Below the pieces are notes generated by a model. It saw only the letters and a list, made by a program, of their open reading frames with translations. It was not told where the DNA came from and made no database searches. This document shows, one piece after another, positions 1 to 42,196 of a stretch of 42,196 nucleotides of DNA. Positions within the stretch are counted from its first letter, which is position 1. Each line of letters opens with the position of its first letter. The translations under genes and the position numbers were made by a program. Source of the DNA: Streptosporangiales bacterium (GTDB lineage: Bacteria; Actinomycetota; Actinomycetes; Streptosporangiales; Streptosporangiaceae); contig WHSL01000024.1 in assembly GCA_009380095.1 (NCBI GenBank), forward strand, positions 1 to 42,196, read 5' to 3'.

Positions 1-24
1 GCAGAGCGGTGAAGGAGCTGGGAC

Positions 25-735
25 GTGAGCGATCAGGCGAGTGACGCCGCCAAGCCGAAGGCGCGCGACCTCAACAAGCTGATCCGGTACACGATGTGGT
101 CGGTGTTCCGGGTGCGGGACCTGTCCGCGCTGGACCGCGACCAGGTGGCCGCCGAGGTGGAGGAGCTCTTCGAGCAGGGCCGCGCCAAGGGCGTGACCAC
201 CCGCGGTGGCTACGACGTGCAGGGCTTCCGCGCCGACGCGGACTTCATGTTCTGGTGGATCGCGGAGACCTCGGACCAGCTGCAGGAGATGTACACGCGG
301 TTCCGCCGCACCGCGCTCGGCGCCGGCTGCGAGCCGGTGTGGTCGGTGATGGCGCTGCACCGCCCCGCGGAGTTCAACAAGAGCCACATCCCGGCGTTCC
401 TCGCCGAGGAGGAGCCCCGCCCGTTCGTCTGCGTCTATCCGTTCGTGCGCTCGTACGAGTGGTATCTGCTGGACCCGGCGGAGCGCCGGGAGATGCTCGC
501 CGAGCACGGGCAGATGGCGCGCGGCTATCCGGACGTGCGGGCCAACACGGTGCCGGCGTTCGCCCTCGGCGACTACGAGTGGATCCTCGCCTTCGAGGGC
601 GACGAGCTTTACCGCATCGTGGATCTGATGCGCCACCTGCGGGAGTCCCGCGCGCGCCGGCACGTGCGCGAGGAGGTGCCGTTCTTCACCGGCCGCCACC
701 GTTCGGTGCCGGAGCTCGTCGAAGCGCTGCCGTAG
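25..735 (+). CDS. hemQ: Coproheme decarboxylase / hydrogen peroxide-dependent heme synthase HemQ
   Basis: HemQ belongs to the chlorite-dismutase-like fold and performs the last step of the coproporphyrin-dependent heme pathway used by actinobacteria and firmicutes, decarboxylating coproheme to heme b in the cytoplasm. The 236-residue product has the usual family length. It shows the family core [13 protein letters not shown] around residue 138, where the catalytic tyrosine is expected, and a histidine in [10 protein letters not shown] (His161) at the position of the proximal heme ligand. The GTG start is preceded by AAGGAG at a good distance. The gene probably closes a heme operon whose earlier genes lie left of the window. 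It converges with the polymerase gene that follows. The assignment rests on motif recognition and length. Confidence 0.93.
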
Positions 736-749
736 CGGCCTCCTACGGC
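729..749. terminator. Hairpin across the hemQ stop codon
   Basis: GCCGTAG and CTACGGC form 7-bp arms around a 7-nt loop. The left arm contains the hemQ stop. The hairpin lies between two convergent genes and could end transcription from either side, but there is no U-run. Confidence 0.45.
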
Positions 750-754
750 GGCCG

Positions 755-1801
755 TCACTCGGCCGGCGCGGTGTTCTCCCAGTTCTGCGGGTTCTTCTTG
801 CTCGGCTGCACGCGCGGTGGCTCCCCGGGCATCTTGGGATAACTCGGCGGGTACGGCAGGTCGCCGAGCCCGTGGTCCCGCTCGTCGCGCGCGGACATCT
901 CCAGCAGCGGCTCCAGCGAGAACGCCCTGTCGTCGATGCCCGCGTGCACGTCCCCGAGCTCGGCGAACCGCTTCGGCACGGTGACGACGGTGAGGTCGTT
1001 CGGGTCCGTATCCGGCAGCTCGTCCCAGGTCAGCGGCGTGGAGACGGTGGCCATCGGCCGGGCGCGCACGCTGTAGGCGGAGGCGACCGTACGGTCCCGC
1101 GCGTTCTGGTTGTAGTCCATGAACACCCGGTCGCCGCGCTCCTCCTTCCACCACGCCGTGGTGGCGAGGTCGGGCGCGCGGCGTTCGACCTCCCGGAGCA
1201 ACGCGATGCCCGCCCGCCGTAGCTCGACGAACGACCAGCGCGGCTCGACCCGCAGGTAGACGTGGACACCGTGGCTGCCGGAGGTCTTCGGGTACATCAC
1301 GTAGCCGAGCTCGTCGGCGATCTCCCGCACCACCTGGGCGACCCGTACGGCCTCCGCGTACCCGGCGGTGCCGTGCGGATCCAGGTCGACGCGGAGCTCG
1401 TCGGGGTGCTCGGAGTCGCCACGGCGCAGCGGCAGCGGGTGGAAGTCGATGGTGCCGAGGTTGGCGCAGTACGCCACGTCCGCCAGCTCGGTGACGCACA
1501 GCGCGTCGGCGTGCCGCCCGCTGGGGAAGGTGACCTCCACGGTCTCGATCCAGTCCGGACGCTTGGCGGGGAAGCGCTTCTGGTAGATCGCGTCGGTGTG
1601 TACGCCGTCCGGGTGCCGCTTGAGGTACGTGGGCCGCCGGTCGAGGGCGCGCAGGATCCCCTCCCCGACGGACAGGTAGTACCGCACCAGGTCGAGCTTG
1701 GTGGCCCCCTGCTCAGGGAAGTACACCTTGTCCGGGTTGGTGACCTTGACGAGCCGTGGCCCCACCGGGACCTCGATGAACGGCGATGGCATGCATCGCA
1801 C
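755..1801 (-). CDS. Stand-alone LigD-type DNA polymerase (primase-polymerase; PolD1-like)
   Basis: This is the polymerase module of the bacterial non-homologous end-joining enzyme LigD, here a separate protein of 348 residues, as in mycobacterial PolD1. Such enzymes fill short gaps at DNA ends and favour ribonucleotides. Visible features are the opening VTNPDKVYFPEQGATKLDLVRYY, cited here only as the N-terminal family block at residues 20-42, the metal-binding pair Asp139/Asp141 in VDLDPHG, the block TSGSHGVHVY near 173-182, and Asp229 in FMDYNQN, probably the third catalytic acid. An alternative ATG lies three codons downstream at 1792. A small membrane-protein gene sits 15 bp upstream on the same strand. 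The partner ligase LigC is at 6303 on the other strand. No Ku gene is present in the window. Confidence 0.9.
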   Translation of the reverse strand: MRCMPSPFIEVPVGPRLVKVTNPDKVYFPEQGATKLDLVRYYLSVGEGILRALDRRPTYLKRHPDGVHTDAIYQKRFPAKRPDWIETVEVTFPSGRHADALCVTELADVAYCANLGTIDFHPLPLRRGDSEHPDELRVDLDPHGTAGYAEAVRVAQVVREIADELGYVMYPKTSGSHGVHVYLRVEPRWSFVELRRAGIALLREVERRAPDLATTAWWKEERGDRVFMDYNQNARDRTVASAYSVRARPMATVSTPLTWDELPDTDPNDLTVVTVPKRFAELGDVHAGIDDRAFSLEPLLEMSARDERDHGLGDLPYPPSYPKMPGEPPRVQPSKKNPQNWENTAPAE

Positions 1802-1816
1802 GCTACCCGGAGGAGG

Positions 1817-2209
1817 TCATCGCTGTCGCCCATGCCTCCGGCACGGCACGTGCCGGCTGCCGGCCACCGCCCAGCCGACGACCCCGAGCGAACCGAGCGC
1901 GAGGAGCAGCGCCAGCGCCAGGGACGGGCCGTTGTCGCCGTTCGGGCGGAAGAATTCCGCGAGCGAGTAGGCGGTCATCGCGGTCAGGACGAACATGCCG
2001 CTTCCGGCCAGCAGCAGCGCGCGCCGGAGCCGGCCGTCCCGCCACGGCCGCAGCCACGGCGGCGGGACCGGAGGGACGCGTCCGAGCGCGGGTAGTGCGG
2101 GCAGGGACGCCCGGTGACGTCCGAGCAGCCGTCCGGAGTGGTACGAGGTCCACATACGCAGGTAACCGAGACGCGTCAGGCGGTAGGTCCGCCCTGTCGC
2201 CACGAGCAT
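1817..2209 (-). CDS. Small predicted two-helix membrane protein, unknown
   Basis: The 130-residue product is not recognised. It has an Arg/Pro-rich first half and two hydrophobic stretches, around residues 64-86 (ALLLAGSGMFVLTAMTAYSL) and 96-116 (LALALLLALGSLGVVGWAVA), which fit a hairpin of two transmembrane helices with a short PNGDNGP turn. The C-terminus is basic. The ATG is preceded by a GGGGGGCGA stretch that could serve as a weak ribosome-binding site. It ends 15 bp before the polymerase gene on the same strand and may be co-transcribed with it. A longer frame reads through the same DNA on this strand from 2276, but its composition looks like a shadow. Confidence 0.55.
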   Translation of the reverse strand: MLVATGRTYRLTRLGYLRMWTSYHSGRLLGRHRASLPALPALGRVPPVPPPWLRPWRDGRLRRALLLAGSGMFVLTAMTAYSLAEFFRPNGDNGPSLALALLLALGSLGVVGWAVAGSRHVPCRRHGRQR

Positions 2210-2338
2210 CTTCGCCCCCCGACGAAATACGCGGGCATGTCGTTGTGTTGAGAAGTGTGATTACTGAGGCCGACATGTCAGATACCCGGCCAAGCGGCTT
2301 CGAACGTTGCTTTGTCGAGGGGGAGTAGCGTCGGAGGC

Positions 2339-2770
2339 ATGGACAACGGCCCAGAGCGCGAGCGGATCGCGATGACCGAGGACGAGTGGCGGGTGCGGCT
2401 CAGCCCGGAGGAGTTCCACGTCCTCCGCGAGGCCGGCACCGAGCGCCCCTGGAGCGGTGAGTACGTCGAGACCAAGTCCCCGGGCGTCTACCGGTGCCGC
2501 GCCTGCGGCGCCGAGCTGTTCCGCTCGGAGACCAAGTTCGACTCGCATTGCGGCTGGCCGAGCTTCTATGAGCCCCGGGAGGGTGACGCGGTCCGGCTGA
2601 CCGAGGACCGCGCGCTCGGGGTGCTCCGTACGGAGGTCCGCTGCGCCAACTGCGACAGCCACCTCGGCCACGTCTTCCACGGCGAGGGTTACCCCACGCC
2701 CACGGATGACCGATACTGCATCAACAGCATCAGCCTCACGCTCGACCCCCGGGCGCCCGACGCCGGCTGA
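2339..2770 (+). CDS. msrB: Peptide-methionine (R)-S-oxide reductase MsrB
   Basis: MsrB reduces the R epimer of methionine sulfoxide in proteins, a cytoplasmic oxidative-damage repair reaction using thioredoxin. The product has both zinc-binding pairs, CRACGAEL and [12 protein letters not shown], the HCGWPSF block, and the catalytic selenocysteine-equivalent Cys in [10 protein letters not shown]. The start is uncertain: ATG at 2339 has GGAGG only one base away, ATG at 2372 (MTEDEWRV) matches where family members usually begin, and an upstream TTG at 2312 is also open. The gene stands alone on the plus strand ahead of psd. Directly downstream lies a decayed copy of its own last codons (see 2855). 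Confidence 0.93.
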
Positions 2771-2854
2771 GAACCGGCCGGCCGCGACGCGTCCCGGACA
2801 CTCTCCGTTGCGTCTGAACACGTATTCCGGCGAAGTACGCCCCGGGTAGCGATG

Positions 2855-2917
2855 GATGGCCGATACTGCATCAATTCGATCGCGCTGACGTTGGACCACG
2901 ACCCACCGAGCGAATAG
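2855..2917 (+). pseudogene. Remnant of a second msrB C-terminus
   Basis: Read in this frame, the DNA encodes DGRYCINSIALTLDHDPPSE and then TAG. This parallels the true MsrB ending [21 protein letters not shown], including the catalytic RYCINS block. The frame stays open a little upstream (TPRVAM) but carries no zinc-binding region. It is therefore a fragment, either of a tandem duplication that decayed or of a second msrB lost by deletion. The codons differ from the intact copy (for example TCG ATC GCG), so it is not a recent duplication. Confidence 0.75.
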
Positions 2918-2928
2918 AGTCCGTCCCC

Positions 2929-2973
2929 GTGTCCGTACGCGGACACACCGACCAGTCGTTCCGTACGGGACGA
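2929..2973. promoter_or_regulatory. Two adjacent inverted repeats upstream of psd
   Basis: GTGTCCG-TACG-CGGACAC (2929-2946) is a perfect 7-bp inverted repeat. Ten bases on, TCGTTCCGTACGGGACGA (2956-2973) is a near-perfect palindrome with one mismatched pair. Both lie within 65 bp of the psd start and could be operator half-sites or transcript hairpins. No known regulator matches by eye. Confidence 0.35.
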
Positions 2974-2991
2974 CGCTCACGAAAGCTCCCT

Positions 2992-3660
2992 ATGACCGAC
3001 CTCCCCACTGACGCGAACCCTCACGAGCCCAGGCCCCGTGCGGCCGTTCCCGGGCTCGCGCGGGGCTCCTCTCCGTGGCTGGCGCCCGCCTGGGGTTTGG
3101 CCGCGGCGTCGCTCCTGGCGACGCGGCGGTCCCGCCGGTGGGCCGCGGTGGCGGTGCCCGCCACCGGGCTCGCGGCCGTGATGACCTGGTTCTTCCGCGA
3201 CCCCGAGCGTGAGCCGGGGCGCGGGCGGGTGTTGTCGGCGGCCGACGGCGTGATCCAGTCGATCGACGCCTGCCCCGACGGGCGCACCCGGGTCGCGACG
3301 TTCATGAGCCCGCTCAACGTGCACGTCAACCGGGCGCCGGTGGCCGGGGTGGTGACCTCGATGCTGCGCCGCCCGGGCGGCTACCGGCCCGCGTTCGACA
3401 AGGACAGCGAGCACAACGAGCGCGTGGTGTGGCACTTCGACACGGAGTTCGGCGACGTGGAGATGGTCCAGATCGCGGGTGCGCTGGCGCGCCGCATCAT
3501 CCCCTACACCACCCCGGGGGAGAAGGTCGGGCAGGCGGATCGGGTCGGGCTGATCAGATTCGGCTCACGGGTGGACATCTATCTTCCGGTAGGCATCGCT
3601 CCCGCGGTCCGCGTCGGGCAGCGCGTAGAGGCAGGACGGACCCGTTTTGATCGGGATTGA
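2992..3660 (+). CDS. psd: Phosphatidylserine decarboxylase (short Psd type)
   Basis: Psd decarboxylates phosphatidylserine to phosphatidylethanolamine at the membrane. The 222-residue product is of the short type. It has an N-terminal hydrophobic region (residues about 30-65), the block ADGVIQSID, FMSPLNVHVNRAP, and the self-cleavage motif RFGSRVDIYLP, in which Ser192 would become the pyruvoyl group. The ATG at 2992 (MTDLPTD) was chosen; an upstream in-frame start at 2929 would place coding sequence over the inverted repeats and lacks a clear ribosome-binding site. It overlaps or abuts pssA, giving a two-gene phosphatidylethanolamine operon in the usual actinobacterial order. Confidence 0.93.
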   Translation: MTDLPTDANPHEPRPRAAVPGLARGSSPWLAPAWGLAAASLLATRRSRRWAAVAVPATGLAAVMTWFFRDPEREPGRGRVLSAADGVIQSIDACPDGRTRVATFMSPLNVHVNRAPVAGVVTSMLRRPGGYRPAFDKDSEHNERVVWHFDTEFGDVEMVQIAGALARRIIPYTTPGEKVGQADRVGLIRFGSRVDIYLPVGIAPAVRVGQRVEAGRTRFDRD

Positions 3661-4531
3661 CCGACGGCGCCGCCGCATCGCATCCCCGCAGGCTCCGGAC
3701 AGCGCCACCATGGGCGACAGCGCACTGAACGACAGAACCCTGGACGGCCGGGCCGTGGACGACCTCGACGCCGCCGACAGCGGCCGGGTCCGCCTCTCGG
3801 TGGCGGACTACTTCACACTCGGCAACGCGCTCTGCGGCTTCATGGCGGTGTGCCGGCTCGCGGCCGCGCAGCTGGAGCAGTTCACGCACGGCGGCGTGGT
3901 CCCGCTGAACCGGCGCGACCTTGCCGCCGCCGTGGTGTTCCTGCTGGTCGCCGCGGTCTGCGACCTGTTCGACGGGAAGGTGGCGCGGCGCTACGGCGGC
4001 AGCCGCATGGGCGCCGAGCTGGACAACCTGGCGGACGCCATCAGCTTCGGCTTCGCCCCCGCGTTCTTCGTCATCACCTGGGGGGTGTTCGCGGGCGACC
4101 GGGACGCCGGGCTGTCCGTCATCGCGGCCGTCGCGGTGCTGCTGGCGGTCGTCGTACGGCTGGCGAGATTTGCCACGCAGCCGCCGGGTCAGACCTATTT
4201 CACCGGGCTGCCCGCACCGCTCGGCGCGATGACCGTGGTGGCGATCGTGCTGTTGTCGCCGCCGCCGGTGGCCGGCGTGCCGGCGATCATCTTCGTGGCC
4301 TGGCTGATGGTGAGCCGGCTCGAGTACCCCAAGCCCAGCGGGAACCTCGCCGCGGCCGTGCTGGTGTGGATCTTCGCGAGCGTGGGCTGCCTCAGCGCGT
4401 GGGCGCTGGACCTGCCGTTCGGTGACGTGCTGCTGTTCTCCGGGGCCGGCCTGGTGCTGCTCCTGGTGGTCATGGTCCCGCTCTACACGCTGCTGGCCCG
4501 CCGGGGCGGCCCGGAGGCCGACGAGCTGTAG
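3647..4531 (+). CDS. pssA: CDP-diacylglycerol-serine O-phosphatidyltransferase
   Basis: PssA condenses CDP-diacylglycerol with serine to give phosphatidylserine, the substrate of Psd encoded just before it. The CDP-alcohol phosphotransferase signature DG-x2-AR-x8-G-x3-D-x3-D is complete: DGKVARRYGGSRMGAELDNL and the following AD. Several hydrophobic helices follow through residue 285. Two starts are possible. TTG at 3647 overlaps the end of psd and has AGGCAGGACGGA upstream, favouring translational coupling. ATG at 3710 (MGDSALND) would leave a 49-bp gap with a weaker site. The longer form is given. The first 40 residues are hydrophilic in either case and not conserved family sequence. Confidence 0.92.
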   Translation: MIGIDRRRRRIASPQAPDSATMGDSALNDRTLDGRAVDDLDAADSGRVRLSVADYFTLGNALCGFMAVCRLAAAQLEQFTHGGVVPLNRRDLAAAVVFLLVAAVCDLFDGKVARRYGGSRMGAELDNLADAISFGFAPAFFVITWGVFAGDRDAGLSVIAAVAVLLAVVVRLARFATQPPGQTYFTGLPAPLGAMTVVAIVLLSPPPVAGVPAIIFVAWLMVSRLEYPKPSGNLAAAVLVWIFASVGCLSAWALDLPFGDVLLFSGAGLVLLLVVMVPLYTLLARRGGPEADEL

Positions 4532-4539
4532 ACCGCCGG

Positions 4540-4569
4540 CCCGCCAACCCGCCACCCGCCAACCCGCCG
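4540..4569. repeat. 15-bp tandem duplication behind pssA
   Basis: CCCGCCAACCCGCCA is followed directly by CCCGCCAACCCGCCG. The repeat starts nine bases after the pssA stop. The remaining DNA up to 4690 is GC-rich with no gene seen. Confidence 0.6.
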
Positions 4570-4689
4570 GCCTGCCGGTGGCTGGGCTGTGGGCCGTGCG
4601 GGCCGTGCATCGTGTCGGGCGACGGACCGGTGGCCGTCCTCCACCGGCCCGCCGCGACCGGGCCCTCCTCCACCGGGCCCGTACCCGGG

Positions 4690-4977
4690 TCAGCGCCGGC
4701 CGCCGCCCTCTTCGGCGGCCAGCACCCGGGCGATCCTGTCCGCAGCCTCGTCGATCTCCTCCGCAGGAGCGATCCGCTGCGCCCACGGCCACCAGAACCA
4801 CCAGGTGCCGTCCTGCGCCCGCGCGCACACCACCCAGTCGGCGAGCATGGGCGCGGCGAGGTTGTGCACCCGCAGGTGCGGTGGCCCGTCTCCGGGGGCG
4901 TACAGCCGGGCGCCGAACCCGCGCTCGCTCAGCGCGTCGCTCAGCCGCTCCAGGTGACCGAGTCGTTCGTCCGCCAT
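4690..4977 (-). CDS. Small conserved hypothetical protein next to a GntR regulator
   Basis: The 95-residue product is not assigned to a function. It is soluble, with a predicted helix at residues 1-20, a beta-rich centre containing PPHLRVHNLAAPMLADWVVC, the aromatic run WWFWWPWAQRI (residues about 59-69) and a closing amphipathic helix AEEIDEAADRIARVLAAEE. The layout resembles many small actinobacterial proteins that accompany a GntR-family gene. It lies 210 bp downstream of the GntR gene on the same strand. The gap contains two inverted repeats, one of which recurs upstream of the GntR gene, so it is the likely regulated target. A role in binding a small ligand is only a guess. Confidence 0.75.
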   Translation of the reverse strand: MADERLGHLERLSDALSERGFGARLYAPGDGPPHLRVHNLAAPMLADWVVCARAQDGTWWFWWPWAQRIAPAEEIDEAADRIARVLAAEEGGGRR

Positions 4978-5005
4978 CTGCCCCGGGCCGCCCCCATGTC
5001 GGCGC

Positions 5006-5022
5006 GCGTGACGGTGTCACGC
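5006..5022 (-). promoter_or_regulatory. Inverted repeat upstream of the small hypothetical gene
   Basis: GCGTGAC-GGT-GTCACGC is a perfect 7-3-7 inverted repeat, 29 bp upstream of the start at 4977. It differs from the CTCTNTAGAG site farther upstream and may be a second operator or a transcript hairpin. Confidence 0.4.
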
Positions 5023-5073
5023 ACGTGGCTGTCGCACATGTCTCGATGTCAATGTGAGGCCCGCGTACGAGCC

Positions 5074-5089
5074 GCCTCTCTAGAGAGGC
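5074..5089. promoter_or_regulatory. Perfect 16-bp palindrome, candidate GntR operator
   Basis: GCCTCTCTAGAGAGGC is fully self-complementary. It lies between the GntR gene and the small downstream gene. Its core CTCTCTAGAG recurs as CTCTGTAGAG upstream of the GntR gene at 6013-6022. GntR/HutC-type repressors bind short palindromes and usually control their own gene. Confidence 0.6.
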
Positions 5090-5187
5090 CACTCCAATAG
5101 CCGCATAGGCCAGATGCGAAGTCAATGCCGATGACCGCCATCGGCGCCCTGGTTGTCCGATTCGCGAAAGTGGGTAACCCCGGCCGG

Positions 5188-5985
5188 TCAGGCCTCGAAG
5201 TCGTACTGCAGGACGTACGCGGAGCCGTCCAGCACCATCTCGTTGACTTCGACCGGAGTGTGCTCGGCGGTGAGCGCGGTGCGGACCACGACGATCACCG
5301 GGGTGCCGGCGCCGAGGCCGAGGTCGGCCGCCTCCTCGGGGGCCGGCATGCGGGCGCAGATCTCCTCGGTGAAGTGCGCCGGCGCGTGCCCGAGCTCGGC
5401 GAGCCGGGCGTAGATGCCGCCGGGCCCGGAGTCGGCCTGGGTGATCGCGGTGCCCTCGGCGAGCACCGCCGGAAGGTACGACGTGGCGAGCTGGACGGGC
5501 CGTTCGTCCACGACGTAGCGGCGCCGCCGGACGCACACCCGTTCGCCCGGGCGCAGGTTGAGCGCGCGGGACACGTAGCCGGGGGGTTGCTCCTCGGCCA
5601 CCTCCACCCGATCCGGCCCGTACACCCGGCCCTTGGTGTCGGCCTCCCAGATGGCCCGGCCCGCCTCCCACATCTCACGGGAGAGCCGCGCCTGGCCGTG
5701 CCGGCGCAGCGGCCGGAACCTGCGCACGTACACCCCGGAGCCGCGGACGGCGATGGCGAGACCCTCGTTGATCAGCACCGAGAGCGCCTGGCGGGCCGTG
5801 GCGCGGGCCACGTTGTAGCGCTCCATCAGCGTGTTCTCGCCGGGAAGTCGTGCGCCGTCGGGGAGTTCGCCGCTGGTCACGGCGGTGCGCAACTCATCCG
5901 CGATCCGCCGGTAGACCGGGCCGGACTCGGCGTCCGCGGCCTGTCGGCCCTGCCGTCCCTTGCCGCCCGGGGTTGCCACGATCAT
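5188..5985 (-). CDS. GntR-family transcriptional regulator with UTRA domain (HutC type)
   Basis: The 265-residue protein has a winged helix-turn-helix at residues about 22-90 (PVYRRIADELRTAV, RLPGENTLMERYNVA, RATARQALSVLINEG), then a UTRA effector domain to the C-terminus, with ERVCVRRRRYVVDERPVQLA and TPVIVVVRTALTAEHTPVEV typical of HutC-type members. Such proteins repress promoters until a small ligand binds the UTRA domain. The ligand cannot be read from the sequence. A candidate operator lies 28 bp upstream of the start, and a second, fully palindromic form lies before the next gene, suggesting autoregulation and control of the small protein. The ATG is preceded by GGGGAGATG. Confidence 0.92.
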   Translation of the reverse strand: MIVATPGGKGRQGRQAADAESGPVYRRIADELRTAVTSGELPDGARLPGENTLMERYNVARATARQALSVLINEGLAIAVRGSGVYVRRFRPLRRHGQARLSREMWEAGRAIWEADTKGRVYGPDRVEVAEEQPPGYVSRALNLRPGERVCVRRRRYVVDERPVQLATSYLPAVLAEGTAITQADSGPGGIYARLAELGHAPAHFTEEICARMPAPEEAADLGLGAGTPVIVVVRTALTAEHTPVEVNEMVLDGSAYVLQYDFEA

Positions 5986-6302
5986 CTCCCCTCGGCCGCC
6001 TCCTGTACCGCCCTCTGTAGAGAAGTATCACGGTATAGGGCTCTACGTCCCTTATGCAGGCGACAGACCGTTGTCGGTCATACGCTACGCGTATGGATGA
6101 TTACTCGGAGCAACCGACCGGCCTACCCCCGTTCCGTTCTCACTATGACGGTACGCAGCCGTTACGCAACGGCGCCAGGGGCGGTACGGGCCGCCTGCGC
6201 CGGGAGCGAGACGGTTGCCGGATGTGGCCGATGTGCCGCCGCCGGCCCCGGGCCCGCGGCGCGGCGGGCTGAATGTCGGTGCCGTCGGGCACAATCAAGC
6301 GT
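5986..6302. other. Divergent intergenic region between the GntR gene and ligC
   Basis: About 317 bp with no gene that can be supported. It holds the candidate GntR operator (6013-6022) and a perfect inverted repeat CATACGC-TAC-GCGTATG (6079-6095), which could be a further operator facing ligC. An open frame of 72 codons from 6054 lacks a ribosome-binding site and recognisable content and is not called. Confidence 0.5.
6013..6022. promoter_or_regulatory. Candidate GntR autoregulatory operator
   Basis: CTCTGTAGAG matches the core of the palindrome at 5074-5089 in nine of ten bases and sits 28 bp upstream of the GntR start. Confidence 0.5.
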
Positions 6303-7382
6303 ATGGAACTGCCGGTCACTCCACCGATCGCCCCGATGCTGGCGAAACCGGTGAAACGCATCCCGGAGGGTCCCTACAGCTTCGAGCCCAAGTGGGACGG
6401 CTTCCGGTCGATCATCTTCCGTGACGGGGACGAGGTGGAGATCGGCAGCCGCAACGAGCGGCCGATGACCCGCTACTTCCCCGAGGTCGTCGCCGCCGTG
6501 CTGGAGCACCTGCCGCCCCGGTGCGTGATCGACGGCGAGATCGTCATCCCGGACGAGTCCGGGAAGCGGCTCGACTTCGAGGCGCTGCTGCAGCGCATCC
6601 ACCCGGCGGAGAGCCGGGTGAACCTGCTGGCCGAGCAGACGCCCGCGCACGTCGTGGCGTTCGACCTGCTCGCGCTGGGCGACACCGACTACATGGAGCG
6701 CCCGTTCGCGGAGCGCAGGGCCGCGCTGGCCGAGGCGCTCAAGGATGTCGGCGGGCCGATCTACCTGACGCCGGCCACCACCGACCACGCCCGGGCGGGG
6801 GAATGGTTCCAGGAGTTCGAGGGCGCCGGGCTCGACGGGCTCATCGCCAAGCCGCTGGACGGGGTGTACGAGCCCGACAAGCGCACCATGTACAAGATCA
6901 AGCACGAGCGCACCGCGGACTGCGTGGTGGCGGGCTACCGGGTGCACAAGAGCGGGCCCGACGCGATCGGCTCGCTGCTGCTCGGCCTCTACAACGACGC
7001 GGGCGACCTGGCCAGCGTGGGCGTGATCGGGGCGTTCCCGATGGCGCGCCGCAAGGAGCTCTTCACCGAGCTGCAGCCGCTGGTCACCGCGTTCGACGAG
7101 CACCCGTGGAACTGGGCGGCCCAGATGGCGGGCGGCCGCACCCCGCGCGAGGCGGAGCACAGCCGGTGGAACGCGGGGAAGGACCTGTCCTTCGTGCCGC
7201 TGCGCCCGGAGCGCGTGGTCGAGGTGCGGTACGACCACATGGAGGGCGTGCGGTTCCGGCACACCGCGCAGTTCGTCCGGTGGCGGCCGGACCGTGAGCC
7301 GCGATCCTGCACGTACGAGCAGCTGGAGGAGCCGGTCAACTTCGACCTCGGCGAGATCTTCGGATACACGCCGGAGGACTGA
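6303..7382 (+). CDS. ligC: ATP-dependent DNA ligase LigC
   Basis: The 359-residue product closely follows the layout of mycobacterial LigC, a ligase of the back-up end-joining machinery. The nucleotidyltransferase motif I is EPKWDGFRS with catalytic Lys30. Further blocks are GSRNERPMTRYFPE, VIDGEIVIP (motif III), DGLIAKP (motif IV), MYKIKH (motif V) and a C-terminal OB-fold region ending with VVEVRYDHMEGVRFRHTAQF. The ATG at 6303 was chosen over an upstream in-frame start because family members begin with this MELPVTPP-like sequence. In mycobacteria the LigC gene neighbours the PolD1 gene; here they are separated by about 4.5 kb of unrelated genes and still point away from each other. Confidence 0.93.
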   Translation: MELPVTPPIAPMLAKPVKRIPEGPYSFEPKWDGFRSIIFRDGDEVEIGSRNERPMTRYFPEVVAAVLEHLPPRCVIDGEIVIPDESGKRLDFEALLQRIHPAESRVNLLAEQTPAHVVAFDLLALGDTDYMERPFAERRAALAEALKDVGGPIYLTPATTDHARAGEWFQEFEGAGLDGLIAKPLDGVYEPDKRTMYKIKHERTADCVVAGYRVHKSGPDAIGSLLLGLYNDAGDLASVGVIGAFPMARRKELFTELQPLVTAFDEHPWNWAAQMAGGRTPREAEHSRWNAGKDLSFVPLRPERVVEVRYDHMEGVRFRHTAQFVRWRPDREPRSCTYEQLEEPVNFDLGEIFGYTPED

Positions 7383-7434
7383 CGCCGCACGATTGACGCC
7401 GGCCGATCGAGGCCCGGGGGGAGTGTCCGCGCGG

Positions 7435-8163
7435 CTAGGGGGTGCGGCGGGTGTAGCGCAGGAACAGCGCGTCGTCGTCCTCGATCAGGTGGCCGATGCG
7501 CATCGGCAGCGTGTCCGGGATGCTCGGCCCGCTGAGCACCCGTGACGCGCCGCCCGCCACCAGCAACGGGCTGACCGTCAGGCACAGCTCGTCGAGCAGG
7601 CCGGCCGCGGCGACCTGGGCCAGCACCCGCGGGCCGCCCTCGCACAGGATGCGCTCGTGGCCGCGGCGGACGAGCTCGGCCACCGCGTCCTTCATGTCCA
7701 CCCGGTCGGTGCCGGCGACCACGAGGTCGGCGTTGTCCGCGGCGGTGGCGAGCCGGTCCGCGGGCGCCGACGCGGTGGTGATCACGATGGTCCGGGCGTC
7801 GTCCGGCGCCTCGGTGAAGAGCGGGCCGGTCAGGTCGAGGTCCAGGCGGCGGGTGAGGACGGCGAGCGGCGGGGTCCGGGTGCGGCCGGCGCGGAGGTGC
7901 TCCCACACCTCGCGGGGGCGCACCGGGCGGTAGCCCTCCGCCCGTACGGTGCTCGCGCCGACCAGGATGACGTCGGAGAGGCCACGCAGCAGCGCGAGGA
8001 GGCGGCGGTCCGCGGCGGAGGAGAGGCCCTGCGTCACCCCCTTCACCGCGGAGGCGCCGTCGGCGCTGGCCACCATGTTGGCCCGCACGTACGGGCCGCC
8101 GGGGTAGGCGTAGGCGGCCACGAGGTCCACATCGTCCGCGAAGTCCGGCAGCAGTCGTCGCAC
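7435..8163 (-). CDS. RibD C-terminal-type pyrimidine reductase family protein
   Basis: The 242-residue protein matches the dihydrofolate-reductase-like fold of the RibD reductase domain. That domain reduces the ribosyl side chain of the riboflavin precursor with NADPH. Typical pieces are PYVRANMVASADGASAVKG near residue 24, VILVGASTVRAEGY near 66, and ILCEGGPRVLAQVAAAGLLDE near 174. No deaminase domain is present, so it is a stand-alone reductase. Many actinobacterial members have no proven substrate, and no riboflavin gene is nearby. It converges with ligC; the 52 bp between them hold nothing obvious. Upstream lies the palindromic repeat element at 8232. Confidence 0.85.
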   Translation of the reverse strand: MRRLLPDFADDVDLVAAYAYPGGPYVRANMVASADGASAVKGVTQGLSSAADRRLLALLRGLSDVILVGASTVRAEGYRPVRPREVWEHLRAGRTRTPPLAVLTRRLDLDLTGPLFTEAPDDARTIVITTASAPADRLATAADNADLVVAGTDRVDMKDAVAELVRRGHERILCEGGPRVLAQVAAAGLLDELCLTVSPLLVAGGASRVLSGPSIPDTLPMRIGHLIEDDDALFLRYTRRTP

Positions 8164-8231
8164 ACCTGGAGTCTCGCAGAGTCCCCCCGCCCCCGCCGAA
8201 CGGACTCCACCCCACCGCCCCCTCTCCTGGC

Positions 8232-8283
8232 CCCAAGATCAACAAATTGGGGAAAATCCTTCCCCCAATTTGTTGATCTTGGG
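8232..8283. repeat. Palindromic repeat element, short copy
   Basis: Two perfectly complementary 21-base arms (8232-8252 and 8263-8283) surround a 10-base loop AAAATCCTTC. The outer sequence CCCAAGATCAACAAATT and the right-hand AAAATCCTTCCCCCAA recur in the longer element at 39887-39974. It begins one base past the stop of the gene on its right (minus strand). Besides being a repeat it could act as a strong transcription terminator. Confidence 0.85.
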
Positions 8284-8284
8284 A

Positions 8285-9466
8285 TCAGAAGGGGGGTTCG
8301 AGGAGGGCGAAGGTGTCGGAGGCGGGGTGGGCGGGGAGGTCGACGCGGCGGACCTTCCAGTCCCGGGCGCCGCGCGTCCAGATCGCCGCGGCCTCGCCGA
8401 CCTGGGGGAACGAGCCCACCATGACGAGCCGGTTGTCCACCGTCCAGGCGGCGGAGGTGGCCTTGAGGTGCACGGCGAGCGGCATCCGCGGGGTGCGGAT
8501 CCAGCGCGGGTCCACGGTGTCGAGCACCCAGAGGTCGAGTCGCTGCACGTGCTCCCCGCCGGGGACCGGCACCTCCTGGGGCGCGGCGAACTCGGCGAAG
8601 ACGTACCTGTCGCCGTAGTCGGGGACGAGCTCGCCGGGCGCCTCCAGGGCGCTCGGCCAGTGCCACTCGATCATGCCGCCGCGCAGCAGCACCCGGCGGC
8701 CGAACATGTCGAACTGCACCCACGCGTTGTCCGCGTACGCGACCGGGCCGCGCAGCTCCGCCCGGGACGTGCCGTCGTGGTCCAGCAGCATCGCGTCGCT
8801 CGCGCCGTCGGACGGGCCGTCCAGCACGAGGCCGCGTTCGGTGTCCCGGACCAGCCGGATGCCGCAGTCCAGGGTGGCGAGCTCGTGCCGGTCGGGTTCG
8901 CCGCCGTGCACGGTGATCCGGTCGAGGCGGCAGCGGTCGCGTGCGCCGTCGCGGATCACCCAGACGGAGCGGCCGTCCCGGTCCGGCACGGCGGAGCGGC
9001 CGGTGCCGATCCGGCGGGCCTCGTGGTCGGCCCCTCCGACCAGGTAGAGCTCGGCGTCGGGGGAGCAGTCGTCGCAGGGCCGGTCGCTGGAGACGATCGC
9101 CTCGTTCGGGCCGAGCGACGTGACGCTGTTGATCCGGTCGCCGTCACTGGGGATCCCGCGTACGGGGTGCCGCGTCCCGACGTCCAGGTCGATGACCACC
9201 GGCGGGTCGGCCGGTATGAGGACGCGCAGGCCAGTCGGGCCGGCGGCGGGAGCCCCCGCGAGGGTCCGTACGGGCCCGGCCACGGGGGTGACGGCGCCGC
9301 TCGGGGTCGCGGTCGGGGTGGCGGGTAACGGGCCCGGCCCGCCGCCGTCGCCGAGCGAGGCGAACACCAGGCCGGCCGCCACCGCCGTGCCGAGCAGCGC
9401 GAGCACCACCTTGCCGGCACGGCCGAGCGGACGGCGCGGAGGCGATGCCAGGACGTCCTCCGGCAT
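8285..9466 (-). CDS. Membrane-anchored beta-propeller-like protein, unknown
   Basis: The 393-residue product is not a recognised enzyme. It has a short cytoplasmic start, one hydrophobic helix (residues about 20-42, AGKVVLALLGTAVAAGLVFA) and a Pro/Thr/Gly-rich linker. A long extracellular part follows, with repeated beta-type blocks such as DGRSVWVIRDG, RRVLLRGGMIEWHW and NRLVMVGSFPQ, as in TolB/WD40-like propellers. Four cysteines (CDDC, CRLD, DCGI) may form disulphides. The start ATG at 9466 is preceded by GAGGAGA; longer upstream reading frames lack this. It follows glgX by 23 bp on the same strand and is probably co-transcribed, but no functional link is evident. Confidence 0.75.
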   Translation of the reverse strand: MPEDVLASPPRRPLGRAGKVVLALLGTAVAAGLVFASLGDGGGPGPLPATPTATPSGAVTPVAGPVRTLAGAPAAGPTGLRVLIPADPPVVIDLDVGTRHPVRGIPSDGDRINSVTSLGPNEAIVSSDRPCDDCSPDAELYLVGGADHEARRIGTGRSAVPDRDGRSVWVIRDGARDRCRLDRITVHGGEPDRHELATLDCGIRLVRDTERGLVLDGPSDGASDAMLLDHDGTSRAELRGPVAYADNAWVQFDMFGRRVLLRGGMIEWHWPSALEAPGELVPDYGDRYVFAEFAAPQEVPVPGGEHVQRLDLWVLDTVDPRWIRTPRMPLAVHLKATSAAWTVDNRLVMVGSFPQVGEAAAIWTRGARDWKVRRVDLPAHPASDTFALLEPPF

Positions 9467-9489
9467 GGCTTCTCCTCGCGTCCGTCGGG

Positions 9490-11592
<2,103 letters not shown>

Positions 11593-11613
11593 GACGCACC
11601 TCCTCGCGACGAA

Positions 11614-11628
11614 CACACGTGACGTGTG
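11614..11628. promoter_or_regulatory. Inverted repeat upstream of glgX
   Basis: CACACGT-G-ACGTGTG is a perfect 15-bp odd palindrome immediately upstream of the glgX Shine-Dalgarno. It is a candidate operator. A shorter relative, CACACGTGTG, occurs upstream of the whiB gene at 18190. Confidence 0.45.
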
Positions 11629-11712
11629 AGCTTGTACCCACCACCATCACCACACGACCGGGAGTCTACGGGCTGGAACCACCCCGGTATCGCACCGTTA
11701 CGATCCTCGCGG

Positions 11713-12513
11713 TCAGCCGGCCAGCGGAACCGCCGCGGTGGCGGCCGCCTCGTCGTAGCGGCGGAGGACCAGCTCGGCGAGCTCGGGCGCGGCGCCGAGG
11801 ACGGGGGCGACGACGGCCGCCCCGGCCTGCACCGACGCCTCCCTGACCGCCTCGGCGAACAGCCCCGGCCACAGCAGGTACGTGGCCACGGCCACCCGCG
11901 GCGCGCCCTCCGCGAGCAGCCGGGCCACCGCCTCGCCGGGCTTGGGGGAGGCGGCCGACGCGTACGCGACCCGTACGTCCCGCAGCGTCCGGCGCCGCCA
12001 CCGCCGCGCCATCCCGGCGACGACCGCGCCCGCCGACGGGTCGGTGGAGCCGGCCGCGGCCAGCACCACCGAGGTGCCCCGGTCCGTACGGTCCACGCCC
12101 GCCTCGGTGAGCCGCCGGTCCAGCGCGTCGATGAGCAGGTCGTCGGGGCCGAGCGTGGCCCCGTACGCGAGCTCCAGCCGCGGGTGCCGGGCCCGTACCT
12201 CGGTCAGCGCCGCGGGCAGGTCCGTGCCGCTGTGGTAGGCCGCCGTGAGCAGCAGCGGCAGCACCACCGCGGAGCGGTGCCCCCGCTCGGCGAGCGTCGC
12301 CAGAGCCTGGCCGGGCGTGGGCGCCGCGTGGTCGAGGTACGCCGCCACGGCGGCCAGCCCCGGCCGCCGCGCGCGCACCAGGTCCAGCAGGGCCTCGACG
12401 GTACGGGCCGCCCGCGGGTCGCGGCTACCGTGCGCGACCGCGACCAGCGGGACGGGCCCCCGACCCGAAGGGCCCCGATTCACAGGCCCCCGATTCACAG
12501 ATGAATACCGCAT
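11713..12513 (-). CDS. Sirohydrochlorin ferrochelatase-like protein (CbiX/SirB family)
   Basis: CbiX/SirB proteins insert Fe2+ (or Co2+) into sirohydrochlorin; siroheme is the cofactor of the sulfite reductase encoded at the head of this operon. The 266-residue product has two homologous halves. The first opens with VPLVAVAHGSRDPRAA, with the metal-binding His of AHGSRDP; LPLLLTAAYHSGTDLP supplies the second His. The second half has AAAGSTDPSAG and VATYLLWPGLFAEAV, in which the ligands are partly replaced, as is common. The ATG at 12513 lies inside the end of cysH, a 19-bp overlap, so translation is probably coupled. The first 20 residues include a short duplicated stretch (NRGPVNRGP). Confidence 0.85.
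   Translation of the reverse strand: MRYSSVNRGPVNRGPSGRGPVPLVAVAHGSRDPRAARTVEALLDLVRARRPGLAAVAAYLDHAAPTPGQALATLAERGHRSAVVLPLLLTAAYHSGTDLPAALTEVRARHPRLELAYGATLGPDDLLIDALDRRLTEAGVDRTDRGTSVVLAAAGSTDPSAGAVVAGMARRWRRRTLRDVRVAYASAASPKPGEAVARLLAEGAPRVAVATYLLWPGLFAEAVREASVQAGAAVVAPVLGAAPELAELVLRRYDEAAATAAVPLAG
12476..12500. repeat. 15-bp tandem duplication at the cysH/chelatase junction
   Basis: CGATTCACAG occurs at 12476-12485 and again at 12491-12500, separated by GCCCC-type sequence, giving a 15-bp period. The right-hand copy contains the cysH stop codon. Both copies are translated in the chelatase frame as NRGPV and NRGPS. Confidence 0.65.
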
Positions 12514-13187
12514 TCCGTCTTTCCCGTTCCGGCCCACCGGCCGCTACGAGGGTCCTCGCCCGGCGCCACCCGCCGCGTGCACGGGCCACAGCCGATCGAC
12601 GGGTACCCGTCGTACACCAGCGGGTTCACCAGGACCCCGTGCTCCTCGATGTAGGAGTCCACGTCCTCCTGGCTCCACCGCGCGATCGGGTTGACCTTGA
12701 CCTTGTCGCGCTTGGCGTCGTACTCCACGACGCCCGCGTGCCGCCGCTCCTCGGTCTCCTCGCGGCGCAGCCCGCTGATCCAGGCGCCGTACGGCTCCAG
12801 CGCGCGGTTCAGCGGCTCCACCTTGCGCAGGTGGCAGCAGATGTCCGGGTTGCGGCCGAACAGCCGCGGGCCGAGGTCGCGGTCCTGCTCCTCGACGGTA
12901 CGGACCGGCGTGATGTTGATCAGGTTGACCGGGTACACGGCCTCGACCGCGTCCCGGGTGCCGATGGTCTCGGCGAAGTGGTAGCCGGTGTCGATGAACA
13001 CCACGTCGATGCCCGGCCGCACGCGCGAGGCGAGGTGCGGGAGGAGGGCGTCGGTCATTGAGGAGGTGACGCAGATGGCGTCCCCGAACGTGTCGCAGGC
13101 CCAGCGCAGGATCTCTTCGGCGGACGCGTCCTCGAGCTCCCGCGCCGCCGCGTCCACCAGTGGTTCCAGGTCCACCGACACCGTCAT
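12495..13187 (-). CDS. cysH: Assimilatory adenylyl-sulfate (APS) reductase, CysH family
   Basis: The enzyme reduces activated sulfate to sulfite in assimilatory sulfur metabolism. Although the family is called CysH, the 230-residue product has the [4Fe-4S] cysteines that mark use of APS rather than PAPS: Cys117-Cys118 in ICCHLRKVEPL and Cys200-x2-Cys203 in GCGPCTRR. The catalytic cysteine is Cys226 in the C-terminal ECGIHL. VFIDTGYHF and WISGLRREET are the usual substrate-binding blocks. The ATG at 13187 overlaps the stop of the preceding gene as ATGA, with GGGAGCGG upstream. ATP sulfurylase genes (cysD/cysN) are not in the window, so supply of APS must be encoded elsewhere. Confidence 0.92.
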   Translation of the reverse strand: MTVSVDLEPLVDAAARELEDASAEEILRWACDTFGDAICVTSSMTDALLPHLASRVRPGIDVVFIDTGYHFAETIGTRDAVEAVYPVNLINITPVRTVEEQDRDLGPRLFGRNPDICCHLRKVEPLNRALEPYGAWISGLRREETEERRHAGVVEYDAKRDKVKVNPIARWSQEDVDSYIEEHGVLVNPLVYDGYPSIGCGPCTRRVAPGEDPRSGRWAGTGKTECGIHL

Positions 13188-13378
13188 CTGACCGCTCCCC
13201 TCTCGGTCCCGGCGATCGTGCCGAGACCGACGAACTTCAGCCGGAAGGCGCGGAGGCATGCCCGGCATCGCCAGGCCGCCCCCGCACCCGTGCCCCCGCC
13301 CGCCACGTCGGCGGGCAGCGGCTCGAGGTCCTCGTCACCGCAGTACGGGCAGTAGAAGGGCGCCTGACGCTCGCTCAC
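13184..13378 (-). CDS. Small zinc-ribbon protein of the sulfur operon
   Basis: The 64-residue product has one Cys-x2-Cys pair near the start (YCPYCGDEDLEPLP) and a second in the centre (WRCRACLRAFRLKF), as in a zinc ribbon. No enzyme motif is present. Genes like this commonly lie between sulfite reductase and cysH in actinobacteria. A role in electron transfer or assembly has not been shown by anything seen here. The start GTG at 13378 overlaps the stop of the reductase gene (GTGA), and its own stop overlaps cysH (ATGA), so all three are translationally coupled. A longer frame beginning upstream would extend into the reductase gene. Confidence 0.82.
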   Translation of the reverse strand: MSERQAPFYCPYCGDEDLEPLPADVAGGGTGAGAAWRCRACLRAFRLKFVGLGTIAGTERGAVR

Positions 13379-15063
13379 TTCAGGTCCTCCTCGGAAGCCC
13401 GTGCCACCCATTCCGCGAAGACCTCGCCGTGGTCGCGCCGCTCCTGGTAGCGGCGCAGGATCCGCTCGACGAAGTCGGGCAGTTCCTCGGCGGTGGTCTT
13501 CAAGCCGCGGACCTTACGGCCGAATCCTGAGTGCAAGCCGAGACCGCCGCCGAGATGCACCTGATAGCCCTCGACCTGGTTGCCCTCACCGTCGGTGACC
13601 AGCTGTCCCTTCAGCCCGATGTCGGCGACCTGGATGCGGGCGCAGGAGTTGGGGCAGCCGTTGAGGTTGATGGAGATCGGCTCCTCGAAGTCCGGCAGCC
13701 GCTCCTCGAGCTCGTCGATCAGGTCCATCGCGCGCCGCTTGGTCTCGACGATGGCGAGCTTGCAGTACTCGATGCCGGTGCAGGCCATCGTGTGCCGGCG
13801 GAAGACGCCCGGGTTCACCTGCAGCCCGGCCTCCTCCAGCGCGGACACGAGCGAGTCCACCCGGTCCGGCGCCACGTCGAGGATGACCATCTTCTGCTCG
13901 GTGGTGGTACGGATCCGGTCGCTGCCGTGCTCCTCGGCGATGTCCGCGATCCGCGCGAGCAGCTCGCCGGAGACCCGACCTACCATGGGCGCGAAGCCGA
14001 CATAGAAGTTGCCGTCCCGCTGCGGCCGTACGCCGACGTGGTCGCGGCGGCCGTCGGCGGGCAGCGGCGGCTCGGGGCCGTCGGCGAGCGCGTAGCCGAG
14101 GTACTCCTTCTCCAGCACCTCGCGGAACTTCTCCGCACCCCAGTCGTTGACCAGGAACTTCAGCCGCGCCCGGTGCCGCAGCCTCCGGTAGCCGTAGTCG
14201 CGGAAGATGCCGGTCACCCCGGCCCACACGTCGGCGGCCTGCTCGGGCCGTACGAACGCGCCCAGCCGCTTGGCGAACATCGGGTTGGTGGACAGCCCGC
14301 CGCCGACCCAGAGGTCGTACCCGGGGCTGCCGTCCGGGCCGGTCACGCCGACCAGCGCGATGTCGTTGATCTCGTGCACCGTGCAGCCGGCGGCGCAGCC
14401 GCTGAACGCGGACTTGTACTTGCGCGGCAGGTTCGAGAAGACGTCGCTGCCGATGTGCTTGTCGTACACCTCCTGGATCTGCGGCGTGGCGTCGATCACC
14501 TCGTCGGCGTCGATGCCGGCCAGCGGGCAGCCGAGGATCACCCGCGGCACGTCACCACAGGCCTCGGTGCTGGACAGGCCGACGCCCTCCAGCGTCTCCC
14601 AGATCGCCGGCACGTCCTCGATGGCGATCCAGTGCAGCTGGATGTTCTGCCGGTCCGTGATGTCGGCGGTGCCGCGCGCGTACCGGCTGGAGACGTCCGC
14701 CACGGCGCGCAGTTGCTCCAGGCTGAGCTGCCCGCCGTCGATGCGCACGCGCATCATGAAGTAGCTGTCGTCCAGCTCCTCCGGCTCCAGGATGGCGGTC
14801 TTCCCGCCGTCGATCCCGGGCCGGCGCTGCGTGTACAGCCCCCACCAGCGGAACCGGCCGCGCAGGTCGGCGGGGTCGATGGAGTCGAAGCCCCGCTTGG
14901 AGTAGATGTCGATGATCCGCTGCCGGACGTTGAGCCCGTCGTCGTTCTTCTTGTTCTCTTCGTTCTTGTTGAGCGGCTCGCGGTAGCCGAGAGCCCACTG
15001 TCCCTCGCCGCGGCGCGGGCGCGCGCGGCGGGTCTGGGCGGTCTGCGGGGTTGAAGGCGACAT
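13375..15063 (-). CDS. sir: Ferredoxin-dependent sulfite (nitrite) reductase
   Basis: This cytoplasmic siroheme/[4Fe-4S] enzyme reduces sulfite to sulfide with six electrons. The 562-residue product shows the paired alpha-beta halves of the family. Its cluster ligands are Cys428-x5-Cys434 (CTGIEYCKLA) and Cys470-x3-Cys474 (NGCPNSCARIQ). Siroheme-binding arginines are expected in YARGTADITDRQNIQLHW, cited as residues about 131-148. Gene order with APS reductase and the chelatase argues for sulfite rather than nitrite as substrate. The ATG is preceded by CCGGAGGAC. A leader peptide gene lies 157 bp upstream on the same strand, which suggests control of the operon by cysteine or sulfur supply. 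Confidence 0.92.
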   Translation of the reverse strand: MSPSTPQTAQTRRARPRRGEGQWALGYREPLNKNEENKKNDDGLNVRQRIIDIYSKRGFDSIDPADLRGRFRWWGLYTQRRPGIDGGKTAILEPEELDDSYFMMRVRIDGGQLSLEQLRAVADVSSRYARGTADITDRQNIQLHWIAIEDVPAIWETLEGVGLSSTEACGDVPRVILGCPLAGIDADEVIDATPQIQEVYDKHIGSDVFSNLPRKYKSAFSGCAAGCTVHEINDIALVGVTGPDGSPGYDLWVGGGLSTNPMFAKRLGAFVRPEQAADVWAGVTGIFRDYGYRRLRHRARLKFLVNDWGAEKFREVLEKEYLGYALADGPEPPLPADGRRDHVGVRPQRDGNFYVGFAPMVGRVSGELLARIADIAEEHGSDRIRTTTEQKMVILDVAPDRVDSLVSALEEAGLQVNPGVFRRHTMACTGIEYCKLAIVETKRRAMDLIDELEERLPDFEEPISINLNGCPNSCARIQVADIGLKGQLVTDGEGNQVEGYQVHLGGGLGLHSGFGRKVRGLKTTAEELPDFVERILRRYQERRDHGEVFAEWVARASEEDLK

Positions 15064-15183
15064 GGGTCGCGTCCTCCGGATTTGGCTTCCAGTGAGGGAT
15101 CAGCCAGAAATGGGGACGCGTGGCCGCCGGCGGTCAGCCCTGTACGTCGATGGGCAGGGCGGCGGGCACAAACGAACGCGACG

Positions 15184-15202
15184 CCGGCGCACCACGCGCC
15201 GG
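15184..15202 (-). promoter_or_regulatory. Hairpin between the leader peptide and sir
   Basis: CCGGCGC and GCGCCGG form perfect arms around a 5-base loop, 17 bases past the leader-peptide stop in the direction of sir. There is no U-run, so it may be part of a translation-dependent switch rather than a simple terminator. Confidence 0.4.
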
Positions 15203-15219
15203 AAACAGTACGGCCGTGG

Positions 15220-15288
15220 TCAGCGGGCGTCGCGACAGATCGCGGAGCGGACGCGCTGGAAGTCGACGTGACGTCGCACGACGAGCAT
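15220..15288 (-). CDS. Sulfur-operon leader peptide (RRHVD type)
   Basis: A 22-residue open frame begins with ATG at 15288 and contains RRHVDFQRVRSAICR, ending two codons later after DAR. This is the pattern of the short leader peptides (RRHVDL.RV..ALCR) found upstream of actinobacterial sulfate-assimilation and cysteine genes, where translation through a late cysteine codon is thought to sense cysteine supply. The single Cys is residue 18, four residues before the end. It is the only annotated product between the divergent sir and YihY-type genes. No strong ribosome-binding site is seen, so its transcript may be leaderless or start at GTG 15279. Confidence 0.8.
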   Translation of the reverse strand: MLVVRRHVDFQRVRSAICRDAR

Positions 15289-15387
15289 CGGGTCCGCAGG
15301 CATACCACGAGGATGTCATGCGCTCCCCGGGCCTGTCGAGGCGGGGCCGGTTCAGGACGTGTCCGCCGTCCGGAACCTCTAACGTTG

Positions 15388-16329
15388 ATGCTCGTGACCG
15401 CACCCCCCGCGACCCCGGAGGACGGCGGGCTCCCGCGCCCCTCCGGTGTCCTGGGAGTCGCCCGGGCGCTGCTCGTCCGCACCACGCTCGCCGCGTTCCA
15501 GCAGCGCCTCACCGGCCTCGCCGCCGAGGCCGCGTTCTTCACGCTGCTCTCCCTGCCCCCGCTGGTCCTGGGGCTGATCGGCACGCTCGGCTGGTTCCGG
15601 CCGGCGCTCGGCGAGTTCACCGTCGGCGAGATCCGGTTCTGGGTGGTCGAGACCTCGGGCACGGTGCTCACCGACTCGGTGGTGCAACGCGTGGTGGTGC
15701 CGCTGCTGGACGACGTGCTGTCCGGCGGGCGCGCGGCCATCGTCTCGATCGGCTTCGTGATCTCGCTGTGGTCGGGCTCACGCGCGATGAACGTCTACGT
15801 GGACACGATCACGGTGGCGTACGGGCTGGACGGGCTGCGCGGCGTGATACGGACCCGGCTGCTGTCCTTCGCGCTCTACCTGGTCTGGATCGCGCTCGGG
15901 CTGGGGGCCATCCCGCTGCTGGTGGCCGGGCCGACGCTGCTCGTCGACCTGGTGCCGGACCTGGCGAACCCGGTGCGGGTGCTGTACTGGCCGGTGGTCT
16001 CGCTGGTGTCCATCGTGTTCCTCACGCTGCTCTACAGCGCCGCGGTGCCGGTGCGGACGCCGTGGTGGCGGGACCTGCCGGGCGCGGTGCTGGCCCTGGT
16101 GATCTGGATCCTCGGCTCGTTCGCGCTGCGGGTGTATCTCGGCGTCTCGCTGTCCGGGCTGAGCATCTACGGGTCGCTGGCCGCGCCCATCGCGATCCTC
16201 GCCTGGCTGTACGTGACCGCGTTCGCGGTGCTCGCCGGGGCGGGGCTGAACGCGCAGATCGACCTGCTCTGGCCGACGCGGGTCACCGCCGAGGCGCGCC
16301 GTAGGTTGTCCGCGGGCGACCAGGGGTAG
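15388..16329 (+). CDS. YihY/virulence factor BrkB-type inner-membrane protein
   Basis: The 313-residue protein has the family pattern of six hydrophobic helices. The recognisable opening is LAAEAAFFTLLSLPPLVLGLIG (cited by position, residues about 41-62), then GFVISLWSGSRAM near 130 and the C-terminal IAILAWLYVTAFAVLAGAGL. Family members (formerly called ribonuclease BN) are polytopic membrane proteins whose transport or envelope role is unresolved. The ATG at 15388 was chosen because the in-frame extension to 15082 runs across the leader-peptide region of the divergent sulfur operon. GTG at 15394 is a close alternative. There is no clear Shine-Dalgarno. Confidence 0.87.
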   Translation: MLVTAPPATPEDGGLPRPSGVLGVARALLVRTTLAAFQQRLTGLAAEAAFFTLLSLPPLVLGLIGTLGWFRPALGEFTVGEIRFWVVETSGTVLTDSVVQRVVVPLLDDVLSGGRAAIVSIGFVISLWSGSRAMNVYVDTITVAYGLDGLRGVIRTRLLSFALYLVWIALGLGAIPLLVAGPTLLVDLVPDLANPVRVLYWPVVSLVSIVFLTLLYSAAVPVRTPWWRDLPGAVLALVIWILGSFALRVYLGVSLSGLSIYGSLAAPIAILAWLYVTAFAVLAGAGLNAQIDLLWPTRVTAEARRRLSAGDQG

Positions 16330-16383
16330 GTGGGGGGCAGCGGCGGCTCCACGCAGCTGTGACTTCCAGGTAAGGCCGATGCG

Positions 16384-17046
16384 ATGGACACCATCCTGCC
16401 CTTCGCGGACCGGGCGGACGCCGGACGGCGGCTCGCCGTACGGATCGCGGAGCTCGAGCTGAACGACCCGGTGGTGCTCGCGTTGCCGCGCGGCGGGCTG
16501 CCGGTGGCGAAGGAGATCGCGGACCGGCTGGAGGCGCCCCTCGAGGTGCTGGTGACGCGCAAGATCGGCCATCCCGCCCAGCCCGAGCTGGGCGTCGGCG
16601 CGATCGCCGAGGGCGGCGAGGCCACCTACGACGAGCAGCTCCTCGCCCACCTGCGCATCCCCGCCGGCGACCTCGCGGAGGTGGCGGCGCGGGAGCGGGA
16701 GGAACTGCGCCGCCGGGTGGACGCCTACCGCGGTGACCGCCCGCTGCCAGAGGTGACCGGCCGGGACGTGGTGCTCGTGGACGACGGGCTGGCCACCGGC
16801 GGCACCGCGCGCGCCGCGCTGCGCATGCTGGGGGACCGGGAGCCGGCCCGGCTGGTGCTCGCGGTGCCGGTTGGCCCGGCCGACACGGCCGCGGCGCTGC
16901 GCCGGGTCGCCGACGAGGTGGTCATGCTGGCCACGCCGCCGGACTTCCGCGCGGTGGGGCAGTGGTACGAGAAGTTCGACCAGCTCAGCGACGAGGACGT
17001 GCTCGCCGTGCTGGGCCGGCCGGCGGGGGAGGCCGATGCCGGGTGA
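16384..17046 (+). CDS. Phosphoribosyltransferase-domain protein
   Basis: The 220-residue protein carries the PRPP-binding signature VLVDDGLATGGT at residues 130-141 and the PRT fold blocks LALPRGGLPVAKEIA and VTRKIGHPAQPELGVGAIAEGG. Known members with this exact N-terminal block are widespread in actinobacteria and are often linked or fused to a dienelactone-hydrolase-like domain, as with the next gene here. The acceptor base has not been established for the group, so a purine/pyrimidine salvage name is not justified. The ATG has AAGG upstream. The stop overlaps the next start as GTGA. Confidence 0.88.
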   Translation: MDTILPFADRADAGRRLAVRIAELELNDPVVLALPRGGLPVAKEIADRLEAPLEVLVTRKIGHPAQPELGVGAIAEGGEATYDEQLLAHLRIPAGDLAEVAAREREELRRRVDAYRGDRPLPEVTGRDVVLVDDGLATGGTARAALRMLGDREPARLVLAVPVGPADTAAALRRVADEVVMLATPPDFRAVGQWYEKFDQLSDEDVLAVLGRPAGEADAG

Positions 17047-17711
17047 ACGTTCCGGTACGGACAGTCCGGCTGCGTGCGGGCGCCGTCGACCTGGACGGTG
17101 ACCTGACCGTGCCGGCCCAGGCGCGGGGCATGGTGGTGTTCGCGCACGGCAGCGGGAGCGGGCGGGCCAGCCCGCGCGGCAGGTCGGTGGCCGCCATGCT
17201 GCACGGCGCGGGGTTCGCCACGCTGCTGTTCGATCTGCTCACCCCCGAGGAGGCGCGCTCCGAGCAGGAGCGCGCGCTCACCTTCGACATCGGCCTGCTG
17301 GCCGGCCGGCTCGGCGAGGCCGTGGGCTGGGTACGCACCGAGTACGCCGACTCCTTCGGCGCGGCCGCCGCGCCGGTGGGGCTGTTCGGCGCGAGCACCG
17401 GCGCCGCCGCCGCGCTCTCCGTGGCGGCGCGGCGGCCCGGTGACGTCGCGGCCGTGGTCTCCCGGGGTGGCCGGCCCGATCTCGCGGCCGGCGCGCTGGG
17501 CTCCGTACGGGCCCCCACGCTGCTGATCGTGGGCGGCGCGGACCGCGAGGTGGCGGTGCTCAACGAACGCGCCGCGCGCGAGCTCGGCTGTCACAACCGG
17601 CTGGCCGTCGTGCCGGGCGCGGGGCACCTCTTCGCGGAGCCCGGCGCACTGCACGAGGTGGCCCGTCTCACCACGGACTGGTACCGGCGGCACCTTTCGT
17701 CCGGGCCGTGA
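17043..17711 (+). CDS. Alpha/beta hydrolase (dienelactone hydrolase-like)
   Basis: The 222-residue cytoplasmic hydrolase has the nucleophile elbow GASTG with Ser118, the probable acid in IVGGADREV and the catalytic His in VPGAGHLF, giving a full triad. The oxyanion region is VVFAHGSGSGR. The GTG start overlaps the stop of the phosphoribosyltransferase gene, so the two proteins are made together; in other species they occur as one fused protein. The substrate is unknown. An in-frame upstream extension to 16962 would run inside the preceding gene and is rejected. Confidence 0.87.
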   Translation: MNVPVRTVRLRAGAVDLDGDLTVPAQARGMVVFAHGSGSGRASPRGRSVAAMLHGAGFATLLFDLLTPEEARSEQERALTFDIGLLAGRLGEAVGWVRTEYADSFGAAAAPVGLFGASTGAAAALSVAARRPGDVAAVVSRGGRPDLAAGALGSVRAPTLLIVGGADREVAVLNERAARELGCHNRLAVVPGAGHLFAEPGALHEVARLTTDWYRRHLSSGP

Positions 17712-17719
17712 AACACGAC

Positions 17720-17749
17720 GAACCGGCGCCCTCCGAGGGGAGCCGGTTC
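17720..17749. terminator. Terminator between convergent hydrolase and whiB genes
   Basis: GAACCGGC (17720-17727) pairs with GCCGGTTC (17742-17749), extended inward by CCCTC/GAGGG and outward by CACG/CGTG. It begins eight bases past the hydrolase stop and serves both converging transcripts. Confidence 0.65.
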
Positions 17750-17802
17750 CGTGTGTACTTGATGCAGCTGACGCGTGCCGGGGAAGGGGCAGCGGGTCTG
17801 GG

Positions 17803-18102
17803 TCAGGCGGCGTTGGCGCGGCGCATGCGACGACGCCGCTCCGAGGCGCGCTCGTCCTCGTTCAGTGCCCCCCACGTGCCGTACTTCTCCGGCCGGGAGA
17901 TGGCGTAGTCGAGACACTCGACGCGAACGGGACACTGAGCGCAGATGGCCTTGGCCTTGCGCTCCCGGATCTCGCGCTCCGGCTGACGCTCACCGTCGGG
18001 GCCGAAGAAGAGAACGAGATCCTCCCCACGGCACGCGGCAGCGTCCTGCCAACCCCAGCTCGGGCGGGGGCGTAGAGCGGCCTGCCGACGTACCTGAGAC
18101 AT
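17803..18102 (-). CDS. WhiB-family iron-sulfur transcriptional regulator
   Basis: The 99-residue protein has the four WhiB cysteines, Cys24, Cys54, Cys57 and Cys63 (AACRGED, ICAQCPVRVECLDYA), which bind a [4Fe-4S] cluster. The conserved turn follows as GTWGAL, and then a basic tail ERRRRMRRANAA that contacts DNA. WhiB proteins work with the primary sigma factor and control development, redox and drug responses in actinobacteria. The subtype could not be assigned; the ERK-rich middle segment (REIRERKAKAICA) is unlike WhiB1, WhiB4 or WhiB7. The last glycine of the usual GxWGG turn is alanine here. A CACACGTGTG palindrome lies 88 bp upstream. Confidence 0.92.
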   Translation of the reverse strand: MSQVRRQAALRPRPSWGWQDAAACRGEDLVLFFGPDGERQPEREIRERKAKAICAQCPVRVECLDYAISRPEKYGTWGALNEDERASERRRRMRRANAA

Positions 18103-18189
18103 GGAACATCCACCTCAACTGCTGGAAGGTTCGGTGTTGGAGAACACCGCTGATGCAAGGGTTTGCGTTTTCGCGTGGGATAATCGCGC

Positions 18190-18199
18190 CACACGTGTG
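18190..18199. promoter_or_regulatory. CACACGTGTG palindrome upstream of whiB
   Basis: A 10-bp perfect palindrome in a locally AT-richer region before the whiB gene. It shares the CACACGT half-site with the inverted repeat before glgX. Function is not known. Confidence 0.3.
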
Positions 18200-18308
18200 T
18201 CCAACCACGGTGTGCAACGCGAAGCGCCGTCCGGGTGTTCCCGATGTGGTTCAGACCACTGGAAGCACAATGCCCATGTGAAGCACGATGCGGTCCGTCA
18301 GGCGTCTC

Positions 18309-19232
18309 TCACGCAAAGGCCGCAGGGGCGACGACCGCCATGCCCGCGAGCCGGTACGACATGATGCCACCCTTGCCCCCGCTCGCGCAGGGCGGGGGGC
18401 AGATTACTTTCTGAACGGTGACCGAAAACCGTTGCGCCGCAGCGCGAACGGTCGCATCGGACAGCGTGTCGCCGCAGTTCAGACGCTCGACGACGACCTC
18501 CGACAGGCCCATCAGGCCGGTGTGCTCGCGGACGAAATGTTCTGCGGCCTGAGCCGCCTCGGGGCGGCCGGAGCGCCCGCGCAGCCGTTCCAGGCAGACC
18601 TCCCCCTTCCGGTAGGCGGCCACCGCCTGGTCGGCGAAGGCCGGCGCGAGCGCGCCGTAGTACAGCCCGTGCGGCAGGCACACGAGGTTTCCGGCGAACC
18701 GGTCGCCGCCCACGTGGGTGGTCTCCCAGACGAGATCGCCGTGCCCTTCTCGGAGGTGCTGGGCCAGGGGCCGGCCCAGCCGCGCGCAGCAGGCGTTGCG
18801 CTGCGCGTGCGTGCAGACGAGCAGCACCGGCTCGGTGACCTCGGGCCCGAGGCCGGTACGGCGCCCGGCCGCCACCGCCTCCAGATCCAGCGCGTCGAGG
18901 TCGTCGAGCGCGCCGAGGGCGCGGCCCTCCAGCCACGGCTCGCCGCCCGCGGAGTGCCCCACGTAGACCTGGAACGGCGTGGCGGGACCGCGCCGCTCGC
19001 CGCGCCGCAGTGGGCGCCGGATGAGCTGCGTCCGTACCCCCGCCGCGCGGGCGCGGTCGGCGGCGCGGCGGATGGCCGGCGGCAGCGTCATCTCCTCGAC
19101 ATGCGAGCCCCACGGACCCGGGTACTCGACCAGCAGCCACGCGGACGCGCCGACGGTGGCGCTGGCCAGGGTGGGGAGTGAGCCGTCATGGCAGCCGGAC
19201 TCGTGCGTGCAGCCCCGTACCGTCTCCGCCAT
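18309..19232 (-). CDS. Sucrase/ferredoxin-like protein (thioredoxin-fold [2Fe-2S] type)
   Basis: The 307-residue protein belongs to the Suc_Fer-like family. Candidate cluster ligands are Cys140 and Cys148/149 in VCTHAQRNACCARLGRPLA and the later HVGGDRFAGNLVCLPHG (His173, Cys185). The first part, with CTHESGCHDGSLP, is less conserved, and a second cysteine pair near the C-terminus (VICPPPC) is unusual and may add a ligand. A DtxR/IdeR-type iron box lies 23 bp upstream, so expression is expected to rise when iron is scarce. This fits a role in iron or siderophore reduction better than in sugar metabolism, despite the family name. GAGGGAG precedes the ATG. Confidence 0.85.
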   Translation of the reverse strand: MAETVRGCTHESGCHDGSLPTLASATVGASAWLLVEYPGPWGSHVEEMTLPPAIRRAADRARAAGVRTQLIRRPLRRGERRGPATPFQVYVGHSAGGEPWLEGRALGALDDLDALDLEAVAAGRRTGLGPEVTEPVLLVCTHAQRNACCARLGRPLAQHLREGHGDLVWETTHVGGDRFAGNLVCLPHGLYYGALAPAFADQAVAAYRKGEVCLERLRGRSGRPEAAQAAEHFVREHTGLMGLSEVVVERLNCGDTLSDATVRAAAQRFSVTVQKVICPPPCASGGKGGIMSYRLAGMAVVAPAAFA

Positions 19233-19254
19233 GTGCTCCCTCTGTCATCGCGTG

Positions 19255-19273
19255 TTAGGTAAGCCTAAGCTAC
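19255..19273. promoter_or_regulatory. DtxR/IdeR iron box
   Basis: TTAGGTAAGCCTAAGCTAC matches the 19-bp DtxR/IdeR consensus TTAGGTTAGGCTAACCTAA at 15 positions, including the TTAGGT half and the CTAA core. It ends 23 bp before the start of the sucrase/ferredoxin-like gene on the minus strand. Confidence 0.8.
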
Positions 19274-19304
19274 ATCCTCGCGATCGCGGTGGGGAGCACC
19301 CGGC

Positions 19305-20117
19305 TCACTCGCTCGGGTAGTCGGGCGTGCCGGCGCTCACCTTGAGTATCCCGGGGAGCTCGCCGAGCTCCGCCGCGAGGTCCGCCACGCTGCCGTCTCC
19401 GTGCAGGCGCAGCGCGACGGTCGCGGCCCGCTGACCCCCGTCCTCCTCGGGGTCGCCGCGGCTCCGGCGGTCGTCGCGCCCCGGCTCGGCCGGCAGCCCG
19501 GCGCGCTCCAGGCTGAACGTCCACTCGATGTTCACCTCGGCGACGGCGAACCCGCGCTCGGCGCAGACCTCCAGGGCGCGGCGCAGCGCACCCTGGTCGT
19601 CGTCGGTGTACGTGATCCGGAGCTCGCTGGGCGCCATGCGCGACGGCGGCAGCCTGCGGCCCACCCGCAGCAGTCCGTACACGACGATGAAGTGCCCGGC
19701 GGTGACCGTGACCGCGAGGATCGGCAGCCCGGCGCCGCAGGCCATGCCGATCGCGGCCGCGAGCCACACCACGGCGGCGGTGGTCAGCCCGCGGACGAGG
19801 TCGCGCCGTACGAAGATCACGCCGCCCCCGATGAAGCCGATGCCGGAGACGATCTGCGCCGCCACCCGGGAGGGGTCCAGTATGATCAGGTTCGGCTCCA
19901 GCACGTCCCCGAAGCCGTACTTGCTGACCATCATGAACAGCGCGGACCCGAGGCCGACGAGCGTGTGCGTGCGCAGGCCGGCGGCCTTGTTGCGGAGCTC
20001 GCGCTCCATGCCGATGAGTGCGCACAGCACGATGGCGAGCAGCAACAGCGCGATCTGCGCCCACCCTTGTCCCTCGGAGAGGGAGAATGCCTCCCAGTCG
20101 ATGCGCGTGGGGATCAT
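19305..20117 (-). CDS. MgtC/SapB family membrane protein
   Basis: The 270-residue protein has the hydrophobic MgtC domain at residues about 18-150, with the family blocks ALIGMERELRNKAAGLRTHTL, cited by position near 33-53, and IVSGIGFIGGGVIF near 89-102. A soluble ACT-like C-terminal domain follows (RITYTDDDQGALRRALEVC onwards) with a polar insert of Arg/Asp/Glu residues. MgtC proteins modulate magnesium homeostasis and membrane ATP synthase in other bacteria; a magnesium transport role is not proven. The gene stands 52 bp after the MBL-fold gene and may share its transcript. No magnesium riboswitch is seen. Confidence 0.88.
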   Translation of the reverse strand: MIPTRIDWEAFSLSEGQGWAQIALLLLAIVLCALIGMERELRNKAAGLRTHTLVGLGSALFMMVSKYGFGDVLEPNLIILDPSRVAAQIVSGIGFIGGGVIFVRRDLVRGLTTAAVVWLAAAIGMACGAGLPILAVTVTAGHFIVVYGLLRVGRRLPPSRMAPSELRITYTDDDQGALRRALEVCAERGFAVAEVNIEWTFSLERAGLPAEPGRDDRRSRGDPEEDGGQRAATVALRLHGDGSVADLAAELGELPGILKVSAGTPDYPSE

Positions 20118-20169
20118 GACCGGTCACTACCCCGCCGCGCACGGTTCAGCGCCCCCCGCGGAACGCCCC

Positions 20170-20781
20170 TCAGAGGCCGACGGCCGTGCCCGGCTCCACC
20201 CGCCGGAAGTCCTCGCCGGCCATGCCGAGCCAGTTGTTCAGGACCATCAGGCCGTTCTCGTTCAGCAGGCCGTCGTGCACCGCGATGCCGCGGGCCGGCG
20301 CCACCGCGCGGCCGTAGTCGATCATCTCCGAGACCTTCATCCAGGGCGCGTTGGCCGGGATGAGCAGGGTGCCGTACGGGTCCTCGGGCACGGTCAGCGC
20401 GTCGCCGGGGTGGAAGACCTCGCCGTCCACGCCGAACCCGGTGTTGGCGATGACCGGGATGTCGGGGTGCAGCACGGCGTGCTCCTCGCCGTACACGTGC
20501 ACGTCGAAGCCGGCGGCGGTGAACGTGTCCCCGTGCCGCACGGTGTGCACCCGGTCGCCGAGCTCCGTGAGCTGCGCGGCGACGGACGCGTTCGTCCAGA
20601 CCTCCACGTCGGCGGCGGACAGCCGGGCGGCGTCGAAGTGGTCGAAGTGCTCGTGGGTGACGAGGACCGCGCCCGCGCCGTCCAGCGCGTCCGGCCGGGA
20701 CCACGCGCCCGGGTCGATGACCAGGGCCTGGCCGTCCTTCTCCAGCCGCACGCAGGCGTGCTCCAACTTGGTCAGCCGCAT
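20170..20781 (-). CDS. MBL-fold metallo-hydrolase (UlaG-like)
   Basis: The 203-residue protein has the metallo-beta-lactamase metal motif THEHFDHFD at residues 42-50, an opening MRLTKLEHACVRLE, and later GEEHAVLHPDIPV, VFHPGDAL and a C-terminal block with NWLGMAGEDF. These place it in the small UlaG-like branch of cytoplasmic hydrolases. The substrate is unknown. The ATG at 20781 was chosen; the long in-frame extension upstream crosses the divergent promoter and part of the next gene. It is divergent from the MpaB/DUF2236 gene, with 166 bp between the starts. Confidence 0.87.
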   Translation of the reverse strand: MRLTKLEHACVRLEKDGQALVIDPGAWSRPDALDGAGAVLVTHEHFDHFDAARLSAADVEVWTNASVAAQLTELGDRVHTVRHGDTFTAAGFDVHVYGEEHAVLHPDIPVIANTGFGVDGEVFHPGDALTVPEDPYGTLLIPANAPWMKVSEMIDYGRAVAPARGIAVHDGLLNENGLMVLNNWLGMAGEDFRRVEPGTAVGL

Positions 20782-20947
20782 GAGCGCCTCCCTCGGGTCG
20801 CGACGCGATCGGTCCCACGCCGATCCTCTCGCACATCCGGCTGTGCTCGCTCCTCTGGCGCGAGGCCATGGCCCGGGATAACGTGACAGCAATGGTGTGA
20901 CATAGGCTCCGCACTGTGCGATCCTCGGCGTGGGAGGGCGATGCGCG

Positions 20948-21781
20948 ATGCAGGACGACGGTCTGTTCGGCCCGGACTCGATCACCTGGCGGGTGCACAT
21001 GGAGCCGATCCTGTGGATCGGCGGCTTCCGGGCGCTGCTGCTGCAGGCCCTCCATCCGCGCACGATGCGCGGCACCGCGCAGAACTCGATGCTGATGGAT
21101 CCGCGCGAGGCGATGGGCCGGTTCGAGCGGACCACCGAGTTCGTCACCATCCGCACGTACGGCACCCTCGCCGAGGTCGAACGGGCCGGTCGCCGGGTGC
21201 GCAAGCTGCACGGCAAGCTCACCGCGTACGACCCCGACACCGACTCCACGTTCCGGATCGACGAGCCCGAGGGCCTGCTCTGGGTGCACTGCGGGGAGAT
21301 CGACTCGTACGTGGACGTGGCGCTCCGCTCCGGCGTGCTGACCGCCGAGGAGGCCGACCGGTACGTGGCCGAGAGCCGCCGCGCCGCCGAGGTGGTGGGC
21401 ATCCCCGCCGCCGACGCCCCCGGCTCCGTGGCCGAGCTGCGGGACTACCACACGGAGATGCGGCCCAGGATCTACGCCTGCGAGGAGGCCAGGCGCGGCC
21501 TGTGGCGGATGATCAACCCCGCGGTGCCGCGGGACAGGCTGGCGCTGAAGCTCGCCGCGCCGCCGCTGGCCACGCTGGCGTTCTCCACGCTGCCGCGATG
21601 GGCCCGGCGGATGTACGGCTTCCCCGCGCTGCCCACCACGGACCTGAGCACCACGCTCACCCTGCGCGCGCTCCGGCGGAGCGCCCGGCTGCTGCCCGAG
21701 ATGCAGGGGCCGGAGCACATGGAGCGCGCCCGCCGGCGCATGCGCGAGCACGCCGAGGCCCAGGCCGCCGCGGCCGCCTGA
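20948..21781 (+). CDS. Oxygenase MpaB / DUF2236 family protein
   Basis: The 277-residue protein is typical of this family. DSITWRVHMEPILWIGG and LLLQALHPRTMRG open it, then FERTTEFVTIRTYGT and the block EGLLWVHCGEIDSYVDV with likely heme- or metal-binding histidines. The centre is helical. Members include the mycotoxin-degrading MpaB and latex clearing protein-like enzymes, but most actinobacterial copies have no known substrate. The ATG at 20948 is preceded by GGGAGGGCG; the in-frame GTG at 20930 is upstream of this site. The stop codon lies within a 23-bp tandem repeat. Confidence 0.87.
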   Translation: MQDDGLFGPDSITWRVHMEPILWIGGFRALLLQALHPRTMRGTAQNSMLMDPREAMGRFERTTEFVTIRTYGTLAEVERAGRRVRKLHGKLTAYDPDTDSTFRIDEPEGLLWVHCGEIDSYVDVALRSGVLTAEEADRYVAESRRAAEVVGIPAADAPGSVAELRDYHTEMRPRIYACEEARRGLWRMINPAVPRDRLALKLAAPPLATLAFSTLPRWARRMYGFPALPTTDLSTTLTLRALRRSARLLPEMQGPEHMERARRRMREHAEAQAAAAA

Positions 21782-21865
21782 GTCACCGCCTCGCAACCGC
21801 CTGAGCCACCGCCTCGCAACCGCCTGAGCGGCCGCGTCGCGGCCGCCCGAACTGCCGCGTCAGGG
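21774..21865. repeat. Four decaying 23-bp tandem units over a stop codon
   Basis: Units begin at 21774, 21797, 21820 and 21843, with heads CCGCCTGAGTCACC, CCGCCTGAGCCACC, CCGCCTGAGCGGCC and CCGCCCGAACTGCC. The first two differ at one base; the later two have drifted. The TGA of the first unit is the stop of the MpaB/DUF2236 gene. The remaining DNA to 21958 shows no gene. Confidence 0.8.
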
Positions 21866-21958
21866 AGACTCCCGCCACAGCGGCGGCCCGGCCATTGGCC
21901 GTCCGTACGCGGCGGGGGAGAATCGGCCAGGGACGTGAGTCGTCGGGCGGGAGTGAAC

Positions 21959-22630
21959 ATGAGCGTGCACGCGGAGCCGGTGCCGGGCGCGGGACGGGCG
22001 GACGGCGGCCACGTCGAGGTGGCCGGTGAGCAGGAGCTACGGGAGATCCTCGGCGAGCCGATGGACCGGGCGATCACCAAGGAGCGCGCGACGCTGCACC
22101 CGCACCACGTCGCGTGGATCGAGCGCTCGCCGTTCTGCCTGATCGCCACGTCCGACGCCGAGGGCCGGTGCGACGTCTCGCCCAAGGGCGACCCGCCCGG
22201 CTTCGTGAAGGTGCTCGACGAACGCACCCTCGCCATCCCCGAGCGGCCCGGCAACCGGCGGGCCGACGGCTATCTCAACATGCTGGCCAACCCGCGCATC
22301 GGGCTGATCTTCTTCGTGCCCGGCCGGGAGGACACGCTGCGCGTCAACGGCACGGTCCGGATCCTCCGCGACGCGCCGTTCTTCGACCTGATGGAGGTCA
22401 AGGGGCACCGTCCCCAGCTCGCGCTGCTGGTCGGCACCGAGGAGATCTTCTTCCACTGCGCCAAGGCATTCAAGCGCTCGCGGCTGTGGAAGCACGAGGA
22501 GTGGCCCGACCCCGCGGAGCTGCCCTCGGTGGCCCGGCTCAGCAAGGACATCGCCGCCCCGGAGACCGACCTCGCCGAGCTGGAGCGGTACTACGGGCCC
22601 GAGTACGAAAAGAAGCTGTACGGCTACTGA
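21959..22630 (+). CDS. PPOX-class FMN-dependent flavoprotein (MSMEG_1061-like)
   Basis: The 223-residue protein belongs to the pyridoxamine 5'-phosphate oxidase-like split-barrel group. Typical blocks are the core CLIATSDAEGRCDVSPKGD near residue 60, LDERTLAIPERPGNRRADGY near 89 and NPRIGLIFFVPGREDTLRVNG near 114. A C-terminal segment follows that contains FFHCAKAFKRSRLW. Relatives bind FMN or F420-like flavins and reduce diverse substrates; none can be named here. The ATG at 21959 has CGGGAG six bases upstream; GTG at 21935 is in frame and less well placed. Confidence 0.86.
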   Translation: MSVHAEPVPGAGRADGGHVEVAGEQELREILGEPMDRAITKERATLHPHHVAWIERSPFCLIATSDAEGRCDVSPKGDPPGFVKVLDERTLAIPERPGNRRADGYLNMLANPRIGLIFFVPGREDTLRVNGTVRILRDAPFFDLMEVKGHRPQLALLVGTEEIFFHCAKAFKRSRLWKHEEWPDPAELPSVARLSKDIAAPETDLAELERYYGPEYEKKLYGY

Positions 22631-23110
22631 TCCGGCGTACGGGCGTTCCCTTCGCGCTTCCGGAAGCGTTCACGCGGCTCTCCGACACATTCGCGCGCCA
22701 TTTGCCGGAAACGCGAATATGACACGGGAAATTGCGATGACGCTTTATGGCGCCGCTCGGTGCACGTGGCCCGCGGTCCGGATTCGGCCACGGCGACTCC
22801 GGTAAAACCCCTGCTTACGGCCGTGCGCGTGCGGCCTGCGGGAACTCCTTTGATACGGCTCTGCAACACATCCCTGGCCGACTTGTGCGCCTTCCTGGGC
22901 CCCTTACGGAGCGTGGCCGGAGCGTTAACATGATGCTCGCGTCGCTCTCCCGCTCGGACGGCGTAGAAATTCCAGGCGTTCAGGGGAGGTTCGTCTGGCA
23001 TCCCGCCGGGCGGCATTACGCGCCCAACAGGTCACGTGAATCGGCGGAAACGCCGGAATGGCCGCGGCCGGTCTCGACGGGGGACCGGACTCGAACGGGA
23101 GAGCGTATCA
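22631..23110. other. 480-bp intergenic region before the nucleotide-sugar dehydrogenase
   Basis: No supportable gene. It contains the palindrome at 22655, a moderately AT-rich stretch around 22690-22755, and a CGGCG-GAAA-CGCCG hairpin with a GNRA loop at 23042-23055, 55 bp upstream of the next start. An in-frame run of codons leading into the dehydrogenase lacks a start with a ribosome-binding site. The length suggests a regulated 5' untranslated region. Confidence 0.45.
22655..22668. terminator. Palindrome behind the PPOX gene
   Basis: CGCTTCCGGAAGCG is a perfect 14-bp palindrome, 24 bp after the stop. As RNA it would form a short hairpin with a CCGG-type loop. No strong U-run follows, so termination is only likely. 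Confidence 0.4.
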
Positions 23111-24487
23111 ATGACTTCGATCCACCAGTCCGAGATGCTCGGCGAGCCGGTCGGGGGGCCGGCGAGAGGGCCGGTCGCCGAGCCGGTGTACATGGCCGGC
23201 GGGGCCCCGGCGTTAGGGGCGGTGCCCGACACCGCGGGCGCGGTCGTCGGCATCGTGGGCCTCGGCTACGTGGGCCTGCCCACCGCGCTGGCGCTCGCCG
23301 AGGCGGGCTCCACGGTGATCGGCTGTGACGTCAGCGAGGCCCGGCTGGCCGACATCGCGTCCGGCGCGGTGGACCTGCTGGAGACCGACCACGCGCGGCT
23401 GCGCCGGCAGCTCGGCGGCGAGCGGCTGCGGCTGACCGGCGATCCGGCGGCGCTGCGGGCCGCGGACACCGTGGTGATCTGCGTGCCCACGCCGGTGGAC
23501 GAGCACCTCACGCCGGACCTGAGCGCCGTGGTGGGCGCCTGCCGTACGGTCGTCCGGCACGCGGTGCCCGGCCAGCTGATCATCCTCACCTCCACCACCT
23601 ACGTCGGGTGCACCCGCGACCACCTGGTGGTGCCGCTGGCCGGGCGGGGCATGCGGGTCGGGGAGGACGTGTTCGTCGCGTTCAGCCCCGAGCGGATCGA
23701 CCCGGGCGTCGCCCTGCACGCGCAGGAGACCACGCCGCGGGTCGTCGGGGGAGTGACCCCGCGCTGCCGGGGGCGCGCCGCCGAGGCGCTGCGCCGCGTG
23801 GCGCCGTACGTGCACGCGGTCGGTTCGCCGGAGGCGGCGGAGATGACCAAGCTGCTGGAGAACTCGTTCCGCGCGGTGAACATCGCCTTCGCGAACGAGG
23901 TGGCGGAGCTGGCCCGCGAGCTCGGCCTGGACCCGGTCGAGGTGATCGACGCGGCGGCCACCAAGCCGTACGGCTTCATGCCCTTCTATCCCGGCCCCGG
24001 CGTGGGGGGGCACTGCATCCCGTGCGACCCGCACTACCTGCTCTGGCAGCTGCGGGCGCGGCGGATCCACCCGCCGGTGCTGGACGCCGCGATGACCGCG
24101 GTGGCGCTGCGCCCGTCGCGCGTGGTGGAGCGCGCCCGGGAGGTGCTCGCCGAGGCGGGCGTCCGGCTGTCCGGCGCGAAGGTGCTGGTGGTCGGCGTGG
24201 CGTACAAGCCGGGCGTGGCGGACTGGCGGGAGTCGCCGGCGCTCGCGATCCTGCGCGGGCTGCACGACGCGGGGGCGTACGCGACCTTTACGGACGCGTA
24301 CATACCGCGGCTGACGTTGCACGGCGAGGAGCTCACCTCGGAGCCGATGCCCGCGGCGGGGGACTGGGACCTGGTGCTCGTGCACACCCGGCACCCGGGT
24401 GTGGACCACGGCTGGATCGCGGACCACCCGCAGGTCCTCGACGCCACCTATCGCCTGACAGAGGTGTCGCACCGGCGGGTTCCGTGA
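23111..24487 (+). CDS. Nucleotide-sugar dehydrogenase (UDP-ManNAc/UDP-glucose dehydrogenase family)
   Basis: The enzyme oxidises the C6 hydroxyl of a UDP-sugar twice with NAD+ to give a uronic acid for surface polysaccharide. The 458-residue product has the NAD-binding GLGYVGLP (residues 50-57), VVICVPTPVDEHLTPDLSA, the substrate-domain block ENSFRAVNIAFANEVAELA, catalytic Cys302 in GVGGHCIPCDPHYL and the C-terminal domain with VGVAYKPGVADWRESPA. The IPCDPHYL form points to the WecC-like (UDP-ManNAc) branch, but substrate cannot be fixed. About 40 residues of Pro/Gly-rich sequence precede the fold. The gene has no polysaccharide neighbours and stands alone between long intergenic regions and a strong terminator. 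Confidence 0.9.
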   Translation: MTSIHQSEMLGEPVGGPARGPVAEPVYMAGGAPALGAVPDTAGAVVGIVGLGYVGLPTALALAEAGSTVIGCDVSEARLADIASGAVDLLETDHARLRRQLGGERLRLTGDPAALRAADTVVICVPTPVDEHLTPDLSAVVGACRTVVRHAVPGQLIILTSTTYVGCTRDHLVVPLAGRGMRVGEDVFVAFSPERIDPGVALHAQETTPRVVGGVTPRCRGRAAEALRRVAPYVHAVGSPEAAEMTKLLENSFRAVNIAFANEVAELARELGLDPVEVIDAAATKPYGFMPFYPGPGVGGHCIPCDPHYLLWQLRARRIHPPVLDAAMTAVALRPSRVVERAREVLAEAGVRLSGAKVLVVGVAYKPGVADWRESPALAILRGLHDAGAYATFTDAYIPRLTLHGEELTSEPMPAAGDWDLVLVHTRHPGVDHGWIADHPQVLDATYRLTEVSHRRVP

Positions 24488-24528
24488 CGTCTCCGTGCTT
24501 TTTCTTGACCGTATGTGACGAGTCTCTC

Positions 24529-24567
24529 AGTGGCGGGATCCCTTGGCGCGCAAGGGGTCCCGCCACT
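24529..24567. terminator. Strong terminator hairpin
   Basis: AGTGGCGGGATCCCTTG (24529-24545) pairs with CAAGGGGTCCCGCCACT (24551-24567) over 17 bp with one U-G wobble and a 5-base loop. It starts 41 bp past the dehydrogenase stop. Confidence 0.8.
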
Positions 24568-24629
24568 TCGTGCGCCCGGCCACCGGTCACCCTGAGTGCA
24601 CCCACCTTGACCTGCGACGGGAATGGGTT

Positions 24630-24657
24630 TTGCCAGCTCATTGCTGTCGTGTATGTT
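24630..24657 (+). promoter_or_regulatory. Predicted vegetative promoter of the NlpC/P60 gene
   Basis: TTGCCA, a 16-base spacer and TATGTT resemble the -35 and -10 boxes of a housekeeping sigma factor. A transcript from here would have a 5' region of about 340 bases that includes the riboswitch. Confidence 0.5.
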
Positions 24658-24863
24658 GGCGGCGTCGTGCGCTGAGACAGGCGCCGCTTCGCCGTACCGG
24701 TACGGCACCGAGACTGACCCCCCGGTGTCGTGGATACGTTCCCGTCGGCCGCCGGACGGCCATATCCATCAGTCACATCCCCGGGGCCTCACCCTTCGGC
24801 GGCGTACGCCGCCCGGCGGACCCTGCCCGAACGCGGGCGGCCGCCTCCCCCTGTGCCCCCGGG

Positions 24864-24985
24864 ACGCCTAATCCGCGAACGGCCGGCTCGCGGAACCGGG
24901 GACCCGATTCCTCATTGGGGTGAGTCGGCCATCGTGCCGTAGGGCGACTTCCACGCCCGAACCCGTCAGCTAACCCGGTCGGCGT
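24864..24985 (+). ncRNA. Cyclic di-AMP (ydaO-type) riboswitch
   Basis: The outer stem is formed by ACGCC (24864-24868) and GGCGT (24981-24985). Inside, the ydaO/yuaA hallmarks occur in order: AATCCGCG, GGAACCGGGGACCC, GGGGTGAGTC, GTAGGGCGAC and, most telling, CCGAACCCGTCAGCTAACC. This class binds c-di-AMP and in actinobacteria often precedes cell-wall hydrolase genes of the NlpC/P60 and Rpf type; ligand binding usually turns expression off. It ends 20 bp before the start codon, so the switch could hide the ribosome-binding site GAAAGGTG. Confidence 0.9.
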
Positions 24986-25005
24986 GCGTGGAAGAAAGGT
25001 GCATC

Positions 25006-25899
25006 TTGTCGCTTTCCCCGGAGAACGAACTCCCCGAATCGTCCAAGGGCACGCGTGCCAAGGGCGGCCGTCACCGCAAGCTCAGCGCGATGGCCGCCGC
25101 CCGGGCCCAGGCCGCACGTGCCATGACCACCGTCCGTAGGCCCGCGGTGTACCGGATGGCCGCGGGCACGCTGGCCACGGCCGGGCTGGTGGCCCTGCCG
25201 CTGGCGACCGGCGCCGGAGCCGACACCTCCGGCGTACGGCTCAGCGCCGCCGCCACCAAGTCCTTCGTGGGCTCCACCCAGGGCGTCCGGCTCGACGGCG
25301 CGACCGGCGCCGACAACGCCCTGACCGACGCCTTCCAGCAGGTCAAGAACAAGGCCAGGGAGGCGCGGGCGGAAGAGGCGCGGACGCGCGCGAAGGCGCA
25401 GGCGCAGTCGCTGGCGCAGACGCGCGCGCAGCAGAAGCTGGCCGCCGAACGGCTGGCCAAGCGCGAGGCCGAGATCGAGAAGCAGCGCGAGGCGTCCCGC
25501 GCGCGGGCGCACGAGCGCAAGCTGGAGCAGCGCAAGGCGAAGATCGGCAAGGTCCTCGACTTCGTCCACGACCAGTTCGACGAGCCCTACGTCTGGGGCG
25601 GCATCGGGCCGAACGGCTGGGACTGCTCGGGCATCACGATGAAGGCCTACGCCAAGGTCGGCGTGAAGACCGGGCGCACCACCTGGGACCAGAAGGACAT
25701 GTTCGCCGAGCGGAAGGTCGCCTGGGGCGACCTCAAGCCCGGTGACCTCGTATTCTTCAGCAACGACGAGCACATGGGGATCGTGTCGCGGAAGGGCTAC
25801 ATGTATCACGCCCCCCGTTCCGGCGACGTCGTCCGCGAGGAGAGGCTCGGCGCCAAGAGGCACTCGATGTTCACCGGGGCGGTCCGCCCGATCGCCTGA
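25006..25899 (+). CDS. Secreted NlpC/P60 cell-wall peptidase
   Basis: The 297-residue protein is a peptidoglycan endopeptidase of the RipA-like kind. It has a long basic start, a signal or anchor helix near residues 50-68 (MAAGTLATAGLVALPLATGA), a coiled-coil rich in Ala/Arg/Glu/Gln (about 105-180) and a C-terminal NlpC/P60 domain. The triad is Cys207 in WDCSGITMKAY, His256 in EHMGIVS and His268 in YHAPRSG. The start chosen is TTG at 25006 with GAAAGGTG at good spacing. GTG at 24988 is in frame, but it would lie two bases after the riboswitch with no site. Its control by c-di-AMP links wall turnover to osmotic or wall-stress signalling. Confidence 0.9.
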   Translation: MSLSPENELPESSKGTRAKGGRHRKLSAMAAARAQAARAMTTVRRPAVYRMAAGTLATAGLVALPLATGAGADTSGVRLSAAATKSFVGSTQGVRLDGATGADNALTDAFQQVKNKAREARAEEARTRAKAQAQSLAQTRAQQKLAAERLAKREAEIEKQREASRARAHERKLEQRKAKIGKVLDFVHDQFDEPYVWGGIGPNGWDCSGITMKAYAKVGVKTGRTTWDQKDMFAERKVAWGDLKPGDLVFFSNDEHMGIVSRKGYMYHAPRSGDVVREERLGAKRHSMFTGAVRPIA

Positions 25900-25913
25900 T
25901 CGACCCGCCCCCT

Positions 25914-25952
25914 GACGGCCCCTCCGCGATCCCCCGCCCCGGAGGGGCCGTC
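25914..25952 (+). terminator. Terminator of the NlpC/P60 gene
   Basis: GACGGCCCCTCCG (25914-25926) pairs perfectly with CGGAGGGGCCGTC (25940-25952) over 13 bp, 14 bases past the stop. Confidence 0.75.
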
Positions 25953-26043
25953 GCTCGTCCGGGCCCCACGCTCGTGGGCCTCTCGACTCGCCGATGGGTA
26001 CGAGTAGCGGACGCGCGGCGGGCCGTCCTACAGAATTGTCGCC

Positions 26044-27165
26044 ATGGCGAACTCGAACGGGGACGATCGGCGCGATCTACGCAATGTGCTCACCCGCACC
26101 AGCGACACGGGCTGGCGGGTGATCGTCGTCGTGGCGATGGCCGCGCTCATCCTGTACGCGCTGAGCTTCATCAGCGTCGTGGTGATCCCCACCGTGCTGG
26201 CGATCTTCGTCACGGCGCTGCTCATGCCGCCCGCGCAGTGGCTGCGCCGCAAGGGCCTGGGCCGGGCGCTGTCCACCACGCTCGTCATCATCGGCGGGCT
26301 GGCGCTGCTGGCTGGCTTCGTGACGCTCCTGGTGCCGCCCACCGTCAGCGGCATCGACGAGCTCGCCGACAGCATCGACCAGACCGTGCGGCGGCTGCAG
26401 GATTTCGCCGCCTCCCTCGGCCTCGACGAGCAGCGCCTCAACGAGCTCTTCGAGCAGGCCAGGCAGCAGGTCACCGCCTCCTCGGAGCGGCTGCTCACCG
26501 GCGCCCTGGCCGGCGCGGTGGTGGTCGGGGAGGTGCTCATCGGGCTGGTGCTGACCGCGGTGCTCACCGTCTACTTCGTGCACGGCGGCGACAAGATCGT
26601 GCGCTGGAGCGCCAGCCTGGCGCCGCGCGCCAGCCGCCCCACCATCCTCGACACCTGCGGCGTGATCTGGGACGTGGTCACCCGGTACGTACGCGGCATC
26701 GCGGTGGTCGGCCTGTTCGACGCGGTGCTCTTCGGCCTGGCGCTGTGGGCGCTGCAGGTGCCCATCGCGCTGCCGCTCGCCGTGCTCACCTTCATCGGCG
26801 CCTTCCTGCCGTTCGTCGGCGCCTTCCTGTCCGGGCTGCTCGCCGCGATGGTGGCCTTCGTGGCCGGCGGGCCGCTGGTGGCGCTGCTCGTGGTGGCCGC
26901 CGCCGTGGTGGTGCAGCAGGTCGAGGGGCACGTACTGGCCCCGCAGATCTACGGCCGTGCGCTGGCCCTGCCGCCGGTGATCGTGATCGTGGCGATCGGC
27001 GTGGGCAGCGTGGTCGGCGGTGTGCTCGGCGCCTTCCTCGCGGCCCCGGTGGCGGCGGTGCTCGTCGCCCTGATCCACAACGCCAACGGCGGCCCCGATC
27101 CCGATCCCGATCCGGAGGCCCGCGCGGATCCGGGCCCGTCCACACCGGAATCGACGACGGCCTGA
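26044..27165 (+). CDS. AI-2E family transporter (PerM/TqsA-like)
   Basis: The 373-residue protein has the eight-helix pattern of the family: helices near residues 25-42 and 43-60, one at 75-95, a soluble loop with two amphipathic helices (about 100-155), then a group from 155 to the end. The conserved region LTFIGAFLPFVGAFLSG and VQQVEGHVLAPQIYGRAL identifies it. Family members export autoinducer-2 or, in others, act as Na+/H+ antiporters, so the cargo is open. The C-terminal tail is polar and repetitive (PDPDPDPEARADPGPS). The ATG follows a weak site. It is a single gene between two terminators. Confidence 0.88.
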   Translation: MANSNGDDRRDLRNVLTRTSDTGWRVIVVVAMAALILYALSFISVVVIPTVLAIFVTALLMPPAQWLRRKGLGRALSTTLVIIGGLALLAGFVTLLVPPTVSGIDELADSIDQTVRRLQDFAASLGLDEQRLNELFEQARQQVTASSERLLTGALAGAVVVGEVLIGLVLTAVLTVYFVHGGDKIVRWSASLAPRASRPTILDTCGVIWDVVTRYVRGIAVVGLFDAVLFGLALWALQVPIALPLAVLTFIGAFLPFVGAFLSGLLAAMVAFVAGGPLVALLVVAAAVVVQQVEGHVLAPQIYGRALALPPVIVIVAIGVGSVVGGVLGAFLAAPVAAVLVALIHNANGGPDPDPDPEARADPGPSTPESTTA

Positions 27166-27198
27166 CACGGCCCGGACACGGCGGAATCCGCGACCCCC

Positions 27199-27204
27199 TA
27201 AAAT
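27199..27204 (+). promoter_or_regulatory. Candidate -10 box for the ABC-F leader transcript
   Basis: TAAAAT stands out in GC-rich sequence. A start seven bases downstream would fall at or just before the ATG of a six-codon mini-ORF (27212). No good -35 box was found, so confidence is limited. Confidence 0.4.
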
Positions 27205-27211
27205 CGTTTGT

Positions 27212-27232
27212 ATGAGCGTGCTCGCGGACTGA
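27212..27232 (+). CDS. Six-codon upstream ORF in the ABC-F leader
   Basis: ATG AGC GTG CTC GCG GAC TGA encodes MSVLAD. It is close behind a TAAAAT box and 28 bases before a U-tailed hairpin. Short upstream ORFs of this sort take part in ribosome-dependent attenuation before antibiotic-resistance ABC-F and whiB7 genes in other bacteria. Whether it is translated cannot be seen; being so short it could arise by chance. Confidence 0.4.
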   Translation: MSVLAD

Positions 27233-27260
27233 TCGTTGAGGGACGGGCCCCCAACCCGAG

Positions 27261-27289
27261 GCGGCCCCGCCACCGGCGGGACCGCTTTT
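27261..27289 (+). terminator. Intrinsic terminator in the 5' leader of the ABC-F gene
   Basis: GCGGCCCCGCC (27261-27271) and GGCGGGACCGC (27275-27285) form an 11-bp stem with one mismatch and a 3-base loop, followed by TTTT. It ends 80 bases before the ABC-F start and is too far from the previous gene's stop (93 bp) to be simply its end, although that reading is possible. Confidence 0.7.
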
Positions 27290-27369
27290 CGTGTGCTCAG
27301 GGGACCCGGCTGACCGGCCCTCGTCAATCCTCCGCCGTCGCGCGGGCATCGCCTTTCCGGGAGTACCCC

Positions 27370-28971
27370 TTGATCATCACCTCCGAGCTCGAGCTGCGGG
27401 CCGGCTCACGTCTCCTCCTCGAGCACGCCTCGCTGCAGGTCGCCAAGGGCGACCGCATCGGCCTCGTGGGCCGCAACGGCGCGGGCAAGACCACGCTCAC
27501 CCGCGTGATGGCCGGCGAGGGCCAGCCCGCCGGCGGGACACTCAGCCGAGCCGGCAGCGTCGGCTACCTGCCGCAGGACCCGCGGGACGGCAACCTCGAC
27601 GTGCTGGCCCGCGACCGCGTGCTGTCGGCGCGCGGCATCGACGTCGTGATGAGCGAGATGCGCGAGGCGCAGCGGCGGATGGCCGAGGAGACCGACGAAC
27701 GCCGGCGCGACGCGGCGGTGCGCGCGTACGGGCGGCTGGAGGACCGGCTGCACGTGCTCGGCGGGTACGCCGCCGAGTCCGAGGCCGCCTCCATCTGCTC
27801 CAGCCTCGGCCTGCCCGACCGGGTGCTCGAGCAGCCGCTGCGCACGCTCTCCGGCGGCCAGCGCCGCCGGGTCGAGCTGGCCCGCATCCTGTTCAGCGGC
27901 GCCGACACGCTGCTGCTCGACGAGCCCACGAACCACCTGGACGCCGACTCCATCGTCTGGCTGCGCGACTTCCTCCGCGGCTACGCCGGCGGGCTCATCG
28001 TGATCAGCCACGACGTCCAGCTCGTCGAGCACGTGGTGAACAAGGTGTTCTACCTGGACGCCAACCGCTGCGTGATCGACGTCTACAACATGGGCTGGAA
28101 GGCGTACCTGAAGCAGCGCGAGGCCGACGAGCGGCGCCGCCGGCGGGAGCGGGCCAACGCTGAGAAGCAGGCGGCGGCGCTCACCGCGCAGGCGGACAAG
28201 TTCCGCGCCAAGGCCACCAAGGCGACCGCGGCCAAGCAGATGGACCGCCGGGCGCAGGCGCTGCTGTCCGGGCTGGAGGGGCCGCGCCGCGCCGACCGGG
28301 TGGCCAAGCTGCGCTTCCCGGACCCGGCGCCGTGCGGCCGTACGCCGCTGACCGCCGCGGGCCTGTCGAAGTCGTACGGGTCCCTGGAGATCTTCACCGG
28401 CGTCGACCTGGCCATCGACCGGGGGAGCCGGGTCGTGGTGCTCGGCCTGAACGGCGCGGGCAAGACCACGCTGCTGCGGCTGCTCTCCGGGCTGGAGCGC
28501 CCGGACACCGGCGAGGTGCGGCCGGGGCACGGGCTCAAGATCGGCTACTACGCCCAGGAGCACGAGACGCTGGACACCGAGGCGAGCGTGCTGGACAACA
28601 TGCGCTCCGCCGCGCCCGGCCTGAACGACACCGACGTACGCAAGGTGCTGGGCTCGTTCCTGTTCGTGGGGGACGACGTGGAGAAGCCCGCACGAGTGCT
28701 GTCCGGCGGGGAGAAGACCCGGCTGGCGCTGGCCACGCTCGTCGTCTCCAGCGCGAACGTGCTGCTGCTGGACGAGCCCACGAACAACCTGGACCCGGCG
28801 AGCCGGGAGGAGATCCTGGACGCGCTGCGCCGGTACGCCGGGGCGATCGTGCTGGTCACCCACGACGAGGGCGCGGTCGAGGCGCTGGCCCCGGAACGGG
28901 TCATCCTGCTGCCCGACGGCGTCGAGGACACCTGGAGTGACGAATTCTCGGACCTCGTGGCATTGGCCTGA
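27370..28971 (+). CDS. ABC-F family ATPase (ribosome-associated)
   Basis: The 533-residue protein has two ABC domains and no membrane helices, as in ABC-F translation factors that bind the ribosomal E site. Domain 1 has Walker A GRNGAGKTT (about residues 36-44), signature LSGGQRRRVELAR and LLLDEPTNHLD. Domain 2 has GLNGAGKTT (about 359), LSGGEKTRLALA and LLLDEPTNNLD. The charged linker between them (KQREADERRRRRERANAEK) is the P-site tRNA-interacting motif region. The start is TTG at 27370, giving (M)IITSELELRAGSRLL as in relatives. It resembles mycobacterial Rv1473-type proteins. A mini-ORF and terminator upstream suggest induction when ribosomes are inhibited. Whether it protects against a drug is inference. 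Confidence 0.9.
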   Translation: MIITSELELRAGSRLLLEHASLQVAKGDRIGLVGRNGAGKTTLTRVMAGEGQPAGGTLSRAGSVGYLPQDPRDGNLDVLARDRVLSARGIDVVMSEMREAQRRMAEETDERRRDAAVRAYGRLEDRLHVLGGYAAESEAASICSSLGLPDRVLEQPLRTLSGGQRRRVELARILFSGADTLLLDEPTNHLDADSIVWLRDFLRGYAGGLIVISHDVQLVEHVVNKVFYLDANRCVIDVYNMGWKAYLKQREADERRRRRERANAEKQAAALTAQADKFRAKATKATAAKQMDRRAQALLSGLEGPRRADRVAKLRFPDPAPCGRTPLTAAGLSKSYGSLEIFTGVDLAIDRGSRVVVLGLNGAGKTTLLRLLSGLERPDTGEVRPGHGLKIGYYAQEHETLDTEASVLDNMRSAAPGLNDTDVRKVLGSFLFVGDDVEKPARVLSGGEKTRLALATLVVSSANVLLLDEPTNNLDPASREEILDALRRYAGAIVLVTHDEGAVEALAPERVILLPDGVEDTWSDEFSDLVALA

Positions 28972-28993
28972 TCCGGCAATTCACAACGCTATG

Positions 28994-29013
28994 ACCGGGG
29001 GTTTCGCCCCGGT
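28994..29013 (+). terminator. Terminator behind the ABC-F gene
   Basis: ACCGGGG and CCCCGGT pair around GTTTCG, 22 bases past the stop. Confidence 0.6.
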
Positions 29014-29133
29014 TCGTGGAACTCCTGAAAAGGGAAGCGATCTTTTGCCCCCGAGTGGGTAGCCTAGCCGGGGTTCATGACTGATCATGGCGGGGGATAA
29101 CGCTGCGGTCACCTGAATTCACGGGAGGTACTC

Positions 29134-29349
29134 GTGGCCGAGACCCTCAAGAAGGGCACCCGCGTGACCGGGGCCGAGCGCACGAAGCTCGCGGTCGAGC
29201 TGAAAAAGCGCTACGACTCGGGGGAAAGCATCCGGTCCCTGGCCGCGTCGACCGGACGCTCGTATGGATTCATTCATCGGATCCTTACCGAGTCGGGAGT
29301 CACCCTGCGCGGGCGCGGTGGCGCGACCCGCGGAAAGTCCAAGCGCTGA
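29134..29349 (+). CDS. gbn: Small HTH nucleoid-associated protein (Gbn-like)
   Basis: The 71-residue basic protein has one helix-turn-helix (residues about 25-55, SIRSLAASTGRSYGFIHRIL) and a C-terminal tail GRGGATRGKSKR. It closely resembles Gbn (SCO1839) of Streptomyces, a nucleoid-associated protein that binds GATC-containing sites and influences development. The recognition is from memory of the family, without an alignment. GGGAGG precedes the GTG start at eight bases. Two GATC sequences lie in the 120 bp upstream (GCGATCTTTT and CTGATCATGG), so self-regulation is possible. The neighbours, an ABC-F gene and an enoyl-CoA hydratase gene, are what I recall for this locus in other actinomycetes. 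Confidence 0.75.
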   Translation: MAETLKKGTRVTGAERTKLAVELKKRYDSGESIRSLAASTGRSYGFIHRILTESGVTLRGRGGATRGKSKR

Positions 29350-29491
29350 CCTGGTTCTCCGGTGTCGGTTCTGGGCCCGGCCCGTCGCGCTCGGTTGAGC
29401 ACGATTACGCTCGAGCGCGGCGGTGCCGGTGGTGTGCGTGGATGATGGCGCGCCATCGGCGGAGGGTCCTGGGGGCGTACGGAGGTGGCAG

Positions 29492-30337
29492 GTGTCCGAA
29501 GGTGTGTCCAAAGAGCGCGGTGTTGGGCTCGGCACGGAAGAGCTCGCTAAGGCGGGGCTCAAGTTCGAACTTGATTCTATTTCAGAAGGCGCGGTCGCCA
29601 CGGTCACGCTGAACAGGCCGGAACGGCGCAATGCGATGACCGGGTCGACGTGGCGCGGATTGGCGCGCATCGGGCAATCGCTCCCCGAATCGGTCCGGGT
29701 CGTCATCGTCCGCGGCGAGGGCCCGTCATTTTCCGCCGGAATCGACCTTCGCACCTTCACCCCCGAAGGCGTGCCCGGCGAGCCCCCGATAATGAGGACG
29801 GACGGGACCGACGCGGAGCTGGACGCCGGCATCAAGGCGCTGCAGGCCGGCTACCTGTGGCTGCGCCGGCCCGGCATCGTTTCGGTGGCGGCGGTCCAGG
29901 GCCACGCGGTCGGTGCGGGCTTCCAGCTGGCCCTGGCCTGCGACATCCGCATCCTCGCGGACGACGCGCAGCTGTGCATGAAGGAGCCCGCGCTGGGCCT
30001 GGTGCCCGACCTCACCGGCAGCAAGCCGCTGGTCGACATCGTCGGCGTCAACCGGGCGCTGGAGCTCTGCCTCACCGCCCGCAGCATCGGCGCCGAGGAA
30101 GCGTACCGGCTGCTGCTCGCCGAGCTCGTGGTGCCCGCCGCCAGCCTCGACGGTACGGTCGCCGACCTCGTCGCCGCGCTGCTCGCGGTGGACCGGGGCG
30201 CGGCCACCGCCACCAAGGCGCTGCTGCAGCAGGCGCGGGAGAACACGCTGGAGCAGCAGGCCGCCGCCGAGCGCGCCGCGCAGATCGGCCGGCTGCGCGC
30301 CCTCGCGGCCGCCGCCCGCGCCACCGCCGCCGGTTAG
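29492..30337 (+). CDS. Enoyl-CoA hydratase/isomerase family protein
   Basis: The 281-residue protein has the crotonase fold. TVTLNRPERRNAMT opens it, GPSFSAGIDLRTFTPEG is the first oxyanion-hole loop, and GHAVGAGFQLALACDIRIL the second, followed by FxxKEPxLGL-like CMKEPALGLVPDLTGS. The usual catalytic Glu positions appear as Glu in KEPALGL and Asp in VPDLTG, so hydratase activity is plausible but the substrate is open. The C-terminal helices are Ala-rich. The GTG start at 29492 follows GGAGG by six bases; the in-frame extension to 29423 crosses this site and is rejected. A terminator follows the gene. Confidence 0.87.
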   Translation: MSEGVSKERGVGLGTEELAKAGLKFELDSISEGAVATVTLNRPERRNAMTGSTWRGLARIGQSLPESVRVVIVRGEGPSFSAGIDLRTFTPEGVPGEPPIMRTDGTDAELDAGIKALQAGYLWLRRPGIVSVAAVQGHAVGAGFQLALACDIRILADDAQLCMKEPALGLVPDLTGSKPLVDIVGVNRALELCLTARSIGAEEAYRLLLAELVVPAASLDGTVADLVAALLAVDRGAATATKALLQQARENTLEQQAAAERAAQIGRLRALAAAARATAAG

Positions 30338-30360
30338 GCGCGTTACGCCCTGAGCGATCC

Positions 30361-30385
30361 GGGGAAGGCCCGCCGGGCCTTCCCC
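30361..30385 (+). terminator. Terminator behind the enoyl-CoA hydratase gene
   Basis: GGGGAAGGCCC and GGGCCTTCCCC form a perfect 11-bp stem with loop GCC, 23 bases past the stop and 58 bases before the next start. Confidence 0.75.
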
Positions 30386-30442
30386 GTTCGGATGTCTGGG
30401 ACCAGACGACGTGTCCTTGGGAACAACAGCGAGGAGGCGGGC

Positions 30443-32332
30443 ATGCAGGGGATGGGACCGATGGGCATGCGCTCGTTCGCCCGGGACAGTTCCGTCACGC
30501 GCGAGAAGCTGCAGCCCGGCATCTGGCGCCGCATCGCCCGCTACGCCCGCCCGTACGGACGCGAGCTCATCGCGTTCCTGGTACTCATGGGCCTGGGCTC
30601 GATGATCGTGGTGGCCAACCCGCTGCTGCTGAAGGCGATCATCGACCGCGGCGTGACCCCCGGCGCGTCGAGCGTGGTGATCGCGCTGGCCGTGGGGGTG
30701 GCCGGGCTGGCGCTGCTGGAGGCCGTACTGGGGCTGGCGCAGCGCTGGTTCTCCGCGCGCATCGGCGAAGGGCTGATCTACGACCTGCGCACCGAGGTCT
30801 TCGACCACGTGCAGCGGATGCCGATCGCCTTCTTCACCCGGGCGCAGACCGGTTCCCTGGTCAGCCGGCTGAACACCGACGTGATCGGCGCGCAGCGGGC
30901 CATCACCACCACCCTGTCCACGGTCGTCTCCAGCGCGATCAGCCTGGTCGTCGTACTGATCACCATGCTCCTGCTGTCCTGGCAGGTCACCCTCATCGCG
31001 CTGCTCCTGCTGCCGCTCTTCCTGCTGCCCGCTCGCTGGGTCGCGCCGCGGCTGCAGCGCGTCACCCGCCGGCAGATGGTGCTGGACGCGGAGCTGAGCT
31101 CGCTGATGACCGAGCGGTTCAACGTCGGCGGCGCCATGCTGGCCAAGCTGTACGGCCGCCCGGACGACGAGGCCGACATGTTCTCCGGCCGGGCCGCCGG
31201 GGTGCGCGACGCGGGGATCACCGCCGCCATGTACGGCCGCGTGCTGTTCACAGCGCTGTCCCTGGTCACCGCGCTCGCCACCGCGCTGGTGTACGGGCTC
31301 GGCGGCGTGCTCGTGGTGGACGGGGCGTTCCAGCTCGGCACGCTGGTGGCGCTGGCCACCCTGCTGACCCGGCTGTACGGGCCGCTCACCGCGCTCTCCA
31401 ACGTGCACGTGGACGTGATGACCGCGCTGGTCAGCTTCGACCGGGTCTTCGAGGTGCTGGACCTCAAGCCGATGGTGGACGAGCGCCCGGACGCCCGCCC
31501 GCTGCCCCGCGGCGACACGCCGGACATCGCGTTCGACCACGTCACCTTCCACTACCCGTCGCCGAGCCAGGTCTCGCTGGCCTCCCTGGAGTCGGTGGCG
31601 CGCGCCGAGGCGGACCGGGAGAACGGGCCCGTGCTGCACGACGTGAGCTTCACGGTGCCGGCCGGCTCGATGGTGGCGCTGGTGGGGCCGTCCGGGGCGG
31701 GCAAGACGACCATCACCGGGCTGGTCTCGCGGCTCTACGACGTGGACGAGGGGGCCGTACGGATCGCCGGCGCGGACGTCCGGGACGTGACGCTCGGCTC
31801 GCTGCACGCCGCGGTCGGGGCTGTCACCCAGGACGCGCACCTGTTCCACGAGACCATCCGGGAGAACCTGCTCTACGCCCGGCCGGACGCCACCGAGGAG
31901 GACCTGGAGCGGGCGCTGCGCGCCGCGCAGATCTGGGGCCTGACCGAGGAACTGCCCGACGGGCTGGACACGGTCGTCGGCGACCGCGGCTACCGGCTGT
32001 CCGGCGGGGAGAAGCAGCGGCTGGCCATCGCCCGGCTGCTGCTCAAGGAGCCCGACGTGGTGGTGCTGGACGAGGCCACCGCGCACCTGGACTCCAACTC
32101 CGAGGCGGCGGTGCAGGCCGCGCTGGACACCGCGCTGCGCGGGCGCACCTCGCTGGTGATCGCGCACCGGCTGTCCACGATCCGGGAGGCGGACGAGATC
32201 CTCGTGCTCGACAAGGGCCGCATCGTGCAGCGCGGCCGGCACGAGGACCTGCTCGCCCAGGGCGGCCTCTACGCACTCCTCTACCACACCCAGTTCGCCG
32301 ACCAGGCGTCTCCCTCCACCGCCGCCTCCTGA
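30443..32332 (+). CDS. ABC exporter half-transporter (permease-ATPase fusion)
   Basis: The 629-residue protein has six transmembrane helices (first near residues 38-58, LIAFLVLMGLGSMIVVANPLL) and a C-terminal ATPase. Motifs are Walker A GPSGAGKTT near 415, Q-loop AVTQDAHLFHETI, signature LSGGEKQRLAIARLL and Walker B VVVLDEATAHLDS, with HRLSTI as the H-loop. It belongs to the MdlB/MsbA-like exporters that dimerise and pump hydrophobic compounds or peptides outward. No partner half is encoded nearby, so a homodimer is likely. The ATG at 30443 follows GAGGAGG; an upstream in-frame start at 30392 lies on that site's far side. The next gene is a drug-type MFS transporter. Confidence 0.9.
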   Translation: MQGMGPMGMRSFARDSSVTREKLQPGIWRRIARYARPYGRELIAFLVLMGLGSMIVVANPLLLKAIIDRGVTPGASSVVIALAVGVAGLALLEAVLGLAQRWFSARIGEGLIYDLRTEVFDHVQRMPIAFFTRAQTGSLVSRLNTDVIGAQRAITTTLSTVVSSAISLVVVLITMLLLSWQVTLIALLLLPLFLLPARWVAPRLQRVTRRQMVLDAELSSLMTERFNVGGAMLAKLYGRPDDEADMFSGRAAGVRDAGITAAMYGRVLFTALSLVTALATALVYGLGGVLVVDGAFQLGTLVALATLLTRLYGPLTALSNVHVDVMTALVSFDRVFEVLDLKPMVDERPDARPLPRGDTPDIAFDHVTFHYPSPSQVSLASLESVARAEADRENGPVLHDVSFTVPAGSMVALVGPSGAGKTTITGLVSRLYDVDEGAVRIAGADVRDVTLGSLHAAVGAVTQDAHLFHETIRENLLYARPDATEEDLERALRAAQIWGLTEELPDGLDTVVGDRGYRLSGGEKQRLAIARLLLKEPDVVVLDEATAHLDSNSEAAVQAALDTALRGRTSLVIAHRLSTIREADEILVLDKGRIVQRGRHEDLLAQGGLYALLYHTQFADQASPSTAAS

Positions 32333-32363
32333 GCGATCTATAACGGACCTTTAGCGTGGTCGC

Positions 32364-32390
32364 CGACCATCGGTCGATCCGGGTTAGGGT
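32364..32390 (+). promoter_or_regulatory. Operator-like repeat and -10 box before the MFS gene
   Basis: CGACC-ATC-GGTCG (32364-32376) is a perfect inverted repeat. TAGGGT (32385-32390) lies eight bases before the GTG start, the spacing of a leaderless transcript. No adjacent regulator gene is present. Confidence 0.35.
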
Positions 32391-32398
32391 TCAGCTCG

Positions 32399-33796
32399 GT
32401 GAAAGCTCCTGACAAAGCGGGCGGCGGCCAGATCGTGGCGTTGCTGGCCTTCAGCGGCATCGTCGTCTCGCTCATGCAGACGCTCGTCGTTCCGCTGCTC
32501 CCACACCTGCCCGGCCTCCTTGGCCGTACGCCCGACGACGTCGCCTGGCTGGCGACCGCCACGCTGCTCGCGGGCGCCGTCACCATGCCCGTCTTCGGCC
32601 GGCTCGGCGACATGTTCGGCAAGCGCCGGATGCTCATCGCCGGCCTCGTCCTGCTCGTCGTGGGCTCGGTCCTCTGTGCGCTCACGGACGAGCTGAACCT
32701 GCTCATCGCCGGCCGCGTGCTGCAGGGCGCGGCCATGGCCGTGGTGCCGCTCGGCATCAGCATCATCCGCGACGAGTTGCCGCCGGAACGCGTGGGCGGC
32801 GGCATCGCGCTGGTCAGCGCGAGCCTCGGCATCGGCGGCGGGGCGGGCCTTCCGCTGGCCGGCCTGGCCGCGGAGCGGCTGGACTGGCACATGGTGTTCT
32901 GGATCGCCGCCGGCGTGGGCGCCATCGGCCTCGTCGCGGTCGCCTGGCGGGTGCCGGAGTCGCCGGTACGGACCCCCGGCCGGGTGGACGTGCCGGGCAT
33001 GGTCATCCTGACCGCACTGCTGCTCTGCCTGCTGCTGCCGGTCTCCAAGGGCGGCGCCTGGGGTTGGGGGAGCCCGCTCACCCTCGGCCTGCTCGCCGGC
33101 TTCCTCGTCCTGACCGTGCTCTTCGCGGTGGTGGAGCCACGGCGCGCCGAGCCGCTGGTGGACCTGCGTACGACGCTGCGCCGTCCGGTCCTGCTGACCA
33201 ACATCGTCTCGGTGCTCACCGGGTTCGCGATGTTCTCCGGCTTCATCGCCACCACCCAGCTGATCCAGGCGCCCGCGGAGACCGGGTTCGGCCTCGGCCA
33301 GGGCATCGTCGCGGCCGGCCTGGCGCTGGCGCCGGGCGCGGTGATGATGAGCGTGGTCTCGCCGCTCTCGGCGCGGATGGCGGCCCGTACCGGGCCGCGG
33401 CTCACCCTGCTGCTCGGGTCGTTCGTCAACGGCGCCGGGTTCGTGCTGCTCATCGCGTACCACGACACGCTGGTGCAGGCCGCTGCCGCGGCGACGGTCT
33501 CCTCGATGGGCGCGGCGATGGCGTACTCCTCCATCCCCGCGCTGATCATGCGGGCGGTTCCGGTGTCCGAGACCGGCGCGGCCAACGGCCTGAACGCGCT
33601 GATGCGTACGGTCGGCACGTCCACGGCCAGCGCGGTCGTCGGGATGCTGCTGGCCAGCTGGACCCGGGACGTGCCCGCGCTCGGCGCGCTGCCGGCGCAC
33701 GGCGCGTTCCTGCTGATCTTCTGGCTGGGTGCCGCCACGTCGGTGGCGTCCGGCCTGCTCACGCTGGCCATCCCGGTCGGCGGGCGACGAGGATAG
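32399..33796 (+). CDS. MFS drug-type efflux transporter
   Basis: The 465-residue protein has twelve to fourteen hydrophobic helices. Motif A is GRLGDMFGKRR (residues 67-77) and motif C-like glycine-rich sequence is SLGIGGGAGLPLAGL near 141, as in the EmrB/QacA drug:H+ antiporters. The substrate is unknown. The GTG start has no Shine-Dalgarno but a TAGGGT box eight bases upstream, so translation could be leaderless. It follows an ABC exporter by 66 bp, and an MDR-type oxidoreductase gene follows 33 bp later. The three may form a loose detoxification group, although transcript boundaries are not evident. Confidence 0.88.
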   Translation: MKAPDKAGGGQIVALLAFSGIVVSLMQTLVVPLLPHLPGLLGRTPDDVAWLATATLLAGAVTMPVFGRLGDMFGKRRMLIAGLVLLVVGSVLCALTDELNLLIAGRVLQGAAMAVVPLGISIIRDELPPERVGGGIALVSASLGIGGGAGLPLAGLAAERLDWHMVFWIAAGVGAIGLVAVAWRVPESPVRTPGRVDVPGMVILTALLLCLLLPVSKGGAWGWGSPLTLGLLAGFLVLTVLFAVVEPRRAEPLVDLRTTLRRPVLLTNIVSVLTGFAMFSGFIATTQLIQAPAETGFGLGQGIVAAGLALAPGAVMMSVVSPLSARMAARTGPRLTLLLGSFVNGAGFVLLIAYHDTLVQAAAAATVSSMGAAMAYSSIPALIMRAVPVSETGAANGLNALMRTVGTSTASAVVGMLLASWTRDVPALGALPAHGAFLLIFWLGAATSVASGLLTLAIPVGGRRG

Positions 33797-33829
33797 AGAT
33801 CATCGGGGCGACCGATTTTCGAGGAGGGC

Positions 33830-34828
33830 ATGATGCCGTACGAGGTGCACCTGGCCGCACGGCCGAAGGGTGAGCCGCGGGAGTCCGACTTCGCGTTCGT
33901 CGAGGTGCCGGTGCCCGAGCCGGGCGAGGGCCAGGCGGTGGTCCGGAACCTCGCGATGTCCGTGGACCCGTACATGCGGGGCCGGATGAACGCGGTGCGG
34001 TCCTACGCCCCGCCGTACGAGCTCGGCCAGGTCATGTACGGCGGCGCGGTGGGGGTGGTGGAGCGGTCCACCGCGGCCGGGCTGCCGGAGGGCGCGACGG
34101 TGCTGCACAACGCGGGCTGGCGGGAGTACGCGCTGCTCGGCGAGGGGGAGGGGCGGGTCGTCGAGGTCTCGGCGGTGCCGGCCACCGCGTACCTCGGCGC
34201 GCTCGGCATGCCGGGCCTGACCGCGTACGTGGGCCTGCTCGACATCGCGGCGATGCGGGAGGGCGACGTGGTGTTCGTGTCCGGCGCCGCGGGCGCGGTG
34301 GGCACGATGGCCGGCCAGCTGGCCCGGCTGAAGGGCGCGTCCCGGGTGATCGGCTCGGCCGGGTCGGCGGAGAAGGTCGCCTGGCTGACCGGGGAGCTCG
34401 GCTTCGACGCGGCGCTGAACTACAAGGACGGGCCGGTGGCCGAGCAACTCGCCGAGGCGGCGCCGGACGGCATCGACGTGTACTTCGACAACGTCGGAGG
34501 CGAGCACCTGCAGGCCGCGATCGGCGCGATGAACGAGGGCGGCCGCGCGGCCGAGTGCGGCATGATCTCGCAGTACAACAACACCGAGCCGAAGCCGGGG
34601 CCGAACAACCTGGGGCTGATCGTGGGACGCCGGCTGACGCTGCGCGGATTCATCGTGAGCGACCACAACGACCGCGCCCCGGACTTCTACCGCGAGGTGG
34701 TCCCGTGGGTGGCGGATGGAAGCATCGTGTTCCGTGAAACGTTCAGCGACGGCATCCACAGCGCGCCGAAAGCGCTGATGGGCCTGTTCCGCGGGGCCAA
34801 CGTGGGCAAGATGGTCGTCCGCCTGTGA
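33830..34828 (+). CDS. NADP-dependent medium-chain oxidoreductase (zinc-free MDR, CurA/YncB-like)
   Basis: The 332-residue enzyme lacks zinc-binding cysteines. Its family blocks are NLAMSVDPYMRGRM near residue 39, LGALGMPGLTAYVGLLDI near 122, the NADP-binding GAAGAVGTMAGQLARLKG near 151 and YFDNVGGEHLQAAI near 222. These match the leukotriene B4 dehydrogenase/CurA branch, which reduces the double bond of alpha,beta-unsaturated ketones and aldehydes. The natural substrate is unknown. Two adjacent ATGs (33830 and 33833) follow GAGGAGGG; either may be used. It probably shares a transcript with the MFS gene. Confidence 0.9.
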   Translation: MMPYEVHLAARPKGEPRESDFAFVEVPVPEPGEGQAVVRNLAMSVDPYMRGRMNAVRSYAPPYELGQVMYGGAVGVVERSTAAGLPEGATVLHNAGWREYALLGEGEGRVVEVSAVPATAYLGALGMPGLTAYVGLLDIAAMREGDVVFVSGAAGAVGTMAGQLARLKGASRVIGSAGSAEKVAWLTGELGFDAALNYKDGPVAEQLAEAAPDGIDVYFDNVGGEHLQAAIGAMNEGGRAAECGMISQYNNTEPKPGPNNLGLIVGRRLTLRGFIVSDHNDRAPDFYREVVPWVADGSIVFRETFSDGIHSAPKALMGLFRGANVGKMVVRL

Positions 34829-34844
34829 CGCGGGGTGATCGTCT

Positions 34845-34878
34845 GCTTACACCCATAATTTACCCATTTGTCATCCAT
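34845..34878. other. AT-rich patch upstream of the unknown two-gene cassette
   Basis: This stretch (from CTTACACCCATAATTTACCC on) is mostly A/T, with the partial direct repeat TTACACCCAT and TTTACCCAT, in a region otherwise above 70% GC. It may hold the promoter (CATAAT) or bind a nucleoid protein such as Lsr2. It also marks a composition break. Confidence 0.5.
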
Positions 34879-34942
34879 GTCGGCTTTCGCCGGATGGTGT
34901 AGTCCGGCGCGCCGGTTAAGCTGTGCCCGCCGAGAGAGTCCA

Positions 34943-35521
34943 ATGGCGGACCGGCAGGGTGAGGGGTGGACGGCATTGAGCACGTTGATGCCTGATCGGC
35001 AACTCGTCGAATTGTTGCTCGCGGGCACTCCCTACCGGGAGATCGTCGCGATCAACGAGCGTTCCACCGGGTTTCGGGTCTCCAAGGCCCACATCGCGAA
35101 CCAGAAACCGCGCCTGATGCAGATGTACGGCGTGGTGTTCCCGCGCGGCCGGCGACGGCACGAGCTGCTGCCGTGGGCCGTACGGCCGGAGCACACCCGG
35201 CATCCGCTGGTGCGGCTGCTGGACCTGGAAGCGCGGCGGCGCGACAACCTGCGCGAGGGGGCGGTGATCCATCCGCTCACCGACGACCTGCTGGCCGAGC
35301 TCCAGGCGTTCCGCGCCCGGCTGCTCGAGGCGGGCGATCTCGTCGTGCACTACGACGCCGGCTCCGCGGGCGGCTTCCAGCTGGTGCCCCGGCGCCCCGG
35401 CATCGACCTCGACCTGATCCGCCGCCCCACCACCGCGGAGCTGGTGCTCGCGCGGCGGGTGGCGGGCGACCCGCCGGTGCGGGGCGTACGGCGGCGGGCG
35501 CGCCCGGGCCGGGTGGGGTGA
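34943..35521 (+). CDS. Unknown protein, possible HTH, phage/mobile-element-like
   Basis: The 192-residue product is not firmly identified. The N-terminal part (LVELLLAGTPYREIVAINER, residues 21-40, then FRVSKAHIANQKPRL) looks like a helix-turn-helix. The centre has RRRHELLPWAVRPEHTRHPL and a helical segment; the C-terminal part has DLVVHYDAGSAGGFQLVPRR and PGIDLDLIRRPT. This order recalls small HTH proteins of actinophages and integrated elements, from memory only. The ATG at 34943 was chosen (GAGAGAG upstream); TTG codons at 34976 and 34982 are alternatives. The stop overlaps the next start as GTGA. An AT-rich patch lies upstream. Confidence 0.6.
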   Translation: MADRQGEGWTALSTLMPDRQLVELLLAGTPYREIVAINERSTGFRVSKAHIANQKPRLMQMYGVVFPRGRRRHELLPWAVRPEHTRHPLVRLLDLEARRRDNLREGAVIHPLTDDLLAELQAFRARLLEAGDLVVHYDAGSAGGFQLVPRRPGIDLDLIRRPTTAELVLARRVAGDPPVRGVRRRARPGRVG

Positions 35522-35745
35522 CCGCGATGGGCGACCAGGGCTGCGGCGACCTGTCCTTCGGCACGGTCAGCGTCGATCTCGCCAACCCCATCACCATGCA
35601 CGTGCCGCTGGTTCACGATCCGGACGACGCCGCGGCCGCGCAGGACTGCGTGGACCGCATGCTGCGGGCGCGCGGACGCCGGCCGGTCTACGAGTTCGCC
35701 ATGTGCGAGGAGGGCTGCACCCTGCTGGTGGCGGCCGACGCCTAG
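35518..35745 (+). CDS. Small unknown protein coupled to the HTH-like gene
   Basis: The 75-residue product is not recognised. It is acidic at the start and contains three cysteines (QGCGDL, AQDCVDRM, CEEGC) and the segments SVDLANPITMHVPLVHDPDD and RRPVYEFAMCEEGCTLLVAA, which suggests an alpha/beta mini-fold. The GTG start overlaps the stop of the preceding gene by four bases, so the two are translated together. It ends in a 4-bp overlap (CTAG) with the convergent SDR gene. An ATG three codons inside (35527) is an alternative start. Confidence 0.6.
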   Translation: MTAMGDQGCGDLSFGTVSVDLANPITMHVPLVHDPDDAAAAQDCVDRMLRARGRRPVYEFAMCEEGCTLLVAADA

Positions 35746-36539
35746 ATCGTGCGGAGGATGCCGCCGTCGATGGGGAGGTTGATCCCGGTCACGTAGGACG
35801 CGGCGGGCGACAGCACGAACGCGGCGGCCTTGCCGAACTCCCACGGCTCGGCGTAGCGGCGCAGCGGGATGCCCTTGGAGCGCTCGATCCGTACGGCGTC
35901 CGGGTCGCCCGCGCGGGTGTCGAGCTCGCGCACCCGGTCGGTGGCGATCCGTCCGGGCATCAGGCCGTTCACCCGGACGCCGAGCGGGCCGAGCTCGTCA
36001 CCGAGCGACTTGACCACCATGCCCAGCCCGGGGCGGAGCCCGTTCGAGATGGCCAGCCCGTTGATCGGCTGCCGTACCGACGAGGACAGCACGAAGGCGA
36101 TCGACCCGCGCTCCTCGCCCGGCACCCGGGCGTGCGGATCGCCCTCGGCCCCCTTGGTGAGATCCTCCGCGACCGTGCGCGCCAGCCGTACGGCCCCCAG
36201 GAACACCGACTCGAACGCCTGCTGCCACTGCTCGTCGGTGTTGCCCATGACCGTGCCGCCGGGCGGGCCGCCCACGCTGATCAGCGCGCCGTCGAGGCGG
36301 CCGAAGCGGGACTCGGCCTCGGCGATAAGCCGGGCCGGCGTGCCGGGGTCGGCGTTGTCGGCGGCGAGGCCTGTGGCTCCGTCGCCCAGGGCCGTGGCGG
36401 CGGAACGGACGGCCTGCTCGTCGCGGGAGGAGAGCACCACCTTCGCGCCGTCGGCGACCAGCGCCTCGGCGGTGGCGTACCCGAGCCCGCGGGAGCCCCC
36501 GGTGACCAGATACACGCGATCGCGTAGTCCAAGATCCAT
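35742..36539 (-). CDS. SDR-family protein with altered catalytic residues
   Basis: The 265-residue protein has the Rossmann fold start TGGSRGLGYATAEAL, the later ISVGGPPGG and the C-terminal VTGINLPIDGG typical of 3-oxoacyl reductase-like SDRs. The catalytic serine region is present (VLSSSVRQPI), but the YxxxK motif is missing: the sequence at that place is ISNGLRPG, so Tyr and Lys are replaced. A related actinobacterial subgroup shares this change, so it is unlikely to be a random mutation. Reductase activity of the usual kind is doubtful. It follows the sulfotransferase gene by 12 bp on the same strand. Confidence 0.87.
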   Translation of the reverse strand: MDLGLRDRVYLVTGGSRGLGYATAEALVADGAKVVLSSRDEQAVRSAATALGDGATGLAADNADPGTPARLIAEAESRFGRLDGALISVGGPPGGTVMGNTDEQWQQAFESVFLGAVRLARTVAEDLTKGAEGDPHARVPGEERGSIAFVLSSSVRQPINGLAISNGLRPGLGMVVKSLGDELGPLGVRVNGLMPGRIATDRVRELDTRAGDPDAVRIERSKGIPLRRYAEPWEFGKAAAFVLSPAASYVTGINLPIDGGILRTI

Positions 36540-36551
36540 GGGGACATCCTG

Positions 36552-37445
36552 TCAGCTTGCGGAGAGGTAGCCGAGGCGGCGGAGCTCTTGGCCGGCGATT
36601 CTCTCGATGTCGGCGATCTGACCGGTGCCCAGGCGGCCGTGCCACAGGCCGACGGTCTCCCGGTCGTCTCCGCCCAGGGGGACCGCGGACAGCCGGGTCT
36701 CCAGGAAGTCGGAGATCTCCGGGGCCACCTCGGTCGGGCGCTGCACCAGGTCCTCGTAGCGGACCGTGAGGAGGTGCTCGGTGTCAAGGTCGGCGCGGAG
36801 CCGGGCCGAGGCGCGGACGGCGCCGCGCCAGCGCAGGGCGCAGCGCCCCGCCGGGGTGGACTCTTTCCAGAGCGTGCGGTCGGCCGCGTCCTCCAGGCCG
36901 AAGAACGGGTTGGGCAGCTCTTCGTCCACGTTGGCGATGCTCGGGCGGAACCACGCCATGGACTGCTCGTCGCCGAGCATCGCCGCCACCACGTCGCGGC
37001 CGTCCCGCACGATCTGCAGCAGCCGCGCGTCGGGGAACGCGTCGACCAGCGCGGTCGCGCTGTACAGCAGGTCGGGGCTGGCGTCGCCGAAGCGCGCCAC
37101 CTCCTCGCCGCGGATGCACGGGCCGACGCCGCTCACCCCGGAGGCGGTGCGGCAGACCGGCGGGCAGGCCAGGCAGCCGTGCGCGTTGATCTGCCAGGCC
37201 TCGGCGAACGCGTCGCGATAGACCCGGGCGGCACCCTCACCGCGGCCCTGCGAGATCGAGGGACGGCGGGCGAAGGTCCAGGCCACCTGCAGCACGTTGG
37301 TGCGGGCGATCGTGATGTGGAAGCCGCGAGTGCGTTTCAGCGCACGCGCCAGGAGCTCGGTGCCCGAATGCGGCGCCCCGAGCACGAACACCGGCCGGCG
37401 GACCTTGAGCCCGTTGACCACGAGGATGTGCATCGCCTGCCTCAT
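36552..37445 (-). CDS. Sulfotransferase-family protein
   Basis: The 297-residue protein has the 5'-phosphosulfate loop FVLGAPHSGTELLARAL (GAPHSGT at residues 23-29) and the 3'-phosphate motif LLQIVRDGRDVVAAML. It closes with DLVQRPTEVAPEISDFLET, typical of PAPS-dependent sulfotransferases. A cysteine-rich insert (CLACPPVCR and GPCIRG) in the middle is unusual. The acceptor is unknown. Two ATGs, at 37445 and 37433, are possible; the second has AGGCAGG upstream. It is followed by the SDR gene 12 bp later, so the pair may act on the same compound. Confidence 0.82.
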   Translation of the reverse strand: MRQAMHILVVNGLKVRRPVFVLGAPHSGTELLARALKRTRGFHITIARTNVLQVAWTFARRPSISQGRGEGAARVYRDAFAEAWQINAHGCLACPPVCRTASGVSGVGPCIRGEEVARFGDASPDLLYSATALVDAFPDARLLQIVRDGRDVVAAMLGDEQSMAWFRPSIANVDEELPNPFFGLEDAADRTLWKESTPAGRCALRWRGAVRASARLRADLDTEHLLTVRYEDLVQRPTEVAPEISDFLETRLSAVPLGGDDRETVGLWHGRLGTGQIADIERIAGQELRRLGYLSAS

Positions 37446-37527
37446 ACCGGTCACCAGTGTCCCATTCCATGGGGACACTCCGTGCACGTGGCGCGGGGTA
37501 GCGGGCCACCGGAAGGAAACGGTTGTA

Positions 37528-38328
37528 TCACGGTGGACCGGGCGTCACGGCGCCGCGGACCAGCAGGGGCAGGACCTCCCCGATCGGCTCGCGCAGCACC
37601 GCGTCGGCGACCTCGTCGTACGGGGTCGGCTCGGCGTTGATCACCACAAGCCGGGCGCCGTGGTTCAGCGCCTCAAGGCACAGCCCGGCGGCCGGGTCGA
37701 CGGTCAGGGACGAGCCGATCGCCAGGAACACATCGCACTCCCGCGCCGCGTGCACCGCGGCCCCGAACACGTCCGGGTCCAGGGCCTGCCCGAATGAGAT
37801 CGTCGCCGACTTCTGGATGCCGCCGCAGGACAGGCACGCCGGATCCTCCTCACCGGCGTCCACCCGGCTCAGCACCTCGGGCATCGGCGTACGGATACCG
37901 CAGGTCAGGCACTGTGCCCAGCGCATGGTGCCGTGCACCTCGATGACCCGGGCCGGGTCGCTGCCGGCGCGCTGGTGCAGCTCGTCGATGTTCTGCGTGA
38001 TCACGGCGCGGAGCCGGCCGGCCCGCTCCAGGTCGGCCAGCGCGCGGTGGCCCGTGTTCGGCTCCGCGGCCCAGGCCGGGTGGTCGCGGCGGGATCGCCA
38101 GGCGCGGCGCCGTACCTCCGGGTCCGAGAGGTAGGTGTCGATGGTGGACAGCGCCGCGGCCTGCGGGTCCTTCGTCCACACGCCCTGGGGGCCACGGAAG
38201 TCCGGAATGCCGGAGTCGGTGGAGATGCCGGCGCCGGTCAGCGCGGTGACGGCGCTCGCCGCGCGGAGCCACTCGGCGACGCGGCCGGCGGAACCGGCGG
38301 CGGCGCCCGGCGTGTCGTCGGGGTGCAT
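37528..38328 (-). CDS. Sir2-family NAD-dependent protein deacylase
   Basis: Sirtuins remove acyl groups from lysines using NAD+ and yield O-acyl-ADP-ribose. The 266-residue product has GAGIS (residues 32-36) and IPDFRG for NAD binding, TQNIDELH (112-115), catalytic His132 in EVHGT, and a zinc site of Cys140, Cys143, Cys165 and Cys168. The later block IGSSLTVDPA and VVINAEPTPYD completes the fold. The ATG at 38328 has TGAGGGAC upstream; the in-frame extension reaches into the divergent promoter region and is rejected. It is divergent from the secreted peptidase gene, with 145 bp between them. Confidence 0.92.
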   Translation of the reverse strand: MHPDDTPGAAAGSAGRVAEWLRAASAVTALTGAGISTDSGIPDFRGPQGVWTKDPQAAALSTIDTYLSDPEVRRRAWRSRRDHPAWAAEPNTGHRALADLERAGRLRAVITQNIDELHQRAGSDPARVIEVHGTMRWAQCLTCGIRTPMPEVLSRVDAGEEDPACLSCGGIQKSATISFGQALDPDVFGAAVHAARECDVFLAIGSSLTVDPAAGLCLEALNHGARLVVINAEPTPYDEVADAVLREPIGEVLPLLVRGAVTPGPP

Positions 38329-38473
38329 GTCCCTCACCGTAAGCCACCGTGTCGAAGGATCGAGAAGTCCGTCACCGGCCATCGGCTTGTCGGCGGCGAC
38401 CCGTACGGTCACTGTGCATGTCGTTGGCGCGCGGCGATCCCGCGTGCCGCGCCGTCTCACCCTTGGAGGACAG

Positions 38474-39886
38474 ATGCGTCATCGGATGCGGGCCCTGGCC
38501 GCCGTCGTCGCCGCGGCCGGTCTGGCGTGCGGTGCGGCCGCCCCGGCGTACGCGGGGCCGGCGCCCGCCGCGGCTCGGGCCCAGGCCGACATCCTGGACC
38601 GGCTGCGCGCGCTGCCGGACGTGATATCGGTCGAGGAGCGCTCCGCGCCGGAGGGGTACCGGTACTTCGTCGTGGCCTTCCGGCAGCGGGTGGACCACCG
38701 CGACCCCTCGGCCGGCACCTTCACCCAGCGCTATACGGTGCTGCACCGCGACGACGACCGGCCGACCGTGCTGCACACCAGCGGCTACAACGTGTCGCTG
38801 TCCGGCTCGCGGTCCGAGCCCACCCGGCTCGTCGACGGCAACCAGATCTCCACCGAGCAGCGCTTCTTCACCCCGTCGCGCCCCGACCCGGCCGACTGGA
38901 CCGACCTGGACATCTGGCAGGCCGCCACCGACCACCACCGGATCCTCGCCGGGCTGAAGACGGTCTACTCCGGCAAGTGGATCTCCACCGGCGCCTCCAA
39001 GGGCGGCATGACCTCGATCTACCACCGCCGCTTCTACCCGCGCGACGTGGACGGGACCGTCGCCTACGTCGCGCCCAACGACGTGATCGACTCCGAGGAC
39101 CGGGCGGACATCCGGTTCTTCGACACGGTCGGCACCGATCGGGCGTGCCGGGCGGACCTCAAGGCCCTGCAGGTCGAGGCGCTGAAGCGGCGCGGCGAGA
39201 TCGTGGACCGGTACGAGGCGTGGGCCGCGGAGAACGGCCGTACGTTCGAGAACACGATCGGCAGCGCGGACCGCGCGTACGAGATGCTCGTGCTGGACAC
39301 GCCGTGGGCGTTCTGGCAGTACCAGACCCAGGCCAAGTGCGCGGACGTGCCGAAGCCCGACGCCTCCACGGATATGTTCTGGGCGTTCCTCGACGAGGTG
39401 TCCGGATTCGACTTCTACACCGACGAGGGCACGGAGCCGTACATCCCGTACTACTACCAGGCGGGCACGCAGCTCGGAGCGCCCAGCGTGCCCACCCGGC
39501 ACCTGCGCGGCCGGCTCCGGTATCGCGACCTCTACCAGCCGCGTTCGTACGTGCCGCGGGACATCCCGATGCGGTTCGACCACCGCGCCATGCCGGACGT
39601 GGACCACTGGGTCCGGACCCGCGGCAGCGAGCTGCTGTTCGTGTACGGCGCGAACGACCCGTGGGGCGCGGAGCCGTTCCGGCTCGGCCGGGGCACCCGT
39701 GACTCGCTCTGGTACACCGTCACCGGCGGCAACCACGGCGCGAACATCGCCCAGCTCCCCGAGGCCCAGCGCGCGAACGCCACCACAGCGCTGCGCCGCT
39801 GGGCCGGCGTCCCCTCGGTCGCCCGCCTCTCCGAGCCCAAGCTCATCCCCGGCTTCGACGAAACCCTGAAGCGCCACCCCCTCTAA
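38474..39886 (+). CDS. Secreted S28-family-like serine aminopeptidase
   Basis: The 470-residue protein begins with a signal peptide (MRHRMRALAAVVAAAGLACG and a likely AYA cleavage site near residue 27). The mature enzyme shows Ser175 in GASKGG, Asp395 in GANDPWG and His421 in GGNHGAN as the catalytic triad, with the family blocks FRQRVDHRDPSAGTFTQRY and YSGKWISTGASKGG. Related Streptomyces enzymes release tripeptides or Pro-containing peptides from protein N-termini. The ATG follows TTGGAGGAC. The stop codon is followed at once by a palindromic repeat element. The gene is probably for extracellular peptide nutrition. Confidence 0.9.
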   Translation: MRHRMRALAAVVAAAGLACGAAAPAYAGPAPAAARAQADILDRLRALPDVISVEERSAPEGYRYFVVAFRQRVDHRDPSAGTFTQRYTVLHRDDDRPTVLHTSGYNVSLSGSRSEPTRLVDGNQISTEQRFFTPSRPDPADWTDLDIWQAATDHHRILAGLKTVYSGKWISTGASKGGMTSIYHRRFYPRDVDGTVAYVAPNDVIDSEDRADIRFFDTVGTDRACRADLKALQVEALKRRGEIVDRYEAWAAENGRTFENTIGSADRAYEMLVLDTPWAFWQYQTQAKCADVPKPDASTDMFWAFLDEVSGFDFYTDEGTEPYIPYYYQAGTQLGAPSVPTRHLRGRLRYRDLYQPRSYVPRDIPMRFDHRAMPDVDHWVRTRGSELLFVYGANDPWGAEPFRLGRGTRDSLWYTVTGGNHGANIAQLPEAQRANATTALRRWAGVPSVARLSEPKLIPGFDETLKRHPL

Positions 39887-39974
39887 CCCAAGATCAACAA
39901 ATTCAGGGAAGGATTTTGCAGGAGAACCCGCAGGTCGGCCCTGCAAAATCCTTCCCCCAACTTGTCGATCTTGG
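39887..39974. repeat. Palindromic repeat element, long copy
   Basis: The element begins at the base after the TAA stop of the peptidase gene. Left arm: CCCAAGATCAACAAATT, then GGGAAGGATTTTGCAGG (39906-39922). Right arm: CCTGCAAAATCCTTCCC (39940-39956), then CAACTTGTCGATCTTGG. The inner 17 bp pair perfectly around a 17-base loop AGAACCCGCAGGTCGGC; the outer part has a few mismatches. It is related to the shorter copy at 8232-8283. As RNA it would be a strong hairpin and probably ends transcription. Confidence 0.85.
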
Positions 39975-40052
39975 CTGGCACCCCCCGGGTGGGGACGGGG
40001 GGTCCGCGGGGTCGTATGTTGCCGTGGGAGCTCCGAGGCGGAGGTCGGCGGC

Positions 40053-41165
40053 ATGACGGTCGAGGCGGACATCGCGGTCATCGGCGGGGGTATCGCGGGC
40101 GTGGGGGTGGCGGCCGAGCTCGCGCCGCACCGTTCGGTGGTGCTGCTCGAGCGGGAGAAGGAGCTCGCCTACCACACGACCGGCCGCTCCGCCGCGGCGT
40201 TCCTCGAGGCGTACGGCTCCCCGGAGATCCGCGCGCTCACCCGCGGCGGCCGCGCGCTCATGGAGGCGTACGGCGCCGCGCGCGGCGCGCCGCTGCTCAC
40301 CCGCCGCGGCGAACTGCTCGTCGCCGGTCCCGAGGGCCCGGCCGGCCTGGAGGCCACCGTGGCCGAGGTGCCCACGTTGCGGTCGCTGACGGCGGCGGAG
40401 GCGGTGCGGCTGTGCGGGGCGTTGCGGGAGTCGTACGTGGCCGGCGCCGCGTACGATCCCGAGGCCGCGGACATCGACGTGCTCGGCCTGCACCAGCACT
40501 ACCTCGGCAGCGCGCGGCGGCATGGGGCGACCGTGCTGACCGGCGCTGATGTCCGTACGGGGGAGTGGCGGGAGGGGCGCTGGCGGCTGACCACCGGCGC
40601 CGGTGAGGTGCGCGCGGAGATCGTCGTTAACGCGGCCGGGGCCTGGGCGGACCGGATCGCCGAGGCGCTGGGGCAGCCGCCGGTGGGGCTCACCCCGATG
40701 CGCCGTACCGCCGCGGTCATCGACACGCCCGACCCGGCCGCGGCGGACTGGCCGCTCGTCGTGGACGCCGCGGAGACGTTCTACTTCCGGCCGGAGAGCG
40801 GCGGGCTGATGATCTCCCCGGCGGACGAGACGCCGAGCGAGCCGGTCGACGCCCGGGCCGAGGAGCTTGACGTGGCGCTGGCCATCGAGCGGGTCAACGA
40901 GGCGACCACGCTCGGCGTACGGTCGGTGCGGACCACCTGGGCGGGGCTGCGGACCTTCGCGCCCGACCGCAACCCGGTCGCGGGCTACTCGGCGCCGGGT
41001 TTCTGCTGGCTGGCCGGGCAGGGCGGGTACGGCATCCAGACCGCGGCGGGCCTCTCCCGGCTGGCCGCGGCCCTCGTTCTCGGCGAACCCGTCCCCGACT
41101 TCCTGCTGGCCGAGGGCCTCGACCCCGCCCGGCTCAGCCCCGCCCGCTTCCCGACTCCGAGGTGA
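40053..41165 (+). CDS. FAD-dependent oxidoreductase (DAO/glycine oxidase-like)
   Basis: The 370-residue protein has the FAD-binding Rossmann motif DIAVIGGGIAGVGVAAEL (GGGIAG at 11-16), an ERE-type ribose-binding end VVLLEREKELAYHTTGRSAA and the C-terminal cofactor block WLAGQGGYGIQTAAGLSRL with FAPDRNPVAGY before it. This is the layout of the D-amino acid oxidase/glycine oxidase/L-2-hydroxyglutarate dehydrogenase group; the substrate cannot be named. The ATG follows GGAGGTCGG. The 3' end overlaps the remnant of an ABC-transporter gene on the other strand by 32 bp. Confidence 0.88.
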   Translation: MTVEADIAVIGGGIAGVGVAAELAPHRSVVLLEREKELAYHTTGRSAAAFLEAYGSPEIRALTRGGRALMEAYGAARGAPLLTRRGELLVAGPEGPAGLEATVAEVPTLRSLTAAEAVRLCGALRESYVAGAAYDPEAADIDVLGLHQHYLGSARRHGATVLTGADVRTGEWREGRWRLTTGAGEVRAEIVVNAAGAWADRIAEALGQPPVGLTPMRRTAAVIDTPDPAAADWPLVVDAAETFYFRPESGGLMISPADETPSEPVDARAEELDVALAIERVNEATTLGVRSVRTTWAGLRTFAPDRNPVAGYSAPGFCWLAGQGGYGIQTAAGLSRLAAALVLGEPVPDFLLAEGLDPARLSPARFPTPR

Positions 41166-41540
41166 GCGGGTCGCCGGCGACCGGGTCCGTGGCGACGATG
41201 ACGGGGGAGCCGGCGTGGGTGAGGATCTCGGCGTCCACGTCGTAGAGGCGGCGGATCAGCGCGGCGTCCACGACTTCGCGCGGCTCGCCCTCGGCGACGA
41301 TCCGGCCGTCCCGCATCGCGACGAGCACGTCGGCGTACCGGGCCGCCGCCACGTCGTGCACCACCATGAGCACCGTACGGCCGCTCCGCGCGACCTCTCT
41401 GACCATGCCGAACACCTCGACCTGGTGGCCGAGGTCGAGCCTCGTGTCTCCCGCCCCGACGAACAACGACCCCACCGCCAGCACGACGACGGCGCCGGCA
41501 AGGAGCACGAACAACACCCCGACGCGAGGCCGCCCGAACT
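41134..41540 (-). pseudogene. Chimaeric remnant: FecCD permease N-terminus joined to siderophore ABC ATPase C-terminus
   Basis: Reading from about 41540, the first part, GRPRVGVLFVLLAGAVVVLA and then VGSLFVGAGDTR, resembles the first helix of a FecCD-type siderophore permease. After about 41445 it changes to LDLGHQVEVFGMVREVARSG and MVVHDVAAARYADVLVAMRDG, then EPREVVDAALIRRLYDVDAE. This is the C-terminal half of the matching iron-siderophore ATPase (D-loop, switch His and tail). The permease body, the ATPase Walker A, the signature motif and Walker B are all missing. It is therefore a deletion fusion of an iron-uptake operon and cannot be functional. The frame is open only by chance. The longer open frame upstream of 41540 is not permease-like. 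Confidence 0.75.
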
Positions 41541-41547
41541 CCCGCCA

Positions 41548-41954
41548 AGGACGGGGGGACAAGACGCCTTCGCCACCGCCTTCGCCCGCGGCATCGAGCA
41601 TCCGGATGTCCGCGCCCGGCTGGACCAGCCCTTCGACCCGGACAAGTCCCCCAAGGCGGTCGAGGTCAGGATCGAGGAACTGCTGGGACCGGCAGGGCAT
41701 GAGTACTGCAGCGGTTACCGGCTCGATCCCGGCGACGGCGGCATGAATGAGGCCAAGACGCAACGAGACGAGTGGGTCGCGGCGCGTCGCGAGGCGCGCA
41801 CGCCGGATGTGCCGGAGCCTGGGTGCACGCCCATCGGACGTTCAAGGACTGCCACGTATTGTTCGCCTTCAGCGCCAACGCGCAGGGAACCGGCTATGAG
41901 GTGAAGACGATGTTCGTCGAACCTCCGCGTGATCTTGGAGAGGGGCCGGCGTGA
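41548..41954 (+). pseudogene. 5'-truncated, probably frameshifted gene of unknown function
   Basis: From about 41560 one frame encodes QDAFATAFARGIEHPDVRAR, LDQPFDPDKSPKAVEVRIEE and on to RDEWVAARREARTPDVPEP, with strongly G/C third positions, but no start codon with a ribosome-binding site. Near 41815-41825 the coding signal moves to another frame, WVHAHRTFKDCHVLFAFSAN to DLGEGPA and TGA at 41954. The two parts join sensibly with a one-base frameshift. The 5' end stops where the permease remnant begins on the other strand. An ATG at 41772 starts the last frame but would give only 60 residues. The stop overlaps the next gene as GTGA, so the pair was once translationally coupled. Confidence 0.55.
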
Positions 41955-42196
41955 GCATCCGGTTTTGGCAGGCCAACCCCGAGGCCCCATGGACGACCCT
42001 GCTGAGCGTGGTGGAGACGTACTGCCATCCCGAGATCGCCACCGATGACGCCTACGAGCGCCTGCAGCGGCTCGCGAAGCGCACGGACGACGAGGAGATG
42101 CGCACGTTCAAGCAGGAGCTGGGGGAGGCGATCGCCGATCCGTCGCAGCTCCCGAAGGATGCCCTGTTCTGGGCGGCGCAGTATGACGACGGTTCC
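41951..42196 (+). CDS. Partial gene, immunity-like small protein (runs off the window)
   Basis: The GTG start overlaps the stop of the preceding remnant. The visible 82 residues begin (M)SIRFWQANPEAPWTTLLSVV and include TDDAYERLQRLAKRTDDEEM and LPKDALFWAAQYDDGS, reaching the window edge in frame. The acidic, helical character and the closing QYDDGS recall immunity proteins coupled to polymorphic or contact-dependent toxins in actinobacteria. This is recalled resemblance only, without a search. If so, the preceding remnant would be the toxin end. The stop lies outside the window. Confidence 0.55.
   Translation, partial: MSIRFWQANPEAPWTTLLSVVETYCHPEIATDDAYERLQRLAKRTDDEEMRTFKQELGEAIADPSQLPKDALFWAAQYDDGS

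Follow-up and report, generated by a model that had tools for sequence, protein, structure and literature searches.

A lineage-restricted family of palindromic elements at gene ends in a Streptosporangiales genome

A 52-bp perfect palindrome lies one base behind a stop codon in the 42,196-nt stretch of Streptosporangiales DNA analyzed here (the window), and a longer relative directly follows another stop codon some 30 kb away. The locus raises the question of whether such hairpins are ordinary terminators of their own genes or copies of an element that spreads, and of how the short form relates to the long one. The answer we favor, with a probability of roughly 0.6 for all its parts taken together, is a lineage-specific, nonautonomous REP/MITE-like palindrome of ~75–92 bp that spreads to gene ends, plays a terminator-like role there, shrinks by replication slippage and is kin to a larger unit encoding an EndoU nuclease.

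Results

The two window copies and their neighboring genes are as follows.

8232..8283, no strand: 52-bp palindromic element, read as a deleted form of the family (arms, loop, RNA fold)
8232..8252, no strand: left arm of the 52-bp element, CCCAAGATCAACAAATTGGGG
8253–8262: loop of the 52-bp element, 10 bases, AAAATCCTTC
8263..8283, no strand: right arm of the 52-bp element, CCCCAATTTGTTGATCTTGGG
8285..8287, minus strand: TGA stop of the gene ahead of the 52-bp element (gene 8285–9466, start uncertain)
7435..8163, minus strand: next gene in the same direction, starting ~70 bp past the 52-bp element
39887..39974, no strand: long 88-bp family copy (blastn E 1.9e-34; covariance model 103.6 bits)
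39884..39886, plus strand: TAA stop of gene 38486–39886, directly ahead of the long copy

The anatomy described in the first-pass annotation proved accurate throughout: the arms of the short element form 21 perfect pairs (8232–8252 with 8263–8283), its left end CCCAAGATCAACAAATT, claimed as an outer arm common to both copies, recurs identically at 39887, and its loop and right arm (AAAATCCTTCCCCCAATTTGTTGATCTTGG) match the long copy's inner right arm at 39945–39974 with 93% identity over 30 bases. The claimed spacing of 0–1 bases from a stop codon holds as well, with a single base (8284) separating the short copy from TCA at 8285–8287 (TGA on the minus strand) and 0 bp between the TAA at 39884–39886 and the start of the long copy at 39887. 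Predicted RNA folding energies are −39.3 kcal/mol for the 52-mer (z −8.8, equaled by 0 of 200 shuffles) and −47.7 kcal/mol for the 88-bp copy (z −8.9). Since the short element folds better than all 200 shuffles, and the 14-mer AAGATCRACAARTT has 43 exact matches in the genome against 0 for its reversed control, we do not consider the element a product of chance. A scan of the window with Rfam returned nothing except a c-di-AMP (ydaO/yuaA) riboswitch at 24855–24999 (84.7 bits), which lies away from the element and upstream of an open reading frame starting near 25089.

Genome-wide, the hairpin is present in ~75 copies within 6.09 Mb (413 contigs, 97% complete), of which ~50 are long copies recovered by blastn and a covariance model built from 16 copies. 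Allowing up to one mismatch, the 14-mer is found 63 times and its reversed control once; all 43 exact matches were kept, and seven one-mismatch matches with no further element sequence were left out as chance, most of them being inside genes and accounted for by KINK/KIDK codons. The earlier proposal of a dispersed family that settles at gene ends is thus borne out, as the ~75 copies include essentially none inside genes, and the element is neither confined to the two window loci nor equally common within coding sequence. Beyond this genome, the exact 15-mer AAGATCAACAAATTG is absent from 340 family relatives apart from one chance match inside a gene, the covariance model finds no match in 20 relatives, and the core pattern at one mismatch finds none in 395 other genomes of the phylum. 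The element is likewise absent from the GTDB, viral, plasmid and phage collections, in which very close genomes may be hidden, and within the collections searched the family is restricted to one lineage.

For the analysis of gene context, 75 fetched segments were merged (343 kb) and genes were called with a home-made codon-usage caller. Among the 75 elements placed, 36 lie between convergent genes, 32 between tandem genes and none between divergent genes, the remaining seven being at contig edges; the 68 copies with both flanking genes called are therefore all convergent or tandem, yet divergent gaps make up 28% of the noncoding DNA in these segments. The median distance from element to stop codon is 3 bp, with 70 of 74 copies falling within −40 to +20 bp, and in 13 cases the called gene terminates inside the element itself, for example at TTTG-TAG. 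The choice of stop codon is also skewed: TAA accounts for 24/89 element-adjacent stops vs 11/240 other gene ends (p 6e-8, about sixfold), and TAG is underrepresented next to elements. The TAA excess may stem from a preference for certain targets, from the expression level of the genes or from a base that the element itself contributes. Furthermore, the asymmetric loop runs with the upstream gene in 17 of the 21 tandem copies on which this comparison rests (p 0.007).

Two loci illustrate the placement. Behind glpK (C61), the GlpK C terminus ends at the same residue as in relatives (83–85% identity), the element begins a few bases beyond, and the relatives compared have no element after the stop, which shows that the stop codon is native and the element extra to it; the distance to these relatives precludes defining the empty site to the base. 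At a groEL-like locus (C60), a half copy directly follows a conventional G+C-rich hairpin, as judged by eye, an arrangement that in this single case fits insertion next to terminators.

The best-surviving alternative, which we nevertheless regard as doubtful, is that copies land at random and are lost wherever they disrupt a gene or promoter, leaving only those at 3′ ends, so that purifying selection without targeting would produce the pattern. A strong hairpin upstream of a start would be harmful, and element-free convergent gaps are short (median 19 bp), so any survivor in such a gap must be near two stops. Tandem gaps, however, would also accommodate copies on the 5′ side, and still 31 of 32 there are nearer the upstream stop than the downstream start, typically 0–20 bp from the stop (p 1.5e-8), and neither the TAA enrichment nor the bias in loop orientation is expected from simple survival. 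Spread to gene ends remains the reading we prefer.

Taken together, 45 long copies give a consensus close to CCCCCAAGATCAACAAATTGGGGGAAGGATTTTGTAGGAGAACCCGCAGGTCGCGCCTGCAAAATCCTTCCCCCAATTTGTTGATCTTGGGGG, in which the outer right end follows the best copies; the majority consensus has a predicted fold of −68 kcal/mol. The long form measures 75–92 bp with a 20–25 bp loop, and each long copy forms a strong hairpin. Conservation is mostly 90–99% in the arms and the loop core GCAGGT and drops to 40–60% at the lowest in other loop columns and the AAGATCAA ends. Mean pairwise identity in the core is 77% and subfamilies are visible, so the copies differ in age. Arm pairing is 88.0% within copies vs 86.6% across copies (sd 0.4) and compensatory changes among copies are few; the hairpin structure may be under selection, but the small pairing excess could also come from shared subfamily ancestry.

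The conserved loop core and arms, the strand bias of the loop, the weak excess of within-copy pairing and the location right after stops could all be accommodated by a selected protein- or RNA-level gene-end device, be it a terminator or an mRNA 3′ cap, that is copied by gene conversion. The flanks of the family copies are unrelated to one another, however, so gene conversion would lack homology from which to start; confinement to one genome would moreover be unusual for a needed function, and the paucity of compensatory changes also speaks against this explanation, which we judge unlikely compared with a mobile palindrome.

Two copies are themselves rearranged. One, a long copy (C364; L088:2369–2573), is split by another kind of insertion, ~140 bp in length, whose ends are CAGGGCGATTACAAGGTCGC / GCGACCTTGCAATCGCCCTG and which shows an apparent 8–9 bp duplication GGATTTTG(T); at the other (C403; L072:2610–2757), one element copy sits inside, or is fused to, another, giving a 148-bp tandem composite.

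Shorter forms relate to the long consensus through single deletions. The 28-nt form CCCCAAGATCAACAAATTGATCTTGGGG can be derived from the consensus by a single deletion whose ends lie in two TTG copies; for the 22-nt half form CCCCAAGATCAACAAATTGGGG, the ends lie in two TTGGGG copies. For the 52-nt window copy, the homology at the deletion ends is 0–2 bp: none if the consensus is the starting point, AA if it is a variant with four G. Once deleted, the 28- and 52-nt products still fold strongly and the 22-nt product weakly (z −1.8). Junctions between short direct repeats are what is expected from slippage across a palindrome; together with the arm match they make the proposed derivation of the 52-bp copy from a long one the simplest reading, and we infer a replication-slippage origin for the short forms.

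Two family arms were found alone (C369 and C93), and C93 together with the repeat beyond C403, C404 and C254, contigs that end at the same repeat, led to a larger unit. Its ~1.76-kb copy at C233:2497–4257 (L141) abuts a TAG stop on its left side and, on its right, the stop of a convergent gene, and is 82% identical over 1.6 kb to the copy at C93 from position 34862 (L140). Further copies run off contigs (at the C233 start, C298 and C133) or are interrupted (C17), and several contigs break inside units. The left arm of the units matches the small element over 20–26 bp (24/26 bases in C298; not equaled by any of 2000 shuffles). The right end differs from the small element and adjoins small copies. 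Within each of the two unit ends there recurs a motif, GTTGACCTGGGGTTTC, similar to the loop of the small element read on the opposite strand (CGACCTGSGGGTT). The unit encodes a bacterial EndoU nuclease domain (PF14436, E 3e-8) followed by a small open reading frame that could encode its immunity protein. No transposase was recognized in it, and the C-terminal fragment repeated next to C403/C404 had no match in Pfam. The unit is likely a larger relative of the small palindromes, and may be either their parent or a passenger that acquired their ends.

A separate feature of the C17 copy (L151; C17:301–2092) is its IS-like insert of ~1.8 kb, which has a 458-aa transposase-like frame and inverted ends around TAGTTAGGGCTTGCAGA. 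We also considered and rejected an IS whose terminal repeats would simply be the element: among all arm hits there is no +/− arm pair ~1–2 kb apart around a transposase, and the larger units found carry EndoU instead.

Discussion

Intrinsic (Rho-independent, including hairpin-only) terminators resemble the family in forming a strong hairpin a few bases past the stop; the family hairpin is nearly symmetric, which would make it usable from both sides, and differs from such terminators by its sequence homology across dozens of loci. The 52-bp copy is not a canonical intrinsic terminator, since it is followed by G-rich DNA, ATCAGAAGGGG on the plus strand or GCCAGGAG on the minus strand, instead of a U-tract, T-rich sequence following only the inner sub-stems, where it is arm sequence.

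MIRU of mycobacteria are likewise short repeats inserted at gene junctions involving stop codons, but they lie at stop/start overlaps and are not long hairpins. Integron attC sites have core sites RYYYAAC ... GTTRRRY and belong to a cassette array with an integrase; by eye, the consensus ends GATCAAC ... GTTGATC do not fit GTTRRRY, and the family copies are scattered singly. With MITEs, the family shares terminal inverted repeats, many copies, no coding capacity and internal reduction. A MITE has a larger element with the same ends; here the ~1.7-kb units share the left arm and have a different right end. Target-site duplication, a further MITE trait, was not detected at the element edges (2 of 45 copies vs 1.45 expected from shuffles, a weak test given the uncertain boundaries), and the near-exclusive position at stop codons sets the family apart.

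The family is also similar to REPs, that is, GTAG/CGTC palindromes with a RAYT (PMC3733652, PMC2817692, PMC8266576), in being dispersed, extragenic and downstream of open reading frames. REPs too are found between convergent or unidirectional genes and at times give a TAG stop (PMC3733652); the text of that paper does not mention Actinobacteria. The suggested RAYT link was not supported by the search: the Y1 HUH transposase (PF01797, Y1_Tnp) is absent from the genome, five control genomes being positive in the same search. The family ends in (CCC)AAGATC instead of the REP tag, conservation of a GTAG in the apical loop is poor (about 60% for the T and about 40% for the A), and the main form of 75–92 bp exceeds the 20–40 bp of a REP palindrome, with reduced forms of 22–28 bp. 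An ordinary REP family whose RAYT is missing from the fragmented assembly (413 contigs) or too divergent for PF01797 would share the downstream, stop-supplying habit, but it is very improbable in view of a 97% complete genome without Y1_Tnp, the lack of a conserved GTAG or CGTC end tag, and a long form of ~90 bp with a 20–25 bp loop. The family behaves like a REP or MITE, yet we do not file it as a REP; no such actinobacterial family is described in the open papers searched.

We return to a nonautonomous palindrome, probably mobile, whose copies come to rest at gene ends and probably serve there as bidirectional terminators or 3′-end hairpins. Mobility is suggested by the copy number, the lineage restriction and the subfamilies, and a terminator function is plausible. 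In the mechanism we propose, a hairpin-using recombinase or transposase would spread copies with no target duplication and with a strand preference, landing at gene ends or at terminator hairpins already in place; no candidate transposase or recombinase for the family came to light. Once transcribed, the hairpin could serve from either side as a terminator or 3′-end stabilizer, which would favor its retention, and the palindrome would shrink through replication slippage between short direct repeats (TTG, TTGGGG, 0–2 bp). The ~1.7-kb EndoU unit would be either the source of the small palindromes or a passenger with captured ends. A selfish-looking repeat thus seems to have been turned into a kit of ready-made gene-end markers.

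More tentatively, the palindrome may be aimed at stop codons as such (TAA-rich, strand-oriented, with no target duplication) by undescribed machinery, its larger form ferrying an EndoU cassette, its miniatures handing out bidirectional terminators, and unrelated families of like habit existing in other actinobacteria; as a whole, this extended scenario is possible rather than probable. The family is a clear example of repeat copies that all but touch stop codons, in a genome of high GC content, a setting in which terminators are little understood, and it makes testable the ideas of mobile hairpins as a genome-wide terminator supply, of an enzyme targeting gene ends and of stepwise decay of long palindromes.

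Two relatives carry a different hairpin behind glpK, and 94 stretches matched it when GTDB genomes were scanned; most of the 80 listed come from a single Acidothermales bacterium MAG (JAFMQP contigs, L154–L233). There, a high-copy hairpin, CCTGGTTGATCATGTTCTCATGATCAACCAGG then GCTTCACACGACCTGCAGG..., stands at gene 3′ ends. Homology with the family studied here was tested and is not significant (166 of 2000 shuffles as good), and we therefore treat the Acidothermales family as an analogue, to all appearances independent and with the same gene-end habit, which suggests that this habit recurs in actinobacteria. Its 66 sites comprise 19 between convergent genes, 36 between tandem genes, none between divergent genes, one inside a gene and 10 at edges.

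Follow-up and report, generated by a model that had tools for sequence, protein, structure and literature searches.

Phage repressors of the stoperator type

The closest described relatives of the locus reported here are immunity repressors of actinobacteriophages. In the cluster A repressors, represented by L5 gp71 and by the repressor of TipsytheTRex (7r6r, 7tz1), an N-terminal helix-turn-helix (HTH), a bridge and a Stoperator-type domain follow one another in that order. According to the TipsytheTRex study (PMC9283540), R45 and W50 of the HTH and R108 and D104 of the Stoperator domain are required for immunity, which W50 mutants nearly lose and R108 mutants lose fully. The same study states that integration of the repressor together with its promoter lowered plating of the phage by more than four logs, and that mutations in gp74, the gene adjoining the repressor, permit escape from it.

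A second group is formed by the R4-type repressors of the Arquatrovirinae (R4 gp29, Andris gp29 and phiHau3 gp31; phrog_3929), and the database record of R4 itself remarks on similarity to L5 gp71. With this protein, certain Streptomyces phages maintain their dormant state and shut out phages related to them.

A two-gene cassette at a variable junction

We analysed a stretch of 42,196 nucleotides from a Streptosporangiales genome (hereafter the window), in which a homologue of these repressors, P0001, is followed by a small gene, P0002. The features to which we refer are the following.

30443 to 32332, plus strand: ABC exporter, left border of the insertion (Pfam ABC_membrane, ABC_tran; synteny)
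32333 to 35741, plus strand: 3.4-kb insertion holding the MFS, oxidoreductase, P0001 and P0002 genes (synteny with relatives)
32399 to 33796, plus strand: MFS transporter (Pfam MFS_1, E = 2.3e-56)
33830 to 34828, plus strand: oxidoreductase (Pfam ADH_N_2 / ADH_zinc_N)
34834 to 34890, no strand: AT-rich leader patch, up to 61% AT over 36 bp
34943 to 35521, plus strand: P0001, solitary homologue of R4/L5-type immunity repressors (HTH and Stoperator-type domain), alternative start TTG at 34976
35518 to 35521, plus strand: GTGA stop/start overlap of the P0001 TGA and the P0002 GTG, a translational coupling signature
35518 to 35745, plus strand: P0002, 75-aa orphan, predicted beta-alpha-beta-beta (codon score 0.32; AF2 from the single sequence)
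35742 to 35745, no strand: CTAG common to the stop codons of P0002 (plus) and the SDR gene (minus)
35742 to 36539, minus strand: SDR dehydrogenase, right border of the insertion (Pfam; adjoins the ABC exporter in relatives)

The sequence-only reading had described an AT-rich patch, an HTH-like protein, a 75-residue protein coupled to it by a GTGA overlap and a convergent overlap with the SDR gene, and each element of this layout was recovered. The HTH-like protein is P0001, with 192 aa counted from the ATG, the GTGA overlap and the 75-residue gene lie exactly as described, and the overlap with the SDR gene measures 4 bp. The patch, whose richest 36-mers start at 34846 and 34847, sits between the oxidoreductase stop codon (34828) and the HTH gene. 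It is genuine, yet of the sort expected of a leader, and is one of three patches in the window with at least 58% AT over 36 bp (the others lie at 8234–8290 and 39880–39928). A promoter scan found no sigma-70-like promoter in the leader, and the same scan returned one terminator-like match versus 0.5 expected.

Both P0001 and P0002 score as genuine genes. Using a codon log-odds model trained on long ORFs from the same window, the mean score was 0.24 for P0001 (from 34976) and 0.32 for P0002, compared to a maximum of 0.095 among 83 shadow ORFs of 60–140 aa; GC3 was 0.92 and 0.95, respectively. From the sequence, TTG 34976 is probably the better start of P0001, because the alignment with most phage homologues begins near this codon and positions 34943–34975 have a codon score of −0.11. 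The hexamer GAGGGG lies 5' of it.

To place the cassette, we compared 16 stretches around the SDR gene in relatives, where the SDR and ABC-exporter genes are convergent neighbours. The two matches lie ~20 bp apart in 2 of the 16 stretches (L150, L161), about 0.1 kb apart in L153 and 0.24 kb apart in L154, and are separated by other genes in six (L151, L152, L155, L156, L160, L163), while the pair is not displayed by six. Of the four genomes with a close pair, one belongs to the same family, one to the same order and two to the same class. Because the gap holds four genes here and is empty, nearly empty or occupied by different genes elsewhere, the P0001–P0002 cassette makes up the right-hand end of an insertion, and the junction that received it is variable. 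We found no direct repeats flanking the insertion, the only match being one of 9 bp away from its ends, and we therefore claim no mobile-element boundary.

Two further observations concern the surroundings. Gene content at the ABC-exporter/SDR junction (32333–35741 in the window) varies across genomes of the class, which marks it as an insertion hotspot. Separately, a 71-aa HTH_58 protein is encoded at 29134–29349 (Pfam E = 1.3e-32); over 58 residues it shares 91% identity with its counterpart in a genome of another family, a degree of conservation that is unusual.

P0001 is a diverged homologue of phage immunity repressors

Against PHROGs, P0001 matched phrog_3929, 'transcriptional repressor', over residues 70–165 (E = 9.4e-13). 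A tblastn search of 50,697 phage records returned matches in 172, all from Streptomyces phages, of which 11 covered at least 80% of P0001; among the phage matches listed, 60 of 60 were annotated as repressors, the best being from Andris (E = 1e-9). The tblastn matches H1–H9 extended from query residue 5–15 to residue 162 at 30–32% identity (E = 3e-7 to 5e-6). Direct comparison to the repressors of five R4-like phages gave 29–32% identity with alignment across both domains, and the core residues PW, VVHYD, GF..PR and D..I..P are kept. When P0001 and the five phage repressors were combined into a profile, the TipsytheTRex repressor (7r6r/7tz1) was matched over its Stoperator-type part (E = 5.9e-11); P0001 alone as query retrieved no related PDB sequence. 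Pfam gave no match to P0001 or P0002 up to E = 1, and NCBIfam gave a sub-cut-off transposase match for P0001 (E = 0.025) and none for P0002. Sequence homology to the R4/L5-type family thus extends over the HTH and the Stoperator-type domain and is strong over the second.

The predicted structure is consistent with this assignment. An AF2 model built from P0001 and 12 relatives (pLDDT 79, pTM 0.52) has three N-terminal helices, a bridge, two longer helices and two strands. Foldseek returned 7r6r_A as the first match (E = 1.4e-3, prob 1.00; rmsd 8.0, TM 0.38–0.43), and in a VIA comparison to 170 chains the top row was again 7r6r (Z 9.7, 137 aligned residues, rmsd 4.8), followed by a row that covered the HTH only (Z 5.8, 49 residues). 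Among the VIA rows listed, only 7r6r spans most of the model, and beyond residue 69 almost only 7r6r is aligned. The model thus has the two-domain fold of 7r6r, with a modest match. We count the fold match only alongside the sequence evidence, because models made mostly of helices can attain such scores by chance; the VIA notes give values of up to Z 14 against unproven relatives.

In a tree of 102 sequences, P0001 was placed inside the R4-type group next to a sequence from a metagenomic virus (L053), with a branch length of 3.16 substitutions per site. Support values on the way to P0001 were weak (62, 54, 63, 34, 36 and 14, with none displayed for the node joining P0001 and L053), and we therefore conclude from the tree only that P0001 is closer to R4-type repressors than to the chromosomal cousins described below. 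The dN/dS comparison between P0001 and L053 (NG86) was close to saturation and uninformative.

Taken together, these results identify P0001 as a diverged homologue of the repressors that confer immunity in R4-like Streptomyces phages and in TipsytheTRex. The first reading had taken the cassette for the residue of a mobile element or phage, and this is partly supported: phrog_3929, the phage tblastn matches, the 7r6r profile and fold matches and the tree all speak for a phage origin of the HTH gene. Its suggestion that the HTH protein is a regulator is supported by the homology. P0001 does not show broad vertical conservation free of phage links, the pattern named by the first reading as a refutation; a distant family of cousins does look vertical.

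Like the R4-type repressors, P0001 is colinear over both domains and contains the VVHYD..GF..PR..D..I..P block; unlike them, it has no phage around it, no detected R4-type operator, a longer loop before the fifth long helix, a longer basic C-terminus and a coupled orphan gene. It shares the order of HTH, bridge and Stoperator-type domain with the cluster A repressors but has about 20% identity to that of TipsytheTRex and stands alone in a chromosome. The essential contact residues W50 and R108 (TipsytheTRex numbering) are not kept. In a MAFFT alignment of 71 distinct relatives, the W50 column has W in 70 and F in 1, where P0001 has I, and the R108 column has R in 68, K in 2 and V in 1, where P0001 has E; we assigned columns to TipsytheTRex numbers by inference, using the 7r6r alignment as printed together with the numbering in the paper. 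D104 is not conserved in R4-type proteins either. The change of contact residues seems to have occurred on the P0001 lineage, because the nearest viral relative retains R4-type sites. By analogy with the TipsytheTRex mutants, which nearly or fully lose immunity, P0001 may not bind DNA at all.

No R4-like phage and no detected R4-type operator at the locus

At a threshold of E = 1e-6, the only ORF in the window that resembles the five R4-like phages is P0001 itself, and no other R4-like gene was found there. The R4-type portal gave no match in the genome (413 contigs, about 97% complete); as a control, the same query gave matches of 69–80% identity in three genomes bearing R4-like prophages. 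P0001 is therefore solitary and not carried by an R4-like prophage, the type of phage tested. It was not detected in any of the other 59 among 60 genomes of relatives searched, and when 396 genomes of the phylum were searched with a profile, this genome alone was returned at E = 1e-5.

A search of five R4-like phages for enriched k-mers recovered asymmetric repeated sites whose strand mostly tracks the left and right genome arms. Andris has CACTTACACA and R4 has CACTTGCACA, phiScoe44 and Speedwell share CACTGTCACA, and phiHau3 carries a form of TCTATCACAC. In both R4 and Andris, a single site of this kind precedes the repressor gene by about 50 bp. These sites agree with the repressor–stoperator mechanism reported for R4 in PMC10276819 and with a remark in PMC6550527 that Streptomyces phages have systems like those of cluster A. 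In the nearest viral relative of P0001, CACTTGCAC occurs three times in 8.5 kb (L054), compared to 0.05 expected. Operator families vary among the R4-like phages (L037, L038, L039, L040, L041), with CACTTRCACA, CACTGTCACA and TCTATCACAC types, and these types may mark immunity groups.

Weight matrices detected no R4-type operator upstream of P0001. With a matrix from 52 R4/Andris sites, the best score in the upstream region was 2.4 of 33 (rank 29 in the window), and in a shuffle test the score was 1.2 (P = 0.27–0.29, or 0.11–0.13 for the best of three matrices). The test detects sites before the repressors of R4, Andris and phiScoe44 and at loci L042, L043, L045, L047, L049 and L051, weakly at L048 and L053, and finds none before those of phiHau3 and Speedwell or at L044, L046 and L050. 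The absence before P0001 is thus weak evidence, since the test also fails for two of the phages and for the prophage L050. P0001 may have a differing site in place of the R4-type operator.

We also considered specific candidates. The CTTACAC in the AT-rich patch, which resembles CACTTACACA of Andris, was dropped as an R4-type operator on account of weight-matrix scores far below those of real sites. The genome contains no exact CACTTACACA, and sites with one mismatch number 24 versus 83 for the reversed control. A 12-mer of the leader, TTACACCCATAA, was rejected as a repeated operator of P0001's own, with 17 matches at up to two mismatches versus 14 for the reversed control.

Lone R4-type repressors and distant chromosomal cousins

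A pattern-limited scan of contigs identified ten other loci with R4-type repressors. Three are inside R4-like prophages (L045, L047, L050), and seven have no R4-like structural genes nearby (up to 8 kb on each side), including L046 and L048 on short contigs of 7.3 kb and 3.9 kb. The seven come from six Streptomyces genomes (L042, L043, L044, L046, L049, L051) and one Bifidobacteriaceae MAG (L048). Whole-genome searches found no R4 portal for L043, L044, L048, L049 or L051 and only partial matches of 38–45% identity for L042 and L046, which may belong to other phages.

The seven loci resemble P0001 in having a repressor gene without R4-like structural genes around it, but their proteins are much closer to the phage versions: the six from Streptomyces are 62–80% identical to the best of five, and L048 about 45%. 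Four also keep an R4-type operator upstream (L042, L043, L049, L051), for which 0 of 200 shuffles scored as well (taking the best of three matrices, without correction); L049 and L051 have it at the position that it occupies in R4. No such operator was detected at L044 and L046, by a test that misses some true phages, and at L048 one was found only with the phiHau3 matrix (P = 0.01). A divergent phrog_4061 gene is retained at L043 and L051. Such lone repressors are thus recurrent, and several look poised to act; with ten loci, obtained in a pattern-limited scan, we claim no rate. In a literature search that covered titles and the opening parts of abstracts of the papers listed, mostly outside the subscription journals, we found no report of lone R4-type repressors in chromosomes.

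At L042, a serine-integrase-like sequence in two overlapping frames (5584–7754) adjoins the repressor between ordinary chromosomal genes and is apparently a shrunken, broken integrative remnant.

More distant homologues occur elsewhere in the order, phrog_3929 matching 86 other genomes among 297 searched. Cousin loci (L009, L013, L017, L021, L026, L031, L033 and related) have the HTH and Stoperator-type layout near tRNA-Pro(ggg). Among 29 loci fetched, 19 have a 207-aa neighbour in common, and of the nine host loci scanned, seven have the tRNA gene close by; five others (L007, L008, L010, L012, L016) share different neighbours. The one cousin member scanned in Pfam gave only sub-cut-off HTH and DUF433 matches. 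The cousin family looks like a fixed, vertically inherited chromosomal gene. Those of its members that lie by tRNA-Pro in genomes of this order (L017 and others) are chromosomal and two-part like P0001 but, unlike it, share neighbours across genera and are distant from it in the tree, where P0001 belongs to neither cousin group.

Discussion

The locus combines homology to phage repressors with coding that is intact and host-like; P0001 is the only R4-like gene found in the window, and it lies in a 3.4-kb insertion at a variable junction. The kind of repressor is already known; its setting and the residue changes are unusual. The reading we favour, tentatively and with a little less than even confidence, is that P0001 is a domesticated phage repressor that most likely provides prophage-free immunity with altered specificity. 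A repressor of the R4/L5 kind would have been retained in the chromosome without its prophage; as a monomer, it would still contact DNA with both the HTH and the Stoperator-type domain and block transcription. Its target would be a site other than the R4 operator, given the changed contact residues. Most likely, the host would thereby be protected from incoming phages that use this altered site; the alternative is that P0001 controls host genes.

That alternative, in which the fold was recruited for chromosomal genes, perhaps the neighbouring MFS and oxidoreductase genes, and phages are no longer concerned, is possible but somewhat unlikely. The replaced contact residues, the lack of a detected R4 operator upstream, the host-like GC3 and a cousin family of the same layout that looks like a fixed chromosomal gene (tRNA-Pro(ggg), 207-aa neighbour) all fit such a regulator. 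However, no repeated candidate site was found for it, TTACACCCATAA being roughly as common as its reversed control.

It is less probable still, and in our view unlikely, that P0001 is a decaying prophage remnant, its frame open but its function lost and its sequence drifting. Changes at essential residues, the very long branch and the absence of P0001 from the relatives searched would be expected under decay, but the frame is intact, codon bias is strong in both P0001 and the coupled P0002, and the core residues PW, VVHYD, GF..PR and D..I..P have been kept.

P0002 itself has no detected relatives in phages, plasmids or IMG/VR, and none beyond itself in 294 genomes of the order and 394 of the class (overlapping sets, with its own genome counted in each). 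Its single-sequence AF2 model is beta-alpha-beta-beta (pLDDT 64), and a search with this low-confidence model gave a best match of E = 0.09. The overlapping stop and start codons are the sole indication that P0001 and P0002 may act together. P0002 would be produced by coupled translation and its simplest role, at the level of guesswork, would be that of a small modulator of P0001; escape through gp74 of TipsytheTRex (PMC9283540) offers only an analogy for such a partner. The toxin–antitoxin-like pair proposed from the sequence, with P0001 regulating and P0002 toxic or the reverse, fits a small overlapping two-gene arrangement with a DNA-binding protein but is highly improbable, as Pfam, NCBIfam and PADLOC gave no toxin or antitoxin family match for either protein (a new family would escape such a search) and, in the phage regions read, the homologue is an annotated repressor with no annotated toxin or antitoxin partner gene.

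Returning to the domesticated immunity repressor, a broader proposition is that actinobacterial chromosomes keep single stoperator-type repressors as a prophage-free layer of immunity, with P0001–P0002 a re-specified, long-domesticated case in which contact residues were replaced and a small protein was added. We offer it as a speculative generalization and hold it to be rather doubtful. If lone stoperator-type repressors do protect from R4-like phages, a single gene would provide the immunity, and in the case of P0001 this kind of gene goes unflagged by the PADLOC models. If P0001 instead regulates host genes, a phage roadblock repressor would have turned into a host regulator. And if the re-specified immunity reading is true, P0001 would be a naturally occurring monomeric repressor of two domains whose specificity has shifted, and it could help to show what determines the DNA code of such a protein.
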